A stretch of 64,000 nucleotides of DNA. Origin: an uncultured Rubrobacteraceae bacterium (GTDB lineage Bacteria > Actinomycetota > Rubrobacteria > Rubrobacterales > Rubrobacteraceae). Below are positions 1 to 64,000 of this stretch, one piece after another. Both the position numbers and the translations under genes were made by a program. The number at the start of each line of letters is the position of its first letter. Position 1 is the first letter of the stretch. The stretch is taken from contig CADCVF010000065.1 in assembly GCA_902806095.1 (NCBI GenBank), forward strand, positions 1 to 64,000. The letters are read 5' to 3'. A model generated the notes under the pieces. It searched no databases. It was not told the origin of the DNA and saw only the letters and a program-made list of their open reading frames with translations.

Positions 1-1
1 G

Positions 2-2224
2 GCCGCGCTCTACGAGGAGCGTAAGGAGTTTGAGCTTGGCATCGCAGCGTTGAGCAGGGTGGTTGCCGAAGATGCTACCCACGAAGGGGCGCACGTGAGG
101 CTTATGCGCCTGTATGCCCTCTCGGGAAGACGAAGGGAGGCCCTAGGGCACTACGAGCGGCTTATGGGAGTCCTCTATAAGGAGTTCGGGAGAGAGCCTG
201 AGGCGTCCACCACGCGTCTGCAGCAGGAGATCTGGGCTGGGACCTTCCCGCCGGCCGATTTGCCCGTTACTGGCATCCCGCCGCAAGAAGGAGAGGCTCT
301 TTCCCCTGCGCAAGGCGCCAGGAGGCACAACCTGCCCCCGGAGCGCACCAGCTTCATAGGGCGCGAGCGCGAGGCGCTTGAGGTAAAGCGGCTGTTGGCC
401 ATGACGAGGCTGCTTACCCTCACGGGGGCGGGAGGCTGCGGAAAGACGCGCCTGGCGCTCAAGGTGACCAGGGAGCTGGTGGGCGCCTACCCGGAAGGGC
501 CGTGGCTGGTAGATCTCGCCCCGCTCCCTGAAGCAGAACTGGTACCGCAGGCGGTAGCCCACGCTTTGGGGGTGCCCGAGCAGCCCGCCCGCCCGCTCCT
601 CGAGACGCTAGGGGACGCCTTGCGCTCGAGGAAGATGCTCCTTGTGGTGGACAACTGCGAGCACCTCGTGGAGGCCGTGGTCGGCCTGGTGGACGCCCTC
701 CTCGATTCCTGCCCGGGCTTGCGGGTGCTTGCGACCAGCCGGCAGCCGCTCAACACCGCGGGCGAGATGAACTGGGTGGTGCCCTCCCTTACGGTGCCCG
801 ATTCCCGCCAAGAAGAAGCGTACACGTCCCAGGAGCTGGAGGGTTACGAGTCGGTTCGGCTGTTCGTGGAAAGGGCCAGCCGGCGCGATCCCTCCTTCGA
901 GTTGACCTTCCGTAACGGGCAGGCGGTGGCGCAGGTATGTAGACGCTTGGAGGGCATCCCGCTAGCCATCGAGCTGGCCGCCGGGCGGTTGGAGGTGCTC
1001 TCGGCAGAGCAGCTCGCCTCGAGACTCGAAGATTTCCTCAAGCTCCTCACCGACGGCCGGACGGCCGACCCCCGCCACCGGACCCTGCGGGCCACGCTGG
1101 AGTGGAGCTACGAGCTGCTTGGTAAGGTCGAGCAGGCGCTGTTCCGTCGGCTTTCGGTGTTCGCCGGGGGATGGACTCTCGAGGCAGCAGAAGAGGTGTG
1201 CTCGGGCGACGGCGTTGATCAAGACGACGTGTTGGAGTTGCTCTCTGGGCTCGTGAACAAGTCGCTGGTGGTGGTCGAGGCTTCGCCGGGGGAGGAGGGG
1301 GTGCCGCGCTTCAGGATGCTGGAGCCCGTGCGCCAGTACAGCCAGGAACGCCTGCAGGAGAGCGGGAAGGTGGAGCGGGTCCGGGAGCGCCACGCCGGGT
1401 ACTACCTGGCGCTTGCGCAAGAGGCTGAGCCCGAGCTTGAGGGAGCGGATCAGACACGGTGGATGGACCGACTTGAGTCCGAGCACGACAACCTGCGGGC
1501 CGCCCTTTCGTGGGCGCTCGAAGGTAGGCAAGCCGAGCTCGGTCTTCGGCTTGCGGGGGCGCTGCGGTTATTCTGGGTGATGCGCAGCCACTATAGTGAG
1601 GGCAGACGCTGGTACGAAGAGGGTTTGAAGAGGGGAGACTCGGCCCCACAGCAGGTGCGGGCGAACACTTTGTTCGGGGCGGGGTTCTTCACGGCCGTGC
1701 TGGGCGATCTTGAGCTGGCGATAGAGCGCCTCGAAGATGCTTTGGCCCTCTACAGGCAAGTCGGAGACAAGCGGGGTGCGGCGAACTGCCTCCGTTCCTT
1801 GGGACACACTTTTTTTGAGCTAGGAGATTGGGAGAGGGCAGAGGCGTTGCACGAAGAGGGCCTGCCGCTGATCCGAGAGTCCGGAAGTATACGGGATACT
1901 GCCACCGCGCTGAGCTACCTCGCATACATGGCAGCGTGCCGGGGCGATCTGGAGCGGGCAAGAGCCCTTGGTGAGGAGAGCCTTGCCATAGCGAGGAAGG
2001 GCGGAGATACTTCCGCGGCCGCCTTTGCGAGCCAATATCTCGCGGTAACGGCGATGCTCGGCGGAGACTACGAGCGCGCCCAGACGCTCTTTGAGGCGAC
2101 TCTGGAAACGACCCGGTCCACCGGAAACCGGAAGGGGCAGGTCCAATCACTCAACAACCTTGGGCTTGTGGCGCTGTGCCGGGGGACTACGCACGGGCGG
2201 CGAAGCTCTCCTCGCAGAGCCTGA
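2..2224 (+). CDS. BTAD/NB-ARC ATPase/TPR LuxR-family regulator, N-terminal portion (5' end outside window; frame ends at a probable frameshift)
   Basis: Frame is open from base 2 (AALYEERKEFELGIAAL..., BTAD-like); P-loop TGAGGCGKTRLAL; LVVDNCEHL; TPR repeats. Continues in another frame at 2176..2763. Confidence 0.85.
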   Translation, partial: AALYEERKEFELGIAALSRVVAEDATHEGAHVRLMRLYALSGRRREALGHYERLMGVLYKEFGREPEASTTRLQQEIWAGTFPPADLPVTGIPPQEGEALSPAQGARRHNLPPERTSFIGREREALEVKRLLAMTRLLTLTGAGGCGKTRLALKVTRELVGAYPEGPWLVDLAPLPEAELVPQAVAHALGVPEQPARPLLETLGDALRSRKMLLVVDNCEHLVEAVVGLVDALLDSCPGLRVLATSRQPLNTAGEMNWVVPSLTVPDSRQEEAYTSQELEGYESVRLFVERASRRDPSFELTFRNGQAVAQVCRRLEGIPLAIELAAGRLEVLSAEQLASRLEDFLKLLTDGRTADPRHRTLRATLEWSYELLGKVEQALFRRLSVFAGGWTLEAAEEVCSGDGVDQDDVLELLSGLVNKSLVVVEASPGEEGVPRFRMLEPVRQYSQERLQESGKVERVRERHAGYYLALAQEAEPELEGADQTRWMDRLESEHDNLRAALSWALEGRQAELGLRLAGALRLFWVMRSHYSEGRRWYEEGLKRGDSAPQQVRANTLFGAGFFTAVLGDLELAIERLEDALALYRQVGDKRGAANCLRSLGHTFFELGDWERAEALHEEGLPLIRESGSIRDTATALSYLAYMAACRGDLERARALGEESLAIARKGGDTSAAAFASQYLAVTAMLGGDYERAQTLFEATLETTRSTGNRKGQVQSLNNLGLVALCRGTTHGRRSSPRRA

Positions 2225-2763
2225 GGCTAAGCGAGGAGAGCTTGGATCACCAAGTGCTTACCTGGGCCTTGGACGCTCTGGCCGCAGCATGCGGCCAGCA
2301 GGGATACGTTGGCAAGGCGGCACGGCTGTGGGGTGCTGCGGAGGTTCTGCGCGAGGCCTCAGGCTTTTCCCAGCCACCCGACGACAAGAGAGTGTTAGAA
2401 CCCTTCTTGGAGGCCGCCCGCTCTTGGCTTGACGAGGCGGCCTTCCAAGCCGCCTGGGAGGAAGGGCGCGCAATGACAGAGGAGCAGGCCGTCGAGTATG
2501 CCCTCTCGGAAGAAGAGGAGCAGGATGCTCCCACGCTCGTCGCTGTGCCCGAGCAGCAGCCACCACACCACGAACCGACCGAAAGGCTAACCGCCCGCGA
2601 GCAAGAGGTTGCGCTTCTCGTCGCCCGAGGGCTGACCAACCGCCGGATAGCTCAAGAGCTCTCGATCTCCGGGCGTACCGTCGAAAACCACATCGGCAAG
2701 ATCTTCAAGAAGCTTGGGTTCTCTTCACGATCCCGGATCGCCGCCTGGGTAGCACAAAGATAG
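2176..2763 (+). CDS. C-terminal TPR plus LuxR HTH portion of the same regulator, displaced by a frameshift
   Basis: DYARAAKLSSQSLRLSEES continues the TPR array; LTAREQEVALLVARGLTNRRIAQELSISGRTVENHIGKIFKKLG is a LuxR HTH. Confidence 0.8.
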   Translation: MPGDYARAAKLSSQSLRLSEESLDHQVLTWALDALAAACGQQGYVGKAARLWGAAEVLREASGFSQPPDDKRVLEPFLEAARSWLDEAAFQAAWEEGRAMTEEQAVEYALSEEEEQDAPTLVAVPEQQPPHHEPTERLTAREQEVALLVARGLTNRRIAQELSISGRTVENHIGKIFKKLGFSSRSRIAAWVAQR

Positions 2764-2848
2764 CCTTCCCCTAGGAGATGAGGCAGGGTTCTAGCTCCGA
2801 GGTTCGCTGGGGACCTAGCGAGCCGTTTTTGTCCGAATGTGATCAAAG

Positions 2849-2866
2849 ATAGGTGGAAACACCTAT
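2849..2866. promoter_or_regulatory. Perfect hairpin ATAGGTG-GAAA-CACCTAT
   Basis: 7-bp perfect arms with GAAA tetraloop in the LuxR/S8 intergenic region. Confidence 0.5.
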
Positions 2867-2925
2867 GCTTTCGGGTCCTCCAGCTAAGTGCCAGCTAAGT
2901 GGACGCTTCTATAGTGCTTTAGGAA

Positions 2926-2944
2926 GCAACCCACCGGGGGTTGC
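2926..2944 (+). promoter_or_regulatory. Leader hairpin GCAACCC-ACCGG-GGGTTGC just upstream of the S8 protease RBS
   Basis: 7-bp perfect inverted repeat; GAGGAGGT follows, then ATG at 2967. Confidence 0.45.
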
Positions 2945-2966
2945 ACGAACGAGGAGGTAGCACGTT

Positions 2967-4994
2967 ATGAAGCGTATACTCTTGACGCTGGCGCTAGCAC
3001 TCATGGTGGGGGTGCTGCTATCAGCCTCGGGGGCAGCCGTGGGCCAGCAAGGGCAGGCTCCCCCCTCGCAAGGCCCGGAGTCCTCAGCAGAGCCGTGGAG
3101 CGCGTCCAAGCCAGACCAGAGCTCGGAAAGGAAATCAGTGCCCGCAGAGCGGGTCGTTGGTTTCAATGAAGGTGTGACCAACAGCACCCAGGGCCTCGAG
3201 CAGGCCGCACAAGCCTCTGGAGGGCGTGTGGTTGAACGCCTCGACGACCCTAAGAACCGTGCCGTGCTGCTGAAGTTCCCCACCGAGCAAGCGGCGCAGG
3301 CTGCCGCAGACGGGCTTGCCAAGCGCCCTGATGTGCAGTACGTAGAGCGCAACGGCATCGTGGAGGGGCATGAGGTCTCCTCCTTCGACCCGTCAGTGCC
3401 CTTGCAGTGGCACCACACCGTCATCCGTAAGACGGCTGCCCTTGGCACTCTTGCTTCAGCGCCACCCACCATAGCGGTGGTGGATAGTGGAGTTGACTAC
3501 AACCACCCAGATCTCTCAGGGAAGGTCATCAAGGGACCCGACTACGTAAACAACGACTTCGACCCCATGGACGACGTAGGGCACGGAACGCACGTGGCGG
3601 GCATAGCGGCGGCTACGACGGACAACGGGCAGGCCGGGGAGGGCGTCTCTCCTGATTCCAAGATACTCGCTATCAAGGTCCTCAACTCCAGCAACTTCGG
3701 CACTGACTTTGACTTGGCCCACGGTTTGGCTTACGCGCGCCGCGCGAACACTACCCCGGCGACACAGGTTATCAATGCGAGCCTAGGCGGCTACGCTGGC
3801 CCCGCAACCCCAAGGGGACAGGTGATCGCAGAGGAGGTGGCCGCCATCAAGGCCGCCGGCAAGATCCTGGTTGCTTCTGCTGGCAACTCCAACACCAGCG
3901 TCACCCCATCTTACCCGGGCTCAGATCCCAACACCGCCCTCAGGGTAACTGCCACCCAGGAGAACGACTGCCGGGCCCACTTCTCGAACTTCAGCCCGGC
4001 CTCCAACCCGACGTTCTATAACATAGCCGCCCCAGGCGACGACATTTTCTCCCTCGACCGCAATAACGGCGCCCGCTACGCAAGTGGCACCTCCATGGCG
4101 GCGCCTATGGTGGCCGGAGCTGCAGCCTTAGTGTGGGGTAAGACTCCGAGCCTCACCACGGACCAGGTCGTAAATACGCTGGTTAGCACCGGAGCGACCA
4201 CAAGTTGCGGTTTCGCTGCCTCCACACCTCGTCTGGACGTGAGGAAGGCGCTCCTTGGCACCTCCGAGACCGCCATCGTCGGCCAGCTGCTCGACCCCGC
4301 AACGGGCAATACAGCTGCCGCTACGGAACCCATTGCTAAGCTCTTCTCGGGAACCACCCTGCTCAAGTCCGACCTCGCCAACCCGGGGGGCGGTTTCTAC
4401 GAGATGACGGGGCTAACGGCAGGCACCGCCAGGACACTCAAGGTCACTGGTGGGACCGGCTACGTGAGCGCGACGCTGAGGAAGCCCATCAGCATCACCT
4501 CCGGGGCGGTGGCAGGGCCGTCCACCGACGCGCTGCCCCAGGCAAGGCCCACCGGGAACGCCACCGTCACCATAGACTGGAAGACCTTCCATCCCATAAA
4601 CGATACCCCAGGCTGCGTGGACACCTGCAACGGTTGGGAGTTCAACCTTGCGCTGAAGCAATCAGACGGCAACAATGTCTTCGCTCCCCGCGACTCCTGG
4701 GCCGACGGCGATCCAGTGGAAACGGTGGTCTTAGGAAGTGAAGCGGCCAACGGCACCTACAAGGTCATAGCCAACAAGTGGCCGGACCCGGCCGGAACCC
4801 AGTGGAATCCCTCCTGGAACGGTTCGCAAGCTTCAGTGCAAATGTACAACGGCGCGGCGTCGCTAGGCGGGGGCTTGAAGGCGGTGCCATCCACGTGCGG
4901 CACCAATCAGTTCTGGTACGTGGGTGACCTCACTAAGAGCGGAACCTCCTACACCTGGACGAACAAGAACCTCTGCACCAACACCGAGCCGTAG
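2967..4994 (+). CDS. Secreted subtilisin-like S8 serine protease with I9-type propeptide and C-terminal extension
   Basis: Signal peptide; catalytic motifs VVDSGVDYNHPDL, GHGTHVAGIAA, SGTSMAAPMVAGAAAL. Confidence 0.93.
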   Translation: MKRILLTLALALMVGVLLSASGAAVGQQGQAPPSQGPESSAEPWSASKPDQSSERKSVPAERVVGFNEGVTNSTQGLEQAAQASGGRVVERLDDPKNRAVLLKFPTEQAAQAAADGLAKRPDVQYVERNGIVEGHEVSSFDPSVPLQWHHTVIRKTAALGTLASAPPTIAVVDSGVDYNHPDLSGKVIKGPDYVNNDFDPMDDVGHGTHVAGIAAATTDNGQAGEGVSPDSKILAIKVLNSSNFGTDFDLAHGLAYARRANTTPATQVINASLGGYAGPATPRGQVIAEEVAAIKAAGKILVASAGNSNTSVTPSYPGSDPNTALRVTATQENDCRAHFSNFSPASNPTFYNIAAPGDDIFSLDRNNGARYASGTSMAAPMVAGAAALVWGKTPSLTTDQVVNTLVSTGATTSCGFAASTPRLDVRKALLGTSETAIVGQLLDPATGNTAAATEPIAKLFSGTTLLKSDLANPGGGFYEMTGLTAGTARTLKVTGGTGYVSATLRKPISITSGAVAGPSTDALPQARPTGNATVTIDWKTFHPINDTPGCVDTCNGWEFNLALKQSDGNNVFAPRDSWADGDPVETVVLGSEAANGTYKVIANKWPDPAGTQWNPSWNGSQASVQMYNGAASLGGGLKAVPSTCGTNQFWYVGDLTKSGTSYTWTNKNLCTNTEP

Positions 4995-5006
4995 GGCAAG
5001 ACTAGT

Positions 5007-5044
5007 CGGGGGGCTCCTTCTCAAGGGGGCCTCCCGCTTCTTCT
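5007..5044 (+). terminator. Probable intrinsic terminator of the S8 protease gene
   Basis: CGGGGGGCTCC/GGGGCCTCCCG stem (with G-T wobbles) followed by a T-rich CTTCTTCT tract. Confidence 0.5.
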
Positions 5045-5330
5045 CTATGCACCCAACCTCGTAGAAGTATGGAATTCTCGCAAGCCTCCACAAATCTCAG
5101 CCGCTTCTCAGCCGATTCTCACCCTGCTCTCATATAGCGCTGCTACATATATTATTAACAAGAGCTCGACCGGATAGGGAAGGGGACCACATGGGCGCCG
5201 GTACAGAGTGAATCGAGATGAGCACACCCAGGAGCGGCTAGCATACCACTTTACTCTCCGATCCCACCTACACAGGAGAAGAAGTATATGAGGTCAGTGG
5301 GACGAGTCCGACTCAAGCAGATGCAGGAGC

Positions 5331-5448
5331 GGCCTCACCGTCTCGGGAGCTATCGAAACCAAGGTGGGCGATACGTTGCGAATTGGGGAGGCGACCGTGC
5401 ACCTCAGCCAACCGCTCATGCCTTGCGCCAAGGTGGCAGGGTGGAGAT
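5331..5448 (+). pseudogene. MOSC-domain remnant
   Basis: GLTVSGAIETKVGDTLRIGEATVHLSQPLMPCAKVAGW resembles the MOSC core (NLTVSG...VGD.LRIGEA...VSQPR.PC.K); no complete gene around it. Confidence 0.4.
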
Positions 5449-5611
5449 CTCGATCGCGGAACTTAGCATCGTCTCACATGAGACGATCAAGAAGGTGGGC
5501 GAGCAGGTGCCCGATTCGGAGATCTCGAGGCTGGAGTATAGAAAGCTAGTGGGCCAGTACTCGATTCTCGTCGTGATCGCCGGTATCGTCTCGTGGCTCA
5601 TCGCAGCATAG
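5441..5611 (+). CDS. Small putative membrane protein with C-terminal TM segment
   Basis: VEISIAELSIVSHETIKKVGEQVPDSEISRLEYRKLVGQYSILVVIAGIVSWLIAA; plausible composition, no recognised family; a longer frame opens at 5288. Confidence 0.3.
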   Translation: MEISIAELSIVSHETIKKVGEQVPDSEISRLEYRKLVGQYSILVVIAGIVSWLIAA

Positions 5612-5762
5612 GGTAGGTTTTCGCAAAGCCGCATTCGGCCTTGCACACAAACTCCATGCCCAAAGGCTTCTGCACAAAAAGGGTCTTGACACTTCTACGC
5701 CGAGCGTGATATTTGGCTATACTTTGATTGGGTAGTAGGGGGCAACAGGAAGGACGCGGCTC

Positions 5763-5996
5763 ATGTCGAGGCGTTATAAGGTGCTCATCGAGCAGGACGA
5801 AACCGGTGTGTACATCGCCACCGCGTCCGCGCTGCCTGGTGTAGTAGAGCAGGGAGATACCGTAGACGAGGCTTTCGAGAACATGGGAGCGGCCATGCGC
5901 TTTACCCTCGACTCTATGCTTGAGGAAGGTGAAGAGCTTCCCCCTTCGGACGCGCCCCACTCTGTAGAGGTTCGCGACATAGAGCTAGTCGTCTAG
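5763..5996 (+). CDS. hicB: HicB-like antitoxin
   Basis: YKVLIEQDETGVYIATASALPGVVEQGDTVDEAFENM...; followed immediately by a HicA-like frame. Confidence 0.8.
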   Translation: MSRRYKVLIEQDETGVYIATASALPGVVEQGDTVDEAFENMGAAMRFTLDSMLEEGEELPPSDAPHSVEVRDIELVV

Positions 5997-6000
5997 TTTC

Positions 6001-6226
6001 TTGCCAGGGCTTCCCAGTTGCACGGGCAGGGAAGCCGTCAGAGCTTTCGAACGACTTGGGTACAGAACTGTTCGCCAAAATGGTTCGCACGTCCGCATGA
6101 AGTGTTCGGGACGTACCTCGCTCACCGTGCCTGTGCATCACGGCAAGGATCTTGCTCCCGGCACCTTGCGCGGGGCTCATCAGTAGGTCGGGGTTTAGTG
6201 TTGAGGAGCTCGTGGCTGCATTGTAA
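6001..6226 (+). pseudogene. hicA: HicA-like mRNA interferase, frameshifted near its 3' end
   Basis: TGREAVRAFERLGYRTVRQNGSHVRMKCSGRTSLTVPVHHGKDLAPGTLRG, then LISRSGFSVEELVAAL* one frame over; one extra G in GGGG at 6172-6175. Confidence 0.75.
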
Positions 6227-6249
6227 GGGGTGCTTCCGGTGCCGAGCCT

Positions 6250-6647
6250 GGTTCGAGGTAGAGCACGACAACCTGAGCGCTGCCCTCTCGTGGTCGCTCG
6301 AAGCTGGGGACTCAGGATCGGCGCTGCGGATCGGGGGCGCCCTGTGGCAGTTCTGGGGCGTTCGGGGCCACTTTAGCGAAGGCCGGCGCTGGCTGAGCAC
6401 AAGCTTATCCAGGGCAGAGGCTGCTCCCTCTAGCCTCAAAGCCACGGCGTTGCTAGCCCTGGGGGATCTGGCACGGAGGCAGGGCGACTACTCAAGAGTG
6501 GCGGAGGACCTCTGAGCGAGCCTGGCGCTGTATCGGCAAGAGCTCTCGATCTCCGGGCGCACCGTCGAAAACCACATCGGCAAGATCCTCAAGAAGCTTG
6601 GATTCTCTTCATGATCCCAGATCGCCGCCTGGGTAGTACAAAGATAG
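6250..6647 (+). pseudogene. Decayed LuxR/TPR regulator: TPR fragment joined to HTH fragment, with nonsense codon
   Basis: VEHDNLSAALSWSLEAG...GHFSEGRRW, then QELSISGRTVENHIGKILKKLGFSS*SQIAAWVVQR*; 6537-6647 nearly matches 2653-2763. Confidence 0.75.
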
Positions 6648-6726
6648 CGCTCTCCTAGGAGGTTATCCGAGTCCGTTCGAACGAGCGCGCGTTCGGGATA
6701 CGGGCACACAAAGCCCTCCCGCAAGC

Positions 6727-6752
6727 GTCATTCCCACGAAAGCGGGAATCCA
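6727..6752. repeat. Dispersed hairpin repeat (family 1), copy A
   Basis: GTCATTCCCACGAAAGCGGGAATCCA. Confidence 0.75.
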
Positions 6753-6795
6753 GTGTCAGCGGTAGTAAGCCCGTATGCGCTGGTTGGCTTCAAAG

Positions 6796-6867
6796 AGCTG
6801 AAATGCTGACTTGCTGACCAGCTGAAGTGCTTGCAAAGGGGTGCACCCCTTTGCAACTTGCTCTAGA
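6796..6867. repeat. Family-2 repeat with 26-bp perfect palindrome TTGCAAAGGGGTGCACCCCTTTGCAA at 6831-6856
   Basis: GAGCTGAAATGCTGACTTGCTGACCAGCTGAAGTGC followed by the palindrome and AACTTGCTCTA; homologous to 15718-15770. Confidence 0.7.
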
Positions 6868-7064
6868 TGTCACCCCGGCGAGGGCCGAAGGCTCTCTCGC
6901 AGTTACTGAGGGTCACATCGTCGCGGTGTATGGTCTTCTCGCTTGCAACTCCGCTCCATAAGCTTTGCGGCAGTATTGTCCCACCCGGAGTGTGTGCTCT
7001 GCTGTCGGGCGCGGCTGCTGCTCACCCCTCGACCGGGGACGCCTGACGAACTGGCTGACCCGTC

Positions 7065-7970
7065 TCAAAGTGTGGGTTTCGCTGGCTGTGTCTTACCGTA
7101 GTAGTCCTTGATCTCGTAGGCGCGCTTCTCCAGTTTGAGCGCGTCCGCGCGGGCCTTCCCCAGCGCTTCCGGGCCGAGGCGCTCGTCTTTGACCAGGTCC
7201 AAGCCCTCTTTCTCCTCTTCTTCTGGTCCCCGCCAGCCCACTCGAATATCGCCAACGCCTGGTGCGTAGTACTTGAGCTGGTAGGCGCCTGGCTTGTTCC
7301 GCTCAAACTCCTCAATCACGAGAACGTCCTCGTAGCAATCCACGGGCACACAGGTCTTCTGGCCCACCTTGTATACCCTCCCCCGGTCGATCCAGTTTAT
7401 GGGGGGCGGAGCATATCCTTGGGCGTAGCCGGGGGTGCCAGGCCGCGGCTCTGCCCTCATGGCGATCCCCGCTGTCGCGCCTTTTGAGCCGGCTAGCCAA
7501 CCAGGAGCCTTGTCGAACTCACCCTCCTCGTACTCCTCGGGGTACTCACCCATGTGCCAGACGTTGCCGTCTTTGTCCTGGGCAAAGAAGCCGAGCTCCG
7601 ACTCCACCAGCTCGCCTTCGTTGTAGTCCCTCTCCCAGACGAGAATGCTATTGACGCCGTTTATCTCTTTGGTAAGGTCGGTAACGGTTGTCACCACGCG
7701 GCGGGTAATCCGCTCGCCATCGTCTATGGCGGAGCCCTCGAAGACGGAATGTGCCCCCGGCTCCAGAGGGAACCACAAGTTGTCTACCCTGGTCGAATTG
7801 TCGAAGTTGGTGCGGTCGAAGTCCTTCGCGCTCACAGTGCTCAAATGCCCAGAGTGGTTCTGGTCGGAGGCCTCGTCCGTGCCCGATCCCGACCTGGCTC
7901 CAGTGCAAGCCACCGCCGAGAGCACTACCAACAAAGAGCTAAAAGCGGCGGCGAAGTGTAGGTTGCGCAT
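7065..7970 (-). CDS. Secreted lipoprotein of unknown function
   Basis: Signal peptide with lipobox LSAVAC; last gene of the minus-strand RND operon. Confidence 0.75.
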   Translation of the reverse strand: MRNLHFAAAFSSLLVVLSAVACTGARSGSGTDEASDQNHSGHLSTVSAKDFDRTNFDNSTRVDNLWFPLEPGAHSVFEGSAIDDGERITRRVVTTVTDLTKEINGVNSILVWERDYNEGELVESELGFFAQDKDGNVWHMGEYPEEYEEGEFDKAPGWLAGSKGATAGIAMRAEPRPGTPGYAQGYAPPPINWIDRGRVYKVGQKTCVPVDCYEDVLVIEEFERNKPGAYQLKYYAPGVGDIRVGWRGPEEEEKEGLDLVKDERLGPEALGKARADALKLEKRAYEIKDYYGKTQPAKPTL

Positions 7971-7988
7971 TTCAGACCCTATGTACGC

Positions 7989-10900
7989 TCACACTGTCCT
8001 CGCACTCCTGCTCTTCCCGAAGCGGAGGTACAGAGACGGCAGGACGAACAGGTTCAAAAGCGTCGAGGTGACGAGCCCGCCCAGAATGACGATCGCCATC
8101 GGGTGCTCGATCTCATGGCCGGCAACGCTGCCAGCAACGGCCAGCGGCACGAGCGCCAGCCCTGTAGCCCCTGCGGTCATCAGGATCGGCGCGAGCCGCT
8201 CCTTCGCCCCGCGCAAGACGAGCGCAGGCCCGAACTCCTCGCCCTCTTCGCGCTCGAGGTGCTGGAAGTGGCTGATCATCAGGATCCCGTTTCGCGCCGC
8301 GATGCCGAACACGGTCAGGAACCCGATCAGCGAGCCGAGCGACAGGATGCCGTCGCCCATCCACACCGCGAGCACCCCGCCCACCAGCGCCATCGGCAAG
8401 GTAAGGAAGAGCAGGAGAGCCAGACGCATACTCCCGAAGGAAGCCTGCAGGAGGAACAGGATCGCGAGCGCTGCGGCGCCCCCGTAGATCAGCAGGCTAT
8501 TCTGCGCGGCGGCCAGCTCGCTGGACTCTCCGAGCACCTCCATGTGGTACTCAGGCGGCAACTCGACCCCCGCAATGCGATCCTCGACGGCGCCCACGGC
8601 GGAGCCGAGATCTCGTCCCTCCACGTTGGCGCCGACGTCGATCCGGCGCGACTGATCCACGCGCTCTATGGCGTTGGGGGTCGGCGCGAGGCGAACGTCC
8701 GCCACCTGCTCCAGTGTAATCTGCTCACCTCCGGGCGTGTCGATCGGAAGCTGGCGCAAGTCGCTCACGCTGTTGCGGGTCTCGGGCGTGCTCCACACGT
8801 GCACGTCGTACGCCTTGCCGCCCCTGAAGATGTCGCCGACTTCCTCGCTCGCGACCAGTGTGGAGGCCTGCCGACGCACGTCGCCCGGCTTGAGGCCGTG
8901 GGCTTGCGCCGCTGCGAGGTCCACCTCAACCTCCGTTTGCGGTATGTCCTCCGCGAGGTCGGCGTGCGCGTCGATGAGGCCGGGTATGCCCTGCATCTCG
9001 CTTGAGATCTCGTCTGCTTTAGTGTAAAGCACATCGAGTTCGGGGCCATAGATGCGCACGACGATGGCTTCGCTCGTGCCCGTAAGCACCTCCCTGACCC
9101 TTTCTCTAAGGTATGTCTGGACATCCCTGTAGAGCCCCGGGTAGGCATCGACCGTCTTCGACACGTTGGCCAGAGCCTTGTCATAGTCGACCGCGGGATT
9201 GATGCTGACCCAGTTCTCGCCGAAATCCACGCCGTAGGGCTCGTCGGACTGGAAAGCCTGCCCTATGTGCGACCCGCAGTTGCGCACGCCAGGGATCTCC
9301 TGTAGGTCCTTACAGGCCCGAACCGAGATCCGAAACTCTTCCGGTTGCGAGGTGCCTGGCTTCGCCAACCAGTGCATGAGGAAGTCCCTCTCCTTGAAAT
9401 TCGGAAGCAGGATCGTCCCGAGCGTTGGCGCCACCACGGCGCCGGCCAGCATGACGACCGCCACGGTAACGATCGCGGGACTCGGGGTGCGGACCACACG
9501 CGCGAGAACGGCGCCGTAGCCGCGCTTGAGCACCCGTAGCAGGGGGGATTCCTGGTGCCTGTGCCCTCTCGACAACATGATCAGGCACAACGCCGGCGTG
9601 ACGGTCAAAGCCACGATCATCGACACGAGTACCGCAATCCCGTACGAGAGCACGAGCGGCTTGAAGAAAGCACCGGAGAGGCCTTCCAGGAAAAAGACCG
9701 GCACGACCGCGATGACGTTGATCAGCGTCGCGTAGGTGATCGCCGTGCGCACCTCCACCGATGCTTCGAGCACTATGGCGATCATCGACCTGCCGGTACC
9801 CTCGCTCCGTTCTTGGCGCAATCGTCGCACGACGTTCTCCACGTCGATGATCGCGTCGTCCACGACGACACCGATGGCGACGACGAGCCCAGCCAGGATC
9901 ATCACGTTGATAACGGCCCCCAACGCTTGGAGCACGAGAATAGCCGCGAGCAGAGACAGCGGAATCGCGATCAGGCTGATAAACGCGGTGCGCCACTCGA
10001 AGAGGAAGGCGGCCAGGATCAAGATCACGAGCAAAACGCCGAGCAGCAGCGCCCTCGTGAGGTTGCCGAACGCCTGCTCGATGAAGGTAGCAGGCCTGAA
10101 GATTGTCGTGTCCAGCTCCATGCCGGGAAGGCCAGGGCGCATGTCGTCGACCGTCTCTTCGATGCCCCGAGTCACCTCGAGCGTATTGGCGTTCGGGAAC
10201 TTCTGAACGATCAGCATCAGGCCGCGACCATCGTCGATGACGGCGTCACCGATCAGCGGCTGGTGACCATAGCCCACGCTCGCCACGTCCTCGAGGCGCA
10301 AGTTCGTACCGTCTCTTCCCTCGAGCGGTATCTTGGCGAGGTCGTCAGGCCCGACGATAGGCAACACGTTGCGCACGTCGAGCCTCTGGCCGTCTGCCTG
10401 GACGAAACCGCCGGTCCCGATCACCGCGCCTTCTGAGTAGCGCAAAAGCCCGGCATCCAGGGAATCCGCCGTTTGGTCCATCACCTGCTCCAGGGAGACA
10501 CCGTTTTCGGCTAGCTTCCTCGGGTCCACGTACACCTGCTGCTGTTGGAGTTGCTCACCGTAGATCATCACGTTCGCCACGCCGTCCACGCGCAGCAACT
10601 CCTGCCTGATCTTCCAGTAGGCGACCAGAGACATCTCTCTCATGTTCAGCTGCTCCGACGTGATCCCGATCTTCATGACCCGGGCTGTCGACGACAGCGG
10701 AGGCATCATGAAAGGCGGACTCGCCCAGGTCGGCAAAGTGGGTGCCGCCGCCGACAGGCGCTCCTGCACCAACTGCCGCGACTTGTACGGGTCGGAGTCC
10801 CTGCTGAAGATGAGCTGGATCTGCGAGAGGTCGGCGACCGACTTGGAGCGCATCTCCTCGAGCCCAGGGATCCCGTTTAGCTGGTCCTCCAGCGGGACGG

Positions 10901-11099
10901 TGATCAGCTCTTCGACCTGCTCCGAAGAGTTACCGATGGCGATGGTCTGGATCTCCACCTGGGGCGGAGCGAATTCGGGGAAGACGTCTACGTCCGCGTT
11001 ACGAGTCTCGCCGATGCCGAAGACTATCAGCGCCGCCGCGGCGAAGATTACTAGCCACCGGAACCGTAAGCTCGATCCAACGATCCAACGCATCAGCAA
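7989..11099 (-). CDS. RND efflux permease, CusA/CzcA-like
   Basis: 1036 aa; VDVFPEFAPPQVEIQT, VPLEDQLNGIPGLEEMRSKS, GLVVAIGVVVDDAIIDVENVVRRL; two TM blocks with large periplasmic loops. Confidence 0.9.
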   Translation of the reverse strand: MLMRWIVGSSLRFRWLVIFAAAALIVFGIGETRNADVDVFPEFAPPQVEIQTIAIGNSSEQVEELITVPLEDQLNGIPGLEEMRSKSVADLSQIQLIFSRDSDPYKSRQLVQERLSAAAPTLPTWASPPFMMPPLSSTARVMKIGITSEQLNMREMSLVAYWKIRQELLRVDGVANVMIYGEQLQQQQVYVDPRKLAENGVSLEQVMDQTADSLDAGLLRYSEGAVIGTGGFVQADGQRLDVRNVLPIVGPDDLAKIPLEGRDGTNLRLEDVASVGYGHQPLIGDAVIDDGRGLMLIVQKFPNANTLEVTRGIEETVDDMRPGLPGMELDTTIFRPATFIEQAFGNLTRALLLGVLLVILILAAFLFEWRTAFISLIAIPLSLLAAILVLQALGAVINVMILAGLVVAIGVVVDDAIIDVENVVRRLRQERSEGTGRSMIAIVLEASVEVRTAITYATLINVIAVVPVFFLEGLSGAFFKPLVLSYGIAVLVSMIVALTVTPALCLIMLSRGHRHQESPLLRVLKRGYGAVLARVVRTPSPAIVTVAVVMLAGAVVAPTLGTILLPNFKERDFLMHWLAKPGTSQPEEFRISVRACKDLQEIPGVRNCGSHIGQAFQSDEPYGVDFGENWVSINPAVDYDKALANVSKTVDAYPGLYRDVQTYLRERVREVLTGTSEAIVVRIYGPELDVLYTKADEISSEMQGIPGLIDAHADLAEDIPQTEVEVDLAAAQAHGLKPGDVRRQASTLVASEEVGDIFRGGKAYDVHVWSTPETRNSVSDLRQLPIDTPGGEQITLEQVADVRLAPTPNAIERVDQSRRIDVGANVEGRDLGSAVGAVEDRIAGVELPPEYHMEVLGESSELAAAQNSLLIYGGAAALAILFLLQASFGSMRLALLLFLTLPMALVGGVLAVWMGDGILSLGSLIGFLTVFGIAARNGILMISHFQHLEREEGEEFGPALVLRGAKERLAPILMTAGATGLALVPLAVAGSVAGHEIEHPMAIVILGGLVTSTLLNLFVLPSLYLRFGKSRSARTV

Positions 11100-11109
11100 T
11101 CCCTACCTT

Positions 11110-11586
11110 TCAATGTGCGACCTCGAACTCGGTGCCGTACACCTCGGCGGCCCCGGTCGTCACGACCTCCGTACCGGCGGGTGGGCCGTCGGAGAGCATG
11201 ACGCTATCACCGTCCACGTGGTCGATAACGATGTTCTGCCGCACATAAGTCCGCGGCTCAGGAGACGTGTAAGCCCACGTCTTGCCATGGGAGTCGTAGA
11301 TGACGGCGCTATAGGGTATGACCATCCCTTGGCCGTTCTGACGAACCGGGGCCGTCTGGATGCCGGCTCGCTCCACCCCTTCGGCGTCGACTATTACGCG
11401 GTTGATGTCCGTTCCCTTGATCGGCTCGAGCTCGGCGGGATCGTGATGGCTCGCCGTCTCGTAGTCGTAGCCCGAGCTTGCCTCGCCGCACGCGGAGAGC
11501 GAAGCTACGCCGGCGATCAGCACTAGACCCGCGCAGGCGGCACGCAGCTGCCGCCTGCACTTGAGGTTGATTCCTAACCCTTTCAT
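11110..11586 (-). CDS. Short lipoprotein resembling the distal part of an RND membrane-fusion/adaptor protein
   Basis: Lipobox SLSAC; VPVRQNGQGMVIPYSAVIYDSHGKTWAYTSPEPRTYVRQNIVIDHVDGDSVMLSDGPPAGTEVVTTGAAEVYGTEFEVAH; ATG overlaps the upstream stop by one base (TAATG). Confidence 0.75.
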   Translation of the reverse strand: MKGLGINLKCRRQLRAACAGLVLIAGVASLSACGEASSGYDYETASHHDPAELEPIKGTDINRVIVDAEGVERAGIQTAPVRQNGQGMVIPYSAVIYDSHGKTWAYTSPEPRTYVRQNIVIDHVDGDSVMLSDGPPAGTEVVTTGAAEVYGTEFEVAH

Positions 11587-14500
11587 TACTCGCCGCGCTT
11601 TCCCTGAGAACCGCCTTCGCCCTCCTGGTAAGCCGCCGCGTTGGCCCGCCCGGGTGCTCTCTCGAACTGGCGTGAGCGCGCGGGCTGGGGAGCGACCTCT
11701 CGGTCGCCAGCCACCGGCTCGGTCGCGGCACCGTGGGGCCCGGGCGTTTCGGCTAGCGGTTCGGGCTCCGCGCCGCCGCCGAAGCTCAGGTACAGGACCG
11801 GTAGCACGAAGAGGGCGAGTAACGTGGAGGTGAGCAAACCGCCCAGCATCACGATCGCCATCGGGTTGACGATCTCCAGACCGGCGACGTTGCCCAGGAT
11901 CACGAACGGCAACACCACTGCAGCCGTCGCCACCGCAACGGTCAACGTCGGCGCGAACCTCTCCTGTGCCCCGCGCCGGATGAGCTCGGCGCCGAAGGCC
12001 TCGTCGAGCCGGAGTCGCTGTAAGCGATCGATCAGCATGACGCCGTTGCGGGCGGCGATGCCAAGCAGCGCCAGGAACGCGATCAGCGCGCCGAGCGAGA
12101 GCGTAGCGCCGTCGATGAGCGCCGCCAACACTCCGCCGACGAGAGCCACCGGCAGGGTGAGGAAGGCCAGCCCCGCCAGGCGCCAGCTCCTGAAAGCGGC
12201 CTGGAAGAGCAAGAAGATGGTGATCAAGGCGGCGATGCTGAAGCCCACAACCCGCCACAGGTTGATCTCCTGGGCCGTCGTGGTCTGCCCGAGCACCTCG
12301 GCGTGGTATTCCAGTGGGAACTGGCTGTCCGCGAGGCGCTCTTCGACGTCGGTGGCCACGGCGTCGAGGCTGCGGCCGGTGATGTTGGCTTCGACGTCAA
12401 CGTAGCGCTGGGCGGCGTCACGCTTGATGACGGCCGGCGAGGGCTTGATGCTCACGTCGGCCACCTGTTCCAGTCGTACATGACCGCCATCCGGCGTGTC
12501 GATCAGCACGTTGCGAACGTTCTCCACGCTCTCGCGCACCTTGGGCACGCCCTTCACGACGACCTCGAACACCTTCTGCTCACCGAAGATGTTGCCGACC
12601 ACGACACCCTGCAACAACATGGCCGACGCCCGGCGGACGTCGCCCGGCTTGATTCCATACGGTTCCGCCCTTGCGAGGTCCGTCTCGATCGCAAGGACCG
12701 GCTCCTCGGGCACAGCCTCGACCTGCGGGTCGAGAACGCCGTCGACCCCGCCCACGATGTCTCGCACGTCGTCCGCCTCGCTGCGCAGGGTGTCGAGGCC
12801 CTGTCCGTAGACGCGCACCACGAGGGGCTTGTCCGCGCCCGTAAGGACGTCGAGGTTGTTGCCTGAACCCGGCGCTTCCGAGTCAGTGAGCGTCCCGACG
12901 TCGTTAACCTCCTGCTGTGACGAGGTCACGACCTCGCGGTCGACCGTTTCATCGAGGCCGCCCACGACGTCCTCGATCTCTGCCACCGTCGCGTCATAGT
13001 CGGCGTCGGAGCCGATCTTGACCGAGAGGGTGCTAGAGTTGACGTCGACGATCTGATCGCCCGTCAGGGCACGTCCGACGTGGCCGCCAACGTCCTCGAC
13101 CCCCGGAATCGCCCCCAGCTCGCGGCTTAGCTGTGCCGTCATACCGCTCATCTTCGGCTCCGAGGTACCGGGCGGGCCCTGGAGGTTGACCAGCATGTCG
13201 TTGTCCTTGAACGAAGGAACGAGCGAAGTGTTCAGGAACGGCAGCGCGGCCAGGCCGACCACCACGCAGGCGGCGGCAGCGATGAGCATCGCCCGCGGTG
13301 CACGTACGAGTCGCGAAAGGATGCCGTCGTAGAGCGGGTTCAGCAGCCGCAGGATCGGGGACTCGCGGCGTACCCGCGATCCCCTGGAGTACGCCAACAT
13401 GCTCAACGCCGGCGCGACCGTCAGGGCGACGACCATCGACGCCAGCACAGCGAGCACGTAGGACAGTGCGAGCGGCTCGAAGAACGTGCCCGGCCGACCT
13501 TCCATGACTACGACCGGCACGATCACGAGCAGCGCGATGAAAGCGGCATATGTGGCGGGCCTTCGTACCTCGGACAAGGCCTCGAGCACAACACCTGCGG
13601 TCGACCTGTCATCTTCGTCGGCCTGGTGATGCTCGCCCAGGTGCCGAGCGACGTTGTGGACGCCTATGACGGCGTCGTCGACGATTATAGCGATGGCCAC
13701 GGCGAGCCCCGCGAATGCGATCGGGTTGAACGTCTCACCGCGGAAATAGAGCACGAGCGCCGCCACCATCAGAGACAGCGGGATCGTTACGAGGCTGATC
13801 AGCGTGGCGCGCAACGAGAACAGGAAGGCCGCGAGGACGAGTGCCAGGAGAACGCTGGCGATGATGATCGCGAGCCTTAGATTGCCGATCGCGTCCGTAA
13901 TGTAGCTCGCCGGCTGGAAGACGTCAGCGTCGAACTTCATGCCGGAGAGGCCGGGTTGCAGGTCACCTAGTGCGTCTTCGACCGCGCTGGTCACCTCTAC
14001 GGTGTCGGCGCCGGGGAACTTCTCCACGACCAGCAGTAGGCGGTCGTCGTTGCCGCCGACGACGGCGTCACCGATCAACGGCTGGTGCTCCTCCACCACG
14101 TTGGCCACATCGGCGACACGCAGCTGGCCGCCGGTGTCCTCGACCGTCACCTTGCCAAGGTCTTCCGGCGTACCGAAGTTCTCGAAAACGTGGCGGACCT
14201 GCAGCCTCTGATTGGGCGTTTCGATGAAACCGCCGGTACCGGGCGTCGAGGCCTCGAGGAAAGTCAGCGGCGATACCAACTGCGCGTTGCCCGTCGTCTC
14301 GACGACCTGGTTTAGCGTGACCCCTTGAGCCTGAAGCTGCGCCGGGTCGACCTGCACCTGAAGCTGCTGGTCGCGCAGGCCCCAGATGGAAACGTTAGAT
14401 ACGCCAGGCACGCCCGACAGGCGCGGCCTGATCACCCAGTGGGAGAGTACGCCAGCCTCGATCGTCGACAGCTTGTTCGGGTCGATACCGATCATCATGA

Positions 14501-14918
14501 TCCGGCTCGCCGACGACATAGGATTGATCATCGTGGGTGGTTGCGATACCTGCGGCAACGCATGCGCCTGTATGAGCCGCTCTTGCACCAACTGCCGTGC
14601 CTGGTAGAGGTCGGTTCCGGGTTTGAACACCAGCACGACATCTGAAAGCCCAGCAACCGACTCCGAGCGGATCACCTCGACGCCCTCTACGCCGTTCAGG
14701 AGGTCTGCTTCCAGCGGAACGGTGATCAGCTGTTCGACTTCATTGGCGGAGAGCCCCAGGGCCTCGGTCTGGACTTCCACGTAAGGCGGCGTGAACTCGG
14801 GAAGCACGTCTACGGGCGCACTGCGGAGCTGTACGAACCCTACGACCAACACGCCCACCGCGATGGCGATGAGCAACATCCAGAACCGCAGGCTCGCACC
14901 GATAATCGAACGAATCAT
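11586..14918 (-). CDS. RND efflux permease, CusA/CzcA-like (second copy)
   Basis: 1110 aa; VDVLPEFTPPYVEVQTEALGLSANEVEQLITVPLEADLLNGVEGVEVIRSESVAGLS; FAGLAVAIAIIVDDAVIGVHNVARHL. Confidence 0.9.
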   Translation of the reverse strand: MIRSIIGASLRFWMLLIAIAVGVLVVGFVQLRSAPVDVLPEFTPPYVEVQTEALGLSANEVEQLITVPLEADLLNGVEGVEVIRSESVAGLSDVVLVFKPGTDLYQARQLVQERLIQAHALPQVSQPPTMINPMSSASRIMMIGIDPNKLSTIEAGVLSHWVIRPRLSGVPGVSNVSIWGLRDQQLQVQVDPAQLQAQGVTLNQVVETTGNAQLVSPLTFLEASTPGTGGFIETPNQRLQVRHVFENFGTPEDLGKVTVEDTGGQLRVADVANVVEEHQPLIGDAVVGGNDDRLLLVVEKFPGADTVEVTSAVEDALGDLQPGLSGMKFDADVFQPASYITDAIGNLRLAIIIASVLLALVLAAFLFSLRATLISLVTIPLSLMVAALVLYFRGETFNPIAFAGLAVAIAIIVDDAVIGVHNVARHLGEHHQADEDDRSTAGVVLEALSEVRRPATYAAFIALLVIVPVVVMEGRPGTFFEPLALSYVLAVLASMVVALTVAPALSMLAYSRGSRVRRESPILRLLNPLYDGILSRLVRAPRAMLIAAAACVVVGLAALPFLNTSLVPSFKDNDMLVNLQGPPGTSEPKMSGMTAQLSRELGAIPGVEDVGGHVGRALTGDQIVDVNSSTLSVKIGSDADYDATVAEIEDVVGGLDETVDREVVTSSQQEVNDVGTLTDSEAPGSGNNLDVLTGADKPLVVRVYGQGLDTLRSEADDVRDIVGGVDGVLDPQVEAVPEEPVLAIETDLARAEPYGIKPGDVRRASAMLLQGVVVGNIFGEQKVFEVVVKGVPKVRESVENVRNVLIDTPDGGHVRLEQVADVSIKPSPAVIKRDAAQRYVDVEANITGRSLDAVATDVEERLADSQFPLEYHAEVLGQTTTAQEINLWRVVGFSIAALITIFLLFQAAFRSWRLAGLAFLTLPVALVGGVLAALIDGATLSLGALIAFLALLGIAARNGVMLIDRLQRLRLDEAFGAELIRRGAQERFAPTLTVAVATAAVVLPFVILGNVAGLEIVNPMAIVMLGGLLTSTLLALFVLPVLYLSFGGGAEPEPLAETPGPHGAATEPVAGDREVAPQPARSRQFERAPGRANAAAYQEGEGGSQGKRGE

Positions 14919-15221
14919 TGCTGATAACCTCCCTGCCCAGGCGCTCTCGAGATGTCACTCCACACTACAGAACCGCGGTACCAAGCAACCCCCATGTCAT
15001 CTTCTTCCTGTGGGTATCTAACTGGTGCGTTTGTTCGGAGCGTTCCTGAGGAGATCCGGTGCTGCCCTAAGCATTCCACAGAGTTTGTTGATGCCTTTGT
15101 TGCTGTCAAGCGCACGACGTCCACTCAGACCTTCCTCTGCATTCAATTGTCCCAACAAAACTCAATATACAGAGGTACATACGCGCTTGCAACCCTCTGC
15201 GGATGAACAATCAGGATTTTT

Positions 15222-15332
15222 TCATGAATCCGATATTCCCCGGCCCAACTCTACATCCTGTTCGTGGCTGAGCAGCCTGCCTTTGCCTCCTATGCGCCCC
15301 ATGCAGGCCGCAAGGAATCTAGGAAATTCCAT
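15222..15332 (-). pseudogene. Possible sigma-70 region-1.2-like fragment
   Basis: Translation MEFPRFLAACMGRIGGKGRLLSHEQDVELGRGISDS*; 'LLSHEQDVELGR' resembles the LLT.EEEVELARR motif of group 1/2 sigma factors. Very short. Confidence 0.3.
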
Positions 15333-15594
15333 CTCCCCTCTCGGATAAATCGCCAACTCTCCTCCTACAGTGGTGTGATATCTCTACATAGTAGTGTGGA
15401 CATCGAAGATGTGAAGAGTCTTTGCGGTCCATGAGTGTTTTCACAGGAAAGGTCGTTTCAGAAGGCACGCTTACAGCAGAGCGACGATATTACACAGCAG
15501 ATACTACTAGTGCAGACGAACACGACCTCCTGATACCGAGTCCTTACGAACGGGACCCCGTTTGGGCTGCAGGCACACCGAGGCTCTCCCATAC

Positions 15595-15643
15595 GTCACT
15601 CCTGCGGGCCCTGTCCCCGCAAAAGTGGGGAGCGCGAATCCAC
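15595..15643. repeat. Dispersed hairpin repeat (family 1), diverged copy B
   Basis: GTCACT...CCCCGCAAAAGTGGGGAGCGCGAATCCACT; also shares the upstream GCAGGCACACCGAGGCTC with the 42.9 kb copy. Confidence 0.5.
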
Positions 15644-15648
15644 TAAAC

Positions 15649-15681
15649 CAGTTTGCAGGCGACGCAGCCGCCTGCAAACTG
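15649..15681. repeat. 13-bp perfect stem-loop CAGTTTGCAGGCG-ACGCAGC-CGCCTGCAAACTG
   Basis: Perfect inverted repeat read directly from the sequence. Confidence 0.8.
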
Positions 15682-15717
15682 CGGCTACAGGCTTCGAGCA
15701 TCAGGTTCCAGCAAAAC

Positions 15718-15770
15718 CAAGCTGAAATGCTTACCAAAGTGGTGCGACCTCTCTGCAACTTGCCCTAAGT
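15718..15770. repeat. Family-2 repeat, diverged copy
   Basis: AGCTGAAATGCTTACCAAAGTGGTGCGACCTCTCTGCAACTTGCCCTA aligns with 6820-6865. Confidence 0.6.
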
Positions 15771-15781
15771 ACGGCGGCGTC

Positions 15782-17128
15782 TCATCGGTCCGACAGGCCA
15801 GGGATCTGGCCGTTGCGGAAGGCGTCGACGAACAGGCTGTGGTCGACGCGGACGATTTCGGAGTAGCGGGCGCCGAAGTCAACCATCTCCTCGACGAACT
15901 CATCTTCGTTGCCGCTGATCGCCTCGATGATCTCATCCTCGGTCTGGAAGCCTACGATTTCAGGGTCTGAGTCCTTGTCCGCGACACAATGGACCTTGGC
16001 GGTCGCCCGACCGAGGTAGTCGAGCACTGGGGACATCTGCTCGGGCTCGGTGAGATCCGACCAATCGAGGTCCTCGACGTAGGGTGAGAGCTCGGTGACG
16101 ACGAAGCCGACACCGTCTATCTCGGTGTAGCCGAGCCAGGGGTCGGCGTGGGCCTGAAGCGCGCGTTGTGAGACCGCCGTGCGGTGCCCGTTATGCTTGA
16201 AGTAGCGCTCGATGCGCTCGTCGCGCACGATCCGGCTGGGTGCCGCGACGTTACCCTGCTTCATCGAGATCACCACATCGTTCTCCAGGGCCTGGGTTGG
16301 GCCCTCCACCAATATGTTGTAGGCGGGAAGCCCGGCCGAGCCGATGCCAAAACCCTGGCGGCCGACGATATCCTTCACCTCGTAGGTCAGGCTCCGGAAG
16401 CGCTTCGTTTCGGGGATCGTCTCCAGGTACGCCTCGTAGGCGGCGTGCACCCTGGACCGTTCGGCATCGTCGAGCTCGCGAACCCCTGGACTGCGACGGA
16501 ACCTCCGCTCGAAGCTTTCGTTGATCAGGGTCATATCGTCGAGCAACTCGACACGGGTGTTCAACCGCGTCTCGAGCAGTATCTCCTGGATCTCACCGTC
16601 TGTGGTCTCCAGCCGTAGCGCGTACTCATGGTCGCGGTCGCTCTCGACGAAGTAGCGCACCTGCTCTATATAGGCCCGGACGTACGTCTCGATCAGGGAG
16701 GCTATGTCGGCGTCGGAGATGGCTTTCATCCAGGCCAGCAGGGCCACGCTGGCGACCATCCGCTTGATGTCCCAGGTGAAGTGGCCCAGGTAGGCCTCAT
16801 CGAAGTCATTGACGTCGAAGACGAACACCCCGTCGCCGGCCATGTAGGTGCCGAAGTTCTCCGCGTGCAGGTCGCCCTGGATCCAGGCGCGGCTGGTGCG
16901 CTCATCCGCCCAACGGTCCTCCTCTCTCTCCATGTCGGCGTAGAATAGGCATGCGCTGCCGCGATAGAAGGCGAACGGGGCGGCGGCCATCTTCCTGAAC
17001 TTCTGGCGAAACGCATTGGGGTCAGCGTCCATCAGTTCGGAGAAAGCCTCGACCAGCACGTCGACGATCTTCGTCTGACGCTCATCTGAGGACTCGTGCT
17101 GCTGTCCCAGGTCCATAGTTCCGGCCAT
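15782..17128 (-). CDS. DUF2252 family protein
   Basis: PFAFYRGSACLFYADM, WIQGDLHAENFGTYM, VFDVNDFDEAYLGHFTWDIKRMVASV. Confidence 0.88.
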   Translation of the reverse strand: MAGTMDLGQQHESSDERQTKIVDVLVEAFSELMDADPNAFRQKFRKMAAAPFAFYRGSACLFYADMEREEDRWADERTSRAWIQGDLHAENFGTYMAGDGVFVFDVNDFDEAYLGHFTWDIKRMVASVALLAWMKAISDADIASLIETYVRAYIEQVRYFVESDRDHEYALRLETTDGEIQEILLETRLNTRVELLDDMTLINESFERRFRRSPGVRELDDAERSRVHAAYEAYLETIPETKRFRSLTYEVKDIVGRQGFGIGSAGLPAYNILVEGPTQALENDVVISMKQGNVAAPSRIVRDERIERYFKHNGHRTAVSQRALQAHADPWLGYTEIDGVGFVVTELSPYVEDLDWSDLTEPEQMSPVLDYLGRATAKVHCVADKDSDPEIVGFQTEDEIIEAISGNEDEFVEEMVDFGARYSEIVRVDHSLFVDAFRNGQIPGLSDR

Positions 17129-17463
17129 GGGGCTCCTTTCTTATCGGGCCGGTAAACATTAGCACGGCGCCAACCTGCTTGTGCCCGTACAAAATATGGC
17201 GGCAGTTGATGAACATTCGCTGCGGCGAACCTATCGAATAGCACGGGGCTGGGGGGTGCGTTGAAGTGCATGGACTGCTATGCTGCCCTACCAGAAATGT
17301 AATGTCCGTCGGGTAAGGGTCAGGTACCCTGTCCCGAAGAGTGAGCACTCGAGGGGAGTGGGGAGCCCGTGGTGCAGCCGGTTATCGCCTATGGGTGGCT
17401 GGGTTACCATGAGGAAGTTAGTTGTGTTCTATCAGGACATACTCGAAAACGGGATGCGATGTA

Positions 17464-18750
17464 ATGACGAGTGAACGGTTGCGTCCAGAGGATTTGGGCT
17501 TCGGCAGGCTCTTCGAGAGGATCCAGGACGCGGTGATCGTCGCGGACGCAGAGACACAGCGCATAGTCCTGTGGAACGCAGCGGCCGCGAGGATGTTCGG
17601 CTACCCGGCCTCCGAGGCGCTGAAACTGCGCGTCGAAGAGCTGGTTCCCGAACCTCTCAAGGCCGCCCACCGGGCAGGGATAACCCGCTACGCCAGGACG
17701 GGCCACGGCCAATACATAGGCTCGGACGCGCCGCTGGACCTCCCCGCGGTAAAGAAGAACGGCGAGGAGATCAGCGTCGAGCTGTCCTTGAGCCCCATAC
17801 GCCCGGTGCATGAAGCGGACGGCGGCGAGGCCAGGTTCGTTCTCGCCATAATCCGGGACGTTACCAAGCGCAAGGCGGCCGAGGAAGCGGTCAGGCAACT
17901 CAACAAGGACCTCGAGCGCCGGGTCAAGGAGCGCACTTCGCAGCTGGAAGCGACCATCGCCGAACTAGAGAGTAACCAGAAGGAGCTGCGTCAAAGCGAG
18001 GAACGCTTCCGACTCCTGGTGGAGGGCGCCAGGGACTACGCAATCTTCATGCTCGGTCCCGACGGACGCGTCGTAAGCTGGAACGAAGGGGCCGAGCGCA
18101 TACACGGCTACGAGGTGTCGGAGGCCGTCGGCGAGCACTTCTCGGTTTTCTACGCCGAGGAGGACTTCGAACGTGGCCTCCCGGGGGAGGAACTACGCGT
18201 CGCGGCTACCGAGGGCCGCTTCGAGGAGGAGGGTTTCCGGGTGCGCAAGGACGGCGCTCCCTTCCAGGCCGAAGTCGTTATCATGGCCCTGAGGGACGAG
18301 GCGGGTAACCTCCGAGGCTACTCTCATGTGACGCGCGACATCACAGCCAGGAAGGAGGCCGAGGAGGCGTTGCGCGGTTCGCTTAGAAGTCTGGCGGACT
18401 TGAAGGCCGCCCTGGACGAGTCCGCGATAGTCGCGATCACCGACCAGCACGGCAAGATCACGTACGTGAACGACAAGTTCTGCGAGATCTCCAAGTACTA
18501 CATGGAGGAGCTGTTGGGCCAGGACCACAGCATCCTCAACTCCGACTACCATGCCAGGGAGCACTTCGAGGATCTGTGGAATACCATCGCTCGAGGCGAC
18601 GTCTGGCGGGGCGAGATCAGGAACCAGGCAAGGGACGGAAGCCCCTACTGGGTCGACATCACCATCGTGCCTTTCTTGGACGAGGCAGGCACCCCCGATC
18701 AATACTTCGCCATCTGCAACGACATCACCAGGTACAAGGAAGCCGAATAG
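17464..18750 (+). CDS. Multi-PAS/PAC protein without recognisable output domain
   Basis: Three PAS modules (VLWNAAAARMFGYPASE; VVSWNEGAERIHGYEVSE; ITYVNDKFCEISKYYMEE); stops directly after the last PAC (ICNDITRYKEAE*). Confidence 0.85.
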   Translation: MTSERLRPEDLGFGRLFERIQDAVIVADAETQRIVLWNAAAARMFGYPASEALKLRVEELVPEPLKAAHRAGITRYARTGHGQYIGSDAPLDLPAVKKNGEEISVELSLSPIRPVHEADGGEARFVLAIIRDVTKRKAAEEAVRQLNKDLERRVKERTSQLEATIAELESNQKELRQSEERFRLLVEGARDYAIFMLGPDGRVVSWNEGAERIHGYEVSEAVGEHFSVFYAEEDFERGLPGEELRVAATEGRFEEEGFRVRKDGAPFQAEVVIMALRDEAGNLRGYSHVTRDITARKEAEEALRGSLRSLADLKAALDESAIVAITDQHGKITYVNDKFCEISKYYMEELLGQDHSILNSDYHAREHFEDLWNTIARGDVWRGEIRNQARDGSPYWVDITIVPFLDEAGTPDQYFAICNDITRYKEAE

Positions 18751-18812
18751 GCGCCCGTCTCGGCCTCTTGACCGAGGCTTGCCAGAAAAATACCATTACA
18801 ATCAAGCGACTG

Positions 18813-18876
18813 CCAACACATGTCGGACGAGGAGGTAGACCGTGGGGAGCCCGCCTGGACGACCGAAATGTGTTGG
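18813..18876 (+). promoter_or_regulatory. Long inverted repeat in the leader of the APC permease gene
   Basis: CCAACACATGTCGG (18813-18826) versus CCGAAATGTGTTGG (18863-18876): 13 of 14 complementary. Confidence 0.5.
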
Positions 18877-18924
18877 TGAACGCCTGCCTCGGGTGATCAG
18901 ACACTCACTGCGAGCACACAAGTC

Positions 18925-20373
18925 ATGAGCACCTCATCGGGTGGGCAGCGAAGTCTGTTCAGGAGGAAGCCGGTCGAGGCGTTCGTCTCGGAGACGAGGC
19001 CCGACGCTGAGGGCGGCGAGCTAAGCCGTTCGATCGGCTTGTTCCAGCTGACGATGTTCGGCGTCGGGGCCACGATCGGTACCGGGATCTTCATCGTGCT
19101 GACCGAGGCGGTGCCTGAGGCTGGTCCCGGGGTCATCGTGTCCTTCGTCCTCGCCGGGATCACGGCCGCCCTGACCGCGATGTGCTACGCGGAGCTGGCC
19201 TCGACCATTCCTGTCTCCGGGTCGTCGTACTCCTACACCTACGCTACGATGGGGGAGATCGTGGCTTTCGGTGTCGCCGCGTGTTTGCTCCTGGAGTACG
19301 GCGTCTCCTCCGCAGCCGTCTCCGTCGGGTGGGCGCAGTACCTAGACGAGCTGTTCTCCAGCCTGTTCGGGTTCCGCATGCCCGAGGCCATACTCGCGGC
19401 GCCGGGAGAAGGTGGGATCTTCAACTTCCCTGCTATCGTGCTCGTGACGCTGTGCTGTTTGCTGCTCATGCGCGGGGCCAGGGAATCCGCGGCGGCGAAC
19501 GCGGTCATGGTGATAATAAAGATCGCGGTGCTGATTCTCTTCGTCATAATCGCATTCACGGCTTTCTCGGGGGATAACTTCGCGCCTTTCGCGCCCTTCG
19601 GGGCCGCCGGCATCGGCGTGGCCGCATCCTCGATCTTCTTCACCTTTATCGGCCTCGATGCGGTCTCGACGGCGGGTGAGGAGGTGCACAACCCCAGGCG
19701 AACGCTCCCTCTGGCGATCATCCTCGCGACCATCATCGTGACCACGGTCTACATCCTAGTGGCGATCGCCGGGATCGGAGCGCAGCAGTACAGGGCGTTC
19801 GAGGGCCAGGAGGCCGGCCTTGCCGTGATCCTGCGCAACATCACAGGCTCTGCCTGGCCGGCCGCCGTGCTCTCGGCCGGCGCTGTCATCTCGATCTTTA
19901 GCGTGACGCTCGTGACGCTCTACGGACAGACGCGCATCCTCTTCGCGATGGGGCGCGACGGGATGCTCCCCGAGGTCTTCCACCGGCTCAACCCGACCAC
20001 CCTCGTCCCCGTGCGTAACACCATAATCGTGTGCATCTTCGTCGGGGCGCTCGCCGGGTTCGTCCCGCTCGGCGTGCTCATAGACCTGACGAGCATGGGA
20101 ACCCTGGTCGCCTTCACCGTGGTGTCTATAGGCGTGATCATCCTGCGCCGCACCCAACCTGACTTGCCTCGGGGATTCAGGGTCCCCGGCTATCCGGTCA
20201 CGCCCATACTAAGCGCGGGGTTCGCCCTCTACATCATCTCCCAGCTGCCTTACTCCACGTTCGCGTTGTTTGCGGTGTGGCTCGGGGTCGCGGCCATTAT
20301 CTACTTCACCTACAGTGCCCGTCACTCGAGGCTGGCCAGGGGGGAGGCTGTCGCCACGGAGGATCCAGAATGA
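18925..20373 (+). CDS. APC superfamily amino acid permease
   Basis: SIGLFQLTMFGVGATIGTGIFIVLTEAVPEAGPGVIVSFVLAGI; about 12 hydrophobic segments. Confidence 0.92.
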   Translation: MSTSSGGQRSLFRRKPVEAFVSETRPDAEGGELSRSIGLFQLTMFGVGATIGTGIFIVLTEAVPEAGPGVIVSFVLAGITAALTAMCYAELASTIPVSGSSYSYTYATMGEIVAFGVAACLLLEYGVSSAAVSVGWAQYLDELFSSLFGFRMPEAILAAPGEGGIFNFPAIVLVTLCCLLLMRGARESAAANAVMVIIKIAVLILFVIIAFTAFSGDNFAPFAPFGAAGIGVAASSIFFTFIGLDAVSTAGEEVHNPRRTLPLAIILATIIVTTVYILVAIAGIGAQQYRAFEGQEAGLAVILRNITGSAWPAAVLSAGAVISIFSVTLVTLYGQTRILFAMGRDGMLPEVFHRLNPTTLVPVRNTIIVCIFVGALAGFVPLGVLIDLTSMGTLVAFTVVSIGVIILRRTQPDLPRGFRVPGYPVTPILSAGFALYIISQLPYSTFALFAVWLGVAAIIYFTYSARHSRLARGEAVATEDPE

Positions 20374-21302
20374 ACTACCTCGTCGGCCTGACAGCCGACC
20401 GGGGGGGAAGGGATGCGCTCGCCCTTGGCCGGATGCTGGCCCGCTCAGGCGACGTAACACTCACCGTGTGCATCGTCCTCCCCGAGGTATGGGGCCACCC
20501 TTCCCTGGCGCGTGTGGACGCGGAATACGCCGCGTTTCTCGCCAGGCACGCCGAAGATACGGTCGCCGAGGCGCGCGAGTTCATCGGCGGTGCGGTGCGG
20601 GCTGAGTACGTGTCCGCGTCGGCCCGCACCGCGACCGAGGGGCTCATCACCGCCGCCACACAGACGGACGCAGACTTGATCGTCCTCGGCTCCGCGCGGC
20701 ACGGGCCCTTCGGCCGGTTCGCGGTCGGCAGCGTTACCAACGAGATGCTCCACACGGCGCCGGTGCCCGTGGTGCTCACGCCGAGGGGATACAGCCCGTC
20801 TTCCGATGCCAGGCTGCCCCGTGTCACGTGCGCGTTCGCCGGGTCAACCCGCTCGCGGACAGCCTTCGACGCCGCTGTGCAACTGAGCAGACGGCACGAA
20901 GTGCCGCTGCGACTCACCACCCTCGTCGTCAGGGACAGGCAGATGTATCCCTCGCAAGTTGGCTACGATGCGGAGCGACTCGTCGCCGAACAGTGGCGCG
21001 CGCAGGCGGAGGAGGCGCAAGTCAGGGCGCTGGCCACGCTCCCTGATAACGACACGGTGGAGGCTGGTGTCGCCAGCGGCCGCAACTGGGAGGATGCGCT
21101 GGACTCGCTCCCGTGGGAGGAAGGCGAAGTGCTGGTGGTAGGGTCGAGCCGGCTCGGGCCCGTAGCAAGAGTCTTCCTCGGTTCGAACTCGACGAAGATC
21201 GTCCGTAGCTCCCCGGTGCCAGTAGTCGTTATACCCCGCGGTGCCGACGTCCACCTCGCCGAGGACGCCCCTGCCGTCAGGAGCCCCGATCCGGAACTTT
21301 AA
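20370..21302 (+). CDS. Tandem universal stress protein (two UspA domains)
   Basis: LIVLGSARHGPFGRFAVGSVTNEMLHTAPVPVVLTPRG and VLVVGSSRLGPVARVFLGSNSTKIVRSSPVPVVVIPRG; ATGA overlap with the permease. Confidence 0.9.
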   Translation: MNYLVGLTADRGGRDALALGRMLARSGDVTLTVCIVLPEVWGHPSLARVDAEYAAFLARHAEDTVAEAREFIGGAVRAEYVSASARTATEGLITAATQTDADLIVLGSARHGPFGRFAVGSVTNEMLHTAPVPVVLTPRGYSPSSDARLPRVTCAFAGSTRSRTAFDAAVQLSRRHEVPLRLTTLVVRDRQMYPSQVGYDAERLVAEQWRAQAEEAQVRALATLPDNDTVEAGVASGRNWEDALDSLPWEEGEVLVVGSSRLGPVARVFLGSNSTKIVRSSPVPVVVIPRGADVHLAEDAPAVRSPDPEL

Positions 21303-21460
21303 GGTGCGGTCTTCTGTAGAACGGTGAGGCGCGGGCGGAACGCTCGAACGAGCCGTGCAGGATCTTATCTTCTCCTGGACCAGGCAGAGCGACTCTATAA
21401 AGAGCGGATGGCCGAGTAGCAACCGCCTCCTCCGGTATACTCTAGGTCTTGTCCTGGTGA

Positions 21461-24220
21461 GTGGCCGGAAAGATTGTAGCGTTGAAGCCTTCGAAGTCAG
21501 ATCCGAACAGCCAGCCGAACGGTGCTCCTGACGGCGAACAAAAGCCCGCGCATGCCAGCGGGGCGCCCGCGGAGGACGACCCGGGGTTGCGCCAGCCCGG
21601 CGAAAATTCCACGGAGCCTGCGAGGCTCCTCACCGAGGCCGAGGAGATCATCCGCAGCCAGTCGACGGAACTGGCCCTCCTCCAACGGGTTCGCTCTGCC
21701 TTGTCGTCCGAGCTGGAGGTGCCTGGTGTCCTCTCCAGGGCGGTGGAGGCCGTAGCCGAGACCTACGGCCATACCCGGCTGGGCGCCTACCTGCTCGAAG
21801 GCGACGAATTGGTGCTCCAGCACCAGGTCGGATACCACGAGGTGATCGGACGGATCCCCCTGACGGAGGGCGTCTTCGGGCGTGCCGTCAGCACCGGACG
21901 TCCCGTGCTCGTAGAGGACGTGAGCGCCTACCCCGGCGCTCTGGGGGCCATAGAGGGCGTGACCTCCGAGATCTGCGTCCCGCTCTTCGACGGGGGCGAG
22001 GGCGTGGGCTTGCTCAACGCACAGAGCGTGGGCGGGGTGAAGCTGACCCCAAACGATCTGAGGGTGCTTGTGGCCGTTTGCGAGCTCGTGGGCGTGGCCT
22101 TGAGCCGAGCCAGCCTCTACACCAGGTTGCGCCACAGCGAGGGGCGCTATCGTGCCCTTACCCAGAAATCCTCGGACCTCGTCACGCTGATGGAGCCCTT
22201 CGGCATCGTCCGCTACGAGAGCCCTGCTATAGAGTGGATGCTCGGCTACTCCTCAGAGGAACTCCTTGGCAGGAACGCCTTCGACTACGTGCATCCCGAC
22301 GACCTCCAGAGGGTGAAGAAGGCCTTCGATGAAGGTGTGAGCGATCCGAGGCGAGTGCCTTCGGAGGAGTACCGCTTTCGCCACAAGGACGGCTCGTGGC
22401 GCTGGCTGGAGTCGGTGGGCACGAACCTGATCGAGGAACCGGGCGTGGGCGCATACGTAGTCAACTCCAGGGACATCACGAGGCGCAAGGAGGCCGAGGA
22501 GCGTCTAATGGCGGCTGAGAAGCGCTACCGTACCCTGGTGGAACAGATACCCGCTGTTACCTACATAGACCCTGTTGACGCCCCTGACACTTCGCTCTAC
22601 ACCAGCCCCCAGATCGAGCGTATGCTCGGATACACCCCCGAGGAGTGGCGGACCGAAAAGCTGTGGCCCGAGCGCTTACACCCCGACGATCGGGAGAGGA
22701 TACTGGCCGCCGACAAGCGCTTCGAGGCTGGGGGCGAGGAGCCCTTCAGCGAAGAGTACCGTCTACTGGCCAGGGACGGCTCGGTGGTGTGGGTTCGCGA
22801 GGAGGCGGTGCTGCTCAAGGACGAAGCCGGCGAACCCCTATACTGGCAAGGGGTCTTCTACGACCTTACCGAGCGCAAGGCCCTGGAGGAGCGGCTCGAG
22901 CATCGGGCCTTCCACGACTACCTGACCGACCTCCCGAACCGCCAGCTCTTCGTTGACCGCCTGAGTCAGGCCCTCGATCGCACCAGGCGCAGGAGGGACC
23001 GGAAGGTGGCGGTACTGTTCACGGACCTCGACGAGTTCAAGATCATAAACGACTCATTGGGCCACGAGGCGGGCGACCTGCTCCTTACGCTCGTCGCCGA
23101 GCGCCTCGAGCGCTGCCTGCGGCCGGAGGATAGCCTGGCTCGCTTTGGAGGCGACGAGTTCGTCGTGCTCATCGAGGACGTCGAAGGCCCTGATGTGGCA
23201 GTGCGGGTGGCCGAGAGGATCATCGAAGAACTCGCAAGACCGTTCGTTTTGGAGGACAGAGAGCTGTTCGCCTCCTCCAGTATAGGCATCAGCCTGGGCG
23301 ACGCCAGAACGAAGACGCCTGAGGACCTTCTAAGGGACGCCGACACGGCAATGTACAGGGCCAAGGAGCAGGGCGGGACCTACAGGGTGTTCGACCCGGA
23401 TATGTATGTGCGAGCCAGGGGCCGCCTGGATCTGGAGGGCGATCTCAGACGGACGTTGGAGGCTCCACACGAGCAGTTGCCCGTCTTCTACCAGCCGATG
23501 GCCTCGATACCCAAAGGCACGATCGTGGGGATGGAGGCGCTGCTGAGGTGGGCCCATCCGGAGCGCGGCCTGCTGCTCCCTTCGGAATTCATCTCCGAGG
23601 CCGAGCGAACGGGGCTCATAGTCCCGATGGGGCGGTGGGTTCTAGACGAGGCCTGCCGGCGTGCCAAGGAGTGGCAGGAACGCCACCCCACGCACGCCCC
23701 GCTGGCAATGGCCGTGAACCTCTCCGCCCGTCAGCTGCGCTACCCCGAGCTCGTCGGCGAGGTTGAGGACGCCCTAGGGCAGGCTGCCCTGGACCCGGGG
23801 AAACTTACCCTGGAGATCACAGAGAGCGTCCTGGTGGAGGAGGGCGAATCCAGCGCAAGGACGCTCCGGCGGCTCAAGGAGCTTGGCGTGCGGCTAGCCA
23901 TAGACGATTTCGGGGTGGGATACTCTTCACTCTCGTACCTCGGGTACCTGCCCGTGGACCAGCTGAAGCTGGACCGCGTGCTCGTGGGTAATCTGGCTAC
24001 GGATCACAAGAATCTGGCTATCGTGCGGGCGGTGGTCGATCTCGGGCATGCCCTGGGCATCGAGGTGGTCGCCGAGGGCGTGGAGACCCCCGAGGAATTC
24101 GAGGAGCTTCGCAAGCTGGGATGCGACGTAGGACAGGGCAACTACTGGTGGGACCCCCGCCTCCCCGGGGAGGTGTCGAAGCTCCTCGCATCGAATCTCG
24201 ATCCCTTGCCAGACCGATAG
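21461..24220 (+). CDS. GAF-PAS-PAS-GGDEF-EAL cyclic-di-GMP turnover protein
   Basis: ARFGGDEFVVL; EALLRW, AVNLSARQL, TLEITESVL, AIDDFGVGYSSLSYL, VVAEGVET, GQG motifs. Confidence 0.93.
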   Translation: MAGKIVALKPSKSDPNSQPNGAPDGEQKPAHASGAPAEDDPGLRQPGENSTEPARLLTEAEEIIRSQSTELALLQRVRSALSSELEVPGVLSRAVEAVAETYGHTRLGAYLLEGDELVLQHQVGYHEVIGRIPLTEGVFGRAVSTGRPVLVEDVSAYPGALGAIEGVTSEICVPLFDGGEGVGLLNAQSVGGVKLTPNDLRVLVAVCELVGVALSRASLYTRLRHSEGRYRALTQKSSDLVTLMEPFGIVRYESPAIEWMLGYSSEELLGRNAFDYVHPDDLQRVKKAFDEGVSDPRRVPSEEYRFRHKDGSWRWLESVGTNLIEEPGVGAYVVNSRDITRRKEAEERLMAAEKRYRTLVEQIPAVTYIDPVDAPDTSLYTSPQIERMLGYTPEEWRTEKLWPERLHPDDRERILAADKRFEAGGEEPFSEEYRLLARDGSVVWVREEAVLLKDEAGEPLYWQGVFYDLTERKALEERLEHRAFHDYLTDLPNRQLFVDRLSQALDRTRRRRDRKVAVLFTDLDEFKIINDSLGHEAGDLLLTLVAERLERCLRPEDSLARFGGDEFVVLIEDVEGPDVAVRVAERIIEELARPFVLEDRELFASSSIGISLGDARTKTPEDLLRDADTAMYRAKEQGGTYRVFDPDMYVRARGRLDLEGDLRRTLEAPHEQLPVFYQPMASIPKGTIVGMEALLRWAHPERGLLLPSEFISEAERTGLIVPMGRWVLDEACRRAKEWQERHPTHAPLAMAVNLSARQLRYPELVGEVEDALGQAALDPGKLTLEITESVLVEEGESSARTLRRLKELGVRLAIDDFGVGYSSLSYLGYLPVDQLKLDRVLVGNLATDHKNLAIVRAVVDLGHALGIEVVAEGVETPEEFEELRKLGCDVGQGNYWWDPRLPGEVSKLLASNLDPLPDR

Positions 24221-24257
24221 CACGACTGACACTTCCCGCCGCAGGAGGAGAACAAAG

Positions 24258-25019
24258 GTGAGAGAGAACCGTCTGAGGAAGATCTGGCGTGAGGGCGGAA
24301 CTGTCGTGAACGGGTGGCTGCACGTACCGAGCTCCTTCTCCGCCGAGGTGATGGCCCATGCGGGATGGAACAGCCTGACCATAGACATGCAACACGGGCC
24401 TGTGGACTACGCAAGCCTCGTCCCGATGCTGCAGGCCATCTCGACGACGGACACAGTCCCTGTAGTTCGGGTGCCTTGGAATGATCCCGGTCTTATAATG
24501 CGTGTGCTCGACGCGGGGTCCTACGCTGTGATCTGCCCGATGATCAACACCCGCGAGGAGGCGGAGGCCTTCGTCGGGGCCTGTCGATACCCTCCTGAGG
24601 GATACCGCAGCTACGGCCCTTACAGGGCCACCCTCTACGGCGGAGAGGACTACACCGACCACGCGAACGAGACCGTCGTGACTATGGCCATGATCGAGAC
24701 GCAGCAAGCACTCGAAAACCTGGAGGAGATACTCAGCGTACGGGGCCTCGATGCGGTCTTCGTCGGGCCCTCCGACCTTGGCCAGAGCCTCGGGCATGGA
24801 CCTGGCATGGACCGCGGCGAACCAGAGGTGGTCGAGGCTATCGAAAGAATCCTGGCCGCCGCGCACGAGCATGATCTCGCCACTGGTATCTTCACAGGCA
24901 CTCCCGAGTACGCCTCGCGCATGGTCGAGAAGGGTTTCCAGTTCGTCACCATCTCTTCGGACGCGCGGCTCATGGCCTCGGCGGCGGCCGGTGTCCTAGC
25001 CGCCCTCGAGGGCGAGTAG
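24258..25019 (+). CDS. HpcH/HpaI-type aldolase
   Basis: GWNSLTIDMQHGPVDYASLVPMLQAI; VICPMINTREEAEAFVGACRYPPEGYRSYGP; VFVGPSDLGQSLG. Confidence 0.9.
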   Translation: MRENRLRKIWREGGTVVNGWLHVPSSFSAEVMAHAGWNSLTIDMQHGPVDYASLVPMLQAISTTDTVPVVRVPWNDPGLIMRVLDAGSYAVICPMINTREEAEAFVGACRYPPEGYRSYGPYRATLYGGEDYTDHANETVVTMAMIETQQALENLEEILSVRGLDAVFVGPSDLGQSLGHGPGMDRGEPEVVEAIERILAAAHEHDLATGIFTGTPEYASRMVEKGFQFVTISSDARLMASAAAGVLAALEGE

Positions 25020-25081
25020 GAGTATCATGGGACGTGGGTGACAGGTCCCCGAAGAATGCGCGGGCGTGAGAGGAGCGTTCT

Positions 25082-25339
25082 ATGGCGGAGAGAGAGACGA
25101 CGGTCGGGCCTGAAGAAGGGATCCACGGCCGGCCGGCGGCCCAGTTCATCAAGGCGGCGAAGAGATTCTCCTCGCAGGTAGTTATCATCAAGGGTGGTCG
25201 GGAGGTGAACGCCAAGAGCGTCTTGAAGATAACCGGACTCGCCAGAAAGGGGGAGAAGATCACCATCCGTGCCGAGGGAGAGGACGCCGAACAGGCCGTG
25301 GAGACCCTGGCACAGCTCATATCGGCGGACGAACACTAG
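25082..25339 (+). CDS. ptsH: PTS phosphocarrier HPr
   Basis: GIHGRPAAQFIKAAKRFSSQV (phospho-His site), NAKSVLKITGL. Confidence 0.92.
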   Translation: MAERETTVGPEEGIHGRPAAQFIKAAKRFSSQVVIIKGGREVNAKSVLKITGLARKGEKITIRAEGEDAEQAVETLAQLISADEH

Positions 25340-25345
25340 GACAGG

Positions 25346-26971
25346 ATGGCGCCCGTGAAGCTGACCGGCATAGCAGCGTCGGAAGGGGTGGCCGTCGGCC
25401 CTGCGTTCGTGCCGGCTTCAGGCAGGCCCGAGGCCGAGCGGTACCGGATAACACAGGACGAGGTCGAGCCCGAGCTGCAAAGATTCAAGAAGGCAGCCGA
25501 AGCCGTAGCAGGCAAGCTTGCTGAGACCGGTGAGGAACTCCGTGTGTCGGGACATGAGGAGGAAGCCGGCATCTTCGAGTTCCACGTAGAGATGGCGGAA
25601 GATCCCGAGCTCGCCTCGGCCGTCGAGGAGCGCATAGGGAATCTCGAGAGCCCCGAAGCGGCGGTGCTCGCCGTCGGTGAGGAGTACGCCGCAGAGCTCG
25701 CAGCGATGGACGAGTACATGGCCGCCAGGGCCGACGACGTGCGCGACGTTGCTGGCCAGATCTCTGCCCGGCTGATGGGCAAGGGTTTCTCAGGCTTAGA
25801 GACTCTGGAGACGCCCTCCATCGTGCTGGCAAGGAGCCTCGCGCCGTCGGATACGGCGCGCATCAAAGAGGGGATTGCACTCGGGTTCGTCACCGCCGAG
25901 GGGTCGAGGACTTCGCACGTCTCGATCATGGCCCGCTCCATGGGCATCCCCGCCGTCGTCGGTGTTGGGGCAGCCCTGGAAGGAGCCCTGGGTGCGGAGG
26001 AAGTGGCCCTCGACGGTAGCGAGGGATACGCTATTGTGGACCCTGGCGAGGATACGGTCGCACAGTTCCAGAAGAAGTCGGCGGCCCTGATCGAAGAAAG
26101 GGCCGTCCTCGAGGAATACCGTCATGTCGAGGCGAGCACCGGCGAAGGCCGGCGCATCGAGGTCGCGGCGAACCTTGGCTCGGCATCTGAGGCCGAGGAC
26201 GCGCTCGAGTGGGGCGCAGAAGGCGTCGGACTCTTCCGCACAGAGTTCCTGTTCATGCAGCGGGACGACCTGCCTTCCGAGGATGAGCAGTACGAGGCCT
26301 ACAGCGCCGTCGCCCGCGCGTTCGGCGAGAAGCCCGTCATCATTCGTACGCTGGATGTTGGGGGCGACAAAGACCTGCCCGGCGTGGACCAGGCCAGCGA
26401 ACAGAACCCCTTCCTCGGTTGGCGCGGAATAAGGATGAGCCTGGATACACCGGAGCTCTTCGGGCCGCAGCTGCGTGCGATCCTGCGCGCCGCAGCCCAT
26501 GGCCACCTGAAGGTCATGTTCCCGATGGTCGCCGATGTCGGAGAGTTAGAGGCCGCGAAGGCGATGCTGCAGGAATGCCTTGGGGAGCTCGAATCCGAAG
26601 GCAAGAGAGTCGGTGAGGTCGAGATAGGGGTGATGATCGAGACCCCGGCGGCCGCGATCTGCGCAGCCGGGCTCGCGAAGGAGTCAGATTTCTTCTCTAT
26701 AGGAACGAACGACCTCGTCCAGTACACCCTGGCCGCAGACAGGGGCCACGAGCGACTGCGCCGGCTCCAGAACGCGGACCATCCCGCGGTTCTGGCCCTG
26801 ATCCAGCAGACCTGCGAGGCCGCAAACGCAGCGGGCATCCCGGTGGGCGTATGCGGCGAGGCGGCAGGCGAGCCCGAGATGATCCCGAAGCTCATCCGGC
26901 TTGGCGTCACGGAGTTGAGCATGGGCGCCCCCTCCATACCAAGGGCCAAAAAAGTCGTCTCGGAACTGTGA
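25346..26971 (+). CDS. ptsI: PEP-protein phosphotransferase (PTS Enzyme I)
   Basis: GSRTSHVSIMARSMGIPAVVG; FFSIGTNDLVQYTLAADRGHERLRRLQNADHPAVL; GVCGEAAG. Confidence 0.94.
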   Translation: MAPVKLTGIAASEGVAVGPAFVPASGRPEAERYRITQDEVEPELQRFKKAAEAVAGKLAETGEELRVSGHEEEAGIFEFHVEMAEDPELASAVEERIGNLESPEAAVLAVGEEYAAELAAMDEYMAARADDVRDVAGQISARLMGKGFSGLETLETPSIVLARSLAPSDTARIKEGIALGFVTAEGSRTSHVSIMARSMGIPAVVGVGAALEGALGAEEVALDGSEGYAIVDPGEDTVAQFQKKSAALIEERAVLEEYRHVEASTGEGRRIEVAANLGSASEAEDALEWGAEGVGLFRTEFLFMQRDDLPSEDEQYEAYSAVARAFGEKPVIIRTLDVGGDKDLPGVDQASEQNPFLGWRGIRMSLDTPELFGPQLRAILRAAAHGHLKVMFPMVADVGELEAAKAMLQECLGELESEGKRVGEVEIGVMIETPAAAICAAGLAKESDFFSIGTNDLVQYTLAADRGHERLRRLQNADHPAVLALIQQTCEAANAAGIPVGVCGEAAGEPEMIPKLIRLGVTELSMGAPSIPRAKKVVSEL

Positions 26972-27708
26972 GGGCGCGCGTCTTCCCCGACTACGATGCC
27001 ATGAGCGCCGCGGCGGCTGACGTTGTAGCACAGAGTTTGGAACAACTTCCTTCCGCGGTCTTTATGCTGCCAACGGGCATCACTCCCCTAGGGATGTACA
27101 GGCGGCTCGTCGACATGCACCGCTCCGAGGGACTCACTTTCGCTGAGGCGACCTTCTTCAACCTCGACGAGTATCTGGGGCTGGCGTCGGATCACGCGGC
27201 GAGCTATCACATGTACATGAAGGAACACTTCTACGGGCTCATCGACGCCGACCCCACCAGAATCTTCGTCCCCGAAGGGACCGCTCCCGACCCCGAGGCT
27301 GAGTGCGAACGGTACGAGGCGGCCATAGCGGAGGCCGGCGGCATCGGTGTTTGCGTGCTAGGGATCGGGCGCAACGGACATATAGGGTTCAACGAGCCGG
27401 GAGCATCTTTCGACTCGCGCACCCGCGTCGTAGAGCTCTCCGAGAGCACCCGCAAGGTCAACGCCGGCGACTTCGAGGCGGACCGCGCGCCGGAACGGGC
27501 GATCACGGTCGGCATGGCGACTATCTTCGAGTCCAGGGAAGTACTGCTCCTCGCCTCAGGCACGAACAAGGCAGGGGCCGTAGCTGCGGCCATGGAGGGT
27601 GACGTCTCCGAGAGCGTGCCGGCCTCGATGCTCAGGAGCCACCCGAATGCCAGTCTGTTTCTCGACGAAGACGCCGCCTCTGACCTGGGGCGCGGCGTAG
27701 CGGGCTAG
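26968..27708 (+). CDS. nagB: Glucosamine-6-phosphate deaminase family protein
   Basis: FFNLDEYLGL, VLGIGRNGHIGFNEPGASFDSRTRVVELSESTR; GTGA overlap with ptsI. Confidence 0.9.
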   Translation: MRARVFPDYDAMSAAAADVVAQSLEQLPSAVFMLPTGITPLGMYRRLVDMHRSEGLTFAEATFFNLDEYLGLASDHAASYHMYMKEHFYGLIDADPTRIFVPEGTAPDPEAECERYEAAIAEAGGIGVCVLGIGRNGHIGFNEPGASFDSRTRVVELSESTRKVNAGDFEADRAPERAITVGMATIFESREVLLLASGTNKAGAVAAAMEGDVSESVPASMLRSHPNASLFLDEDAASDLGRGVAG

Positions 27709-27828
27709 ATTCTCTGCCAACGCCCGTTGACGCGGGTTGGGCGCTCCAGTAGCATCGTCTCAGGTGGTGGGTTCAAGGTAGCGAGAGGGTCGGTACGCAC
27801 ATGATCCTCTCCGGAAAAGGGGAGAGAT

Positions 27829-28863
27829 ATGAGCGCCTTCATCGACAGGATCACAGGTAGCCAGGTAGGCGGCGCCACCGAAAGATCCATACGCCTGAGC
27901 CTATCTTTCATACGCTTGGGACCCGTGATCATCCTGCTCCTCCTCGTCTTGGCCATGACCCTCCTCAGCCCCGTCTTCCTGACAGGAGCCAACATCTCCA
28001 ACGTCGTCGTCCAGACCTCGGTCCTCGCCGTGCTCGCCATAGGACAGCTCTTCGTCATACTCGTGGCCGGCATCGACCTCTCGGTCGGGTCCGTGCTCGG
28101 CCTGTCGACCGTGACAGGGGCCATTGTGTATACGGCGACCTCGGGCGCGGGCGGGCTGCTGGCCTTACTCGTCATCCTCCTGACCGGTGTGGTGTTCGGT
28201 TTCATCAACGGGTTCCTGTACGTGAAGGGCAAGATGCCCCATCCCTTTATACCGACCCTCGCCTCGTTGTACGCGGCCAGGGGTCTCGCGCTCGTGATCT
28301 CCGACGGCCGTCCCATCCCTGGTATGTCCCCGATCGTCGTCTTCCTCGGCAGCGGCTACATCGGACCCATCCCTATGCCCGTCGTCGTCGTCGCCGTGCT
28401 TGCCGCGCTCGCGATTATCGTGACGCGGCGCCTGAAGTGGGGACGCTGGGTCTACGCCGTGGGTGGCGACAAGGAGGCGGCCCGCAGGACCGGGATACCA
28501 GTAGACAGGGTACTTATCTCGGTCTTCGTCATCAGCGGCCTCATGGCAGGGTTCGCCGGCGTGCTCACGGCTGGCAGGACCGACGCCGGTTTCCCGACGG
28601 CGGGCGAGCTCTCGGAGCTTACCGCCATCGCCGCCGTGATCATCGGTGGCGCGAGCTTCTTCGGTGGCAGGGGGACGGTTATCAACGTGATCGTCGGTGC
28701 GCTCATCATCGGCGTCATCCAGAACGGCCTGAACCTCCTCAACGTCAACGTCTACTACCAGCTCGTGGCGACGGGTGTGATCGTGGTCGTGGCCGTGGAG
28801 CTCGACGTGCTGCGGCGCAGGCTCGAGCAACGCTTCCGTACACTCCAGGCCAGGGAGGCATGA
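27829..28863 (+). CDS. Ribose-type (CUT2) sugar ABC transporter permease
   Basis: LVAGIDLSVGSVLGLSTVTGAIV; GGASFFGGRGTVINVIVGALIIGVIQNGLNLLNV. Confidence 0.92.
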   Translation: MSAFIDRITGSQVGGATERSIRLSLSFIRLGPVIILLLLVLAMTLLSPVFLTGANISNVVVQTSVLAVLAIGQLFVILVAGIDLSVGSVLGLSTVTGAIVYTATSGAGGLLALLVILLTGVVFGFINGFLYVKGKMPHPFIPTLASLYAARGLALVISDGRPIPGMSPIVVFLGSGYIGPIPMPVVVVAVLAALAIIVTRRLKWGRWVYAVGGDKEAARRTGIPVDRVLISVFVISGLMAGFAGVLTAGRTDAGFPTAGELSELTAIAAVIIGGASFFGGRGTVINVIVGALIIGVIQNGLNLLNVNVYYQLVATGVIVVVAVELDVLRRRLEQRFRTLQAREA

Positions 28864-28866
28864 CCC

Positions 28867-29709
28867 ATGGAGACTGAGCAGGCTCAAATGCCAAGGGATG
28901 AGAACGGGGACCCCATCCTCGAGATAAGAGACCTCACCAAGCGCTTCGGGGCGACCCTGGCCCTGAACAATGTGAGCCTCACGTTGGGACGTAACGAGGT
29001 GCTCGCGCTCCTCGGCGACAACGGGGCTGGGAAGTCCACCCTGATCAAATGCCTCAGCGGCGTTCACGAGCCCGATGAGGGGCAGATCTTCGTCGATGGC
29101 GACGAGGTCCATATCACCTCACCGATGCAGGCCCGCTCCCTCGGCGTCGAGACCGTCTACCAGGACCTCGCCCTCTTCGACAACCTCGACGTCGTCGGCA
29201 ACTTCTACGCAGGAAGGGAGCCTACGACACCTGGCTGGCTTGGGAACTGGGGCTGGGTCAAGGACAAGGACATGATCCGCGAGGCCGACGAGCTTATGAG
29301 CCGCCTCGAGATAAACCTCCCAGGGGCTGACGTGGAGACAGGCCTGATGAGCGGCGGCCAACGGCAGGCCGTCGCCAGCGCCCGTGCGATGGCCTTCGGG
29401 CGCAAGATCGTGATCCTCGATGAGCCGACCTCGGCCCTCGGGGCCCGCGAATCCCGCAACGTATTGCGCCTGATCCAGGACGCCCCTGGCCATGGGGTCT
29501 CGGTGATCGTGATCTCCCACAACCTCGAACACATCATGCAGGTGGCAGATAGGGCCGTTGTCCTCCGCCAGGGTAACGTCGTCGGAGAGGCCGAGCCCAA
29601 TCAGGAGAACCACGAACGCCTGGTCTCGATGATCGTCGGCGGCGCAGACGAGCCTGAGGTCGACGAACCGTCGGAAGCACCCGACGAGGATAGTACGAAC
29701 GATGGGTAG
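28867..29709 (+). CDS. Sugar ABC transporter ATPase (single ATPase domain)
   Basis: GDNGAGKSTLIKCLSG; LMSGGQRQAVASARAM; VILDEPTSALG. Confidence 0.93.
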   Translation: METEQAQMPRDENGDPILEIRDLTKRFGATLALNNVSLTLGRNEVLALLGDNGAGKSTLIKCLSGVHEPDEGQIFVDGDEVHITSPMQARSLGVETVYQDLALFDNLDVVGNFYAGREPTTPGWLGNWGWVKDKDMIREADELMSRLEINLPGADVETGLMSGGQRQAVASARAMAFGRKIVILDEPTSALGARESRNVLRLIQDAPGHGVSVIVISHNLEHIMQVADRAVVLRQGNVVGEAEPNQENHERLVSMIVGGADEPEVDEPSEAPDEDSTNDG

Positions 29710-30682
29710 AAAGCTCGCACTGTCAGGGCCGCTCATTGTCTTCGTACTCCTGCTCGTCATGGGGTGTGGCGGGCAGTTGGCGCCATCCTATCTGACGGGG
29801 GAGATGAAAGTCGGCTACGTTCCCAAGACTTTGGATCAGGAGTTCTGGGTGACTACCGAGAAGGGGGCGAGGGCGGGAGGCAGGGTAGAGAACGCCACCG
29901 TACTCGTGCAGGCACCGACCGGGGAGCTGGCCGTAGACGAGCAGATAGCCATAGTCGAGAACCTCCTGACCCAGAACGTAGACGCGCTCGTCGTGGCGCC
30001 GTCCGACTCGATCCTGATGAAGCCCGTCCTCGAGCGGGCGAGCGAGGAGGTGCCCGTAATCCTGCTCGACACAGATATTCCGAAGTGGAAGCCGAAGGAC
30101 TCTTACATCGGAACGGACAACTTCGCGGCCGGGCTCGAAGCAGGACGCTATCTCGAGAGGCAGATGAACGGCAAAGGGAGCATCGGTCTCATAACGGGCA
30201 TCCCCGGCTCGGTCCCTGGCGACCAGCGGGAGGCCGGAATGCGCAAGGCCATAGAGAACACCGATATAAAGGTCGTCGGTGAGGTCGCCGCAGACTTCGA
30301 CAGGCTCAAGGCAGTTGGTGCGATGGAGGACCTCTTGCAGACCCACCCCAATCTGGACGCTGTTTTCGCGACCAACGACCAGATGGCTCTCGGCGCCATA
30401 GAGGCCCTGCAGACGTACCAGAGTGACGCGATCCTCGTCGGGGTCGACGGGGCGGTCGAGGCCACGCAGGCGATCATCGGTGGCGACATGGACGCCACCG
30501 TGGCCCAGAATCCATACGCGATGGGGAAGGTCGGCGTCGAGCAGGCCACAAGGGCTGCGAACGGCAAGTCTATCGACCCCAGGATCAATACAGGCATCAC
30601 GCTCGTTACCAAAAAGAACGCTCCGAGCTACCTGAAGATAAGAGAGGAGCAGCTCGGCTCGCTGCTCGGCGTCGAGGAGTGA
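29702..30682 (+). CDS. Ribose-type sugar-binding lipoprotein
   Basis: Lipobox LVMGCGG; MKVGYVPKTLDQEFWVTTEKGAR; AVFATNDQMALGAIEALQ. Confidence 0.9.
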   Translation: MGRKLALSGPLIVFVLLLVMGCGGQLAPSYLTGEMKVGYVPKTLDQEFWVTTEKGARAGGRVENATVLVQAPTGELAVDEQIAIVENLLTQNVDALVVAPSDSILMKPVLERASEEVPVILLDTDIPKWKPKDSYIGTDNFAAGLEAGRYLERQMNGKGSIGLITGIPGSVPGDQREAGMRKAIENTDIKVVGEVAADFDRLKAVGAMEDLLQTHPNLDAVFATNDQMALGAIEALQTYQSDAILVGVDGAVEATQAIIGGDMDATVAQNPYAMGKVGVEQATRAANGKSIDPRINTGITLVTKKNAPSYLKIREEQLGSLLGVEE

Positions 30683-30686
30683 AGGG

Positions 30687-31682
30687 GTGAAGGTCGGACT
30701 ACTCGGAGCCGGACGTATCGGCGCCCTCCACGCCGGTGTGCTTGCCCGCGACCCCGCCGTTGACGTGATACTCGTCGGCGACGTCGACCCGCATCGCTCG
30801 GAAGTGGTGGCGGCGGAGGTCGGAGGGGAGGCAGGCCCGATCGAAGCCGTGATGAGTTCCGGGCCGGACGCCGTCGTCATCGCCGCCTCCACCCAGGCGC
30901 ACGCGTCTCTGATCCGGGCCGCCGTCGAAGCCGGAATCCCGGCGTTCTGCGAGAAGCCGATAGCACTCGGATACGAGGAAACAGTCGAGATAGTGCGGGA
31001 GGTCGAGGCTACAGGCGCGACGCTCCAGGTCGGCTTCCAGAGACGCTTCGACGCGGGATACGCCGAAGCGCGACGCCTGGTAGAAACAGGAGCCCTCGGG
31101 ACCATCTACTCGGTAAGGCTCGCAACCCACGACCCCGACCCGCCGCCCGAGGAGTACATCCCAACCTCAGGCGGCATCTTCCGCGATCTCCACATCCACG
31201 ACTTCGATATCCTGCGCTGGCTGACTGGCGGCGAGGTTGAGGAGGTATACGCCACGGGAAGCGTCCGCAACTTCGAGTTCTTCGCCGAGCACGGCGACGT
31301 GGATACTTCTGCCGCGCTTATCAGGATGGAAGAAGGCACGGTCGCCGTGCTCACAGGGGGGCGCCACGATCCCCTCGGCTACGACGTGCGCGCCGAGCTC
31401 TTCGGCTCCAGAGATAGCATCGCCGTCGGCATGGACAGACGCACCCCACTGCGCTCCGTCGAGCCAGGCATCTCGCCCTCGGAGAAAACGGCCTACCCGA
31501 ACTTCCAGGACCGCTTCCTCGATGCTTACACAGCGGAGATGGAGCACTTCCTCGCCCTGGTCAGGGGTGAGGCCGACAACCCTTGTACGGCCATCGACGC
31601 GCTCGAGGCGCTCAGGATCGCGATGGCCGCAGACCTCTCGCTCGCCGAACACCGTCCTGTCTCGCTTTCGGAGGTCGGATGA
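30687..31682 (+). CDS. iolG: Gfo/Idh/MocA dehydrogenase, probable inositol 2-dehydrogenase
   Basis: VGLLGAGRIGALHAGVLARD, CEKPIAL, QVGFQRRFDAGYAEARRLV; cluster context. Confidence 0.82.
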   Translation: MKVGLLGAGRIGALHAGVLARDPAVDVILVGDVDPHRSEVVAAEVGGEAGPIEAVMSSGPDAVVIAASTQAHASLIRAAVEAGIPAFCEKPIALGYEETVEIVREVEATGATLQVGFQRRFDAGYAEARRLVETGALGTIYSVRLATHDPDPPPEEYIPTSGGIFRDLHIHDFDILRWLTGGEVEEVYATGSVRNFEFFAEHGDVDTSAALIRMEEGTVAVLTGGRHDPLGYDVRAELFGSRDSIAVGMDRRTPLRSVEPGISPSEKTAYPNFQDRFLDAYTAEMEHFLALVRGEADNPCTAIDALEALRIAMAADLSLAEHRPVSLSEVG

Positions 31683-32551
31683 AGCCGGGGGTGGCAGGGG
31701 CGCCGATCTCCTGGGGCGTGTGCGAGGTGCCAGGATGGGGCTTCCAGATGGAAGCGGAGAGGGTCCTCGACGAGGCAGCCCGCCTCGGCCTGACAGCACT
31801 CGAGGCAGGGCCTGACGGCTTCTTACCAGGGGACCCGGAAGAGATGGCCGACTTACTCTCGGACCACGGGCTCGAGCTCGTCGGTGGCTTCGTTCCCGTC
31901 GTGCTACACAGTCAGGAGGCGCGTGACTCGGAGCTGGCCTCGGTAGAGAGACAAGCCAGGCTCTTCGCGGCGGCCGGCGCGGGCGTGCTGGTGATCGCCG
32001 CGGCGACTGGGGAGGAGGGCTACGAGGAGTCTAGTGGCCTGGAGGATAAAGACTGGGACGAGCTGTTCGCGACGCTTGCGATGGTCGAGGAGATCGGGGC
32101 GAGGTACGCCCTCAGAGTGGTGCTCCACCCGCACTACGGAACGGCGATCGAGGGCCCCGAACATGTGCAGCGCTTCCTCGAAGGTTGCGACACGGGACTC
32201 TGCCTCGACACGGGACATTCGATGGTCGGAGGCGGCGACCCCGTCGCACTGACGGAGTCGGCCGCAGCGAGGATTCGTCACGTCCATTTGAAGGACGTGG
32301 ATCTGGACCTCGCAAGTAGGGTAATCTCGGGCGCGCTGCCTTACGAAAAGGCGGTCAGGGATGGGCTCTACATGCCGCTGGGAGACGGCGACGTCGACGT
32401 CAGGCGCGTGCTGGACGTGCTTGACGGGGCAGGCTACGATGGGTGGTACGTGCTCGAGCAGGACATAATGCTGGCCGCCGACCCTGGCTACGGTCCGGCC
32501 GCGGAGGTAGGCAGGAGCCTCGCCTACTTGAAGGGAGTTCTCGAGACGTGA
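31679..32551 (+). CDS. iolE: Sugar phosphate isomerase/epimerase, probable myo-inosose-2 dehydratase
   Basis: GAPISWGVCEVPGWG N-terminus; HPHYGT, DTGH, HVHLKDVD; ATGA overlap with iolG. Confidence 0.75.
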   Translation: MKPGVAGAPISWGVCEVPGWGFQMEAERVLDEAARLGLTALEAGPDGFLPGDPEEMADLLSDHGLELVGGFVPVVLHSQEARDSELASVERQARLFAAAGAGVLVIAAATGEEGYEESSGLEDKDWDELFATLAMVEEIGARYALRVVLHPHYGTAIEGPEHVQRFLEGCDTGLCLDTGHSMVGGGDPVALTESAAARIRHVHLKDVDLDLASRVISGALPYEKAVRDGLYMPLGDGDVDVRRVLDVLDGAGYDGWYVLEQDIMLAADPGYGPAAEVGRSLAYLKGVLET

Positions 32552-33489
32552 ATCCCGAGGTCATCACGATGGGTAGGGTGAGCGTGGATCTTTATCCAGA
32601 GCAGATCGGGGTGACGCTCGCCGAGGTCGAGACCTTCGCCAAGTCCCTCGGCGGCAGCGCGACGAACGTGGCTGTCGCAGCCGCCAGGCTAGGACACCCC
32701 TCCGCCCTCATCACCAAGGCCGGCGACGACGGCTTCGGCGAGTACGTCCGCTCCGCGCTGGAAGGGTTCGGTGTGGATGCCAGCTGGGTAGGTACTGACC
32801 CGGAGTTGCGGACGCCCCTGGCATTCTGTGAGATTCACCCCCCCGACGACTTCCCGATCCTGTTCTACCGTGAGCCAAGAGCCCCTGACATGAACCTGAC
32901 GGTCGAAGACCTCGACTTCGACGCGATCTCGGCCGCGCCGCTGTTCTGGATCACCGGCACGGGGCTCTCCGACGAACCGAGCCGCACCGCTACCCTCGCG
33001 GCCCTCGAGCACAGGCCGTCGGGCATCACGGTCTTCGACCTCGACTACAGGCCAACGCTCTGGAAATCGGAAGAAGAGGCGGCCCACTGCTACAGAGAGG
33101 CCCTGCGCCACGCCACAGTCGCCGTGGGCAACCAGTCCGAGGTCGAGGTTGCCGTTGGCACGGAAGATCCCTTCGAGGCCTCAGAGGCACTGCTGGATCT
33201 CGGCCTAGACCTCGCGATCGTCAAACGGGGACCGGAAGGCGTGCTCGCCCGCACGAAAGAAGGAGTAGCAGAAGCCCCACCCATACAGGTAGAGATCGTC
33301 AACGGGCTCGGCGCGGGTGACGCTTTCGGAGGGGCGCTCTGCCACTCGCTGCTCTCGGGGTGGGACGCCGAGAGGACCATCCGCTACGCCAACGCAGCAG
33401 GAGCGATCGTCGCCTCGCGCCTGGCGTGCGCCGACGACATGCCAACCCGCGAAGAGGTGGAACGACTCCTGGAGAAGTCAGATGTCTGA
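32548..33489 (+). CDS. iolC: PfkB-type 5-dehydro-2-deoxygluconokinase
   Basis: GGSATNVAVAAARLGHPSALITKAGDDGFGEYVRSAL; NGLGAGDAFGGAL; GTGA overlap with iolE. Confidence 0.85.
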   Translation: MNPEVITMGRVSVDLYPEQIGVTLAEVETFAKSLGGSATNVAVAAARLGHPSALITKAGDDGFGEYVRSALEGFGVDASWVGTDPELRTPLAFCEIHPPDDFPILFYREPRAPDMNLTVEDLDFDAISAAPLFWITGTGLSDEPSRTATLAALEHRPSGITVFDLDYRPTLWKSEEEAAHCYREALRHATVAVGNQSEVEVAVGTEDPFEASEALLDLGLDLAIVKRGPEGVLARTKEGVAEAPPIQVEIVNGLGAGDAFGGALCHSLLSGWDAERTIRYANAAGAIVASRLACADDMPTREEVERLLEKSDV

Positions 33490-33512
33490 GAGTCATTCCC
33501 GCCTTCTATCCC

Positions 33513-33569
33513 GTCATTCCCGCGAAAGCGGGAATCCACTGCGGCAGGCGATTAGCACCTCCAACCAGT
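33513..33569. repeat. Dispersed hairpin repeat (family 1), copy C
   Basis: GTCATTCCCGCGAAAGCGGGAATCCACTGCGGCAGGCGATTAGCACCTCCAACCAGT; partial extra GTCATTCCCGCC just upstream. Confidence 0.8.
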
Positions 33570-33612
33570 CCAACGGACTATGTACTACAGGTCTTCGAAC
33601 GGGGGTGATCTC

Positions 33613-35493
33613 TTGTCCACGGTAAAGTTGACTGCGGCCCAGGCGCTGGTGCGTTTCTTGACGCAACAGTACGTCGAGCGAGACGGATCGGAGCGACGCT
33701 TCTTCGCTGGTTGCTTCGGGATCTTCGGGCACGGTAACGTCGCCGGTGTCGGCCAGGCGCTCCAGCAATACGCGGAAGGCCTCCCTTACTACCAGGCCCG
33801 CAACGAGCAGGCGATGGTTCACACCGCCTCAGCCTACGCCCGCCAGAAAAACCGCCTGGAAGCCTTCGCCTGCACGACCTCAATAGGGCCTGGCGCCACC
33901 AACATGGTTACGGGTGCCGCCCTCGCCACAATAAACCGCCTGCCCGTTCTGCTCCTGCCTGGCGATGTCTTCGCCTCGCGCGGACCCGACCCCGTTCTGC
34001 AGCAGCTCGAAACCCCCAACGACGGGACCCTCTCGGTCAATGACTGTTTCAGGCCGGTCTCGCGGTACTGGGACAGGATAGCGCGGCCCGAACAGGTAAT
34101 CCCCGCGGCACTCGCCGCGATGCGCGTGCTCACAAACCAGGCCGAGACGGGGGCCGTCACCCTCGCACTCCCGCAGGATGTACAGACTGAGGCCTTCGAC
34201 TATCCGGAAGAGTTCTTCGAGAAGCGGATCTGGCACGTAGGGCGCCCTCTGCCCGATACCGGCGCGATGGACCGTGCGGTCGCCATGATCCGGGCCTCGC
34301 GCCGGCCCATGATCGTGGCCGGTGGTGGCGTCATCTACTCGGAGGCGACCGAGGCGCTTCGGCGGCTATGCGAACGTACGGGCATCCCCGTCGGCGAGAC
34401 GCAGGCGGGGAAGGGTTCCATGCCTTACGACCACCCATGCTCCCTGGGAGCCATCGGCGCAACAGGCACCTTCGCGGCGAACCGCGCCGCCCGAGAGGCG
34501 GACCTCGTAATCGGCCTCGGCACCCGCTGGTCCGACTTCACTACGGCCTCCAAAACAGCGTTCCAGAACCCCGAAGCGCGCTTCGTCAACATAAACATCG
34601 CCGACTTCGACGCCAACAAGCACTCGGGAGAGGCCCTCGTCGGTGACGCCCGTGCCACGCTCGATGCGTTGGACGATGCTCTCGGCGGCCACGAAGTGGA
34701 GCAAGGCTACAGGGAGCAGAACGCCAGCGGGTCGCAGGAGTGGGACGGGGAGGTTGGTCGGCTGTACGCCCTGGAACACGGGCCGCTGCCGGCCCAGAGC
34801 GAGGTCATAGGGGCGGTAAACTCGTTCTCGGAGCCCCAGGACGTCGTCGTCTGCGCGGCTGGCTCTATGCCGGGGGATCTGCACAAGCTCTGGAGGACCC
34901 GAAACCCGAAGGGCTACCATGTGGAGTACGGCTATTCGTGCATGGGGTATGAGATCTCCGGCGGCCTCGGCGTGAAGATGGCGGCACCCGAACGCGAGGT
35001 CTACGTAATGTGCGGCGACGGTTCCTACCTGATGATGAACTCCGAGATCGTTACCTCGATCCAGGAGCGCTATAAGCTCACCATAGTGCTCGTCGACAAC
35101 TCCGGGTTCTCATCCATCGGGGCGCTCTCGCGCTCCGTCGGCTCGGATGGCTTCGGCACCCACTACCGCTACCGCAAGGAAGGTTCTATCGGCCTCGACT
35201 CGGAGGAGGCGCCAGGCGACGTCCTGCCCGTCGACCTCCCCAAAGGCGCAGAGAGCCTCGGCGCGCATGTGATCCGGACCGAGAACATCGAAGACCTGAA
35301 AAAAGCGCTCGCAGATGCCAAAGTCGTGGACAGGACGGTGGTAATCTACATCCCTGTCGACCGCTACGAGGGCGTCCCCGATTACGATTCCTTCTGGGAT
35401 GTGCCCGTCTCCGAAGTCTCCGAGATGGAGTCCGTGATCTCGGCCCGCAAGGAGTACGCGGAGAACAAGAAGGAAGAACGCAGATACCTGTGA
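33613..35493 (+). CDS. iolD: 3D-(3,5/4)-trihydroxycyclohexane-1,2-dione hydrolase (ThDP enzyme)
   Basis: FGHGNVAGVGQALQQY, YYQARNEQAMVHTASAYARQ, MCGDGSYLMMNSEI; frame opens at 33580 but TTG 33613 fits homologues. Confidence 0.93.
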   Translation: MSTVKLTAAQALVRFLTQQYVERDGSERRFFAGCFGIFGHGNVAGVGQALQQYAEGLPYYQARNEQAMVHTASAYARQKNRLEAFACTTSIGPGATNMVTGAALATINRLPVLLLPGDVFASRGPDPVLQQLETPNDGTLSVNDCFRPVSRYWDRIARPEQVIPAALAAMRVLTNQAETGAVTLALPQDVQTEAFDYPEEFFEKRIWHVGRPLPDTGAMDRAVAMIRASRRPMIVAGGGVIYSEATEALRRLCERTGIPVGETQAGKGSMPYDHPCSLGAIGATGTFAANRAAREADLVIGLGTRWSDFTTASKTAFQNPEARFVNINIADFDANKHSGEALVGDARATLDALDDALGGHEVEQGYREQNASGSQEWDGEVGRLYALEHGPLPAQSEVIGAVNSFSEPQDVVVCAAGSMPGDLHKLWRTRNPKGYHVEYGYSCMGYEISGGLGVKMAAPEREVYVMCGDGSYLMMNSEIVTSIQERYKLTIVLVDNSGFSSIGALSRSVGSDGFGTHYRYRKEGSIGLDSEEAPGDVLPVDLPKGAESLGAHVIRTENIEDLKKALADAKVVDRTVVIYIPVDRYEGVPDYDSFWDVPVSEVSEMESVISARKEYAENKKEERRYL

Positions 35494-35541
35494 AGGAGGT
35501 TTCAGGCATCAGGTGTCAGGCTTCGGGAAACGGTTGAGGGC

Positions 35542-36342
35542 GTGTCGGATCTTATCGTAGGTAGCAGCCCCCGTCCCGACGAGGGGGGAAGTGTCGTGAG
35601 GGTTACCCCGCGGTCTGCCGGCTGGGAGTATGTCGGGTTCGAGGTACTCGGGCTCGAGGCGGGCCGGAGCGTGAGCCGGCATACAGGGGGCGAAGAGGTG
35701 TGTCTGGTACCGCTCTCGGGGACGTGCAACGTGTCGGCGGGGGATGAGGAGTGGAAGGATCTCGGTGGCAGAGAGAGTGTATTCGAAGGCCCCCCTGATG
35801 CACTCTATCTGCCGCCAGGTACCGAGTACACGGTAGAAGCCTCGACGATATTGGAGCTTGCTGTCGCCTCGGCGCCAGCCGAGCGCGGGGTCGGCCCGAT
35901 GCGCATCGGGCCAGAGGAAATCGACGTGGAGATACGCGGCTCGGGCAACATGGAGCGGGAGATACGTCCGATCCTGATGGAGGACCGTGGGGCGGAGCGG
36001 CTCCTGGTGGTCGAGGTCTTGACCCCGAACGGCCACTGGTCGAGCTACCCTCCACACAAACACGACACGGACGACCCCCCGCGCGAGCGGTACCTGGAGG
36101 AGACGTACTACCATAGGATCAGGCCCGATAAAGGCTTCGCGTTGCAGCGAGTCTATACCGAAGACGGCTCGCTCGACGAGACGCTGACGTTCCACGACGG
36201 TGATGTGGTGCTCGTGCCTAAGGGCTACCATGTGGTCTCGGCGCCCCCAGGCTACGACCTCTATTACCTCAACGTCATGGCAGGACCGGTACGTGAGTGG
36301 AGGATAAAGAACCACCCCGACCACGAGTGGCTGCTCGGCTAG
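35542..36342 (+). CDS. iolB: 5-deoxy-glucuronate isomerase
   Basis: GHWSSYPPHKHDTDD, LEETYYHRIRPDKGFALQRVYT, VVLVPKGYHVVSAPPGYDLYYLNVMAG. Confidence 0.93.
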   Translation: MSDLIVGSSPRPDEGGSVVRVTPRSAGWEYVGFEVLGLEAGRSVSRHTGGEEVCLVPLSGTCNVSAGDEEWKDLGGRESVFEGPPDALYLPPGTEYTVEASTILELAVASAPAERGVGPMRIGPEEIDVEIRGSGNMEREIRPILMEDRGAERLLVVEVLTPNGHWSSYPPHKHDTDDPPRERYLEETYYHRIRPDKGFALQRVYTEDGSLDETLTFHDGDVVLVPKGYHVVSAPPGYDLYYLNVMAGPVREWRIKNHPDHEWLLG

Positions 36343-36357
36343 AGAAGGGAGAAGCGC

Positions 36358-37695
36358 ATGGGAATCAGTAGATCACGACCAAAAAGACTCTCGCGCAGGG
36401 ACTTCCTCAAGGTGGGTGGGACCGGGCTCGCCGGCGCTGCGCTCCTCGGGGCCGCCGGTTGCGGAGGAGGCGAGCAGAGTGGCGGCGCGACCGAACTGTA
36501 CTTCACCGCCCCGGAAGACACGACGGGGACCACATCGAAGCTCATCAGCCAGTTCAACGAGATGAACAAAGGCAAGTACAAGGTCATTTTCCAGAAGGGC
36601 AACTCGGATACCGGACAGCGCCTGGACAAACTCAGGACCCAGTTTCAGGCCGGCGGAGAGAATATAGACATAATCCTTGGCGACATCATCTGGACCGCCG
36701 AGCTGGCCGAGAGCGGTTGGATCTCCGACCTCTCCAACCGCTTCCCACAGAGCCAGCAGCAGGCGTATCTGCCAGGCTCGGTCGAGGCCATAATCTACAA
36801 TGGCAAGCCCTATGGTATGCCGTGGTATACGGATACCGGTCTTCTCTACTACCGCAAGGACCTGCTGCAAAACAGCGGCTACAAGGGTCCTCCGAAGACC
36901 TGGGACGAGCTCAAGCAGATGACCACGAAGGTGATTGCGGATTCGGACACCAGGTTCGGGTTCCTCTTCCAGGGCGCGAGGTATGAGGGCGGGGTGTGCG
37001 ACGGCTGCGAGTTTATCTGGAGCCACGGCGGCAACGTCCTCGACCCCAGCGACCCGACGAAAGTCGTCATCGACAGCCCCCAGGCGATAGCGGGCCTCGA
37101 GACCGAGCGGAGCATGATCACGGACCGAATCGCGCCAGAGGCGGTAACGGTCTACAAGGAAGACGAGTCTGCGGGGGTCTTCCTGAACGGCGACGGGGTC
37201 TTCCTGCGCAACTGGCCCTACGTCTACGCCCTCGTCGGCGACCCGGCGGAGTCGAAGCTGAAGCCCGAGCAGGTGGGTGTTTCGGAGCTGCCCTCGGCGG
37301 ACGGAAAACCTGGCAACGGCACGGTCGGGGATCAACCGCTGTATATCAGCACCAGCTCGAAGTACCCTGACGCAGCCTGGAAGTTTATAGAGTTCCTAAG
37401 CGCGCCCGAACAGCAGAGATTCAGGGCGCTCGAAGGCTCGTTCCTGCCGACCAGGTCGGATCTCTACGACGACCGCGAGATCCAGGACAGCGTGCCCGTT
37501 GTCGCCCTCGCCAAAGAGGCTCTCCAGCACACCCGCCCACGCCCCGTATCGCCCTACTACTCGGACATGTCCCTGGAGATGGCCGAGCAGTTCAACGCTT
37601 CGCTCTCGGGAGATACTCCACCAGAGGAGGCGGCGCGTACCCTAAAGGCCGCGCTCGAGAACATTATCGAGCAGGGAAAGGAAGCTTCGTCTTGA
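36358..37695 (+). CDS. CUT1-type extracellular solute-binding lipoprotein with twin-arginine signal
   Basis: SRRDFLKVGGTGLAGAALLGAAGCGGG; LFSGTTLL-independent family features: SGWISDLSNRF, YGMPWYTDTGLLYYRKDLL. Confidence 0.88.
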   Translation: MGISRSRPKRLSRRDFLKVGGTGLAGAALLGAAGCGGGEQSGGATELYFTAPEDTTGTTSKLISQFNEMNKGKYKVIFQKGNSDTGQRLDKLRTQFQAGGENIDIILGDIIWTAELAESGWISDLSNRFPQSQQQAYLPGSVEAIIYNGKPYGMPWYTDTGLLYYRKDLLQNSGYKGPPKTWDELKQMTTKVIADSDTRFGFLFQGARYEGGVCDGCEFIWSHGGNVLDPSDPTKVVIDSPQAIAGLETERSMITDRIAPEAVTVYKEDESAGVFLNGDGVFLRNWPYVYALVGDPAESKLKPEQVGVSELPSADGKPGNGTVGDQPLYISTSSKYPDAAWKFIEFLSAPEQQRFRALEGSFLPTRSDLYDDREIQDSVPVVALAKEALQHTRPRPVSPYYSDMSLEMAEQFNASLSGDTPPEEAARTLKAALENIIEQGKEASS

Positions 37696-37717
37696 GCCCG
37701 GCAAGAGGGGGATGTAA

Positions 37718-38698
37718 ATGAGGGTCGGACTGGTAGGCGCCGGCTTTATGGGCGGCGTTCATCTGAACGCCTACGCCGGCATCCCCGAAGTGGAGGTGGT
37801 CGGTGTCGCCGACGCCCGCCTCGACGCCGCCATGGCAGGCGCAAAGTTGGTCGGTGCGCGGCCTTACGCTTCCTATCAGGAGCTCGTCGCGGCTGAGGAC
37901 ATTGAGGTGGTCGACGTGTGTCTACCGACGGCCTTCCACAAGGATCTGGCCCTCAGGGCGGCTGGCGAGGGCAGGCACGTCATCCTCGAGAAACCGATAG
38001 CCCGCAGCATCGAGGACGCGCAGGAGATCCTCGAAGCCTTCTCAGGAGATGGCCCACGATTGTTCGTCGGCCACGTCGTCAGGTTCTTCCCCGAGTACGT
38101 AGGGATCAAGGAGAAGATCGACGCCGGGGACCTCGGGACAGTCGGGGTGGTACGCACCAGCCGCCGCTCGCCTTTCCTGCTCGGCTGGAACGACTGGTAC
38201 GCCGACTGGCGCGTCAGCGGCGGCGTCCTCCTCGACCTGGTGATCCACGACTTCGACTTCCTGCGCTGGGCCCTCGGCGAGGTCGAGCGGGTCTACGCCC
38301 GCGGTATGCTCGGGCGCGAATACAACCGCCTGGACTACGTCCTCGCCACCCTTCGCTTCGAGAGCGGTACCATCGCCCACGTCGAGGGACACTGGGGGTA
38401 CCCTGGTCCTTTCAACTACTCCATCGAGATCGCAGGGAGCGACGCCCTCATCACGTTAGACAGCACGGAGCCTGCCTCTCTGGAATTGATCGGGGATACA
38501 GCCTCTGGCGAGGTTCCCGACCTCGCCTCAGGAAAGAGCCCGTACGAGAACGAGCTCGAACACTTCGTCAACTGTATCGAGAGCGGAGAAGAGCCCATAG
38601 TGCAGGCGCACGATGCCTGTGAGGCGCTCAGGATCAGCCTCGCCGCGACCGAATCGGTCCTGACAGGAAAACCCGTTACGCTCGGAGGCCCGGCGTGA
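37718..38698 (+). CDS. Gfo/Idh/MocA family oxidoreductase
   Basis: VGLVGAGFMGGVHLNAYAGIPEVEVVGVAD; LEKPIARS; DLVIHDFDFLRWALG. Confidence 0.9.
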   Translation: MRVGLVGAGFMGGVHLNAYAGIPEVEVVGVADARLDAAMAGAKLVGARPYASYQELVAAEDIEVVDVCLPTAFHKDLALRAAGEGRHVILEKPIARSIEDAQEILEAFSGDGPRLFVGHVVRFFPEYVGIKEKIDAGDLGTVGVVRTSRRSPFLLGWNDWYADWRVSGGVLLDLVIHDFDFLRWALGEVERVYARGMLGREYNRLDYVLATLRFESGTIAHVEGHWGYPGPFNYSIEIAGSDALITLDSTEPASLELIGDTASGEVPDLASGKSPYENELEHFVNCIESGEEPIVQAHDACEALRISLAATESVLTGKPVTLGGPA

Positions 38699-39687
38699 GC
38701 GTCAGGGTCGGCATCGTCAGCTTCGCCCACGTCCATTCTCCGGCGTACGCCGCCGTTCTAAGGGATCTCGACGCCGCGGATTTCGTCGGCATAACGGATG
38801 AAGACCCGGGCCGCGGCGCTGAGGCCGCCGAGCTCTTCGGCGTGCGCCACTTCGATAGCGCCGGCTCTCTGTTCGAGGAGGTCGACGCCGTCGTCGTCTG
38901 CTCCGAGAACAGTAACCACGCGAGGGATGTAATCCCTGCTCTCCAAGCCGGCGTGCACGTGCTCTGCGAGAAGCCCATCTCGACAACCCTCGAGGACGCG
39001 AGGGCAATGATCCAGGCCTCAGATACCTCGGGGAGCCAGCTAAGGACGGCCTTCCCTGTGCGCTATCTGCCATCCATGGTCCGCGCGCGCGAGCTCGTGC
39101 GCGGCGGCGCCCTTGGTCGCGTTCTGGCCATTAACGGCACGAACCACGGCCAGAACCCGGGCGGATGGTTCCTCGACCCCGAGCTCGCAGGCGGCGGCGC
39201 GGTGATGGATCATACGGTCCATCTCGCCGACGTTCTGCGCTGGATGCTCGATGTCGAGGTGAAGAGCGTCTACGCCGAGATAGATGCGTTCTTCGGAGCA
39301 GGAGGAACTGACGACGCCGCCGTCCTGACCCTGGAGCTCGAAGGCGGCCCCGTCGCCGACGGCGCCTTCGCCACCATAGACCCGAGCTGGTCCCGCGGCG
39401 AAGGCTACCCGACCTGGGGCGATGTGACACTCAGGATAGCGGGCACCTCCGGTGTCCTCGACGTAGACCCTTTCGCACAGCCTCTGAGAATCTTCGACCA
39501 CGAAAAGGGCACCCCATCCTGGTCCTACATGGGAGAGGACATGAACGCGCTTATGCTGGCGGACTTCCTGCGCGGCGTGGCCGAAGGCGAGCCGTCTGGC
39601 GCGAGCGGACTCGATGGCTTGCGGACGCTCGAGGTCGTCCTGGCCGCGTACCACTCCGGAGAGAACCACGAACCGAAGAACGTGTAA
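38695..39687 (+). CDS. Gfo/Idh/MocA family oxidoreductase
   Basis: VGIVSFAHVHSPAYAAVLRDL; CEKPISTTLEDARAM; VMDHTVHLADVLRWML; GTGA overlap with upstream gene. Confidence 0.88.
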   Translation: MSVRVGIVSFAHVHSPAYAAVLRDLDAADFVGITDEDPGRGAEAAELFGVRHFDSAGSLFEEVDAVVVCSENSNHARDVIPALQAGVHVLCEKPISTTLEDARAMIQASDTSGSQLRTAFPVRYLPSMVRARELVRGGALGRVLAINGTNHGQNPGGWFLDPELAGGGAVMDHTVHLADVLRWMLDVEVKSVYAEIDAFFGAGGTDDAAVLTLELEGGPVADGAFATIDPSWSRGEGYPTWGDVTLRIAGTSGVLDVDPFAQPLRIFDHEKGTPSWSYMGEDMNALMLADFLRGVAEGEPSGASGLDGLRTLEVVLAAYHSGENHEPKNV

Positions 39688-39924
39688 CGGACGCCCTGAC
39701 TTCGCCTTGGCGATCCCCTCCGGCGAAACCCTGTGGCCCAGGACGCGTATATTCTCTTTGTTATGGCACTGAGATCTCGAGCGCACTACGAACATAAGGA
39801 CCGCAGGACGCCCGACGGCGCCCTGCACGGAGCCTGGCGTGATACGGAGCCCCATCATGATCGGTGCCGCGGTGTGTACAAGCTGGGAGAGTGCGACTCC
39901 TACCCCTTTGATCCCAGCATAGCA

Positions 39925-39984
39925 GTCATTCCCGCGAAAGCGGGAATCCACTGCAGCAGACGCTTCGCGCCTCCAACCAGAAGC
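39925..39984. repeat. Dispersed hairpin repeat (family 1), copy D
   Basis: GTCATTCCCGCGAAAGCGGGAATCCACTGCAGCAGACGCTTCGCGCCTCCAACCAGAAGC. Confidence 0.85.
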
Positions 39985-40001
39985 GAGTTACCGGAGTACA
40001 T

Positions 40002-40946
40002 ATGAGCCCCAACAGTGCGACCGAGCGGGCGGCCTTGATCGTCAACACGCGTTCCCGTACCGGGGAGCGGACGTTCTTTCAGGCCCTCGACCGCCTTCAG
40101 GAGCTCGGTGTCCCCCTGGGCGTAACCTACGCCATAAGGGATCCCGCACGACTCCCCGAGACGGTGCGGGAGGTCCTCGCCGACGGCTCCGACTACAGGT
40201 TTCTGATCCTTGGCGGTGGCGACGGGTCCGTGAGCTCTGTGGTCGACTTCCTGGCGCACCACGACACGCTTCTCGGCCTCCTGCCTCTCGGTACGGCCAA
40301 CGATTTCGCCAGGACGCTCGGAATCCCGCAGGACATCGAGGGCGCCTGCAAGACGATAGCGGAGGGCAAGCTCGTCGACATCGACCTCGGTCTCGCCGGC
40401 GACAACTACTACGTGAACGTCGCCTCCGTCGGACTCGGGGTGGAGGCCACGCGGGCCCTCTCCCCATGGTTGAAAAGGAGCACGGGTCCTCTAGCCTACC
40501 CCATGGCCGCCATCAAAGCGTTCTTGAAGCACGAACCCTTCTCAGCGAGGCTGACCTTCCCCGACGGAGATCATGAGCCAGTCGAATACGACCGTCTCCT
40601 TCAGGTCGCCGTCGGCAACGGACGCTTCTACGGCGGGGGCATGATCGTCGCCTCCGAGTCGGGCATAGACGACAAGACTCTCGACATCTACGCCATAGAC
40701 CTCGGCAGGCATAGAAACCTCATCGGGGCCGCCAGGTACTTAAAGAGCGGGGATTTCATCAAGACCGAGGGCGTGCACCACTTCAGAACCTCGCAGGTAA
40801 GACTCGAGACTGACCCCGAGCTCCCGGTCAACATAGACGGGGAGGTCGTGACGCGTACCCCGCAAGACTTCTCCGTGGCCAACAACGCCCTCCACGTGCT
40901 GGTGCCGCAAGAGTCCGATGCCGCTCGTCACGACAACGGCCGCTAG
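40002..40946 (+). CDS. Diacylglycerol/lipid kinase family protein (YegS/BmrU-like)
   Basis: ILGGGDGSVSSVVDFL, LGLLPLGTANDFARTLGIP, DGE near the C-terminus. Confidence 0.9.
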   Translation: MSPNSATERAALIVNTRSRTGERTFFQALDRLQELGVPLGVTYAIRDPARLPETVREVLADGSDYRFLILGGGDGSVSSVVDFLAHHDTLLGLLPLGTANDFARTLGIPQDIEGACKTIAEGKLVDIDLGLAGDNYYVNVASVGLGVEATRALSPWLKRSTGPLAYPMAAIKAFLKHEPFSARLTFPDGDHEPVEYDRLLQVAVGNGRFYGGGMIVASESGIDDKTLDIYAIDLGRHRNLIGAARYLKSGDFIKTEGVHHFRTSQVRLETDPELPVNIDGEVVTRTPQDFSVANNALHVLVPQESDAARHDNGR

Positions 40947-40962
40947 GGAAGCGTCGGGTGCC

Positions 40963-41023
40963 GTCATTCCCGCGAAAGTGGGAATCCACCGCGGCAGACA
41001 CTTTGCGCCTCCAATCTGAAGTG
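40963..41023. repeat. Dispersed hairpin repeat (family 1), copy E
   Basis: GTCATTCCCGCGAAAGTGGGAATCCACCGCGGCAGACACTTTGCGCCTCCAATCTGAAGTG. Confidence 0.8.
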
Positions 41024-41093
41024 ATCGCTTGCGCGGCCAGCCTCGATTGCTAGACTGCGGAGCATCGGTGGGGACCGAAACGAGGAGGAAAGT

Positions 41094-42767
41094 ATGCGTC
41101 CCGAGGATATCGATGGTCTGACGGTTGGAGGTCTGCTCGACCTGGTGCACGGCCGGCGCCCGGATCATGAAGCCCTCGTCTACGCCGACAGGAATCTGCG
41201 CTACACGTACGCGCAGTTCAGGGAAGTCGTCGAGAACTGCGCCAGGTCCTTGATGGCTCTCGGTATACACAAGGGCGACCACGTCGCCGTGTGGGGTCAG
41301 AACGTGCCAGAGTGGGTGACCTTGCAGTTCGCCACTGGTAAGGTCGGGGCCGTGCTCGTTACCGTCAATCCAGCGTACAAGTCACACGAGTTGAAGTACA
41401 TACTCGAGCAGTCCGACGCCGCTGCCCTCTTCCTGACAGAAGGGGTCGGGGATGCTGATTTCCTCCAGATCCTGCAGGATGCCGTCCCCGAACTCGTCGG
41501 AGCCGAAGACGGAGATCTCTCGATCGAGGAACTGCCATTCTTGAAGCACGTCGTCCTCATGGGTGAGGAATCACCCGATAGGCTGCCTGTGATGGACTTC
41601 GGGGAGTTTCTGGGAAGGGGAGACTTCCTCTCCCGTGAAGAGCTGCGCGAGCGGCAGGCCTCGCTCGACGCCGGAGAGGTCATAAACATGCAGTACACCT
41701 CGGGGACGACCGGCTTCCCGAAGGGCGTGCAACTGACCCATACCAACATCGTCAAGAACGCTTTTTACATAGGCGAGTGCATGAGGCTGGCGCCCGAGGA
41801 CAGGGTGTGCATACCCGTCCCGTTCTTCCACTGCTTCGGGTGCGTGCTAGGCACCCTCAACACCGTCACTCACGAGGGGACGATGGTCCCCGTCGAGAGC
41901 TTCGACGCCGAGAAAGTGTTGCAGGCCGTAGATCAAGAACAGTGCACGGCGCTCCTCGGGGTCCCTACGATGTTCATTGCGGAGTTGGATCACCCGGACT
42001 TTGAACAATACGACACGACGTCTTTACGCACCGGCATCATGGCCGGATCGCCTTGCCCGATGGAGGTCATGAAGAAGGTCGTAGACGTGATGGGGGCTTC
42101 GGAGATCACCATAGCCTACGGCCAGACCGAGTCGAGCCCCGTTATCACCCAGACCCGCACCGACGACCCGCTGGAACTGCGAGTATCGAGCGTAGGACGC
42201 AAGCTCCCCGACGTCGAGGTCCGTATCGTCAGCGTCGAGACGGGCGAGGACGCCTGGCCGGAAGAGCAGGGTGAGTTATGGACCCGCGGATACCACGTCA
42301 TGCGCGGCTACTACGACATGGAGGAGAAGACCAGCGAGGTCCTAGACGAAGAAGGATGGCTCCACACGGGCGACCTCGCTGTCATGGACGAAGATGGGTA
42401 CGTCAGGATCACCGGCCGTGCTAAAGACATGATCATCCGCGGCGGCGAGAACGTATACCCGCGTGAGATTGAGGAGTTCCTCTATACTCACCCCGAAGTC
42501 TCCGACGTCCAGGTCTACGGTGTCCCTGACGAAAAGTACGGCGAAAAGGTCGCCGCCGCCGTACAGCTCCGCCAGGACTCCGACCTCACCGCGGAAGACA
42601 TCAAAGAGTACTGCCGCGAGAACATCGCATACTACAAAGTCCCCGAATACGTCGACTTCGTCGATGACTACCCAATGACCGCGAGCGGAAAGATCCAGAA
42701 GTACAAACTCCGCGAAGCAGCCGTCGAACGCTACGGCCTGAAAGGAACGATTGTGGAGTCAAACTGA
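41094..42767 (+). CDS. Acyl-CoA synthetase (AMP-binding, FadD-like)
   Basis: MQYTSGTTGFPKGVQLTHTNIV; AYGQTESSPVI; GWLHTGDLAVMDEDGYVRITGRAKDMIIRGGENVYPREIE. Confidence 0.95.
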   Translation: MRPEDIDGLTVGGLLDLVHGRRPDHEALVYADRNLRYTYAQFREVVENCARSLMALGIHKGDHVAVWGQNVPEWVTLQFATGKVGAVLVTVNPAYKSHELKYILEQSDAAALFLTEGVGDADFLQILQDAVPELVGAEDGDLSIEELPFLKHVVLMGEESPDRLPVMDFGEFLGRGDFLSREELRERQASLDAGEVINMQYTSGTTGFPKGVQLTHTNIVKNAFYIGECMRLAPEDRVCIPVPFFHCFGCVLGTLNTVTHEGTMVPVESFDAEKVLQAVDQEQCTALLGVPTMFIAELDHPDFEQYDTTSLRTGIMAGSPCPMEVMKKVVDVMGASEITIAYGQTESSPVITQTRTDDPLELRVSSVGRKLPDVEVRIVSVETGEDAWPEEQGELWTRGYHVMRGYYDMEEKTSEVLDEEGWLHTGDLAVMDEDGYVRITGRAKDMIIRGGENVYPREIEEFLYTHPEVSDVQVYGVPDEKYGEKVAAAVQLRQDSDLTAEDIKEYCRENIAYYKVPEYVDFVDDYPMTASGKIQKYKLREAAVERYGLKGTIVESN

Positions 42768-42849
42768 TGCCCGAGCTCCGCACGTAGTAGCCGATCAGAC
42801 CCGCATGAGGCCAGGCCTCGGTGAACTCGAGGCAGGTGATACGAGTCCG

Positions 42850-42928
42850 CTTGAACGGGAGCGCATTCTGGCTGCGGGCACACAGGAGGCTCCCTTACAC
42901 GTCATTTCCGCGCAAGCGGGAATCCACT
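42850..42928. repeat. Dispersed hairpin repeat (family 1), copy F with extended left flank
   Basis: GGCTGCGGGCACACAGGAGGCTCCCTTACACGTCATTTCCGCGCAAGCGGGAATCCACT. Confidence 0.65.
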
Positions 42929-42956
42929 ATTTCACAGCGATTCTTCTTCGAGATTG

Positions 42957-43003
42957 GGTGGATAAAGGGCAAGAAGAAGGGCCGGGGTTCTACGCCCCGG
43001 CCC
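42957..43003 (-). terminator. Intrinsic terminator of the minus-strand beta-helix gene
   Basis: Perfect 9-bp stem GGGCCGGGG-TTCTACG-CCCCGGCCC; minus strand continues CTTCTTCTTGCCCTTTAT. Confidence 0.8.
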
Positions 43004-43043
43004 GATGATCCGCTGGGAGACCCCGTCCTACGGGGCGCCTCCT

Positions 43044-44588
43044 CTAGGAAGAGGCCACCGTACGTGGTACCGAGAACTCCGAGGTGTCCCCGGCAAAGTT
43101 ATGGCTGACCGCGGTTATCGTCTGTCCCGCCGCCACCGCTGTCGTCGGAGTGAAGGTAAACGTGACGTTGCCAGATGGGTCCGTGGTGCCGAATGTGTCG
43201 CCGATGTATATCTTGCCCTCGTCGCCTCCTGTGGGGTTGGAGTAGAACTCGATGTCGAAGAACTCGTTGGGGGTGGTGTTCAGCGTACCCTCTATGGTCG
43301 TCTTGCCAGAGACGGTCTTGGCTGAAGTTATGACGGGGAAGTTCTGCAAACTGTTGGGGCCGGTGTCTGTGTCGCCTGTGTCGTTTGCGGTCCTGCCCAT
43401 AGCGTCCTCGACGCCGCCCACGAGGTCTATGCCGATGCCGCCGTTGGAGAAGATGGAGCTGCGGCCTATACGGGTTGCTGTGCCGCCTTGGACCCTGATC
43501 CCATCTTGGCCGTTGAAGGCTATGGTGTTGGTTCCTAGTGAGGTGCCGTCTCCGACGAAGGTCTGCGTGGTCCCGATGACCAGGCCATTGAGGCCGTTGC
43601 CGAGGGGACCGGTGCCGCTTGCGGTGGTGCCTACGAGGTTGCCCACCACCCTGTTGAGATTGCCAGTGCCTACGATGGATATGCCATCGAAGCCGTTTCC
43701 TGAGACGACGTTGCGCGAGGCGACCGTGTTGCCCCCGACGATGGTGTCTTGGGAGTTCTGGATGAAGACGCCGCCGGCTTCGTTGCCAAGATCCTTGGTG
43801 CCGCTCTTATCGGTGCCCACGTAGTTGCCCTGGAGACGGTTGGCATTGGAGTTGGTGGTGAAGACACCGGTGTCGCCGTTGCCGGAGAGGACGTTGCGCG
43901 CGGCGAGCGTGGTGCCACCGACCACGGTTCCGGAGGGGCCGTCGAAGATGGCCACGGCGTCGGTCCCGTTACCCCGATCGAGGGTGCCCGCGGGGTTGGT
44001 GCCTATGAAGTTGCCCTCGATGCGGTTGGCCGCGGAGTCGCCGCCCACCGCGATACCGGCTACGCCGAAGCGGTTTATGACGAGGCCCTTGATCACGCTG
44101 TTTGAGGAGCTGGCGATCTCGAGCCCATTATTGCCCACGTTGGTCCCGTTGAGCTGGATCTTGAGGGCCGCGTCGTTTCCTATCGCCTTGGTGTTGGGGT
44201 GCGCCCCCGTCTGGGTGTAGCCGTCTATAGTCACCTGTTCGGTTATCTGGGGCAGGGCCGAGGCCGGGGAGATGGTCTTCACCCCTGTGGTTCCTGGGAT
44301 GGCGAATCTTATGGTGTCCGCCCCGGCGGTAGCGTTGGCCTGCTGGATGGTCGCCCTAAGCGTGCACTGCTTACCCGATGCAGCAGGGTTCACATCGCAG
44401 GCGGCATTGGAGAGGTTCGCATCCGGGGTGTCGGCTGTGAGGTTGACGGTGAAGGTCGTCGCTGCGTGGGCGGAGGGAGCCGGCATGAGGCTTAGGGCAG
44501 CCATCATCCCCGCCACCAGCAGCCCCGCGGCCAGCGCCCTCTTCTTCTCGCTCCACGAGAACCCTTCTTTGCTCGACTCTACGCTCAT
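43044..44588 (-). CDS. Secreted CSLREA-type right-handed beta-helix repeat protein
   Basis: Signal peptide MSVESSKEGFSWSEKKRALAAGLLVAGMMAALSLMPAPSAHA; CTLRATIQQANA; repeats N.I.GN.IGT..G....GNG...V.I......VVGG....RNV.SGNG. Longer frame to 44654. Confidence 0.85.
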   Translation of the reverse strand: MSVESSKEGFSWSEKKRALAAGLLVAGMMAALSLMPAPSAHAATTFTVNLTADTPDANLSNAACDVNPAASGKQCTLRATIQQANATAGADTIRFAIPGTTGVKTISPASALPQITEQVTIDGYTQTGAHPNTKAIGNDAALKIQLNGTNVGNNGLEIASSSNSVIKGLVINRFGVAGIAVGGDSAANRIEGNFIGTNPAGTLDRGNGTDAVAIFDGPSGTVVGGTTLAARNVLSGNGDTGVFTTNSNANRLQGNYVGTDKSGTKDLGNEAGGVFIQNSQDTIVGGNTVASRNVVSGNGFDGISIVGTGNLNRVVGNLVGTTASGTGPLGNGLNGLVIGTTQTFVGDGTSLGTNTIAFNGQDGIRVQGGTATRIGRSSIFSNGGIGIDLVGGVEDAMGRTANDTGDTDTGPNSLQNFPVITSAKTVSGKTTIEGTLNTTPNEFFDIEFYSNPTGGDEGKIYIGDTFGTTDPSGNVTFTFTPTTAVAAGQTITAVSHNFAGDTSEFSVPRTVASS

Positions 44589-44650
44589 CGCTGTACTCCC
44601 TTCCTGTCTCGTTTCGTCGGTTATGGCCAACTCTGCTCTCTGCCTCGTGC

Positions 44651-45043
44651 TCATCTTTCGATCCTTTCATCGTGACGGGCGCTGCGCGCCACGTCTGTCT
44701 GCCGCACTATCTTGCCCTCGGCTATCTCGAGCGTCGTCCTAAGCGAGATCAGGGTCCCGTCCGGGTAGGCGCACATCTCGTCGAAGACGATGCTCTCTTC
44801 GCCGAACACGACCTCGTCCTCGACGGTGCAGCTCATCTGCTGATCGCAGACGGCGCACAGATACCTCTCGATCTCAGCCCTCCCCCTCAGCTCGAAGGCC
44901 GGGCCATCGAGGCTGGCCGCGTTGACTATGCGAAGCTCGGCGTCCTCAGAGTAGAAACCGATGAGGACATCCGCCTCGCACCGCTCGATGGCGCCGCGCA
45001 GGGCCTCGAAGTCCAATCTTCCGGTTGTCTCCTCCTCGATCAC
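44651..45043 (-). CDS. SnoaL/NTF2-like protein
   Basis: FEALRGAIERCEADVLIGFYSEDAELRIVNAASLDGPAFELRGRAEIERYL. Confidence 0.7.
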   Translation of the reverse strand: MIEEETTGRLDFEALRGAIERCEADVLIGFYSEDAELRIVNAASLDGPAFELRGRAEIERYLCAVCDQQMSCTVEDEVVFGEESIVFDEMCAYPDGTLISLRTTLEIAEGKIVRQTDVARSARHDERIER

Positions 45044-45177
45044 GGATTGCTGCTCCTTCCCTTATCTTGTGCGGGGTCTCGTGTGCCTGATCAGCACTCT
45101 AGGACGCGAGAGAAGGGACGACATCGGCAGGGTTGCCTATTCGAGGGCACCTATTTATCTGAGAGGCCAGAAGGGGG

Positions 45178-45196
45178 TGCCTAGGCAAGATGCCTA
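45178..45196. promoter_or_regulatory. Palindrome TGCCTAGGCA plus half-site TGCCTA upstream of the SnoaL-like gene
   Basis: Perfect 10-bp palindrome 45178-45187, further TGCCTA at 45191 and 45134. Confidence 0.4.
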
Positions 45197-45289
45197 ACGC
45201 ATATAGAGAAGGTCGCCTCAAGCCCCAAAGCAGCGAGCAGCCGAGCGAGCAGAGAGATCGCCTCCCAACAAGCGCGGATCGGAGCGGGA

Positions 45290-47620
45290 TCAGAGGAGGT
45301 TGTGCTCTAAGGCGAAGCGGGTAGCCTCTGCACGGGTGGATGACCCTATCTTGTGGTAGACGGAGCGCAGATGAGCGTTAACAGTACGGGGGCTAATGTA
45401 GAGTTCCTTGGCGATTTGAGGGTCTGTCATGCCCCTGGCGAGGAGCCTCAGGACCTCGACCTCGCGGGCGCTGAGTCCTGAGGGGTAGGAGGGCGAGGAA
45501 GACGGCTCCTCCAGCGTTGCAGGCGGTTGCGGGGCGTACTCTATGGCCTCTTCGGGTGTCATCGCCCGTCCCTCGGCCAATGCTGCTTCCCACGCTACCT
45601 CGTCAAGCCGAGGGCGCACGCCGTTCAGCAAGCCCTCGTAATCGGGGTGGGCGCGGTCGAAGGGCGAGAGGGGCAAACCGATGGCCTCCCCAAGGGCTTC
45701 GCCAGCTCCCCACAAGCGCGCAGCGCGAGCCGCATCTCCCCGCAGTGCGGCCACGCATGCCATCCCCCGCAGGCCGAAGGTAGTGGCCGTCTTGTCCCTG
45801 AGCCTGCGCAACAGGCGCAGGTCCTCCTCGTAGAGCGCCGCCGCCCGTTCGGGGTCGCCCCGCTCGAGCGCTACTATCCCGAGGCTGGCGAGGCACAGAG
45901 CGGTGCCTAGCGTGTCCCCCAGCTCCCGGTTAAGCTCCAGCCCCTCCTCGAGCAGCCCCACCGCCCGATCGTGGTCCCCTTCGTCTATCGCAGCCCCTCC
46001 CAAGAAGAGGAGCAAGAAGCCCATCGCCTGGCGGTCCGAGAGCCTCGGCCGCAACGCCTCGCCCTCTTCGCGCAAAGCCCTGGTGCGCTTCCGATCTCCC
46101 CCGCGCAGCGCCAGCTGTCCCAAATCAACGAGCGAGTTCGCAACCCCCAGTTCATCCCCGAGCTCTTCGAACAGGGTCCTGCCCTCTTCGAGCAGGACTG
46201 CCGATTGCTGAGTGTCGCCCTGCCACATCGCCATGAGACCGGCCTGGTTGAGCGCCTTCGCCCGCGCGGGAGTCGTTGACGTACCACTCCCAGCGAGCGC
46301 CCATTGCAGCCACCGGCGTCCCTCGCCCGGGCCATAAGAGTTCCAGAAGCGCCCCTGTGCCAGCGTGGACGCCAGTCTCAACCCAAGCTGCACGCGCACT
46401 CCCGCGGGTCCTTCGGCGTCTTCGGGCTCGAGCGACCAAGAGAGTGCTGTCCTCAAATTGCCGTGCTCGGTCTCCAACCTCTCGAGCCAAGGCACTTGCT
46501 CCGTGAAAGCCGGCTCGGCCTCTTCGGCCAGCGCCAGATAATATTTCACATGCTGCCGACGGACCCGCTCCGCTTCCGCCGCCTCCGCCAGCTTCTCCCT
46601 TCCGTACTGCCTGACCGTCTCAAGGAGCCGGTAGCGCATCTCCCCATCCTGCTCCTCGACCACGACCAGCGACTTGTCCACAAGCGTGCTCAGCAGGTCT
46701 AGTACCTCAGCCCCCTCGATGCCTTCTCCTGTCCCTACTGTCTCGGCCGCTTCGAGCGTGAAGCCACCGGCGAACACGGATAAACGCCTGAGCATCGCCT
46801 GCTCTTCCTCTGAGAGCAGCTCGTGGCTCCAGTCCATTGCCGTCCTGAGCGTCCTCTGGTGGGCCAAAACCGACCTCCCACCCCCCGTTAGCACCCGGAA
46901 CGAGTCGTCCAGCCGAGAGGAGATCTGCTCCACCGAGAGCACCTTCACCCTTGCGGCCGCAAGCTCTATGGCCAAAGGGATTCCGTCGAGGCGGTAACAC
47001 ACCTGGGCGACCGCCATCGCGTTGCCCTCCGTGAGCGAGAAGTCGTGCCTGGCCGCCTGTGCCCGCTCGACGAAGAGCCTGGCGGCCTCGTAGCATGACA
47101 AGCTCTCCGGAGCCGGAAGGCGACGTTGGTCCGGCAGGGACAGAGGAGGGACGGCGAAGAGGGTCTCGCCGGAGACGCCGAGTGCCTCGCGGCTGGTGGC
47201 GAGGATTCGCAGGTTCGGACAGGAGTGCAGCAGAGCTTCCGCCAGAGAGGCGCAGGCTCCTACCAGATGCTCGCAGTTGTCCAAAACCAGCAGGACTCCC
47301 CGGGATCCGAGGTGAATGCGCAGCGAATCCACAAGCGGGGTGCCAGGCGTTTCCTGTACTCCCAGGACGGAGGCCACCGCCTGTGGCACCAGATCCGGGT
47401 CAGAGAGCGGGGCCAACTCCACCAACCACACCTCGTCCTCGTAGTCCTCCACCAGTTCAGCGGCCGTGGCCAAAGCCAGGCGTGTCTTGCCCGAGCCGCC
47501 GGGGCCGGTAAGCGTAAGCAGGCGTGCCACGGTCAGCAGGCGCCCGACCTCGGCGATCTCTCGCTCGCGCCCAACGAGGCTGGTGAGCTGGAAGGGCAAG
47601 TTGTTCTCCGGCGGTCTCAC
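45290..47620 (-). CDS. NB-ARC ATPase/TPR LuxR-family transcriptional regulator (intact)
   Basis: NLPFQLTSLVGREREIAEV, TGPGGSGKTRLAL, LLVLDNCEHL, C-terminal LSAREVEVLRLLARGMTDPQIAKELYISPRTVNAHLRSVYHKIG. Confidence 0.92.
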   Translation of the reverse strand: MRPPENNLPFQLTSLVGREREIAEVGRLLTVARLLTLTGPGGSGKTRLALATAAELVEDYEDEVWLVELAPLSDPDLVPQAVASVLGVQETPGTPLVDSLRIHLGSRGVLLVLDNCEHLVGACASLAEALLHSCPNLRILATSREALGVSGETLFAVPPLSLPDQRRLPAPESLSCYEAARLFVERAQAARHDFSLTEGNAMAVAQVCYRLDGIPLAIELAAARVKVLSVEQISSRLDDSFRVLTGGGRSVLAHQRTLRTAMDWSHELLSEEEQAMLRRLSVFAGGFTLEAAETVGTGEGIEGAEVLDLLSTLVDKSLVVVEEQDGEMRYRLLETVRQYGREKLAEAAEAERVRRQHVKYYLALAEEAEPAFTEQVPWLERLETEHGNLRTALSWSLEPEDAEGPAGVRVQLGLRLASTLAQGRFWNSYGPGEGRRWLQWALAGSGTSTTPARAKALNQAGLMAMWQGDTQQSAVLLEEGRTLFEELGDELGVANSLVDLGQLALRGGDRKRTRALREEGEALRPRLSDRQAMGFLLLFLGGAAIDEGDHDRAVGLLEEGLELNRELGDTLGTALCLASLGIVALERGDPERAAALYEEDLRLLRRLRDKTATTFGLRGMACVAALRGDAARAARLWGAGEALGEAIGLPLSPFDRAHPDYEGLLNGVRPRLDEVAWEAALAEGRAMTPEEAIEYAPQPPATLEEPSSSPSYPSGLSAREVEVLRLLARGMTDPQIAKELYISPRTVNAHLRSVYHKIGSSTRAEATRFALEHNLL

Positions 47621-47961
47621 GCCTTCACCAGCCCCTTCATTCCCACCAAAAGAACCTCCGAGCGGCCACGAAGGGACGCGCCTCCTCGCTCGCCGGATGG
47701 TCGCTCATCGAGCACTCTCCCTCCGATCCCCTTAGGCTAAGCCTCGACCCCGGCATTATAGCAAGCGTTGCTTACGGTTCGCCTTCTTACTTGCCGGGGG
47801 TCTGTTCCGGGTAGGTGCGCATCGACGCCCCTTCGAAGAAGGCACCAGGAGTGTTTTTCAACATGCCGGGGCCTTGCGCGGCCTCCATTCTAGGCTGTGC
47901 TTGCCACGCTGAGGCAGCACGACTTCACGTTGCAGTGGTTTGATGGTTTAATCTCGATGAT

Positions 47962-47996
47962 GATAAAGAAAGGGCCGGGATTAGAAGTCCCAGCCC
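47962..47996 (-). terminator. Intrinsic terminator of the minus-strand GlsB-like gene
   Basis: Minus strand GGGCTGGGA-CTTCTAA-TCCCGGCCC then CTTTCTTTATC. Confidence 0.75.
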
Positions 47997-48010
47997 TCGA
48001 ACCGTCTTTG

Positions 48011-48277
48011 TTACCTGGCCGTCCTACCGCCAGCGACGGCCCGGTAGATCGCAAGGAGTATGATCGCACCGATGGTGGCGATTATGATGCTCCAGATAAA
48101 GCCGCCGCCGCCGAGACCGATGAGGCTGGCCAGAAAGCCACCTACCAGGGCACCCGCTATCCCTAGTATGATCGTGATGACAAAGCCGCCAGGATCGTCG
48201 CCAGGCATAATGAACTTGGCGAGCGCGCCTGCGATCCCGCCGATGATGATCCAGCCGATAATTGCACCTATACCCAC
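48011..48277 (-). CDS. GlsB/YeaQ/YmgE family (transglycosylase-associated) small membrane protein
   Basis: GIGAIIGWIIIGGIAGALAKFIMPGDDPGGFVITIILGIAGALVGGFLASLIGLGGG. Confidence 0.93.
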   Translation of the reverse strand: MGIGAIIGWIIIGGIAGALAKFIMPGDDPGGFVITIILGIAGALVGGFLASLIGLGGGGFIWSIIIATIGAIILLAIYRAVAGGRTAR

Positions 48278-48320
48278 GGTTTGCTACCTCCTTCACGGTT
48301 GGCCTTCTACGCTTAAGTAT

Positions 48321-48345
48321 ATTCCCTAATACGGTTAAGGGAAAC
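48321..48345 (-). promoter_or_regulatory. SigB-like promoter GTTTCC-N13-GGGAAT upstream of the GlsB-like gene
   Basis: Minus strand GTTTCCCTTAACCGTATTAGGGAAT resembles GTTT-N12-15-GGGWAT. Confidence 0.4.
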
Positions 48346-48462
48346 ATTAGTTTCACCATGATTTCGAGAACCACAACATAAACACGACGATGGCGCTCTC
48401 CATGCCGGATGTTCCACCGCGCTGCTATCATGCCCTCGAGCCGAGGGATCAGGAGGATTGCT

Positions 48463-49650
48463 ATGAACTTCGATCCAACCGACGAACAACGCCGCTGGCG
48501 AGATCTGGCGCGCGAGTTCGCCCAGGGTGAGATCCGGCCGCGCGCCGCCGAGCTCGACCGCGGACAGAAGTTCCCATACGATATAGTCGCAGAGATGGCC
48601 CGCCTCGGCCTGATGGGGCTGACGCTTCCCGCAGAGTTCGGCGGCTCGGGCGGGGATTTCGTCGCCTACAACCTGGCGCTGGAGGAGATCTCACGCGCAG
48701 ATACCTCGGTCGGGATCACGATGGAGGCCCATATCTCGCTGGGCTGTGCACCAATCGCCGCCTACGGCACACAGGAACAGAAAGAGAAGTTTCTCTCGAA
48801 GTGCGCGACAGGGGAGAGGCTCTGGGCTTTCGGCCTGACCGAGGAGGAGGCAGGCACGGACGCAGGAGGCACGCGGACGACGGCGGAGCTTGAGGGCGGC
48901 GAGTGGGTCATCAACGGGTCGAAGAAGTGGATCACGAACTCCGGAACCGACATTACCGCCGGCGTTACGGTCATCGCCAGAACCGGCACCCGCGAGGGCG
49001 GAAGGCCTGAGCTGACCGCTATCGTCGTCCCCCAGGACACGCCGGGCTACACCCGAGGCCAGGCCTACGAGAAGCTTGGGTGGCGAGCCTCCGATCAGCA
49101 TCCACTCTACTTCGAGGACTGCCGCGTCCAAAGGGAGAACCTGCTCGGCGAGCGCGGAAAAGGCTTCAGGCAGTTCCTCGCGACGCTCGATGGTGGCAGG
49201 GTCGCGGTCGCCGCCCTCTCCGTGGGGCTCGCGCAGGCCTGCTTCGACGAGGCGCTGGCGCGGGCGAAGGAGAGAGAGCAGTTCGGCCGTTCTATCTCCG
49301 AGTTCCAGGCCGTTCAGTTCAAGCTCGCTGACATGGCGATGGAGATCGAGCTGGCAAGGAACACGGTCTTGAAGGCAGCGTGGCTGAAGGATCAGGGGCG
49401 ATCCTTCGGGCGGGAGGCGAGCATGGCCAAGGTGTTCGCGTCGGAGACGGCCAAGAGAGCGGCGGACCAGGCCGTCCAGATCTGGGGTGGCGAGGGCTTT
49501 ATGGAGGGGAGCGCCGTGGCCCGTTACTGGCGGCAGGTCAAGATCAACGAGATCGGGGAGGGTACGAGTGAGATAAACCGCCAGATCATCGCCCGCTCTC
49601 TCCTCGACGAGAGCGCCGAGGAGGCCAAAGAGAAGATGGTGGCACAGTAA
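48463..49650 (+). CDS. Acyl-CoA dehydrogenase
   Basis: MNFDPTDEQRRWRDLAREFA, GLTEEEAGTDAGGTRTTA, QIWGGEGFMEGSAVARYWRQVKINEIGEGTSEINRQIIAR. Confidence 0.93.
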   Translation: MNFDPTDEQRRWRDLAREFAQGEIRPRAAELDRGQKFPYDIVAEMARLGLMGLTLPAEFGGSGGDFVAYNLALEEISRADTSVGITMEAHISLGCAPIAAYGTQEQKEKFLSKCATGERLWAFGLTEEEAGTDAGGTRTTAELEGGEWVINGSKKWITNSGTDITAGVTVIARTGTREGGRPELTAIVVPQDTPGYTRGQAYEKLGWRASDQHPLYFEDCRVQRENLLGERGKGFRQFLATLDGGRVAVAALSVGLAQACFDEALARAKEREQFGRSISEFQAVQFKLADMAMEIELARNTVLKAAWLKDQGRSFGREASMAKVFASETAKRAADQAVQIWGGEGFMEGSAVARYWRQVKINEIGEGTSEINRQIIARSLLDESAEEAKEKMVAQ

Positions 49651-49717
49651 CCGCGATGCCGGAGCGACGCCACAACTCGCGCCGCCGGGCGTACGCTGCT
49701 CTGGGAGCACGGTCCTA

Positions 49718-52700
49718 ATGCTGCGGAAAGTCCTTGTTGCGAACCGCGGGGAGATTGCCATCCGCGCCTTCAGGGCGGCCTACGAGCTGGGCATTCGTAC
49801 GGTCGCCGTCTACACTCCGGACGACCGCGGCTCTTTGCACCGCCAGAAGGCCGACGAGGCTTATGAGATCGGGGAGGTGGGCCACCCTGTGCGCGCCTAC
49901 CTAGACGTGGACGAGCTCGTCTCCACCGCGAAGCGAGTTGGCGCCGAAGCAATCTACCCCGGCTACGGTTTCCTTTCGGAGAGTTCGGCCCTCTCCGAGG
50001 CTTGCGAGGAGGCCGGGCTGACGTTCGTCGGACCACCGGCCGGCGTTCTCGCGTTGACCGGCGACAAGTTGCGCGCCCGCCGGGCCGCCGAAGAGACTGG
50101 CATCCCGGTGCTGCGTGCCTCTGAGCCCCTCGATGATCCCGACGACACCATCGCTGCCGCCGAAGAGCTCGGCTACCCGGTGTTCGTAAAGGCCGCAGGA
50201 GGGGGCGGAGGCCGGGGATTGCGGCTGGTCGAACGTCCCGAGGATCTCTCCGGCGCCGTTGCGGCCGCAAGACGCGAGGCCGAGGGCGCGTTCGGCGACC
50301 CTACGGTGTTCCTGGAGCAGGCCCTTGTAAGGCCTCGCCACATCGAGGTGCAGGTACTGGCCGATGGTGCTGGGGAGGTCATCCACCTGTTTGAGCGGGA
50401 CTGCTCGGTCCAGCGGCGACACCAGAAGGTGCTCGAGGTCGCCCCTGCCCCCAATCTAGATCCCGTGCTGCGCGAGCGTCTTTGCGAGGATGCTGTTCTC
50501 TTCTCTCGCGCCGTAGACTATCTTGGCGCCGGCACGGTCGAATTCCTCGTCGGCGAGGACGGGCGTCACGTATTCATCGAGATGAACCCGCGCATCCAGG
50601 TGGAGCACACCGTCACCGAGGAGACGACCGACGTGGATCTGGTCCACGCCCAGCTTCGTATCGCCGGGGGTGAGAAGCTGCGCGATCTCGACCTAACCCA
50701 GGAAAGCATCAGGCAGCGGGGTGTGGCGTTGCAGTGCCGCGTGACCACAGAAGACCCGGGCCAGGGCTTCAGCCCGGACACGGGCCGTATCTCGGTGTAC
50801 CGCTCTCCCGGTGGGGCCGGCATCAGGCTGGACGGCGGCAACACGTATGCGGGCACGGAGATCACACCCTACTTCGACTCGCTCCTGGTGAAGGTCACCG
50901 CCCACGGCGCGGATCTGCCTTCCGCAGCCCTTCGTGCTCGCCGCGCTCTGGCCGAGTTCAGGGTGCGCGGCGTGGCGACGAACGTGGCTTTTTTGCGGGC
51001 TGTCCTCTCCGAACCTGACTTCCTCGCCGGGCTGGCGACCACCTCGTTTATCGACGAGAGGCCGCACCTCACCGCCGTTTCGACCGGCGCCGACCGGGCG
51101 AGCCGGCTCCTCTCACTGCTCGCCGACACCACCGTCAACCGGCCGCACGGGAGACCACCCGCGGTCCCCGATCCGCGCACCAAGCTCCCGCCACTGCCGG
51201 ACGGAGATCCTTCGCCGGGCTCCAGGCAGCGGCTGCTGGACCTCGGCCCCGAAGGCTTCGTCCGCTGGCTGCGCGAGACCGATACGCTCCAGGTGACCGA
51301 CACGACGATGCGGGACGCGCACCAGTCTTTGCTTGCGACCCGAATGCGAACTTTCGACATGCTCTCGGTCGCCCCGCACGTCGCCCGCACGTTGCCCCAA
51401 CTGCTGAGCGCCGAGGTGTGGGGCGGGGCCACCTTCGACGTCGCCCTGCGGTTCTTGCACGAGGATCCCTGGGAGCGGCTTGCCAGGCTGCGAGAAACCC
51501 TCCCTAACGTCTGCTTGCAGATGCTCCTGCGCGGTCAGAACACCGTTGGCTACACCCGCTACCCGCCCGACGTGGTGCGCTCATTCGTAGACGAGGCTCG
51601 TGAGACGGGTATAGACATCTTCCGCATCTTCGACGCGAACAACGACGTAGATCAGATGCGTCCGGCGATCGAGGCGACGCTCGAAGCGGGCGCGGTGGCC
51701 GAGGGGGCCGTCTGCTACACAGGCGACCTCTCTGACCCGAACGAGAAGCTCTATACCCTCGACTACTATCTGCGTTTGGCCGAGGAGCTGGTTGAAGCTG
51801 GGTCTCACATCCTCTGCATCAAGGACATGGCTGGCCTCGTCAGGGCCCCCGCCGCGCGCACCCTGGTGGGTGCTTTGAAGCGGGAGTTTCATCTCCCGGT
51901 GCACCTGCACACCCACGACACCAGTGGAGGGCAGCTCGCAACGTACCTGGCGGCGATCGAGACGGGAGTGGATGCGATCGACGGCGCCGCGGCCCCGCTC
52001 TCCGGCATGACGAGCCAGCCGTCTTTGGCCGCCATCGTCGCTGCTACCGACCGCACGGATCGGGCGACCGGACTATCGCTGGACGCCCTTGGCAACCTGG
52101 AGCCTTACTGGGAGGCGGTGCGGACACTGTATGCGCCCTTCGAGTCGGGGCTGAGATCCCCGACTGGCACCATCTACCGGCACGAGATCCCCGGTGGGCA
52201 GCTCTCCAATCTGCGCCAGCAGGCGCTCTCTATGGGACTCGCCGAGCGCTTCGAGGAGGTAGAAAACCTGTACGCCCGCTGCGACAAGATTCTCGGACGG
52301 CTGGTGAAGGTGACGCCAACGAGCAAGGTAGTGGGCGACCTCGCACTCTACCTCCTCTCGGCGGCGATAGACCCAGACGAATTCGCCGAAGATCCCGGCC
52401 CCTACGACCTTCCTGACAGCGTCATCGGGTTCCTGCGCGGCGAACTGGGCGAGCCGCCGGGCGGCTGGCCCGAGCCGTTCAGGTCAAGGGCGCTCGAAGG
52501 ACGCGAAGAGTCGACGGAGGACGGGCGACTCTCCGAAGAGGACCGTTCCCTGCTTGCCGGCAACGATCGCCGGCCTGCGTTGAACCGGCTGCTGTTGCCA
52601 GGTCCGACCGAAGATCAGCGAGCCGCCGGGGAGCGATACGGCGACGTCTCTGTCATTCCGACCAGGGCATTCCTCTACGGGCTCGAGACCGGCGAGGAGC

Positions 52701-53101
52701 TAGCTGTAGACCTGGAACCAGGCGTCCGGTTGTACATGCGGCTCGATGCCGTAACGGAGCCAGACGAGCGCGGCATCAGGACCTTACAGGTCACGCTCAA
52801 CGGACAGCCACGTCCCATCGACGCGCAGGACCACTCACTGGAGCCCGAGGTCCCGGTACGCGAGAGGGCAGATCCCGGTAACGACGCCCACGTCGCAGCA
52901 CCGATGACCGGCCTCGTGACCCTTACGGTCGAAGCAGGCGAGAAGGTCGGCGCGGGTCAGCAGATAGGGGCGATCGAGGCTATGAAGATGGAGTCGGCTA
53001 TCCGGGCTCCGTCAGACGGCCTCGTCGAGCGGATCGCCGTCCCTTCGGGGACGAACGTCGAACCGGGAGATCTCCTCATCGTGCTCGGGACTGAATCGTA
53101 A
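49718..53101 (+). CDS. pyc: Pyruvate carboxylase
   Basis: ATP-grasp biotin carboxylase, carboxyltransferase (TDTTMRDAHQSLLATRMRT) and biotinyl AIEAMKMES in one 1127-aa chain. Confidence 0.95.
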   Translation: MLRKVLVANRGEIAIRAFRAAYELGIRTVAVYTPDDRGSLHRQKADEAYEIGEVGHPVRAYLDVDELVSTAKRVGAEAIYPGYGFLSESSALSEACEEAGLTFVGPPAGVLALTGDKLRARRAAEETGIPVLRASEPLDDPDDTIAAAEELGYPVFVKAAGGGGGRGLRLVERPEDLSGAVAAARREAEGAFGDPTVFLEQALVRPRHIEVQVLADGAGEVIHLFERDCSVQRRHQKVLEVAPAPNLDPVLRERLCEDAVLFSRAVDYLGAGTVEFLVGEDGRHVFIEMNPRIQVEHTVTEETTDVDLVHAQLRIAGGEKLRDLDLTQESIRQRGVALQCRVTTEDPGQGFSPDTGRISVYRSPGGAGIRLDGGNTYAGTEITPYFDSLLVKVTAHGADLPSAALRARRALAEFRVRGVATNVAFLRAVLSEPDFLAGLATTSFIDERPHLTAVSTGADRASRLLSLLADTTVNRPHGRPPAVPDPRTKLPPLPDGDPSPGSRQRLLDLGPEGFVRWLRETDTLQVTDTTMRDAHQSLLATRMRTFDMLSVAPHVARTLPQLLSAEVWGGATFDVALRFLHEDPWERLARLRETLPNVCLQMLLRGQNTVGYTRYPPDVVRSFVDEARETGIDIFRIFDANNDVDQMRPAIEATLEAGAVAEGAVCYTGDLSDPNEKLYTLDYYLRLAEELVEAGSHILCIKDMAGLVRAPAARTLVGALKREFHLPVHLHTHDTSGGQLATYLAAIETGVDAIDGAAAPLSGMTSQPSLAAIVAATDRTDRATGLSLDALGNLEPYWEAVRTLYAPFESGLRSPTGTIYRHEIPGGQLSNLRQQALSMGLAERFEEVENLYARCDKILGRLVKVTPTSKVVGDLALYLLSAAIDPDEFAEDPGPYDLPDSVIGFLRGELGEPPGGWPEPFRSRALEGREESTEDGRLSEEDRSLLAGNDRRPALNRLLLPGPTEDQRAAGERYGDVSVIPTRAFLYGLETGEELAVDLEPGVRLYMRLDAVTEPDERGIRTLQVTLNGQPRPIDAQDHSLEPEVPVRERADPGNDAHVAAPMTGLVTLTVEAGEKVGAGQQIGAIEAMKMESAIRAPSDGLVERIAVPSGTNVEPGDLLIVLGTES

Positions 53102-53350
53102 GAGCGATACCCGGTGTCTTCATAACCCATCCGGGAGTGGGGAGACGCTCGCTTCTCGAGCAATAAGCCACGCACGAGCGTAGATCCGGACGCCGTCTCG
53201 AAGTGGTGCACGAGGGGAAGGAGTTCGTAAAGGTTCTATCCCACCCTGGCATGCTGCATTGCAACGTCACCCCTGGGCGCGTACCGTGGCGCATGCGTCG
53301 TGTGGTAGCTAACATGTCCTCAGGAAGACGAACCACGACAACGGAGAAGG

Positions 53351-54958
53351 ATGAGTAGGCTAGGGACCCTCGTGGATACGAAGAGCGAAGCCTTCGCGGA
53401 GAACGCCGAACGTTTCGGAGATCTCATAGGCGAGTTGCGCGAGCACTCGGCCGGGGCAAGGCGCGGTGGGGGGGAGAAGGCACAGAAGAGGCACAAGGAG
53501 CGCGGCAAGCTGGCTGTGCGCGAGAGGATCGAACGCCTCCTCGACCCTGGCACGGCCTTCCTGGAGCTCTCGCCCCTGGCAGCCTTCGGTATGTACGACG
53601 GGCGTGTTCCCGCTGCAGGAATAGTCACGGGGGTTGGACGCGTCTCGGGGCGCGAAGTGATGGTCGTCGCCAACGATGCGACCGTCAAGGGTGGCACGTA
53701 CTATCCGATGACGGTCAAGAAACACCTGAGGGCGCAGGAGATAGCCGAGCAGAACCACTTGCCGTGCATCTATCTCGTCGACTCAGGGGGCGCGTTCCTG
53801 CCCTTGCAGGACGAGGTCTTCCCCGACCGCGAGCACTTCGGGCGCATCTTCTACAACCAGGCGAAGATGAGCGCGAAGGCCATACCCCAGGTCGCCGCCG
53901 TGATGGGAAGTTGCACGGCAGGAGGGGCGTACGTCCCAGCGATGAGCGACGAGGTCATCATAGTCAAGGGTACGGGTACGATCTTCCTCGGCGGTCCGCC
54001 CCTCGTCAAGGCGGCAACCGGCGAAGAAGTAACGGCGGAAGAGCTTGGCGGCGCCGACGTACACACCCGCCGCTCGGGCGTCGCCGACCACTTCGCCGAA
54101 AACGACGAGCACGCCCTCGCCATAGTCCGCTCCATCATAGAGAACCTGAATGTGGAGAAGCATGTACCCTGGACCGTCGAGGAGCCCGAGGAGCCGCTCT
54201 ACGATCCCGGAGAACTCTACGGCATCATCCCTAGCGACTACAGGCAGGGCTACGACGTGAGGGAGGTCATCGCCAGGACTGTGGACGGCAGCCGCCTGCA
54301 CGAGTTCAAGCCGCTCTACGGCGAGACCCTGGTCTGTGGCTTCGCCAGGATCATGGGCCACCCCGTCGGCATCCTGGCCAACAACGGCATCCTTTTCTCC
54401 GAGAGCGCTCTCAAGGGCGCACACTTTATAGAGTTGTGCTGCTCGCGCGGCATCCCACTCATCTTCCTGCAGAACATCACAGGCTTCATGGTCGGCAAGG
54501 AGTACGAGGCCGGCGGCATCGCCAAAGACGGGGCCAAGATGGTCATGGCCGTCGCCAACGCTGGCGTACCGAAGTTCACGGTGATCGTCGGCGGTTCGTT
54601 CGGGGCGGGCAACTACGGGATGTGCGGCAGGGCCTACTCGCCTCGCTTCTTGTGGATGTGGCCCAACGCCCGCATCAGCGTGATGGGTGGACAACAGGCC
54701 GCGAACGTCCTTCTAACCGTGCAGGAGGAGGGCTTGCGCCGTGAAGAAAAGGAGATGACCGATCAAGAGCGTGAGGATTTCAGGGCCCCTATCCTCGAAA
54801 AATACGAGGACGAAGGCAACCCTTACCACTCGACCGCGAGGCTCTGGGACGACGGCGTCATCGACCCGGTAGATACAAGGATGGTCCTCGCCCTCGGCCT
54901 CTCCGCCGCGGCGAACGCGCCCGTGGAAGATACGAGCTTCGGGATCTTTAGAATGTAG
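53351..54958 (+). CDS. Acyl-CoA carboxylase carboxyltransferase, methylcrotonyl-CoA carboxylase beta-like
   Basis: [78 protein letters not shown]. Confidence 0.92.
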
Positions 54959-55086
54959 GTCTTGTAGGGTTCAGGCATCAGGAAGGAGTTAGCATGATGT
55001 ACGTCCGAGCAAGCATCGATCCTGGTCGCATCAGAATCTCTGTAACGCCGTCCGGGAATAACCTGACGGCTGGGGCTTGATACCTG

Positions 55087-55875
55087 ATGCCTTACAAACA
55101 CCTCGAGAGGGCAGACGACGGGGCGGTGACTAACGTGACCCTGTCGCGCCCAGACTCGCACAACGCCATGAACGCTGAACTCGTCGAGGAGTTGACGCGC
55201 TGCTTCGAGGAGATCTCCGAGGACGATCGGGTACGTGTCGTGGTGCTGGCAGGCGATGGCCGCTCGTTCTGCGCCGGCGCGGATATAGGCTACATGCGGG
55301 AGACTGCCTCATTCTCCTACGAGGCGAACCTGGAGGACGCCAGACGGCTGGCCATGATGTACTGGACCATGGACGAGTGCCCGAAGCCGCTCGTCGCCAG
55401 GGTACAGGGCGCTGCGATAGGTGGCGGGGCCGGGCTCGTCGCGGTGGCCGACGTGGCTGTGGCGGATTCGGAGACGCGGTTCGCCTTCTCCGAAGTGCGG
55501 CTCGGCATCGCACCGGCCACGATCTCATCGTTCGTCGTGCGTAAGGTCGGTGCCTCGCACGCCAGGTCGTTGTTCGTCACTGGAGAAAGGTTCGACGCCA
55601 AACGGGCGCGGGAGATCGGTCTCGTCCACAGCGTTGTTTCGGGGGATGAACTCGACGCGGCGGTCGAGGAGAAGGTCGGCGAGGTGTTGCAAGGAGGTAC
55701 GGTCGCGCAGGCGACCATAAAAGCGTTGCTACGCCGGCTCGAGACGACGGAGCCGATGGAGGCGCCAGGCCTAACGGCGCGAGTGATTTCGGAGCTGCGC
55801 ACCGGCGAAGAGGGCCAGGAGGGACTTGCGGCCTTCATCGAGAAGCGCGAGCCGCGCTGGAGAACGGAGCGGTGA
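55087..55875 (+). CDS. Enoyl-CoA hydratase/isomerase family (methylglutaconyl-CoA hydratase candidate)
   Basis: VLAGDGRSFCAGADIGYM; AIGGGAGLVAVADVAVADSETRFAFSEVRLGIAPATIS. Confidence 0.9.
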   Translation: MPYKHLERADDGAVTNVTLSRPDSHNAMNAELVEELTRCFEEISEDDRVRVVVLAGDGRSFCAGADIGYMRETASFSYEANLEDARRLAMMYWTMDECPKPLVARVQGAAIGGGAGLVAVADVAVADSETRFAFSEVRLGIAPATISSFVVRKVGASHARSLFVTGERFDAKRAREIGLVHSVVSGDELDAAVEEKVGEVLQGGTVAQATIKALLRRLETTEPMEAPGLTARVISELRTGEEGQEGLAAFIEKREPRWRTER

Positions 55876-57815
55876 CTTTCGGTAGCGTCCTCGTAGCCAA
55901 CCGCGGTGAGATAGCGGTCCGAATCATCCGCACTTGCCGCGAGCTCGGCATAAAGAGCATCGCGGTCTACTCGGAGGCGGACGAGAGCGCGATGCACCGC
56001 CGCCTCGCCGACGAAGCCTGCCTTTTGGGCCCGCCTCAGGCATCGGAGAGCTACCTGAACGTCGGGCGGCTCGTGGAGGCGATCGAGCGTTCAGGGGCCG
56101 AAGCCGTGCACCCAGGCTACGGCTTCCTCTCGGAGAGTGCACAGTTCGCCAGGGCGGTCCAGGCGGCGGGCGCGGTCTGGGTCGGACCCCCGCCCGAGGC
56201 TATGGAGTCTGTCGGCCACAAGGTGCGGGCAAAGGAGCTAGCGAACTCGGCCGGCGTGCCCACGGTCCCGGGCTACGATGGAGGAGGGGACGGCGAGGAC
56301 CGGCTAAAGAATGAGGCTGACTGTATCGGCTACCCTGTCCTGGTAAAGGCGAGCGCGGGGGGTGGGGGGCGCGGGATGCGGGCCGTGACGCGCCAGAGAG
56401 ACTTCGTCGAGGCGGTGAGGGGAGCGCGCAGGGAGGCCGAGGCGGCGTTCGGAGATGGGTCGGTGTTCCTCGAGAAGCTAGTGGAAGACCCGCGCCACGT
56501 GGAGGTGCAGGTGCTCGGGGACCAGAGAGGCAACGTCATCCACCTCTTCGAGCGGGAGTGTTCGATCCAACGCCGCCACCAGAAGGTCGTCGAGGAGGCT
56601 CCATCTCCAGCGCTCGACCCGGAGCTGCGTGAGTCGATCTGCAACGCCGCCGTCCGCTTCGCCACCGAGGCCGGCTACACCAACGCAGGCACGGTTGAGT
56701 TCCTGCTCGACGGGGACGAGTTCTACTTCCTGGAGATGAACGCGCGCCTGCAGGTCGAACATCCCGTGACAGAGCTCGTTACTGGCCTCGACCTCGTCCA
56801 GCTCCAGCTCGCCGTCGCCGCGGGCGAAACTCTCCCGCTCGCCCAGAACGACGTGAGCCTGCGGGGCAGCGCCATCGAGGCCCGCATCTACGCGGAGGAC
56901 GAGCAGGGGATGCCATCGGGCGGCCTACTCGAAACCTTCTCGCCGCCGGAGGGCGCGGGAATCCGCAACGACGCTGGGTTCGAGGCCGGGGATGAGATCC
57001 CACTCGACTACGATGCGATGCTCGCGAAGCTGATCGTCTCTGCCCCGGACCGACAGGCCGCCGTCCGCCGCCTCCGAAGAGCCCTCGCTGACTACGAGAT
57101 CCTGGGTCCCTCATCCAACCTCCCGCTGCTCAAGCGCATCGCGGCCAACAGCGCGTTCGAGGCAGGCAAAACCACGACCAGCTTCCTCCAAGAACACGAC
57201 CTCAAGGAGCCCCAGCCCGCCCGTCCAGTGCCGCGAGAGGCCCTACTCCTCGCCGCAGCAGCGGAACTCCACAGCATTCCGTCCTCACCAGACCCCTTCG
57301 CGGCAGGCCCCTGGCGCCTTCTCGGCGCTGCCACCCTCGACTACGACGGTCACGATGTCGAGGCGGAGCGCGTCGGCTCGGGAAGGTTCAGACTCAGCGC
57401 CGAAGGCGAAGAGTCCGTCGTCGAAGTCCTGTACTACGGAGACAGCCGCATCCGCGCCCTCATCGACGAGGAACCCGTCGAGGCTGGGATTCTACTGCAT
57501 GAAAGAGCAGTTCTCCTCTCCCTGCGCAATGAGCAACACACTTTCCGTAAGCCTGCATCTCCGGCCGTGGACGAGGCGGGACCTGGCGTCGATTCCGCCG
57601 CCAGCCTCACGGCCCCGATGCCTGGCACGGTCGTGAAGGTGCTCGTCGAAGAGGGGCAGGAAGTCGAGGAGGGTCAACTCCTCCTCGTCCTCGAGGCCAT
57701 GAAGATGGAGCAGCCTGTCTCAGCTCCCCACGCTGGCGTGGTCCGCTCACTCCCTTTCAAAGAGGGATCCCTCGTCCCAGGGGGCGCTGTACTCGTAGAA
57801 GTGCAGGAGTCCTAG
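55872..57815 (+). CDS. Biotin carboxylase/BCCP subunit, methylcrotonyl-CoA carboxylase alpha-like
   Basis: VLVANRGEIAVRIIRTCRELGI; ECSIQRRHQKVVEEAPSPAL; LVLEAMKMEQPV; GTGA overlap with upstream gene. Confidence 0.92.
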   Translation: MTFGSVLVANRGEIAVRIIRTCRELGIKSIAVYSEADESAMHRRLADEACLLGPPQASESYLNVGRLVEAIERSGAEAVHPGYGFLSESAQFARAVQAAGAVWVGPPPEAMESVGHKVRAKELANSAGVPTVPGYDGGGDGEDRLKNEADCIGYPVLVKASAGGGGRGMRAVTRQRDFVEAVRGARREAEAAFGDGSVFLEKLVEDPRHVEVQVLGDQRGNVIHLFERECSIQRRHQKVVEEAPSPALDPELRESICNAAVRFATEAGYTNAGTVEFLLDGDEFYFLEMNARLQVEHPVTELVTGLDLVQLQLAVAAGETLPLAQNDVSLRGSAIEARIYAEDEQGMPSGGLLETFSPPEGAGIRNDAGFEAGDEIPLDYDAMLAKLIVSAPDRQAAVRRLRRALADYEILGPSSNLPLLKRIAANSAFEAGKTTTSFLQEHDLKEPQPARPVPREALLLAAAAELHSIPSSPDPFAAGPWRLLGAATLDYDGHDVEAERVGSGRFRLSAEGEESVVEVLYYGDSRIRALIDEEPVEAGILLHERAVLLSLRNEQHTFRKPASPAVDEAGPGVDSAASLTAPMPGTVVKVLVEEGQEVEEGQLLLVLEAMKMEQPVSAPHAGVVRSLPFKEGSLVPGGAVLVEVQES

Positions 57816-58109
57816 AAACCCTGTACTTCACAAACAGGTCGTGGTGCCTCGTCTCATGCTCTGGGTCCTGACAAGGACTGTGCGCTGTGCTGAGGCAAGA
57901 TACAGTATACTGATGAAACCATCGTTGCGAGCGAAGGAAGGAGCCACCGAAGAGGTCTCGATGAACGGGCCGGATGACCAGGCCGCCGCCCGTCTCGGGT
58001 GGCGCTTGATCGAACGCCTCAATACGAAGGTCAGGGACCGCCTCGATCCTTACAAGCTTGCCAAAGTCGGTGTTGCACGGTCTACGGTGCTCCTGCTACC
58101 TTGCTGGGC

Positions 58110-58943
58110 ATGTTGGTGACGCGTTCGCTGCTCGCTCGTGATCTGGAGGAGCTCGGGATAAGTCCGGGCGGGGCTGCGATGGTCCATTGCCGGATGAGTG
58201 CGCTCGGCCACGTGGTCGGCGGCGCTGAGACGGTCGTGCACGCCCTGCTGGACACCCTGGGACCCGAAGGTACGCTCATGGCCTACACCGGGTGGCAGGA
58301 CGAGCCGCCCGACGCCCTCGACGCCCTGGACGAGGTGATGAGGCAGGCCTACTTCGAAGAGCACCCGGCCTACGACCCGCGCGTCGCCCTCTCCCGCCGC
58401 GACCACGGCAGGATAGCCGAGGCGCTGAGGACCTGGCCAGGCTCTCGCCACAGCGGGCACCCGGAGGCTGGCACAGCGGCCATCGGCCCTCTAGCCACCA
58501 CGCTCACCGCCGGGCACTCCTACGACGACGCCTACGGCGCAGGCACGCCCTACGCCCGCCTTGTCGAGCTCGGCGGTCAGGTGGCACTACTGGGCGCTCC
58601 GCTAGACTCCGTGACGCTCGTGCATCACGCGGAGGCCGTCGCGAGGGTCCCCGGCAAGCGCCGCGTGAGCTACCGCTACCCGGTCCTAGAAGGCGGCGAG
58701 CGCGTCTGGCGGACCTTCTCGGACATCGACACCTCGGAGGGAGCCCTACCTTACGAACGCCTGCTTGGCGAGGAGGACTACATCGAGCACATCGCGCGTT
58801 CCGCGCTCGCGTCCGGCTTCGGCAGGAGCGGACCGGTCGGGGAGGGCATCGCCCACCTCTTCGAGGCGCGGGGGCTGGTCGAGCACGCGGTCAGCTGGAT
58901 CGAGCAGAACTACGCCTCCGCGGACGCGACGGATCCTGGATAA
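58110..58943 (+). CDS. Aminoglycoside N(3)-acetyltransferase family protein
   Basis: VHCRMSALGHVVGGAETVVHALLDTLGPEGTLMAYTGW; YARLVELGGQVALLGAPLDSVTLVHHAE. Confidence 0.88.
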   Translation: MLVTRSLLARDLEELGISPGGAAMVHCRMSALGHVVGGAETVVHALLDTLGPEGTLMAYTGWQDEPPDALDALDEVMRQAYFEEHPAYDPRVALSRRDHGRIAEALRTWPGSRHSGHPEAGTAAIGPLATTLTAGHSYDDAYGAGTPYARLVELGGQVALLGAPLDSVTLVHHAEAVARVPGKRRVSYRYPVLEGGERVWRTFSDIDTSEGALPYERLLGEEDYIEHIARSALASGFGRSGPVGEGIAHLFEARGLVEHAVSWIEQNYASADATDPG

Positions 58944-59071
58944 GTCTGACGGTAGAAGGCGTCGACGCCGGTGAACTACTCAACTCACGGGCCTCGAAGA
59001 GCTCGAGCCAGCCCTTTACACACCCCTCCTCGTCTCTTACGAACCGACCGTTTGGTTGTACGGCAGTCGGT

Positions 59072-59341
59072 CTAACGAGCGAGAGTATCTCGCAAGTGCT
59101 TCCGCAGGATCATACGGATGAGGGTCGTGTATCCTATGCCCATCTTCGCCGCCCGTCCCCTGAGTTCCTTTACGTCCCTGGCGGGCAACTTGAGCGAAAC
59201 TTGCTCGAGCTCCCACCCTTCTATCTCCACGTCCGTAGCTTCCTCCGAAGGAACATCGCCGAGATCGGTGTTGTCATAGTAGTCGGCGAGCTCCTCGATC
59301 CTTGCCTCCGAAATCCCTTCACGCCTGGTCGCCTCACTCAT
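59072..59341 (-). CDS. BrnA/CopG-like antitoxin
   Basis: WELEQVSLKLPARDVKELRGRAAKMGIGYTTLIRMILRKHLRDTL; overlaps the upstream toxin gene by 8 nt. Confidence 0.72.
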   Translation of the reverse strand: MSEATRREGISEARIEELADYYDNTDLGDVPSEEATDVEIEGWELEQVSLKLPARDVKELRGRAAKMGIGYTTLIRMILRKHLRDTLAR

Positions 59342-59627
59342 ACTTGTTTCTCCTCTCGGTCCTGGTCATCTCCCTGGCCGTCAGCGGCATCGCCACTCCC
59401 TGCCCGAGGTATAGTAGTGCCACCATCAGGTAGCGGCCCTCCAGGGTGCGTCCGTAGTGTTCGTACACCGTTTCCTCCGGGCTCCGCCGCGCGGAACCAA
59501 TCCGCCTGAGCCGTCCCCGCGGATCACCGAAAACCGCTTCCTCGACCTCCTGCGTGGTGACGCCGTGCCTCTCCCAAATGTGCGTCGCCCGATCCTCTCT
59601 CCAATAGAGATCTCCTATCCTGTTCAC
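59334..59627 (-). CDS. BrnT-like toxin
   Basis: IGDLYWREDRATHIWERHGVTTQEVEEAVFGDPRG...YEHYGRTLEGRYLMVALLYLGQGVAMPLTAREMTRTERRNKY; GTG start at 59627 fits better than the 59735 frame start. Confidence 0.72.
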   Translation of the reverse strand: MNRIGDLYWREDRATHIWERHGVTTQEVEEAVFGDPRGRLRRIGSARRSPEETVYEHYGRTLEGRYLMVALLYLGQGVAMPLTAREMTRTERRNKYE

Positions 59628-59765
59628 TCCTCCTCCCGTAGCGCATTGTATTACAACGAAACACACCGCGCAGTTTATCCCGTCGGGCAGTCTCCCGATC
59701 GGGTCAGGACCGCTTGCCGGTTCTACGACCGGCACTGACGGGATGTGCTACGGTAGCTGGCACGT

Positions 59766-60562
59766 ATGGTCGTGCTGCGGAGCAAGAACGAGATCGAGGG
59801 CTTGAGGCGGGCGGGCGATCTCGTCGCCCGCGCACTAGTCTTACTAAGCCCGCACGTCCGCGCCGGAGTCAGGCTCAGTGAACTCGACCGCATCGTCGAG
59901 GAGTTTATCCGCTCCGAGGGTGGAGAGCCTACCTACAAGGGCTACCGGCCTTCGCCCACCGTTCCTCCCTTCCCCGGCACCATCCGTACCGCGGTCAATG
60001 AGGAGGTCGTTCACGGCCTTCCGGGGTCGAGGAGGCTGCGAGATAGGGACATCGTGGGCATAGACGTCGGCGCCACGTTGGCGGTTGGGTCGGCGATACC
60101 TGCTACACGTACCCGGTCGGCGAGGTCTCGCCACGGGCCGGCAAACTCTTGGACGTCGCCAAGGAGTGCCTGGAGGCCGGGATCACCGAGGTAGGACCCG
60201 GAAAGCGCTTCGGTGACGTAGGAGCGGCCATCCAGGAGCTCGCGAAGGACCATGGTTACGGGGTGGTGCGAGAGCTTGGCGGCCACGGCGTCGGCCACGC
60301 TCTGCACGAGGAGCCCCACATAAACCATGTCGGACGTCAGGGTCACGGCATGCGCTTTCGCGAAGGCATGACGTTCACCATCGAGCCGATGATCAACGAG
60401 GGGACTCCCGAGATACGCCTTCTAGAAGACGGCTGGACTGTTGTGACCGCAGACAAGAAGCTCTCCGCCCAGTACGAGCACACCATAGCGGTGACTTCCA
60501 GCGGCTGCGAGATCCTAACGCCCTGGCACCTGCTCTTGCGCAAGACCGCAAAGCTCGCCTGA
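59766..60562 (+). pseudogene. map: Type I methionine aminopeptidase with a single-base frameshift
   Basis: First part to ...DRDIVGIDVGATL in one frame; VGDTCYTYPVGEVSPRAGKLLDVAKECL...GHGVGHALHEEPHI...EGMTFTIEPMINEGTPEI...YEHTIAVT in another; one missing G near 60079-60081. Confidence 0.85.
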
Positions 60563-60617
60563 GTAGGCACACACGGATCCGCACGGGAACCTTGAGTCCC
60601 ATTTCTGCTTGAAATTC

Positions 60618-60655
60618 TTGACACAAGATCGGTGGGCGCCTAAGATTGTATACAA
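60618..60655 (+). promoter_or_regulatory. Promoter (TTGACA-N17-TAAGAT) with overlapping FadR-type palindrome TTGTATACAA
   Basis: -35 at 60618-60623, -10 at 60641-60646, palindrome at 60646-60655, just before the GntR gene. Confidence 0.6.
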
Positions 60656-60658
60656 AGG

Positions 60659-61378
60659 ATGCTCCGTGGGTCGAAAACGGAGGTTTGGGTGGGTAATGCT
60701 GTGCGGGGTCTTGGGAAGAGGTCGCGGCCTGTTGGGGTTTTGGAGCGGTTGCGCGCTTTGATCCTCACGGGCCAGTACGGTCCGGATGAGCGTTTGATCG
60801 AGGAGCAGCTCGCGGAGCGGCTAGGGGTGAGCAGGACCCCTGTGAGGCAGGCTCTCACCATGCTCGAGGCAGAGGGACTCGTCGAGATCGCACCGAACCG
60901 CGGTGCCACCGTGTGCTCTTTCTCCATCGAAGACGTGTGGGACATCTACGACCTGCGTGCCGTACTCGAAGGACATGCCGCCAGGCGCGCGGCAGGACGC
61001 ATAGAGAGGCTCGAGCTGGAACGACTGCGAGAGCTGACCGGTGGGATGGAGGGACTCGCCGGCCGGTTCGATGACCATGAGGAGGAGATCCGTACCCTCG
61101 TCGCGCTCAACCAGGAGTTCCATGGGACCATCGTCGAGGCTAGCCGCAACAGGCGCTTACAGCGGCTCATCAACCGCACCGTCGAGATACCGCTCATATT
61201 CAAGGCGTTCTTCTGGTACACACCGCACGAGCGCGTCATCTCCAACCACTACCACCGCCAGATCCTGGAAGCGTTAGAAAAAGGCGACGCTGACAGGGCT
61301 GAGATCATCATGCGCGAGCACGTCTACGAGGGCCGCGACTTCGTCATAGGCGCCCTGAAGGACGACATGAATGGCTGA
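60659..61378 (+). CDS. GntR-family regulator, FadR/FCD subfamily
   Basis: VLERLRALILTGQYGPDERLIEEQLAERLGVSRTPVRQALTMLEAEGLVEIAPNRGATV; FCD domain. Alternative GTG start at 60689. Confidence 0.92.
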   Translation: MLRGSKTEVWVGNAVRGLGKRSRPVGVLERLRALILTGQYGPDERLIEEQLAERLGVSRTPVRQALTMLEAEGLVEIAPNRGATVCSFSIEDVWDIYDLRAVLEGHAARRAAGRIERLELERLRELTGGMEGLAGRFDDHEEEIRTLVALNQEFHGTIVEASRNRRLQRLINRTVEIPLIFKAFFWYTPHERVISNHYHRQILEALEKGDADRAEIIMREHVYEGRDFVIGALKDDMNG

Positions 61379-62585
61379 GGGCAGCGAAGGGATCCGTCCC
61401 CTCGAAGGCGTGCGCGTCATCGAGATGGGCAGCTTGCTCGCCGGTCCTTTCTGCGGCCAGCTCCTCGCCGACTTCGGCGCCGAGGTCATAAAACTCGAGC
61501 CGCCAGGTAAAGGCGATCCCATGCGCCTCTGGGGCCGCCACCGCAAAGAGGGACGCACCCTGTGGTGGCCCATCATCGCCAGAAACAAGAAGTCCGTCAC
61601 CCTCAATCTGCGGGAGGAGGAAGGCCAGAACCTCGCCCGCCGGCTCATCGCTGAAGCCGATGTGGTCGTCGAGAACTTCAGGCCTGGTACGCTGGAGAGG
61701 TGGGGCCTGGGGTACGAGGACCTGAGCGGGATCAACACTGGTCTGGTTATGGTGCGAGTCTCCGGTTACGGACAGACGGGCCCATACAAGGACCAGGCCG
61801 GGTTCGGGTCCATCGGCGAGGCCATGGGCGGGATCAGGCATGTGACAGGGTACCCTGATCGTCCGCCGCCGCGGGTTGGGATCAGCCTCGGCGACTCTCT
61901 CGCTGCCACATTCGGCGCCCTCGGCGCGGTGACGGCCCTCTACAACCGCGAGACGCGCGGCGGCAAGGGCCAGATCGTGGACGTGGCGATCTACGAGGCC
62001 GTTCTCGCGCTAATGGAGAGCACCATCCCTGAATACGCGCTCACAGACCACATCAGGAGCCGCACGGGGGCCATCCTGCCCTTCGTGGCACCGTCGAACA
62101 CCTACCCCACAGGCGACGGGGACTACGTCGTGATCGGCGCCAACGCCGATACCGTCTTCGGACGTTTCGCGAAGGCGCTCGGACACCCCGAGTGGGCCGA
62201 GGGCGAACGGTACGCAACACACCACGCCCGCGGCGAGAACCAGGAAGAGCTGGACGGCTTGATCTCCGACTGGACCAGACAACACACAGCTGAAGAGGTG
62301 ATCGCTGCCATGAGGGAAGCGAGCGTCCCCGCCGGAAAACTGTTCACCGCTGAGGACATGCTCTCCGACGAACAATACGCCGCCCGCCAGAACATCGTCA
62401 CCGTCGAAGACCCGGACATCGGACCGTTCCCGATGCAGAACGTCGTTCCCCGCCTCTCCGAGACACCAGGAGAAGTCCGATGGACAGGCCCCAAACTAGG
62501 CCAGCACAACGACGAGGTGTTTGGAGGATTGCTCGGGATGAGCGAAGAGGACCTCGACGGCCTGAGGGAACGAGGCATCGTCTGA
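61371..62585 (+). CDS. CaiB/BaiF (family III) CoA-transferase
   Basis: LEGVRVIEMGSLLAGPFCGQLLADFGAEVIKLEPPGKGDPMR; VVVENFRPGTLERWGLGYEDL. Confidence 0.94.
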   Translation: MAEGSEGIRPLEGVRVIEMGSLLAGPFCGQLLADFGAEVIKLEPPGKGDPMRLWGRHRKEGRTLWWPIIARNKKSVTLNLREEEGQNLARRLIAEADVVVENFRPGTLERWGLGYEDLSGINTGLVMVRVSGYGQTGPYKDQAGFGSIGEAMGGIRHVTGYPDRPPPRVGISLGDSLAATFGALGAVTALYNRETRGGKGQIVDVAIYEAVLALMESTIPEYALTDHIRSRTGAILPFVAPSNTYPTGDGDYVVIGANADTVFGRFAKALGHPEWAEGERYATHHARGENQEELDGLISDWTRQHTAEEVIAAMREASVPAGKLFTAEDMLSDEQYAARQNIVTVEDPDIGPFPMQNVVPRLSETPGEVRWTGPKLGQHNDEVFGGLLGMSEEDLDGLRERGIV

Positions 62586-63466
62586 TGCACATCGAGATAG
62601 TCGACGTCGGCCCCCGCGACGGCCTCCAGAACGAGGACGAGACCCTCTCCCCCGAGATCCGCGCCAGGCTGTGCGAGAAGCTTGCGGCAGCAGGCATCCC
62701 ACGCGTCGAGGCGGCGAGCTTCGTCAACCCTAAACGCGTCCCCCAGATGGCCGGCGCGGAAGAGGTAATGGCGGCTATACAGCGTTCCCCTGGCACGAGC
62801 TACGCCGGCCTCGTTCTCAACGAGAAGGGCTACGAGCGGGCCATCGAGGCCGGGGTCGACGAAGTACGATACGCCTTCCCCGTAACCGAGACTTTCGCGC
62901 AGCGCAACCAGAACACCACAGTAGCTGACGCGACACAGCTCGCCGCGCGACTAGTGGAGCGGGCCAGGCTAGATGGCGTGCGCGTCTCCATCACGCTCTC
63001 CGCCGCGTTCGGAGACCCTTTCGAGGGTAGAGTAGAGCCGGGGCACGTACTACGGATCGCCGGCAGTGTAGCGGCATCGGGCCCAGACGAGCTCGTATTG
63101 GCCGACACCATAGGCGTAGGAGTCCCAAACCAGGTGCGGACGCTCGTTGAGAGCATCGCTGCCGACGGCATCACGGTCGGCTGCCACTTCCACGACACGC
63201 GCAACACCGGAATAGCCAACGCCGTAGCCGCAGTCGAGAGTGGCGTGACCGTCCTGGACGCCTCCGTAGGCGGCACGGGCGGCTGCCCCTTCGCCCCACG
63301 AGCCACGGGAAACATCGCCACAGAAGACCTCGTCTACCTCCTCCATAACATGGGCTACGCAACAGGAATAGACCTCGACGCCCTCATCGAAGTAGCAACC
63401 TGGCTCGCGCAGCAACTAAACAAAGAACTCCCTGGACAACTCTACAAAGCAGGCAACTTCGTATGA
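62585..63466 (+). CDS. mvaB: Hydroxymethylglutaryl-CoA lyase
   Basis: IVDVGPRDGLQNE; VEAASFVNPKRVPQMA; GGTGGCPFAPRATGNIATEDLVYLLHNMGY. Confidence 0.93.
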   Translation: MHIEIVDVGPRDGLQNEDETLSPEIRARLCEKLAAAGIPRVEAASFVNPKRVPQMAGAEEVMAAIQRSPGTSYAGLVLNEKGYERAIEAGVDEVRYAFPVTETFAQRNQNTTVADATQLAARLVERARLDGVRVSITLSAAFGDPFEGRVEPGHVLRIAGSVAASGPDELVLADTIGVGVPNQVRTLVESIAADGITVGCHFHDTRNTGIANAVAAVESGVTVLDASVGGTGGCPFAPRATGNIATEDLVYLLHNMGYATGIDLDALIEVATWLAQQLNKELPGQLYKAGNFV

Positions 63467-63672
63467 GAAATCAGCATGTCAGCACGCTCCGGCTTCGCCT
63501 CCGCTGTCAGCACTTCAGCAAGTCGTCTGAGAGTCTCGCCATGAGCGTCGAACCTGACTGCTACCTAAAGTGATTCTTCGTGCGCTGCCGGGCGGGGCCG
63601 GAACGGGAGAAGCTGACATGCTGACAAGCGAAGGCCTTATAGGCCTCTGCGTGCTGACTTGCTGAAATGCTC
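63466..63672. repeat. Inverted pair of family-2 repeat elements
   Basis: AATCAGCATGTCAGCACG...GCTGTCAGCACTTCAGCAAGTC facing AGCTGACATGCTGACAAGCG...GCGTGCTGACTTGCTGAAATGC. Confidence 0.6.
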
Positions 63673-63695
63673 ATACGCGACCGAAGGGAGCGACC

Positions 63696-64000
63696 TTGTA
63701 CAACTTGGCTGTCGACGTCGGTGGGACTTTCACGGACGTGCTGGTCTTTGACGAAGAGTCGGGAGAGTTGACCGAGGGCAAGGTGCTCTCGACGCCGGAG
63801 GACCCTTCGAAGGGGGTGGTCGATGGCATAGAGGCGGTCTGCGAGAAGGTTGGGATCTCCTTTCCCGACCTGCATCTTTTCTTCCACGGCACGACCGTCG
63901 TGACGAATATGATCCTGACCAACACGGGCTCGCGGGTCGGCCTACTGACGACAAAAGGGCACGAGCAGATCCTGCACCTCGCCCGCGCCTGGACCCCGGG
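63696..64000 (+). CDS. Hydantoinase/oxoprolinase family protein (HyuA-like), truncated by the window edge
   Basis: LYNLAVDVGGTFTDVLVFDEESGELTEGKVLSTPEDPSKGVVDGIEAV...FFHGTTVVTNMILTNTGSRVGLLTTKG; open to the last base, so absent from the ORF track. Confidence 0.88.
   Translation, partial: MYNLAVDVGGTFTDVLVFDEESGELTEGKVLSTPEDPSKGVVDGIEAVCEKVGISFPDLHLFFHGTTVVTNMILTNTGSRVGLLTTKGHEQILHLARAWTP

Follow-up and report, generated by a model that had tools for sequence, protein, structure and literature searches.

In MdtABC-TolC and MuxABC-OpmB two paralogous RND permeases are encoded in one operon, and the active form is the heterotrimer MdtB2C, in which the roles are divided (PMC4338810; PMC12802153). 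Both systems require a full adaptor and TolC. A reduced adaptor has been described in Borrelia burgdorferi. BesA of the BesABC system lacks the alpha-hairpin and keeps the lipoyl, beta-barrel and membrane-proximal (MP) domains (PMC3807786); it serves one pump together with a TolC protein, BesC. Gram-positive MFPs are reported to keep the alpha-hairpin (PMC4338810). Such a system, YknWXYZ of Bacillus subtilis, has an adaptor protein in a monoderm, yet it is an ABC transporter. Here we describe a locus in which two paralogous RND permeases share an operon, as in MdtABC, and the adaptor is hairpin-less, as in BesABC. Unlike in these systems, the adaptor consists of the MP domain only and an outer-membrane factor (OMF) is absent. 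MdtB and MdtC are about 22-24% identical to the two pumps.

In the window, i.e. the whole stretch of 64,000 nucleotides analysed, four open reading frames were confirmed, all on the minus strand. RND-A (11586..14918, 1110 aa) is followed by a lipoprotein of 158 aa (P0001; 11110..11586), the ATG of which (11586-11584) overlaps the TAA stop of RND-A (11588-11586) as TAATG. The second pump, RND-B (7989..11093, about 1034 aa), more likely starts with the ATG at 11093 than with the TTG at 11099 because a ribosome-site-like AAAGGTAGGG is located upstream and the homologue L015 has the ATG and no TTG at this position. Further downstream is a predicted lipoprotein of 301 aa (P0004; 7065..7970). RND-A and RND-B are full-length PF00873 proteins (E-values 4e-227 and 2e-178); the matches run along the whole protein with 757 and 596 bits compared to a Pfam gathering score of 28. 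The docking domains of both have identical lengths, 96 aa for DN and 89 aa for DC, as delimited by the AcrB domain boundaries.

The 158 aa lipoprotein is a homologue of the MP domain of RND periplasmic adaptors and lacks the hairpin, lipoyl and beta-barrel domains. Its lipobox, LSAC, has the cysteine at C33, which is kept in at least 90% of 65 homologues. Single-sequence searches of Pfam and PDB returned nothing useful, and TIGR01730 matched with 15.3 bits, below the curated cut-off of 94.9, covering only model positions 244-313 of 322. The assignment was settled by an alignment profile, by the fold and by full-length relatives. The profile matched the MP regions of TriA/TriB, CusB, MexJ and SilB, and full, beta-barrel-only and MP-only adaptors could be aligned with each other. 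An AF2 model of the core (residues 51-150, 11137..11436, minus strand) had the MP fold with a pLDDT of about 97-98. With this model the best 19 Foldseek matches were all RND adaptors, the nearest solved structures being CusB, SilB, ZneB, AcrA and MexA; E-values were modest, 0.007 at best, owing to the small size of the domain. In BLASTP against the full adaptor L123 two collinear blocks were obtained, residues 18-80 with 8-65 and residues 81-154 with 322-395, the latter with 41% identity (8e-17). As both ends matched in order, the middle of the adaptor is missing: about 256 residues, comprising beta-barrel, lipoyl domain and hairpin, are absent at about residue 80 of the lipoprotein. This agrees with the original prediction that the lipoprotein resembles only the distal part of CusB/CzcB-type adaptors and has no room for an alpha-hairpin. 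With three of four adaptor domains gone, one might consider a decayed adaptor fragment devoid of function. We regard this as practically ruled out. Length and motif are conserved across phyla in the homologue alignment, omega is 0.05-0.32, and the position between the pumps is fixed.

Is the remainder of a tripartite system encoded elsewhere? Neither near the locus nor anywhere in the genome (98.6% complete) did we find an OMF as a PF02321 match; the absence of an OMF gene, originally proposed for the window, thus extends to the genome. A full RND_mfp adaptor was not detected in the genome either, the sole RND_mfp match being a 34-position piece at C84. These profile searches ruled out that an OMF or a full adaptor is hidden at another site. 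No Omp85 was found in the host genome, and the host RecA groups with Actinomycetota. Together with the lack of an OEP this makes the host look like a monoderm.

The downstream 301 aa lipoprotein was also considered as a source of the missing hairpin. This was ruled out because, except for one C-terminal helix, the model consists of beta structure throughout. The beta fold appears to be LolA/YmcC/DUF1849-like. The structure match was 3fzx (E 5e-6, TM 0.40/0.53), LolA matches were weaker, and DUF3108_like was found in three of 29 homologues. Homologues of this putative LolA-like protein are encoded directly downstream of RND-B in many loci of relatives. Fold and position suggest a role as a partner protein of the pumps, possibly for a hydrophobic ligand.

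Of 397 genomes sampled from the phylum, 14 encoded the small lipoprotein. The report that Streptomyces coelicolor is without HME-family RND members (PMC3924187) is in line with such sporadic carriage. The survey of relatives covered 80 loci, picked by similarity to RND-B and including several MAG contigs and an over-representation of Arthrobacter. The order RND-A, adaptor, RND-B was conserved in 62 of them, most of the others being contig ends or having a permuted order. Together with the occurrence of the lipoprotein in the phylum, this demonstrated that the three-gene arrangement is not due to chance. It recurs in Actinomycetota, Chloroflexota, Nitrospirota, Gemmatimonadota, KSB1 and Bradyrhizobium.

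Within this RND-B neighbourhood we compared pump pairing and hairpin loss. The adaptors of paired-pump systems were hairpin-less, with either the MP domain only or MP plus beta-barrel, and a second pump was present at every hairpin-less locus with sufficient flanking sequence to tell. At the three single-pump loci the second pump was absent and the adaptors carried a hairpin. Single-pump relatives (Methylomonas, Phycisphaerae, Sphingomonas, Hymenobacter) share the pump family and the adaptor MP motif; they differ in having one pump, a hairpin-bearing adaptor and, in the most clear-cut cases, a neighbouring TolC-family gene. MP-only adaptors also occurred in diderms, i.e. in Bradyrhizobium and in MAGs of Nitrospirota, Gemmatimonadota and KSB1, and those with MP plus beta-barrel were mostly carried by diderms. 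Hairpin loss thus appears to go with pump pairing, and not with the possession of a single membrane. The proposal of an RND architecture adapted to one membrane accordingly holds in part: the host looks monoderm and has no OMF, but the diderm carriers rule out a strictly monoderm-only reading.

In the tree of the pumps RND-A and RND-B form separate clades and the single pumps branch outside of both. Hence, RND-A and RND-B are paralogues from one tandem duplication. Their proton relays have fared differently. At AcrB positions 407/408/940/971/978 RND-B had D-D-R-R-T in 86 of 86 sequences, and the relay was intact in the single-pump outgroups. In RND-A, D407 was kept in 39 of 73 sequences and all four charged positions in 27 of 73, with eight and twelve changes on the tree, respectively. 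This is unlike MdtB and MdtC, which both keep the relay. Omega of RND-A was 0.11-0.28 in lineages without D407. The ratio of domain conservation, RND-A over RND-B, was 1.21 for DN, 0.99 for PN, 0.57-0.59 for TM and 0.65 for PC. This demonstrated that RND-A repeatedly lost its proton relay under purifying selection while docking and PN domains were kept. The copy in the window reads D-D-R-R-V, i.e. the four charged positions are kept and only T978 is changed. Thus, proton coupling by this copy alone is still conceivable. A mirror-tree comparison of RND-A and RND-B gave a rho of 0.64, as expected of any co-inherited pair.

We consider it probable that the product of the locus is a bipartite RND exporter, independent of an OMF, in which RND-A and RND-B form an obligate hetero-oligomer, presumably a heterotrimer. 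The hetero-assembly, originally suggested as a possibility, is indirectly supported by the fact that only RND-A lost the proton relay. RND-B would carry out proton coupling, and RND-A would mainly contribute docking and porter (PN) surfaces. The MP-only lipoprotein may sit on the pump as a lipid-anchored, low collar which stabilises it and possibly gates the exit, and would not build a tunnel. The LolA-like lipoprotein may accept a hydrophobic substrate, or present it, on the outer side of the cytoplasmic membrane. Hetero-assembly, collar geometry, the part played by the LolA-like protein and the substrate class are inferred.

An obvious alternative is that two independent homotrimeric pumps are encoded in one operon and share one MP-only adaptor; the substrates would differ and RND-A would just evolve faster. 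Two-pump operons are common, some RND-A copies including that in the window keep all four charged relay residues, and in one genome (G060) a small lipoprotein precedes each pump. However, RND-A often lost charged relay residues and is yet under purifying selection and retained in paired loci, and RND-A homotrimers in which D407, R940 or R971 is missing would not be expected to work by the known mechanism of proton coupling. Overall we consider this reading rather unlikely. Even less probable is that RND-A associates with an RND-B homotrimer, outside of the trimer, as a regulator or scaffold which does not transport. It would fit that its docking and PN domains are conserved to about the same degree as those of RND-B, or more, and that TM and PC are not; on the other hand, RND-A has retained the length and layout of an RND protein in full, with both docking domains, as is expected of a trimer member.

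One may also ask whether the system is a heavy-metal exporter of the CusA/CzcA type whose OMF partner was simply lost in a monoderm. Among solved structures ZneA and CusA are closest to RND-A, among NCBIfam models TIGR00914 matches best, and with CusCBA and ZneCAB the locus shares the adaptor MP fold and the retained docking domains. Yet TIGR00914 scored 594 and 466 bits, below the curated cut-off of 701.45, and, unlike CusCBA and ZneCAB, the system has two pumps and neither OMF nor hairpin. The equivalents of the CusA triad M573/M623/M672 are N/S/D in RND-A and H/F/E in RND-B, and most Met pairs are absent as well. The missing triad ruled out a copper/silver CusA-type pump. Further, the putative LolA-like partner suggests a hydrophobic ligand, and MP-only adaptors are not restricted to monoderms. 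We therefore view a heavy-metal exporter as improbable.

In the favoured reading, paired pumps and one-sided relay loss point to a two-part machine. In the open-licence literature we found no description of an MP-only adaptor or of paired RND pumps in Actinobacteria, which is weak evidence of absence. The chances are about even that it represents a widespread new class of RND exporters, i.e. hetero-oligomers of a proton-coupled permease and a permease with a decaying proton core, with an MP-only collar. Such exporters would operate with no TolC tunnel in monoderms, and in some diderms together with outer-membrane proteins of the porin type. In a review it was considered puzzling that Gram-positive adaptors conserve the hairpin, and what such adaptors do was named as a knowledge gap (PMC4338810). 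At the present locus evolution has left the MP domain on its own, which allows its influence on the pump to be tested apart from tunnel-building. The series from hairpin-bearing adaptors via MP plus beta-barrel to MP only shows a way in which a tripartite pump can be taken apart. Finally, RND-A is a natural experiment on a question raised by MdtB2C, namely whether an RND trimer requires proton coupling in all of its protomers.

All four minus-strand open reading frames of the original prediction were found at their coordinates: RND-A (11586-14918), the 158-aa lipoprotein (11110-11586), RND-B (7989-11099) and a 301-aa predicted lipoprotein (P0004, 7065-7970). Both pumps match PF00873 over the whole length, and the RND-A stop overlaps the lipoprotein start as TAATG, exactly as described. 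RND-B likely starts at ATG 11093 rather than at TTG 11099; this ATG is preceded by the ribosome-site-like AAAGGTAGGG, and its equivalent is kept in one relative which lacks a TTG at the 11099 site.

The 158-aa lipoprotein is an RND adaptor cut to its membrane-proximal (MP) domain. As a single query it gave no match in Pfam or PDB searches, and NCBIfam returned a weak match to the end of TIGR01730 only. The C-termini of full-length adaptors from Sphingomonas, Methylomonas and Hymenobacter match it. Aligned with the 399-aa adaptor of locus L123 it forms two collinear blocks (residues 18-80 with 8-65 and 81-154 with 322-395); therefore about 256 residues, comprising beta-barrel, lipoyl domain and hairpin, are absent between them. 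A profile of 65 lipoprotein homologues matched the MP region of TriA/TriB, CusB, MexJ and SilB in the PDB. The AlphaFold model of 11110-11586 was confident over residues 51-150, and its best 19 Foldseek matches were all RND adaptors, including CusB, SilB, ZneB, AcrA and MexA; E-values were modest because the MP domain is small. Profile, model, Foldseek search and L123 alignment agree with the predicted likeness to the distal part of a CusB/CzcB-type adaptor.

The absence of an outer-membrane factor, first noted for the window, holds for the whole host assembly (3.83 Mb, 98.6% complete): a PF02321 search found none, a PF01103 search found no Omp85, and TIGR01730 recovered only a 34-position piece, i.e. 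no full-length adaptor. In a small RecA tree the host groups with genus and family relatives among Actinomycetota. A monoderm host is therefore the most probable reading. A third large RND, a distant relative with about 26-28% identity to the window pumps, is encoded on another contig (G000:C24:171191-174589; locus L020 8177-11623) as a 1148-aa open frame preceded by a 157-aa ORF.

In a sample across the phylum the lipoprotein was present in 14 of 397 genomes, between two pumps in every examined locus. With RND-B as query, 84,980 species were scanned and yielded 80 best loci, picked by likeness to RND-B, with Arthrobacter over-represented, several MAG contigs and mechanical gene calls; 62 of these have the order RND-A, adaptor, RND-B, and the rest are mostly contig ends or permuted. 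Actinobacterial carriers include Arthrobacter, Catellatospora, Kribbella, Pseudonocardia and Streptomyces; Chloroflexota, Trueperaceae, Nitrospirota, Gemmatimonadota, KSB1 and Bradyrhizobium are among the others. Contig ends aside, the second pump is absent only in L119, L122 and L123. Their adaptors possess a hairpin, and a clear TolC-family gene adjoins L122 and L123 (L119, weak match only). Locus L019 has two small MP-only lipoproteins (7240-7695 and 10942-11553), one ahead of each pump, which suggests specialised adaptor positions by analogy to TriA/TriB.

Was this architecture adapted to a single membrane, as originally proposed? By alignment, single-pump systems have adaptors with a hairpin, one group of pairs (Rokubacteria, NC10, Variovorax, Nitrospiraceae, Ensifer, Mesorhizobium, Chloroflexi MAGs) has beta-barrel plus MP domain without hairpin, and the remaining pairs have MP-only adaptors. 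On the RND-B tree these classes require 4 changes versus 13.4 with shuffled labels. Whole-genome searches found no OEP in the tested Arthrobacter, Catellatospora, Anaerolineae, Ktedonobacteraceae, Trueperaceae, Pseudonocardia and Streptomyces carriers. Several diderms encode another kind of outer-membrane barrel next to the pair, in the place expected for TolC: Alginate_exp in L103 (14891-16537) and L105 (14891-16561), Porin_5 in L060 (11090-12301) and L112 (3145-4215). Diderm carriers, other barrels and the adaptor series therefore mean that the one-membrane idea suits the host yet does not account for the distribution.

Other genes were observed near pairs. In Mesorhizobium (L099) a TolC-family ORF (13817-15211) lies about 3.7 kb downstream of the pair, after coordinate conversion. 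Diderm pairs with the permuted order RND-B, X, adaptor, RND-A carry as X a conserved exported protein of 222-228 aa (L103 10147-10815, L107 7529-8197, L109 10165-10851); the one member scanned had no Pfam match. A recurring set (L050 11257-16606, L056 11376-15956, L077 12498-15302, also L060, L087, L089, L091) comprises a MacB-like ABC transporter (in L050 and L056), a membrane protein with a peptidoglycan-binding domain, and a conserved exported protein whose motif is GTEEFGL...EKVEALI.KCM.E.GFEY.

The two pumps are unequal. In a FastTree of 166 pumps RND-A and RND-B form separate clades with hairpin-adaptor single pumps outside both (one Ensifer RND-B was placed without support), most simply explained by one duplication. 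The proton relay (AcrB D407, D408, K940, R971, T978) is D-D-R-R-T in 86/86 RND-B and identical in single-pump relatives. In RND-A, with local alignments checked by eye, D407 is kept in 39/73 (8 changes on the tree) and all four charged positions in 27/73 (12 changes). The window RND-A keeps these four with V at T978; that of G006, from the same genus and 74% identical, reads N-D-S-M-V. Overall, RND-A changes faster than RND-B (median identity 45% versus 60%). By AcrB domain boundaries, its conservation relative to RND-B is higher in docking domain DN, equal in PN, nearly equal in DC, and 0.57-0.65 of the RND-B value in TM helices and PC. Omega was 0.11-0.28 within close RND-A pairs lacking D407. 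Relay loss is one-sided and occurred under selection. Because selection keeps docking and PN surfaces while the proton core erodes, the best explanation of RND-A is a role as partner subunit.

In many loci a relative of P0004 immediately follows RND-B; a same-family relative (L016) has two successive copies there (12840-13748, 13863-14576). The confident model of P0004 resembles YmcC-like, DUF1849 and LolA-type proteins, and three homologues match DUF3108_like; P0004 may bind a hydrophobic ligand. Copper or silver is an unlikely substrate because the CusA methionine triad is absent in the window pumps, which score below the TIGR00914 cut-off. At the three triad sites RND-B has conserved H (84/86), F (76/86) and E (85/86), which may bind a divalent metal or another ligand.

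Although RND pumps as such are familiar, an MP-only adaptor combined with obligate pairing and a relay-eroded partner appears to be new, going by the open-licence papers searched. MdtB2C, an obligate heterotrimer whose subunits have separate roles (PMC4338810, PMC12802153), is the precedent, yet both of them keep the relay, whereas that of RND-A is eroded in many copies. For an adaptor lacking the hairpin the precedent is BesA, which keeps lipoyl domain, beta-barrel and a TolC partner (PMC3807786), unlike the MP-only window lipoprotein. The MP-only adaptor, the genome without outer-membrane factor, the conserved pairing, the single duplication and the one-sided erosion of the relay under selection are computational results. 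The two permeases would form one hetero-oligomer with RND-B as the proton-coupled partner. Lipid-anchored MP domains may build a low collar which stabilises or gates the pump, and substrate would be released on the outer side of the cytoplasmic membrane, where the LolA-like lipoprotein might receive it.
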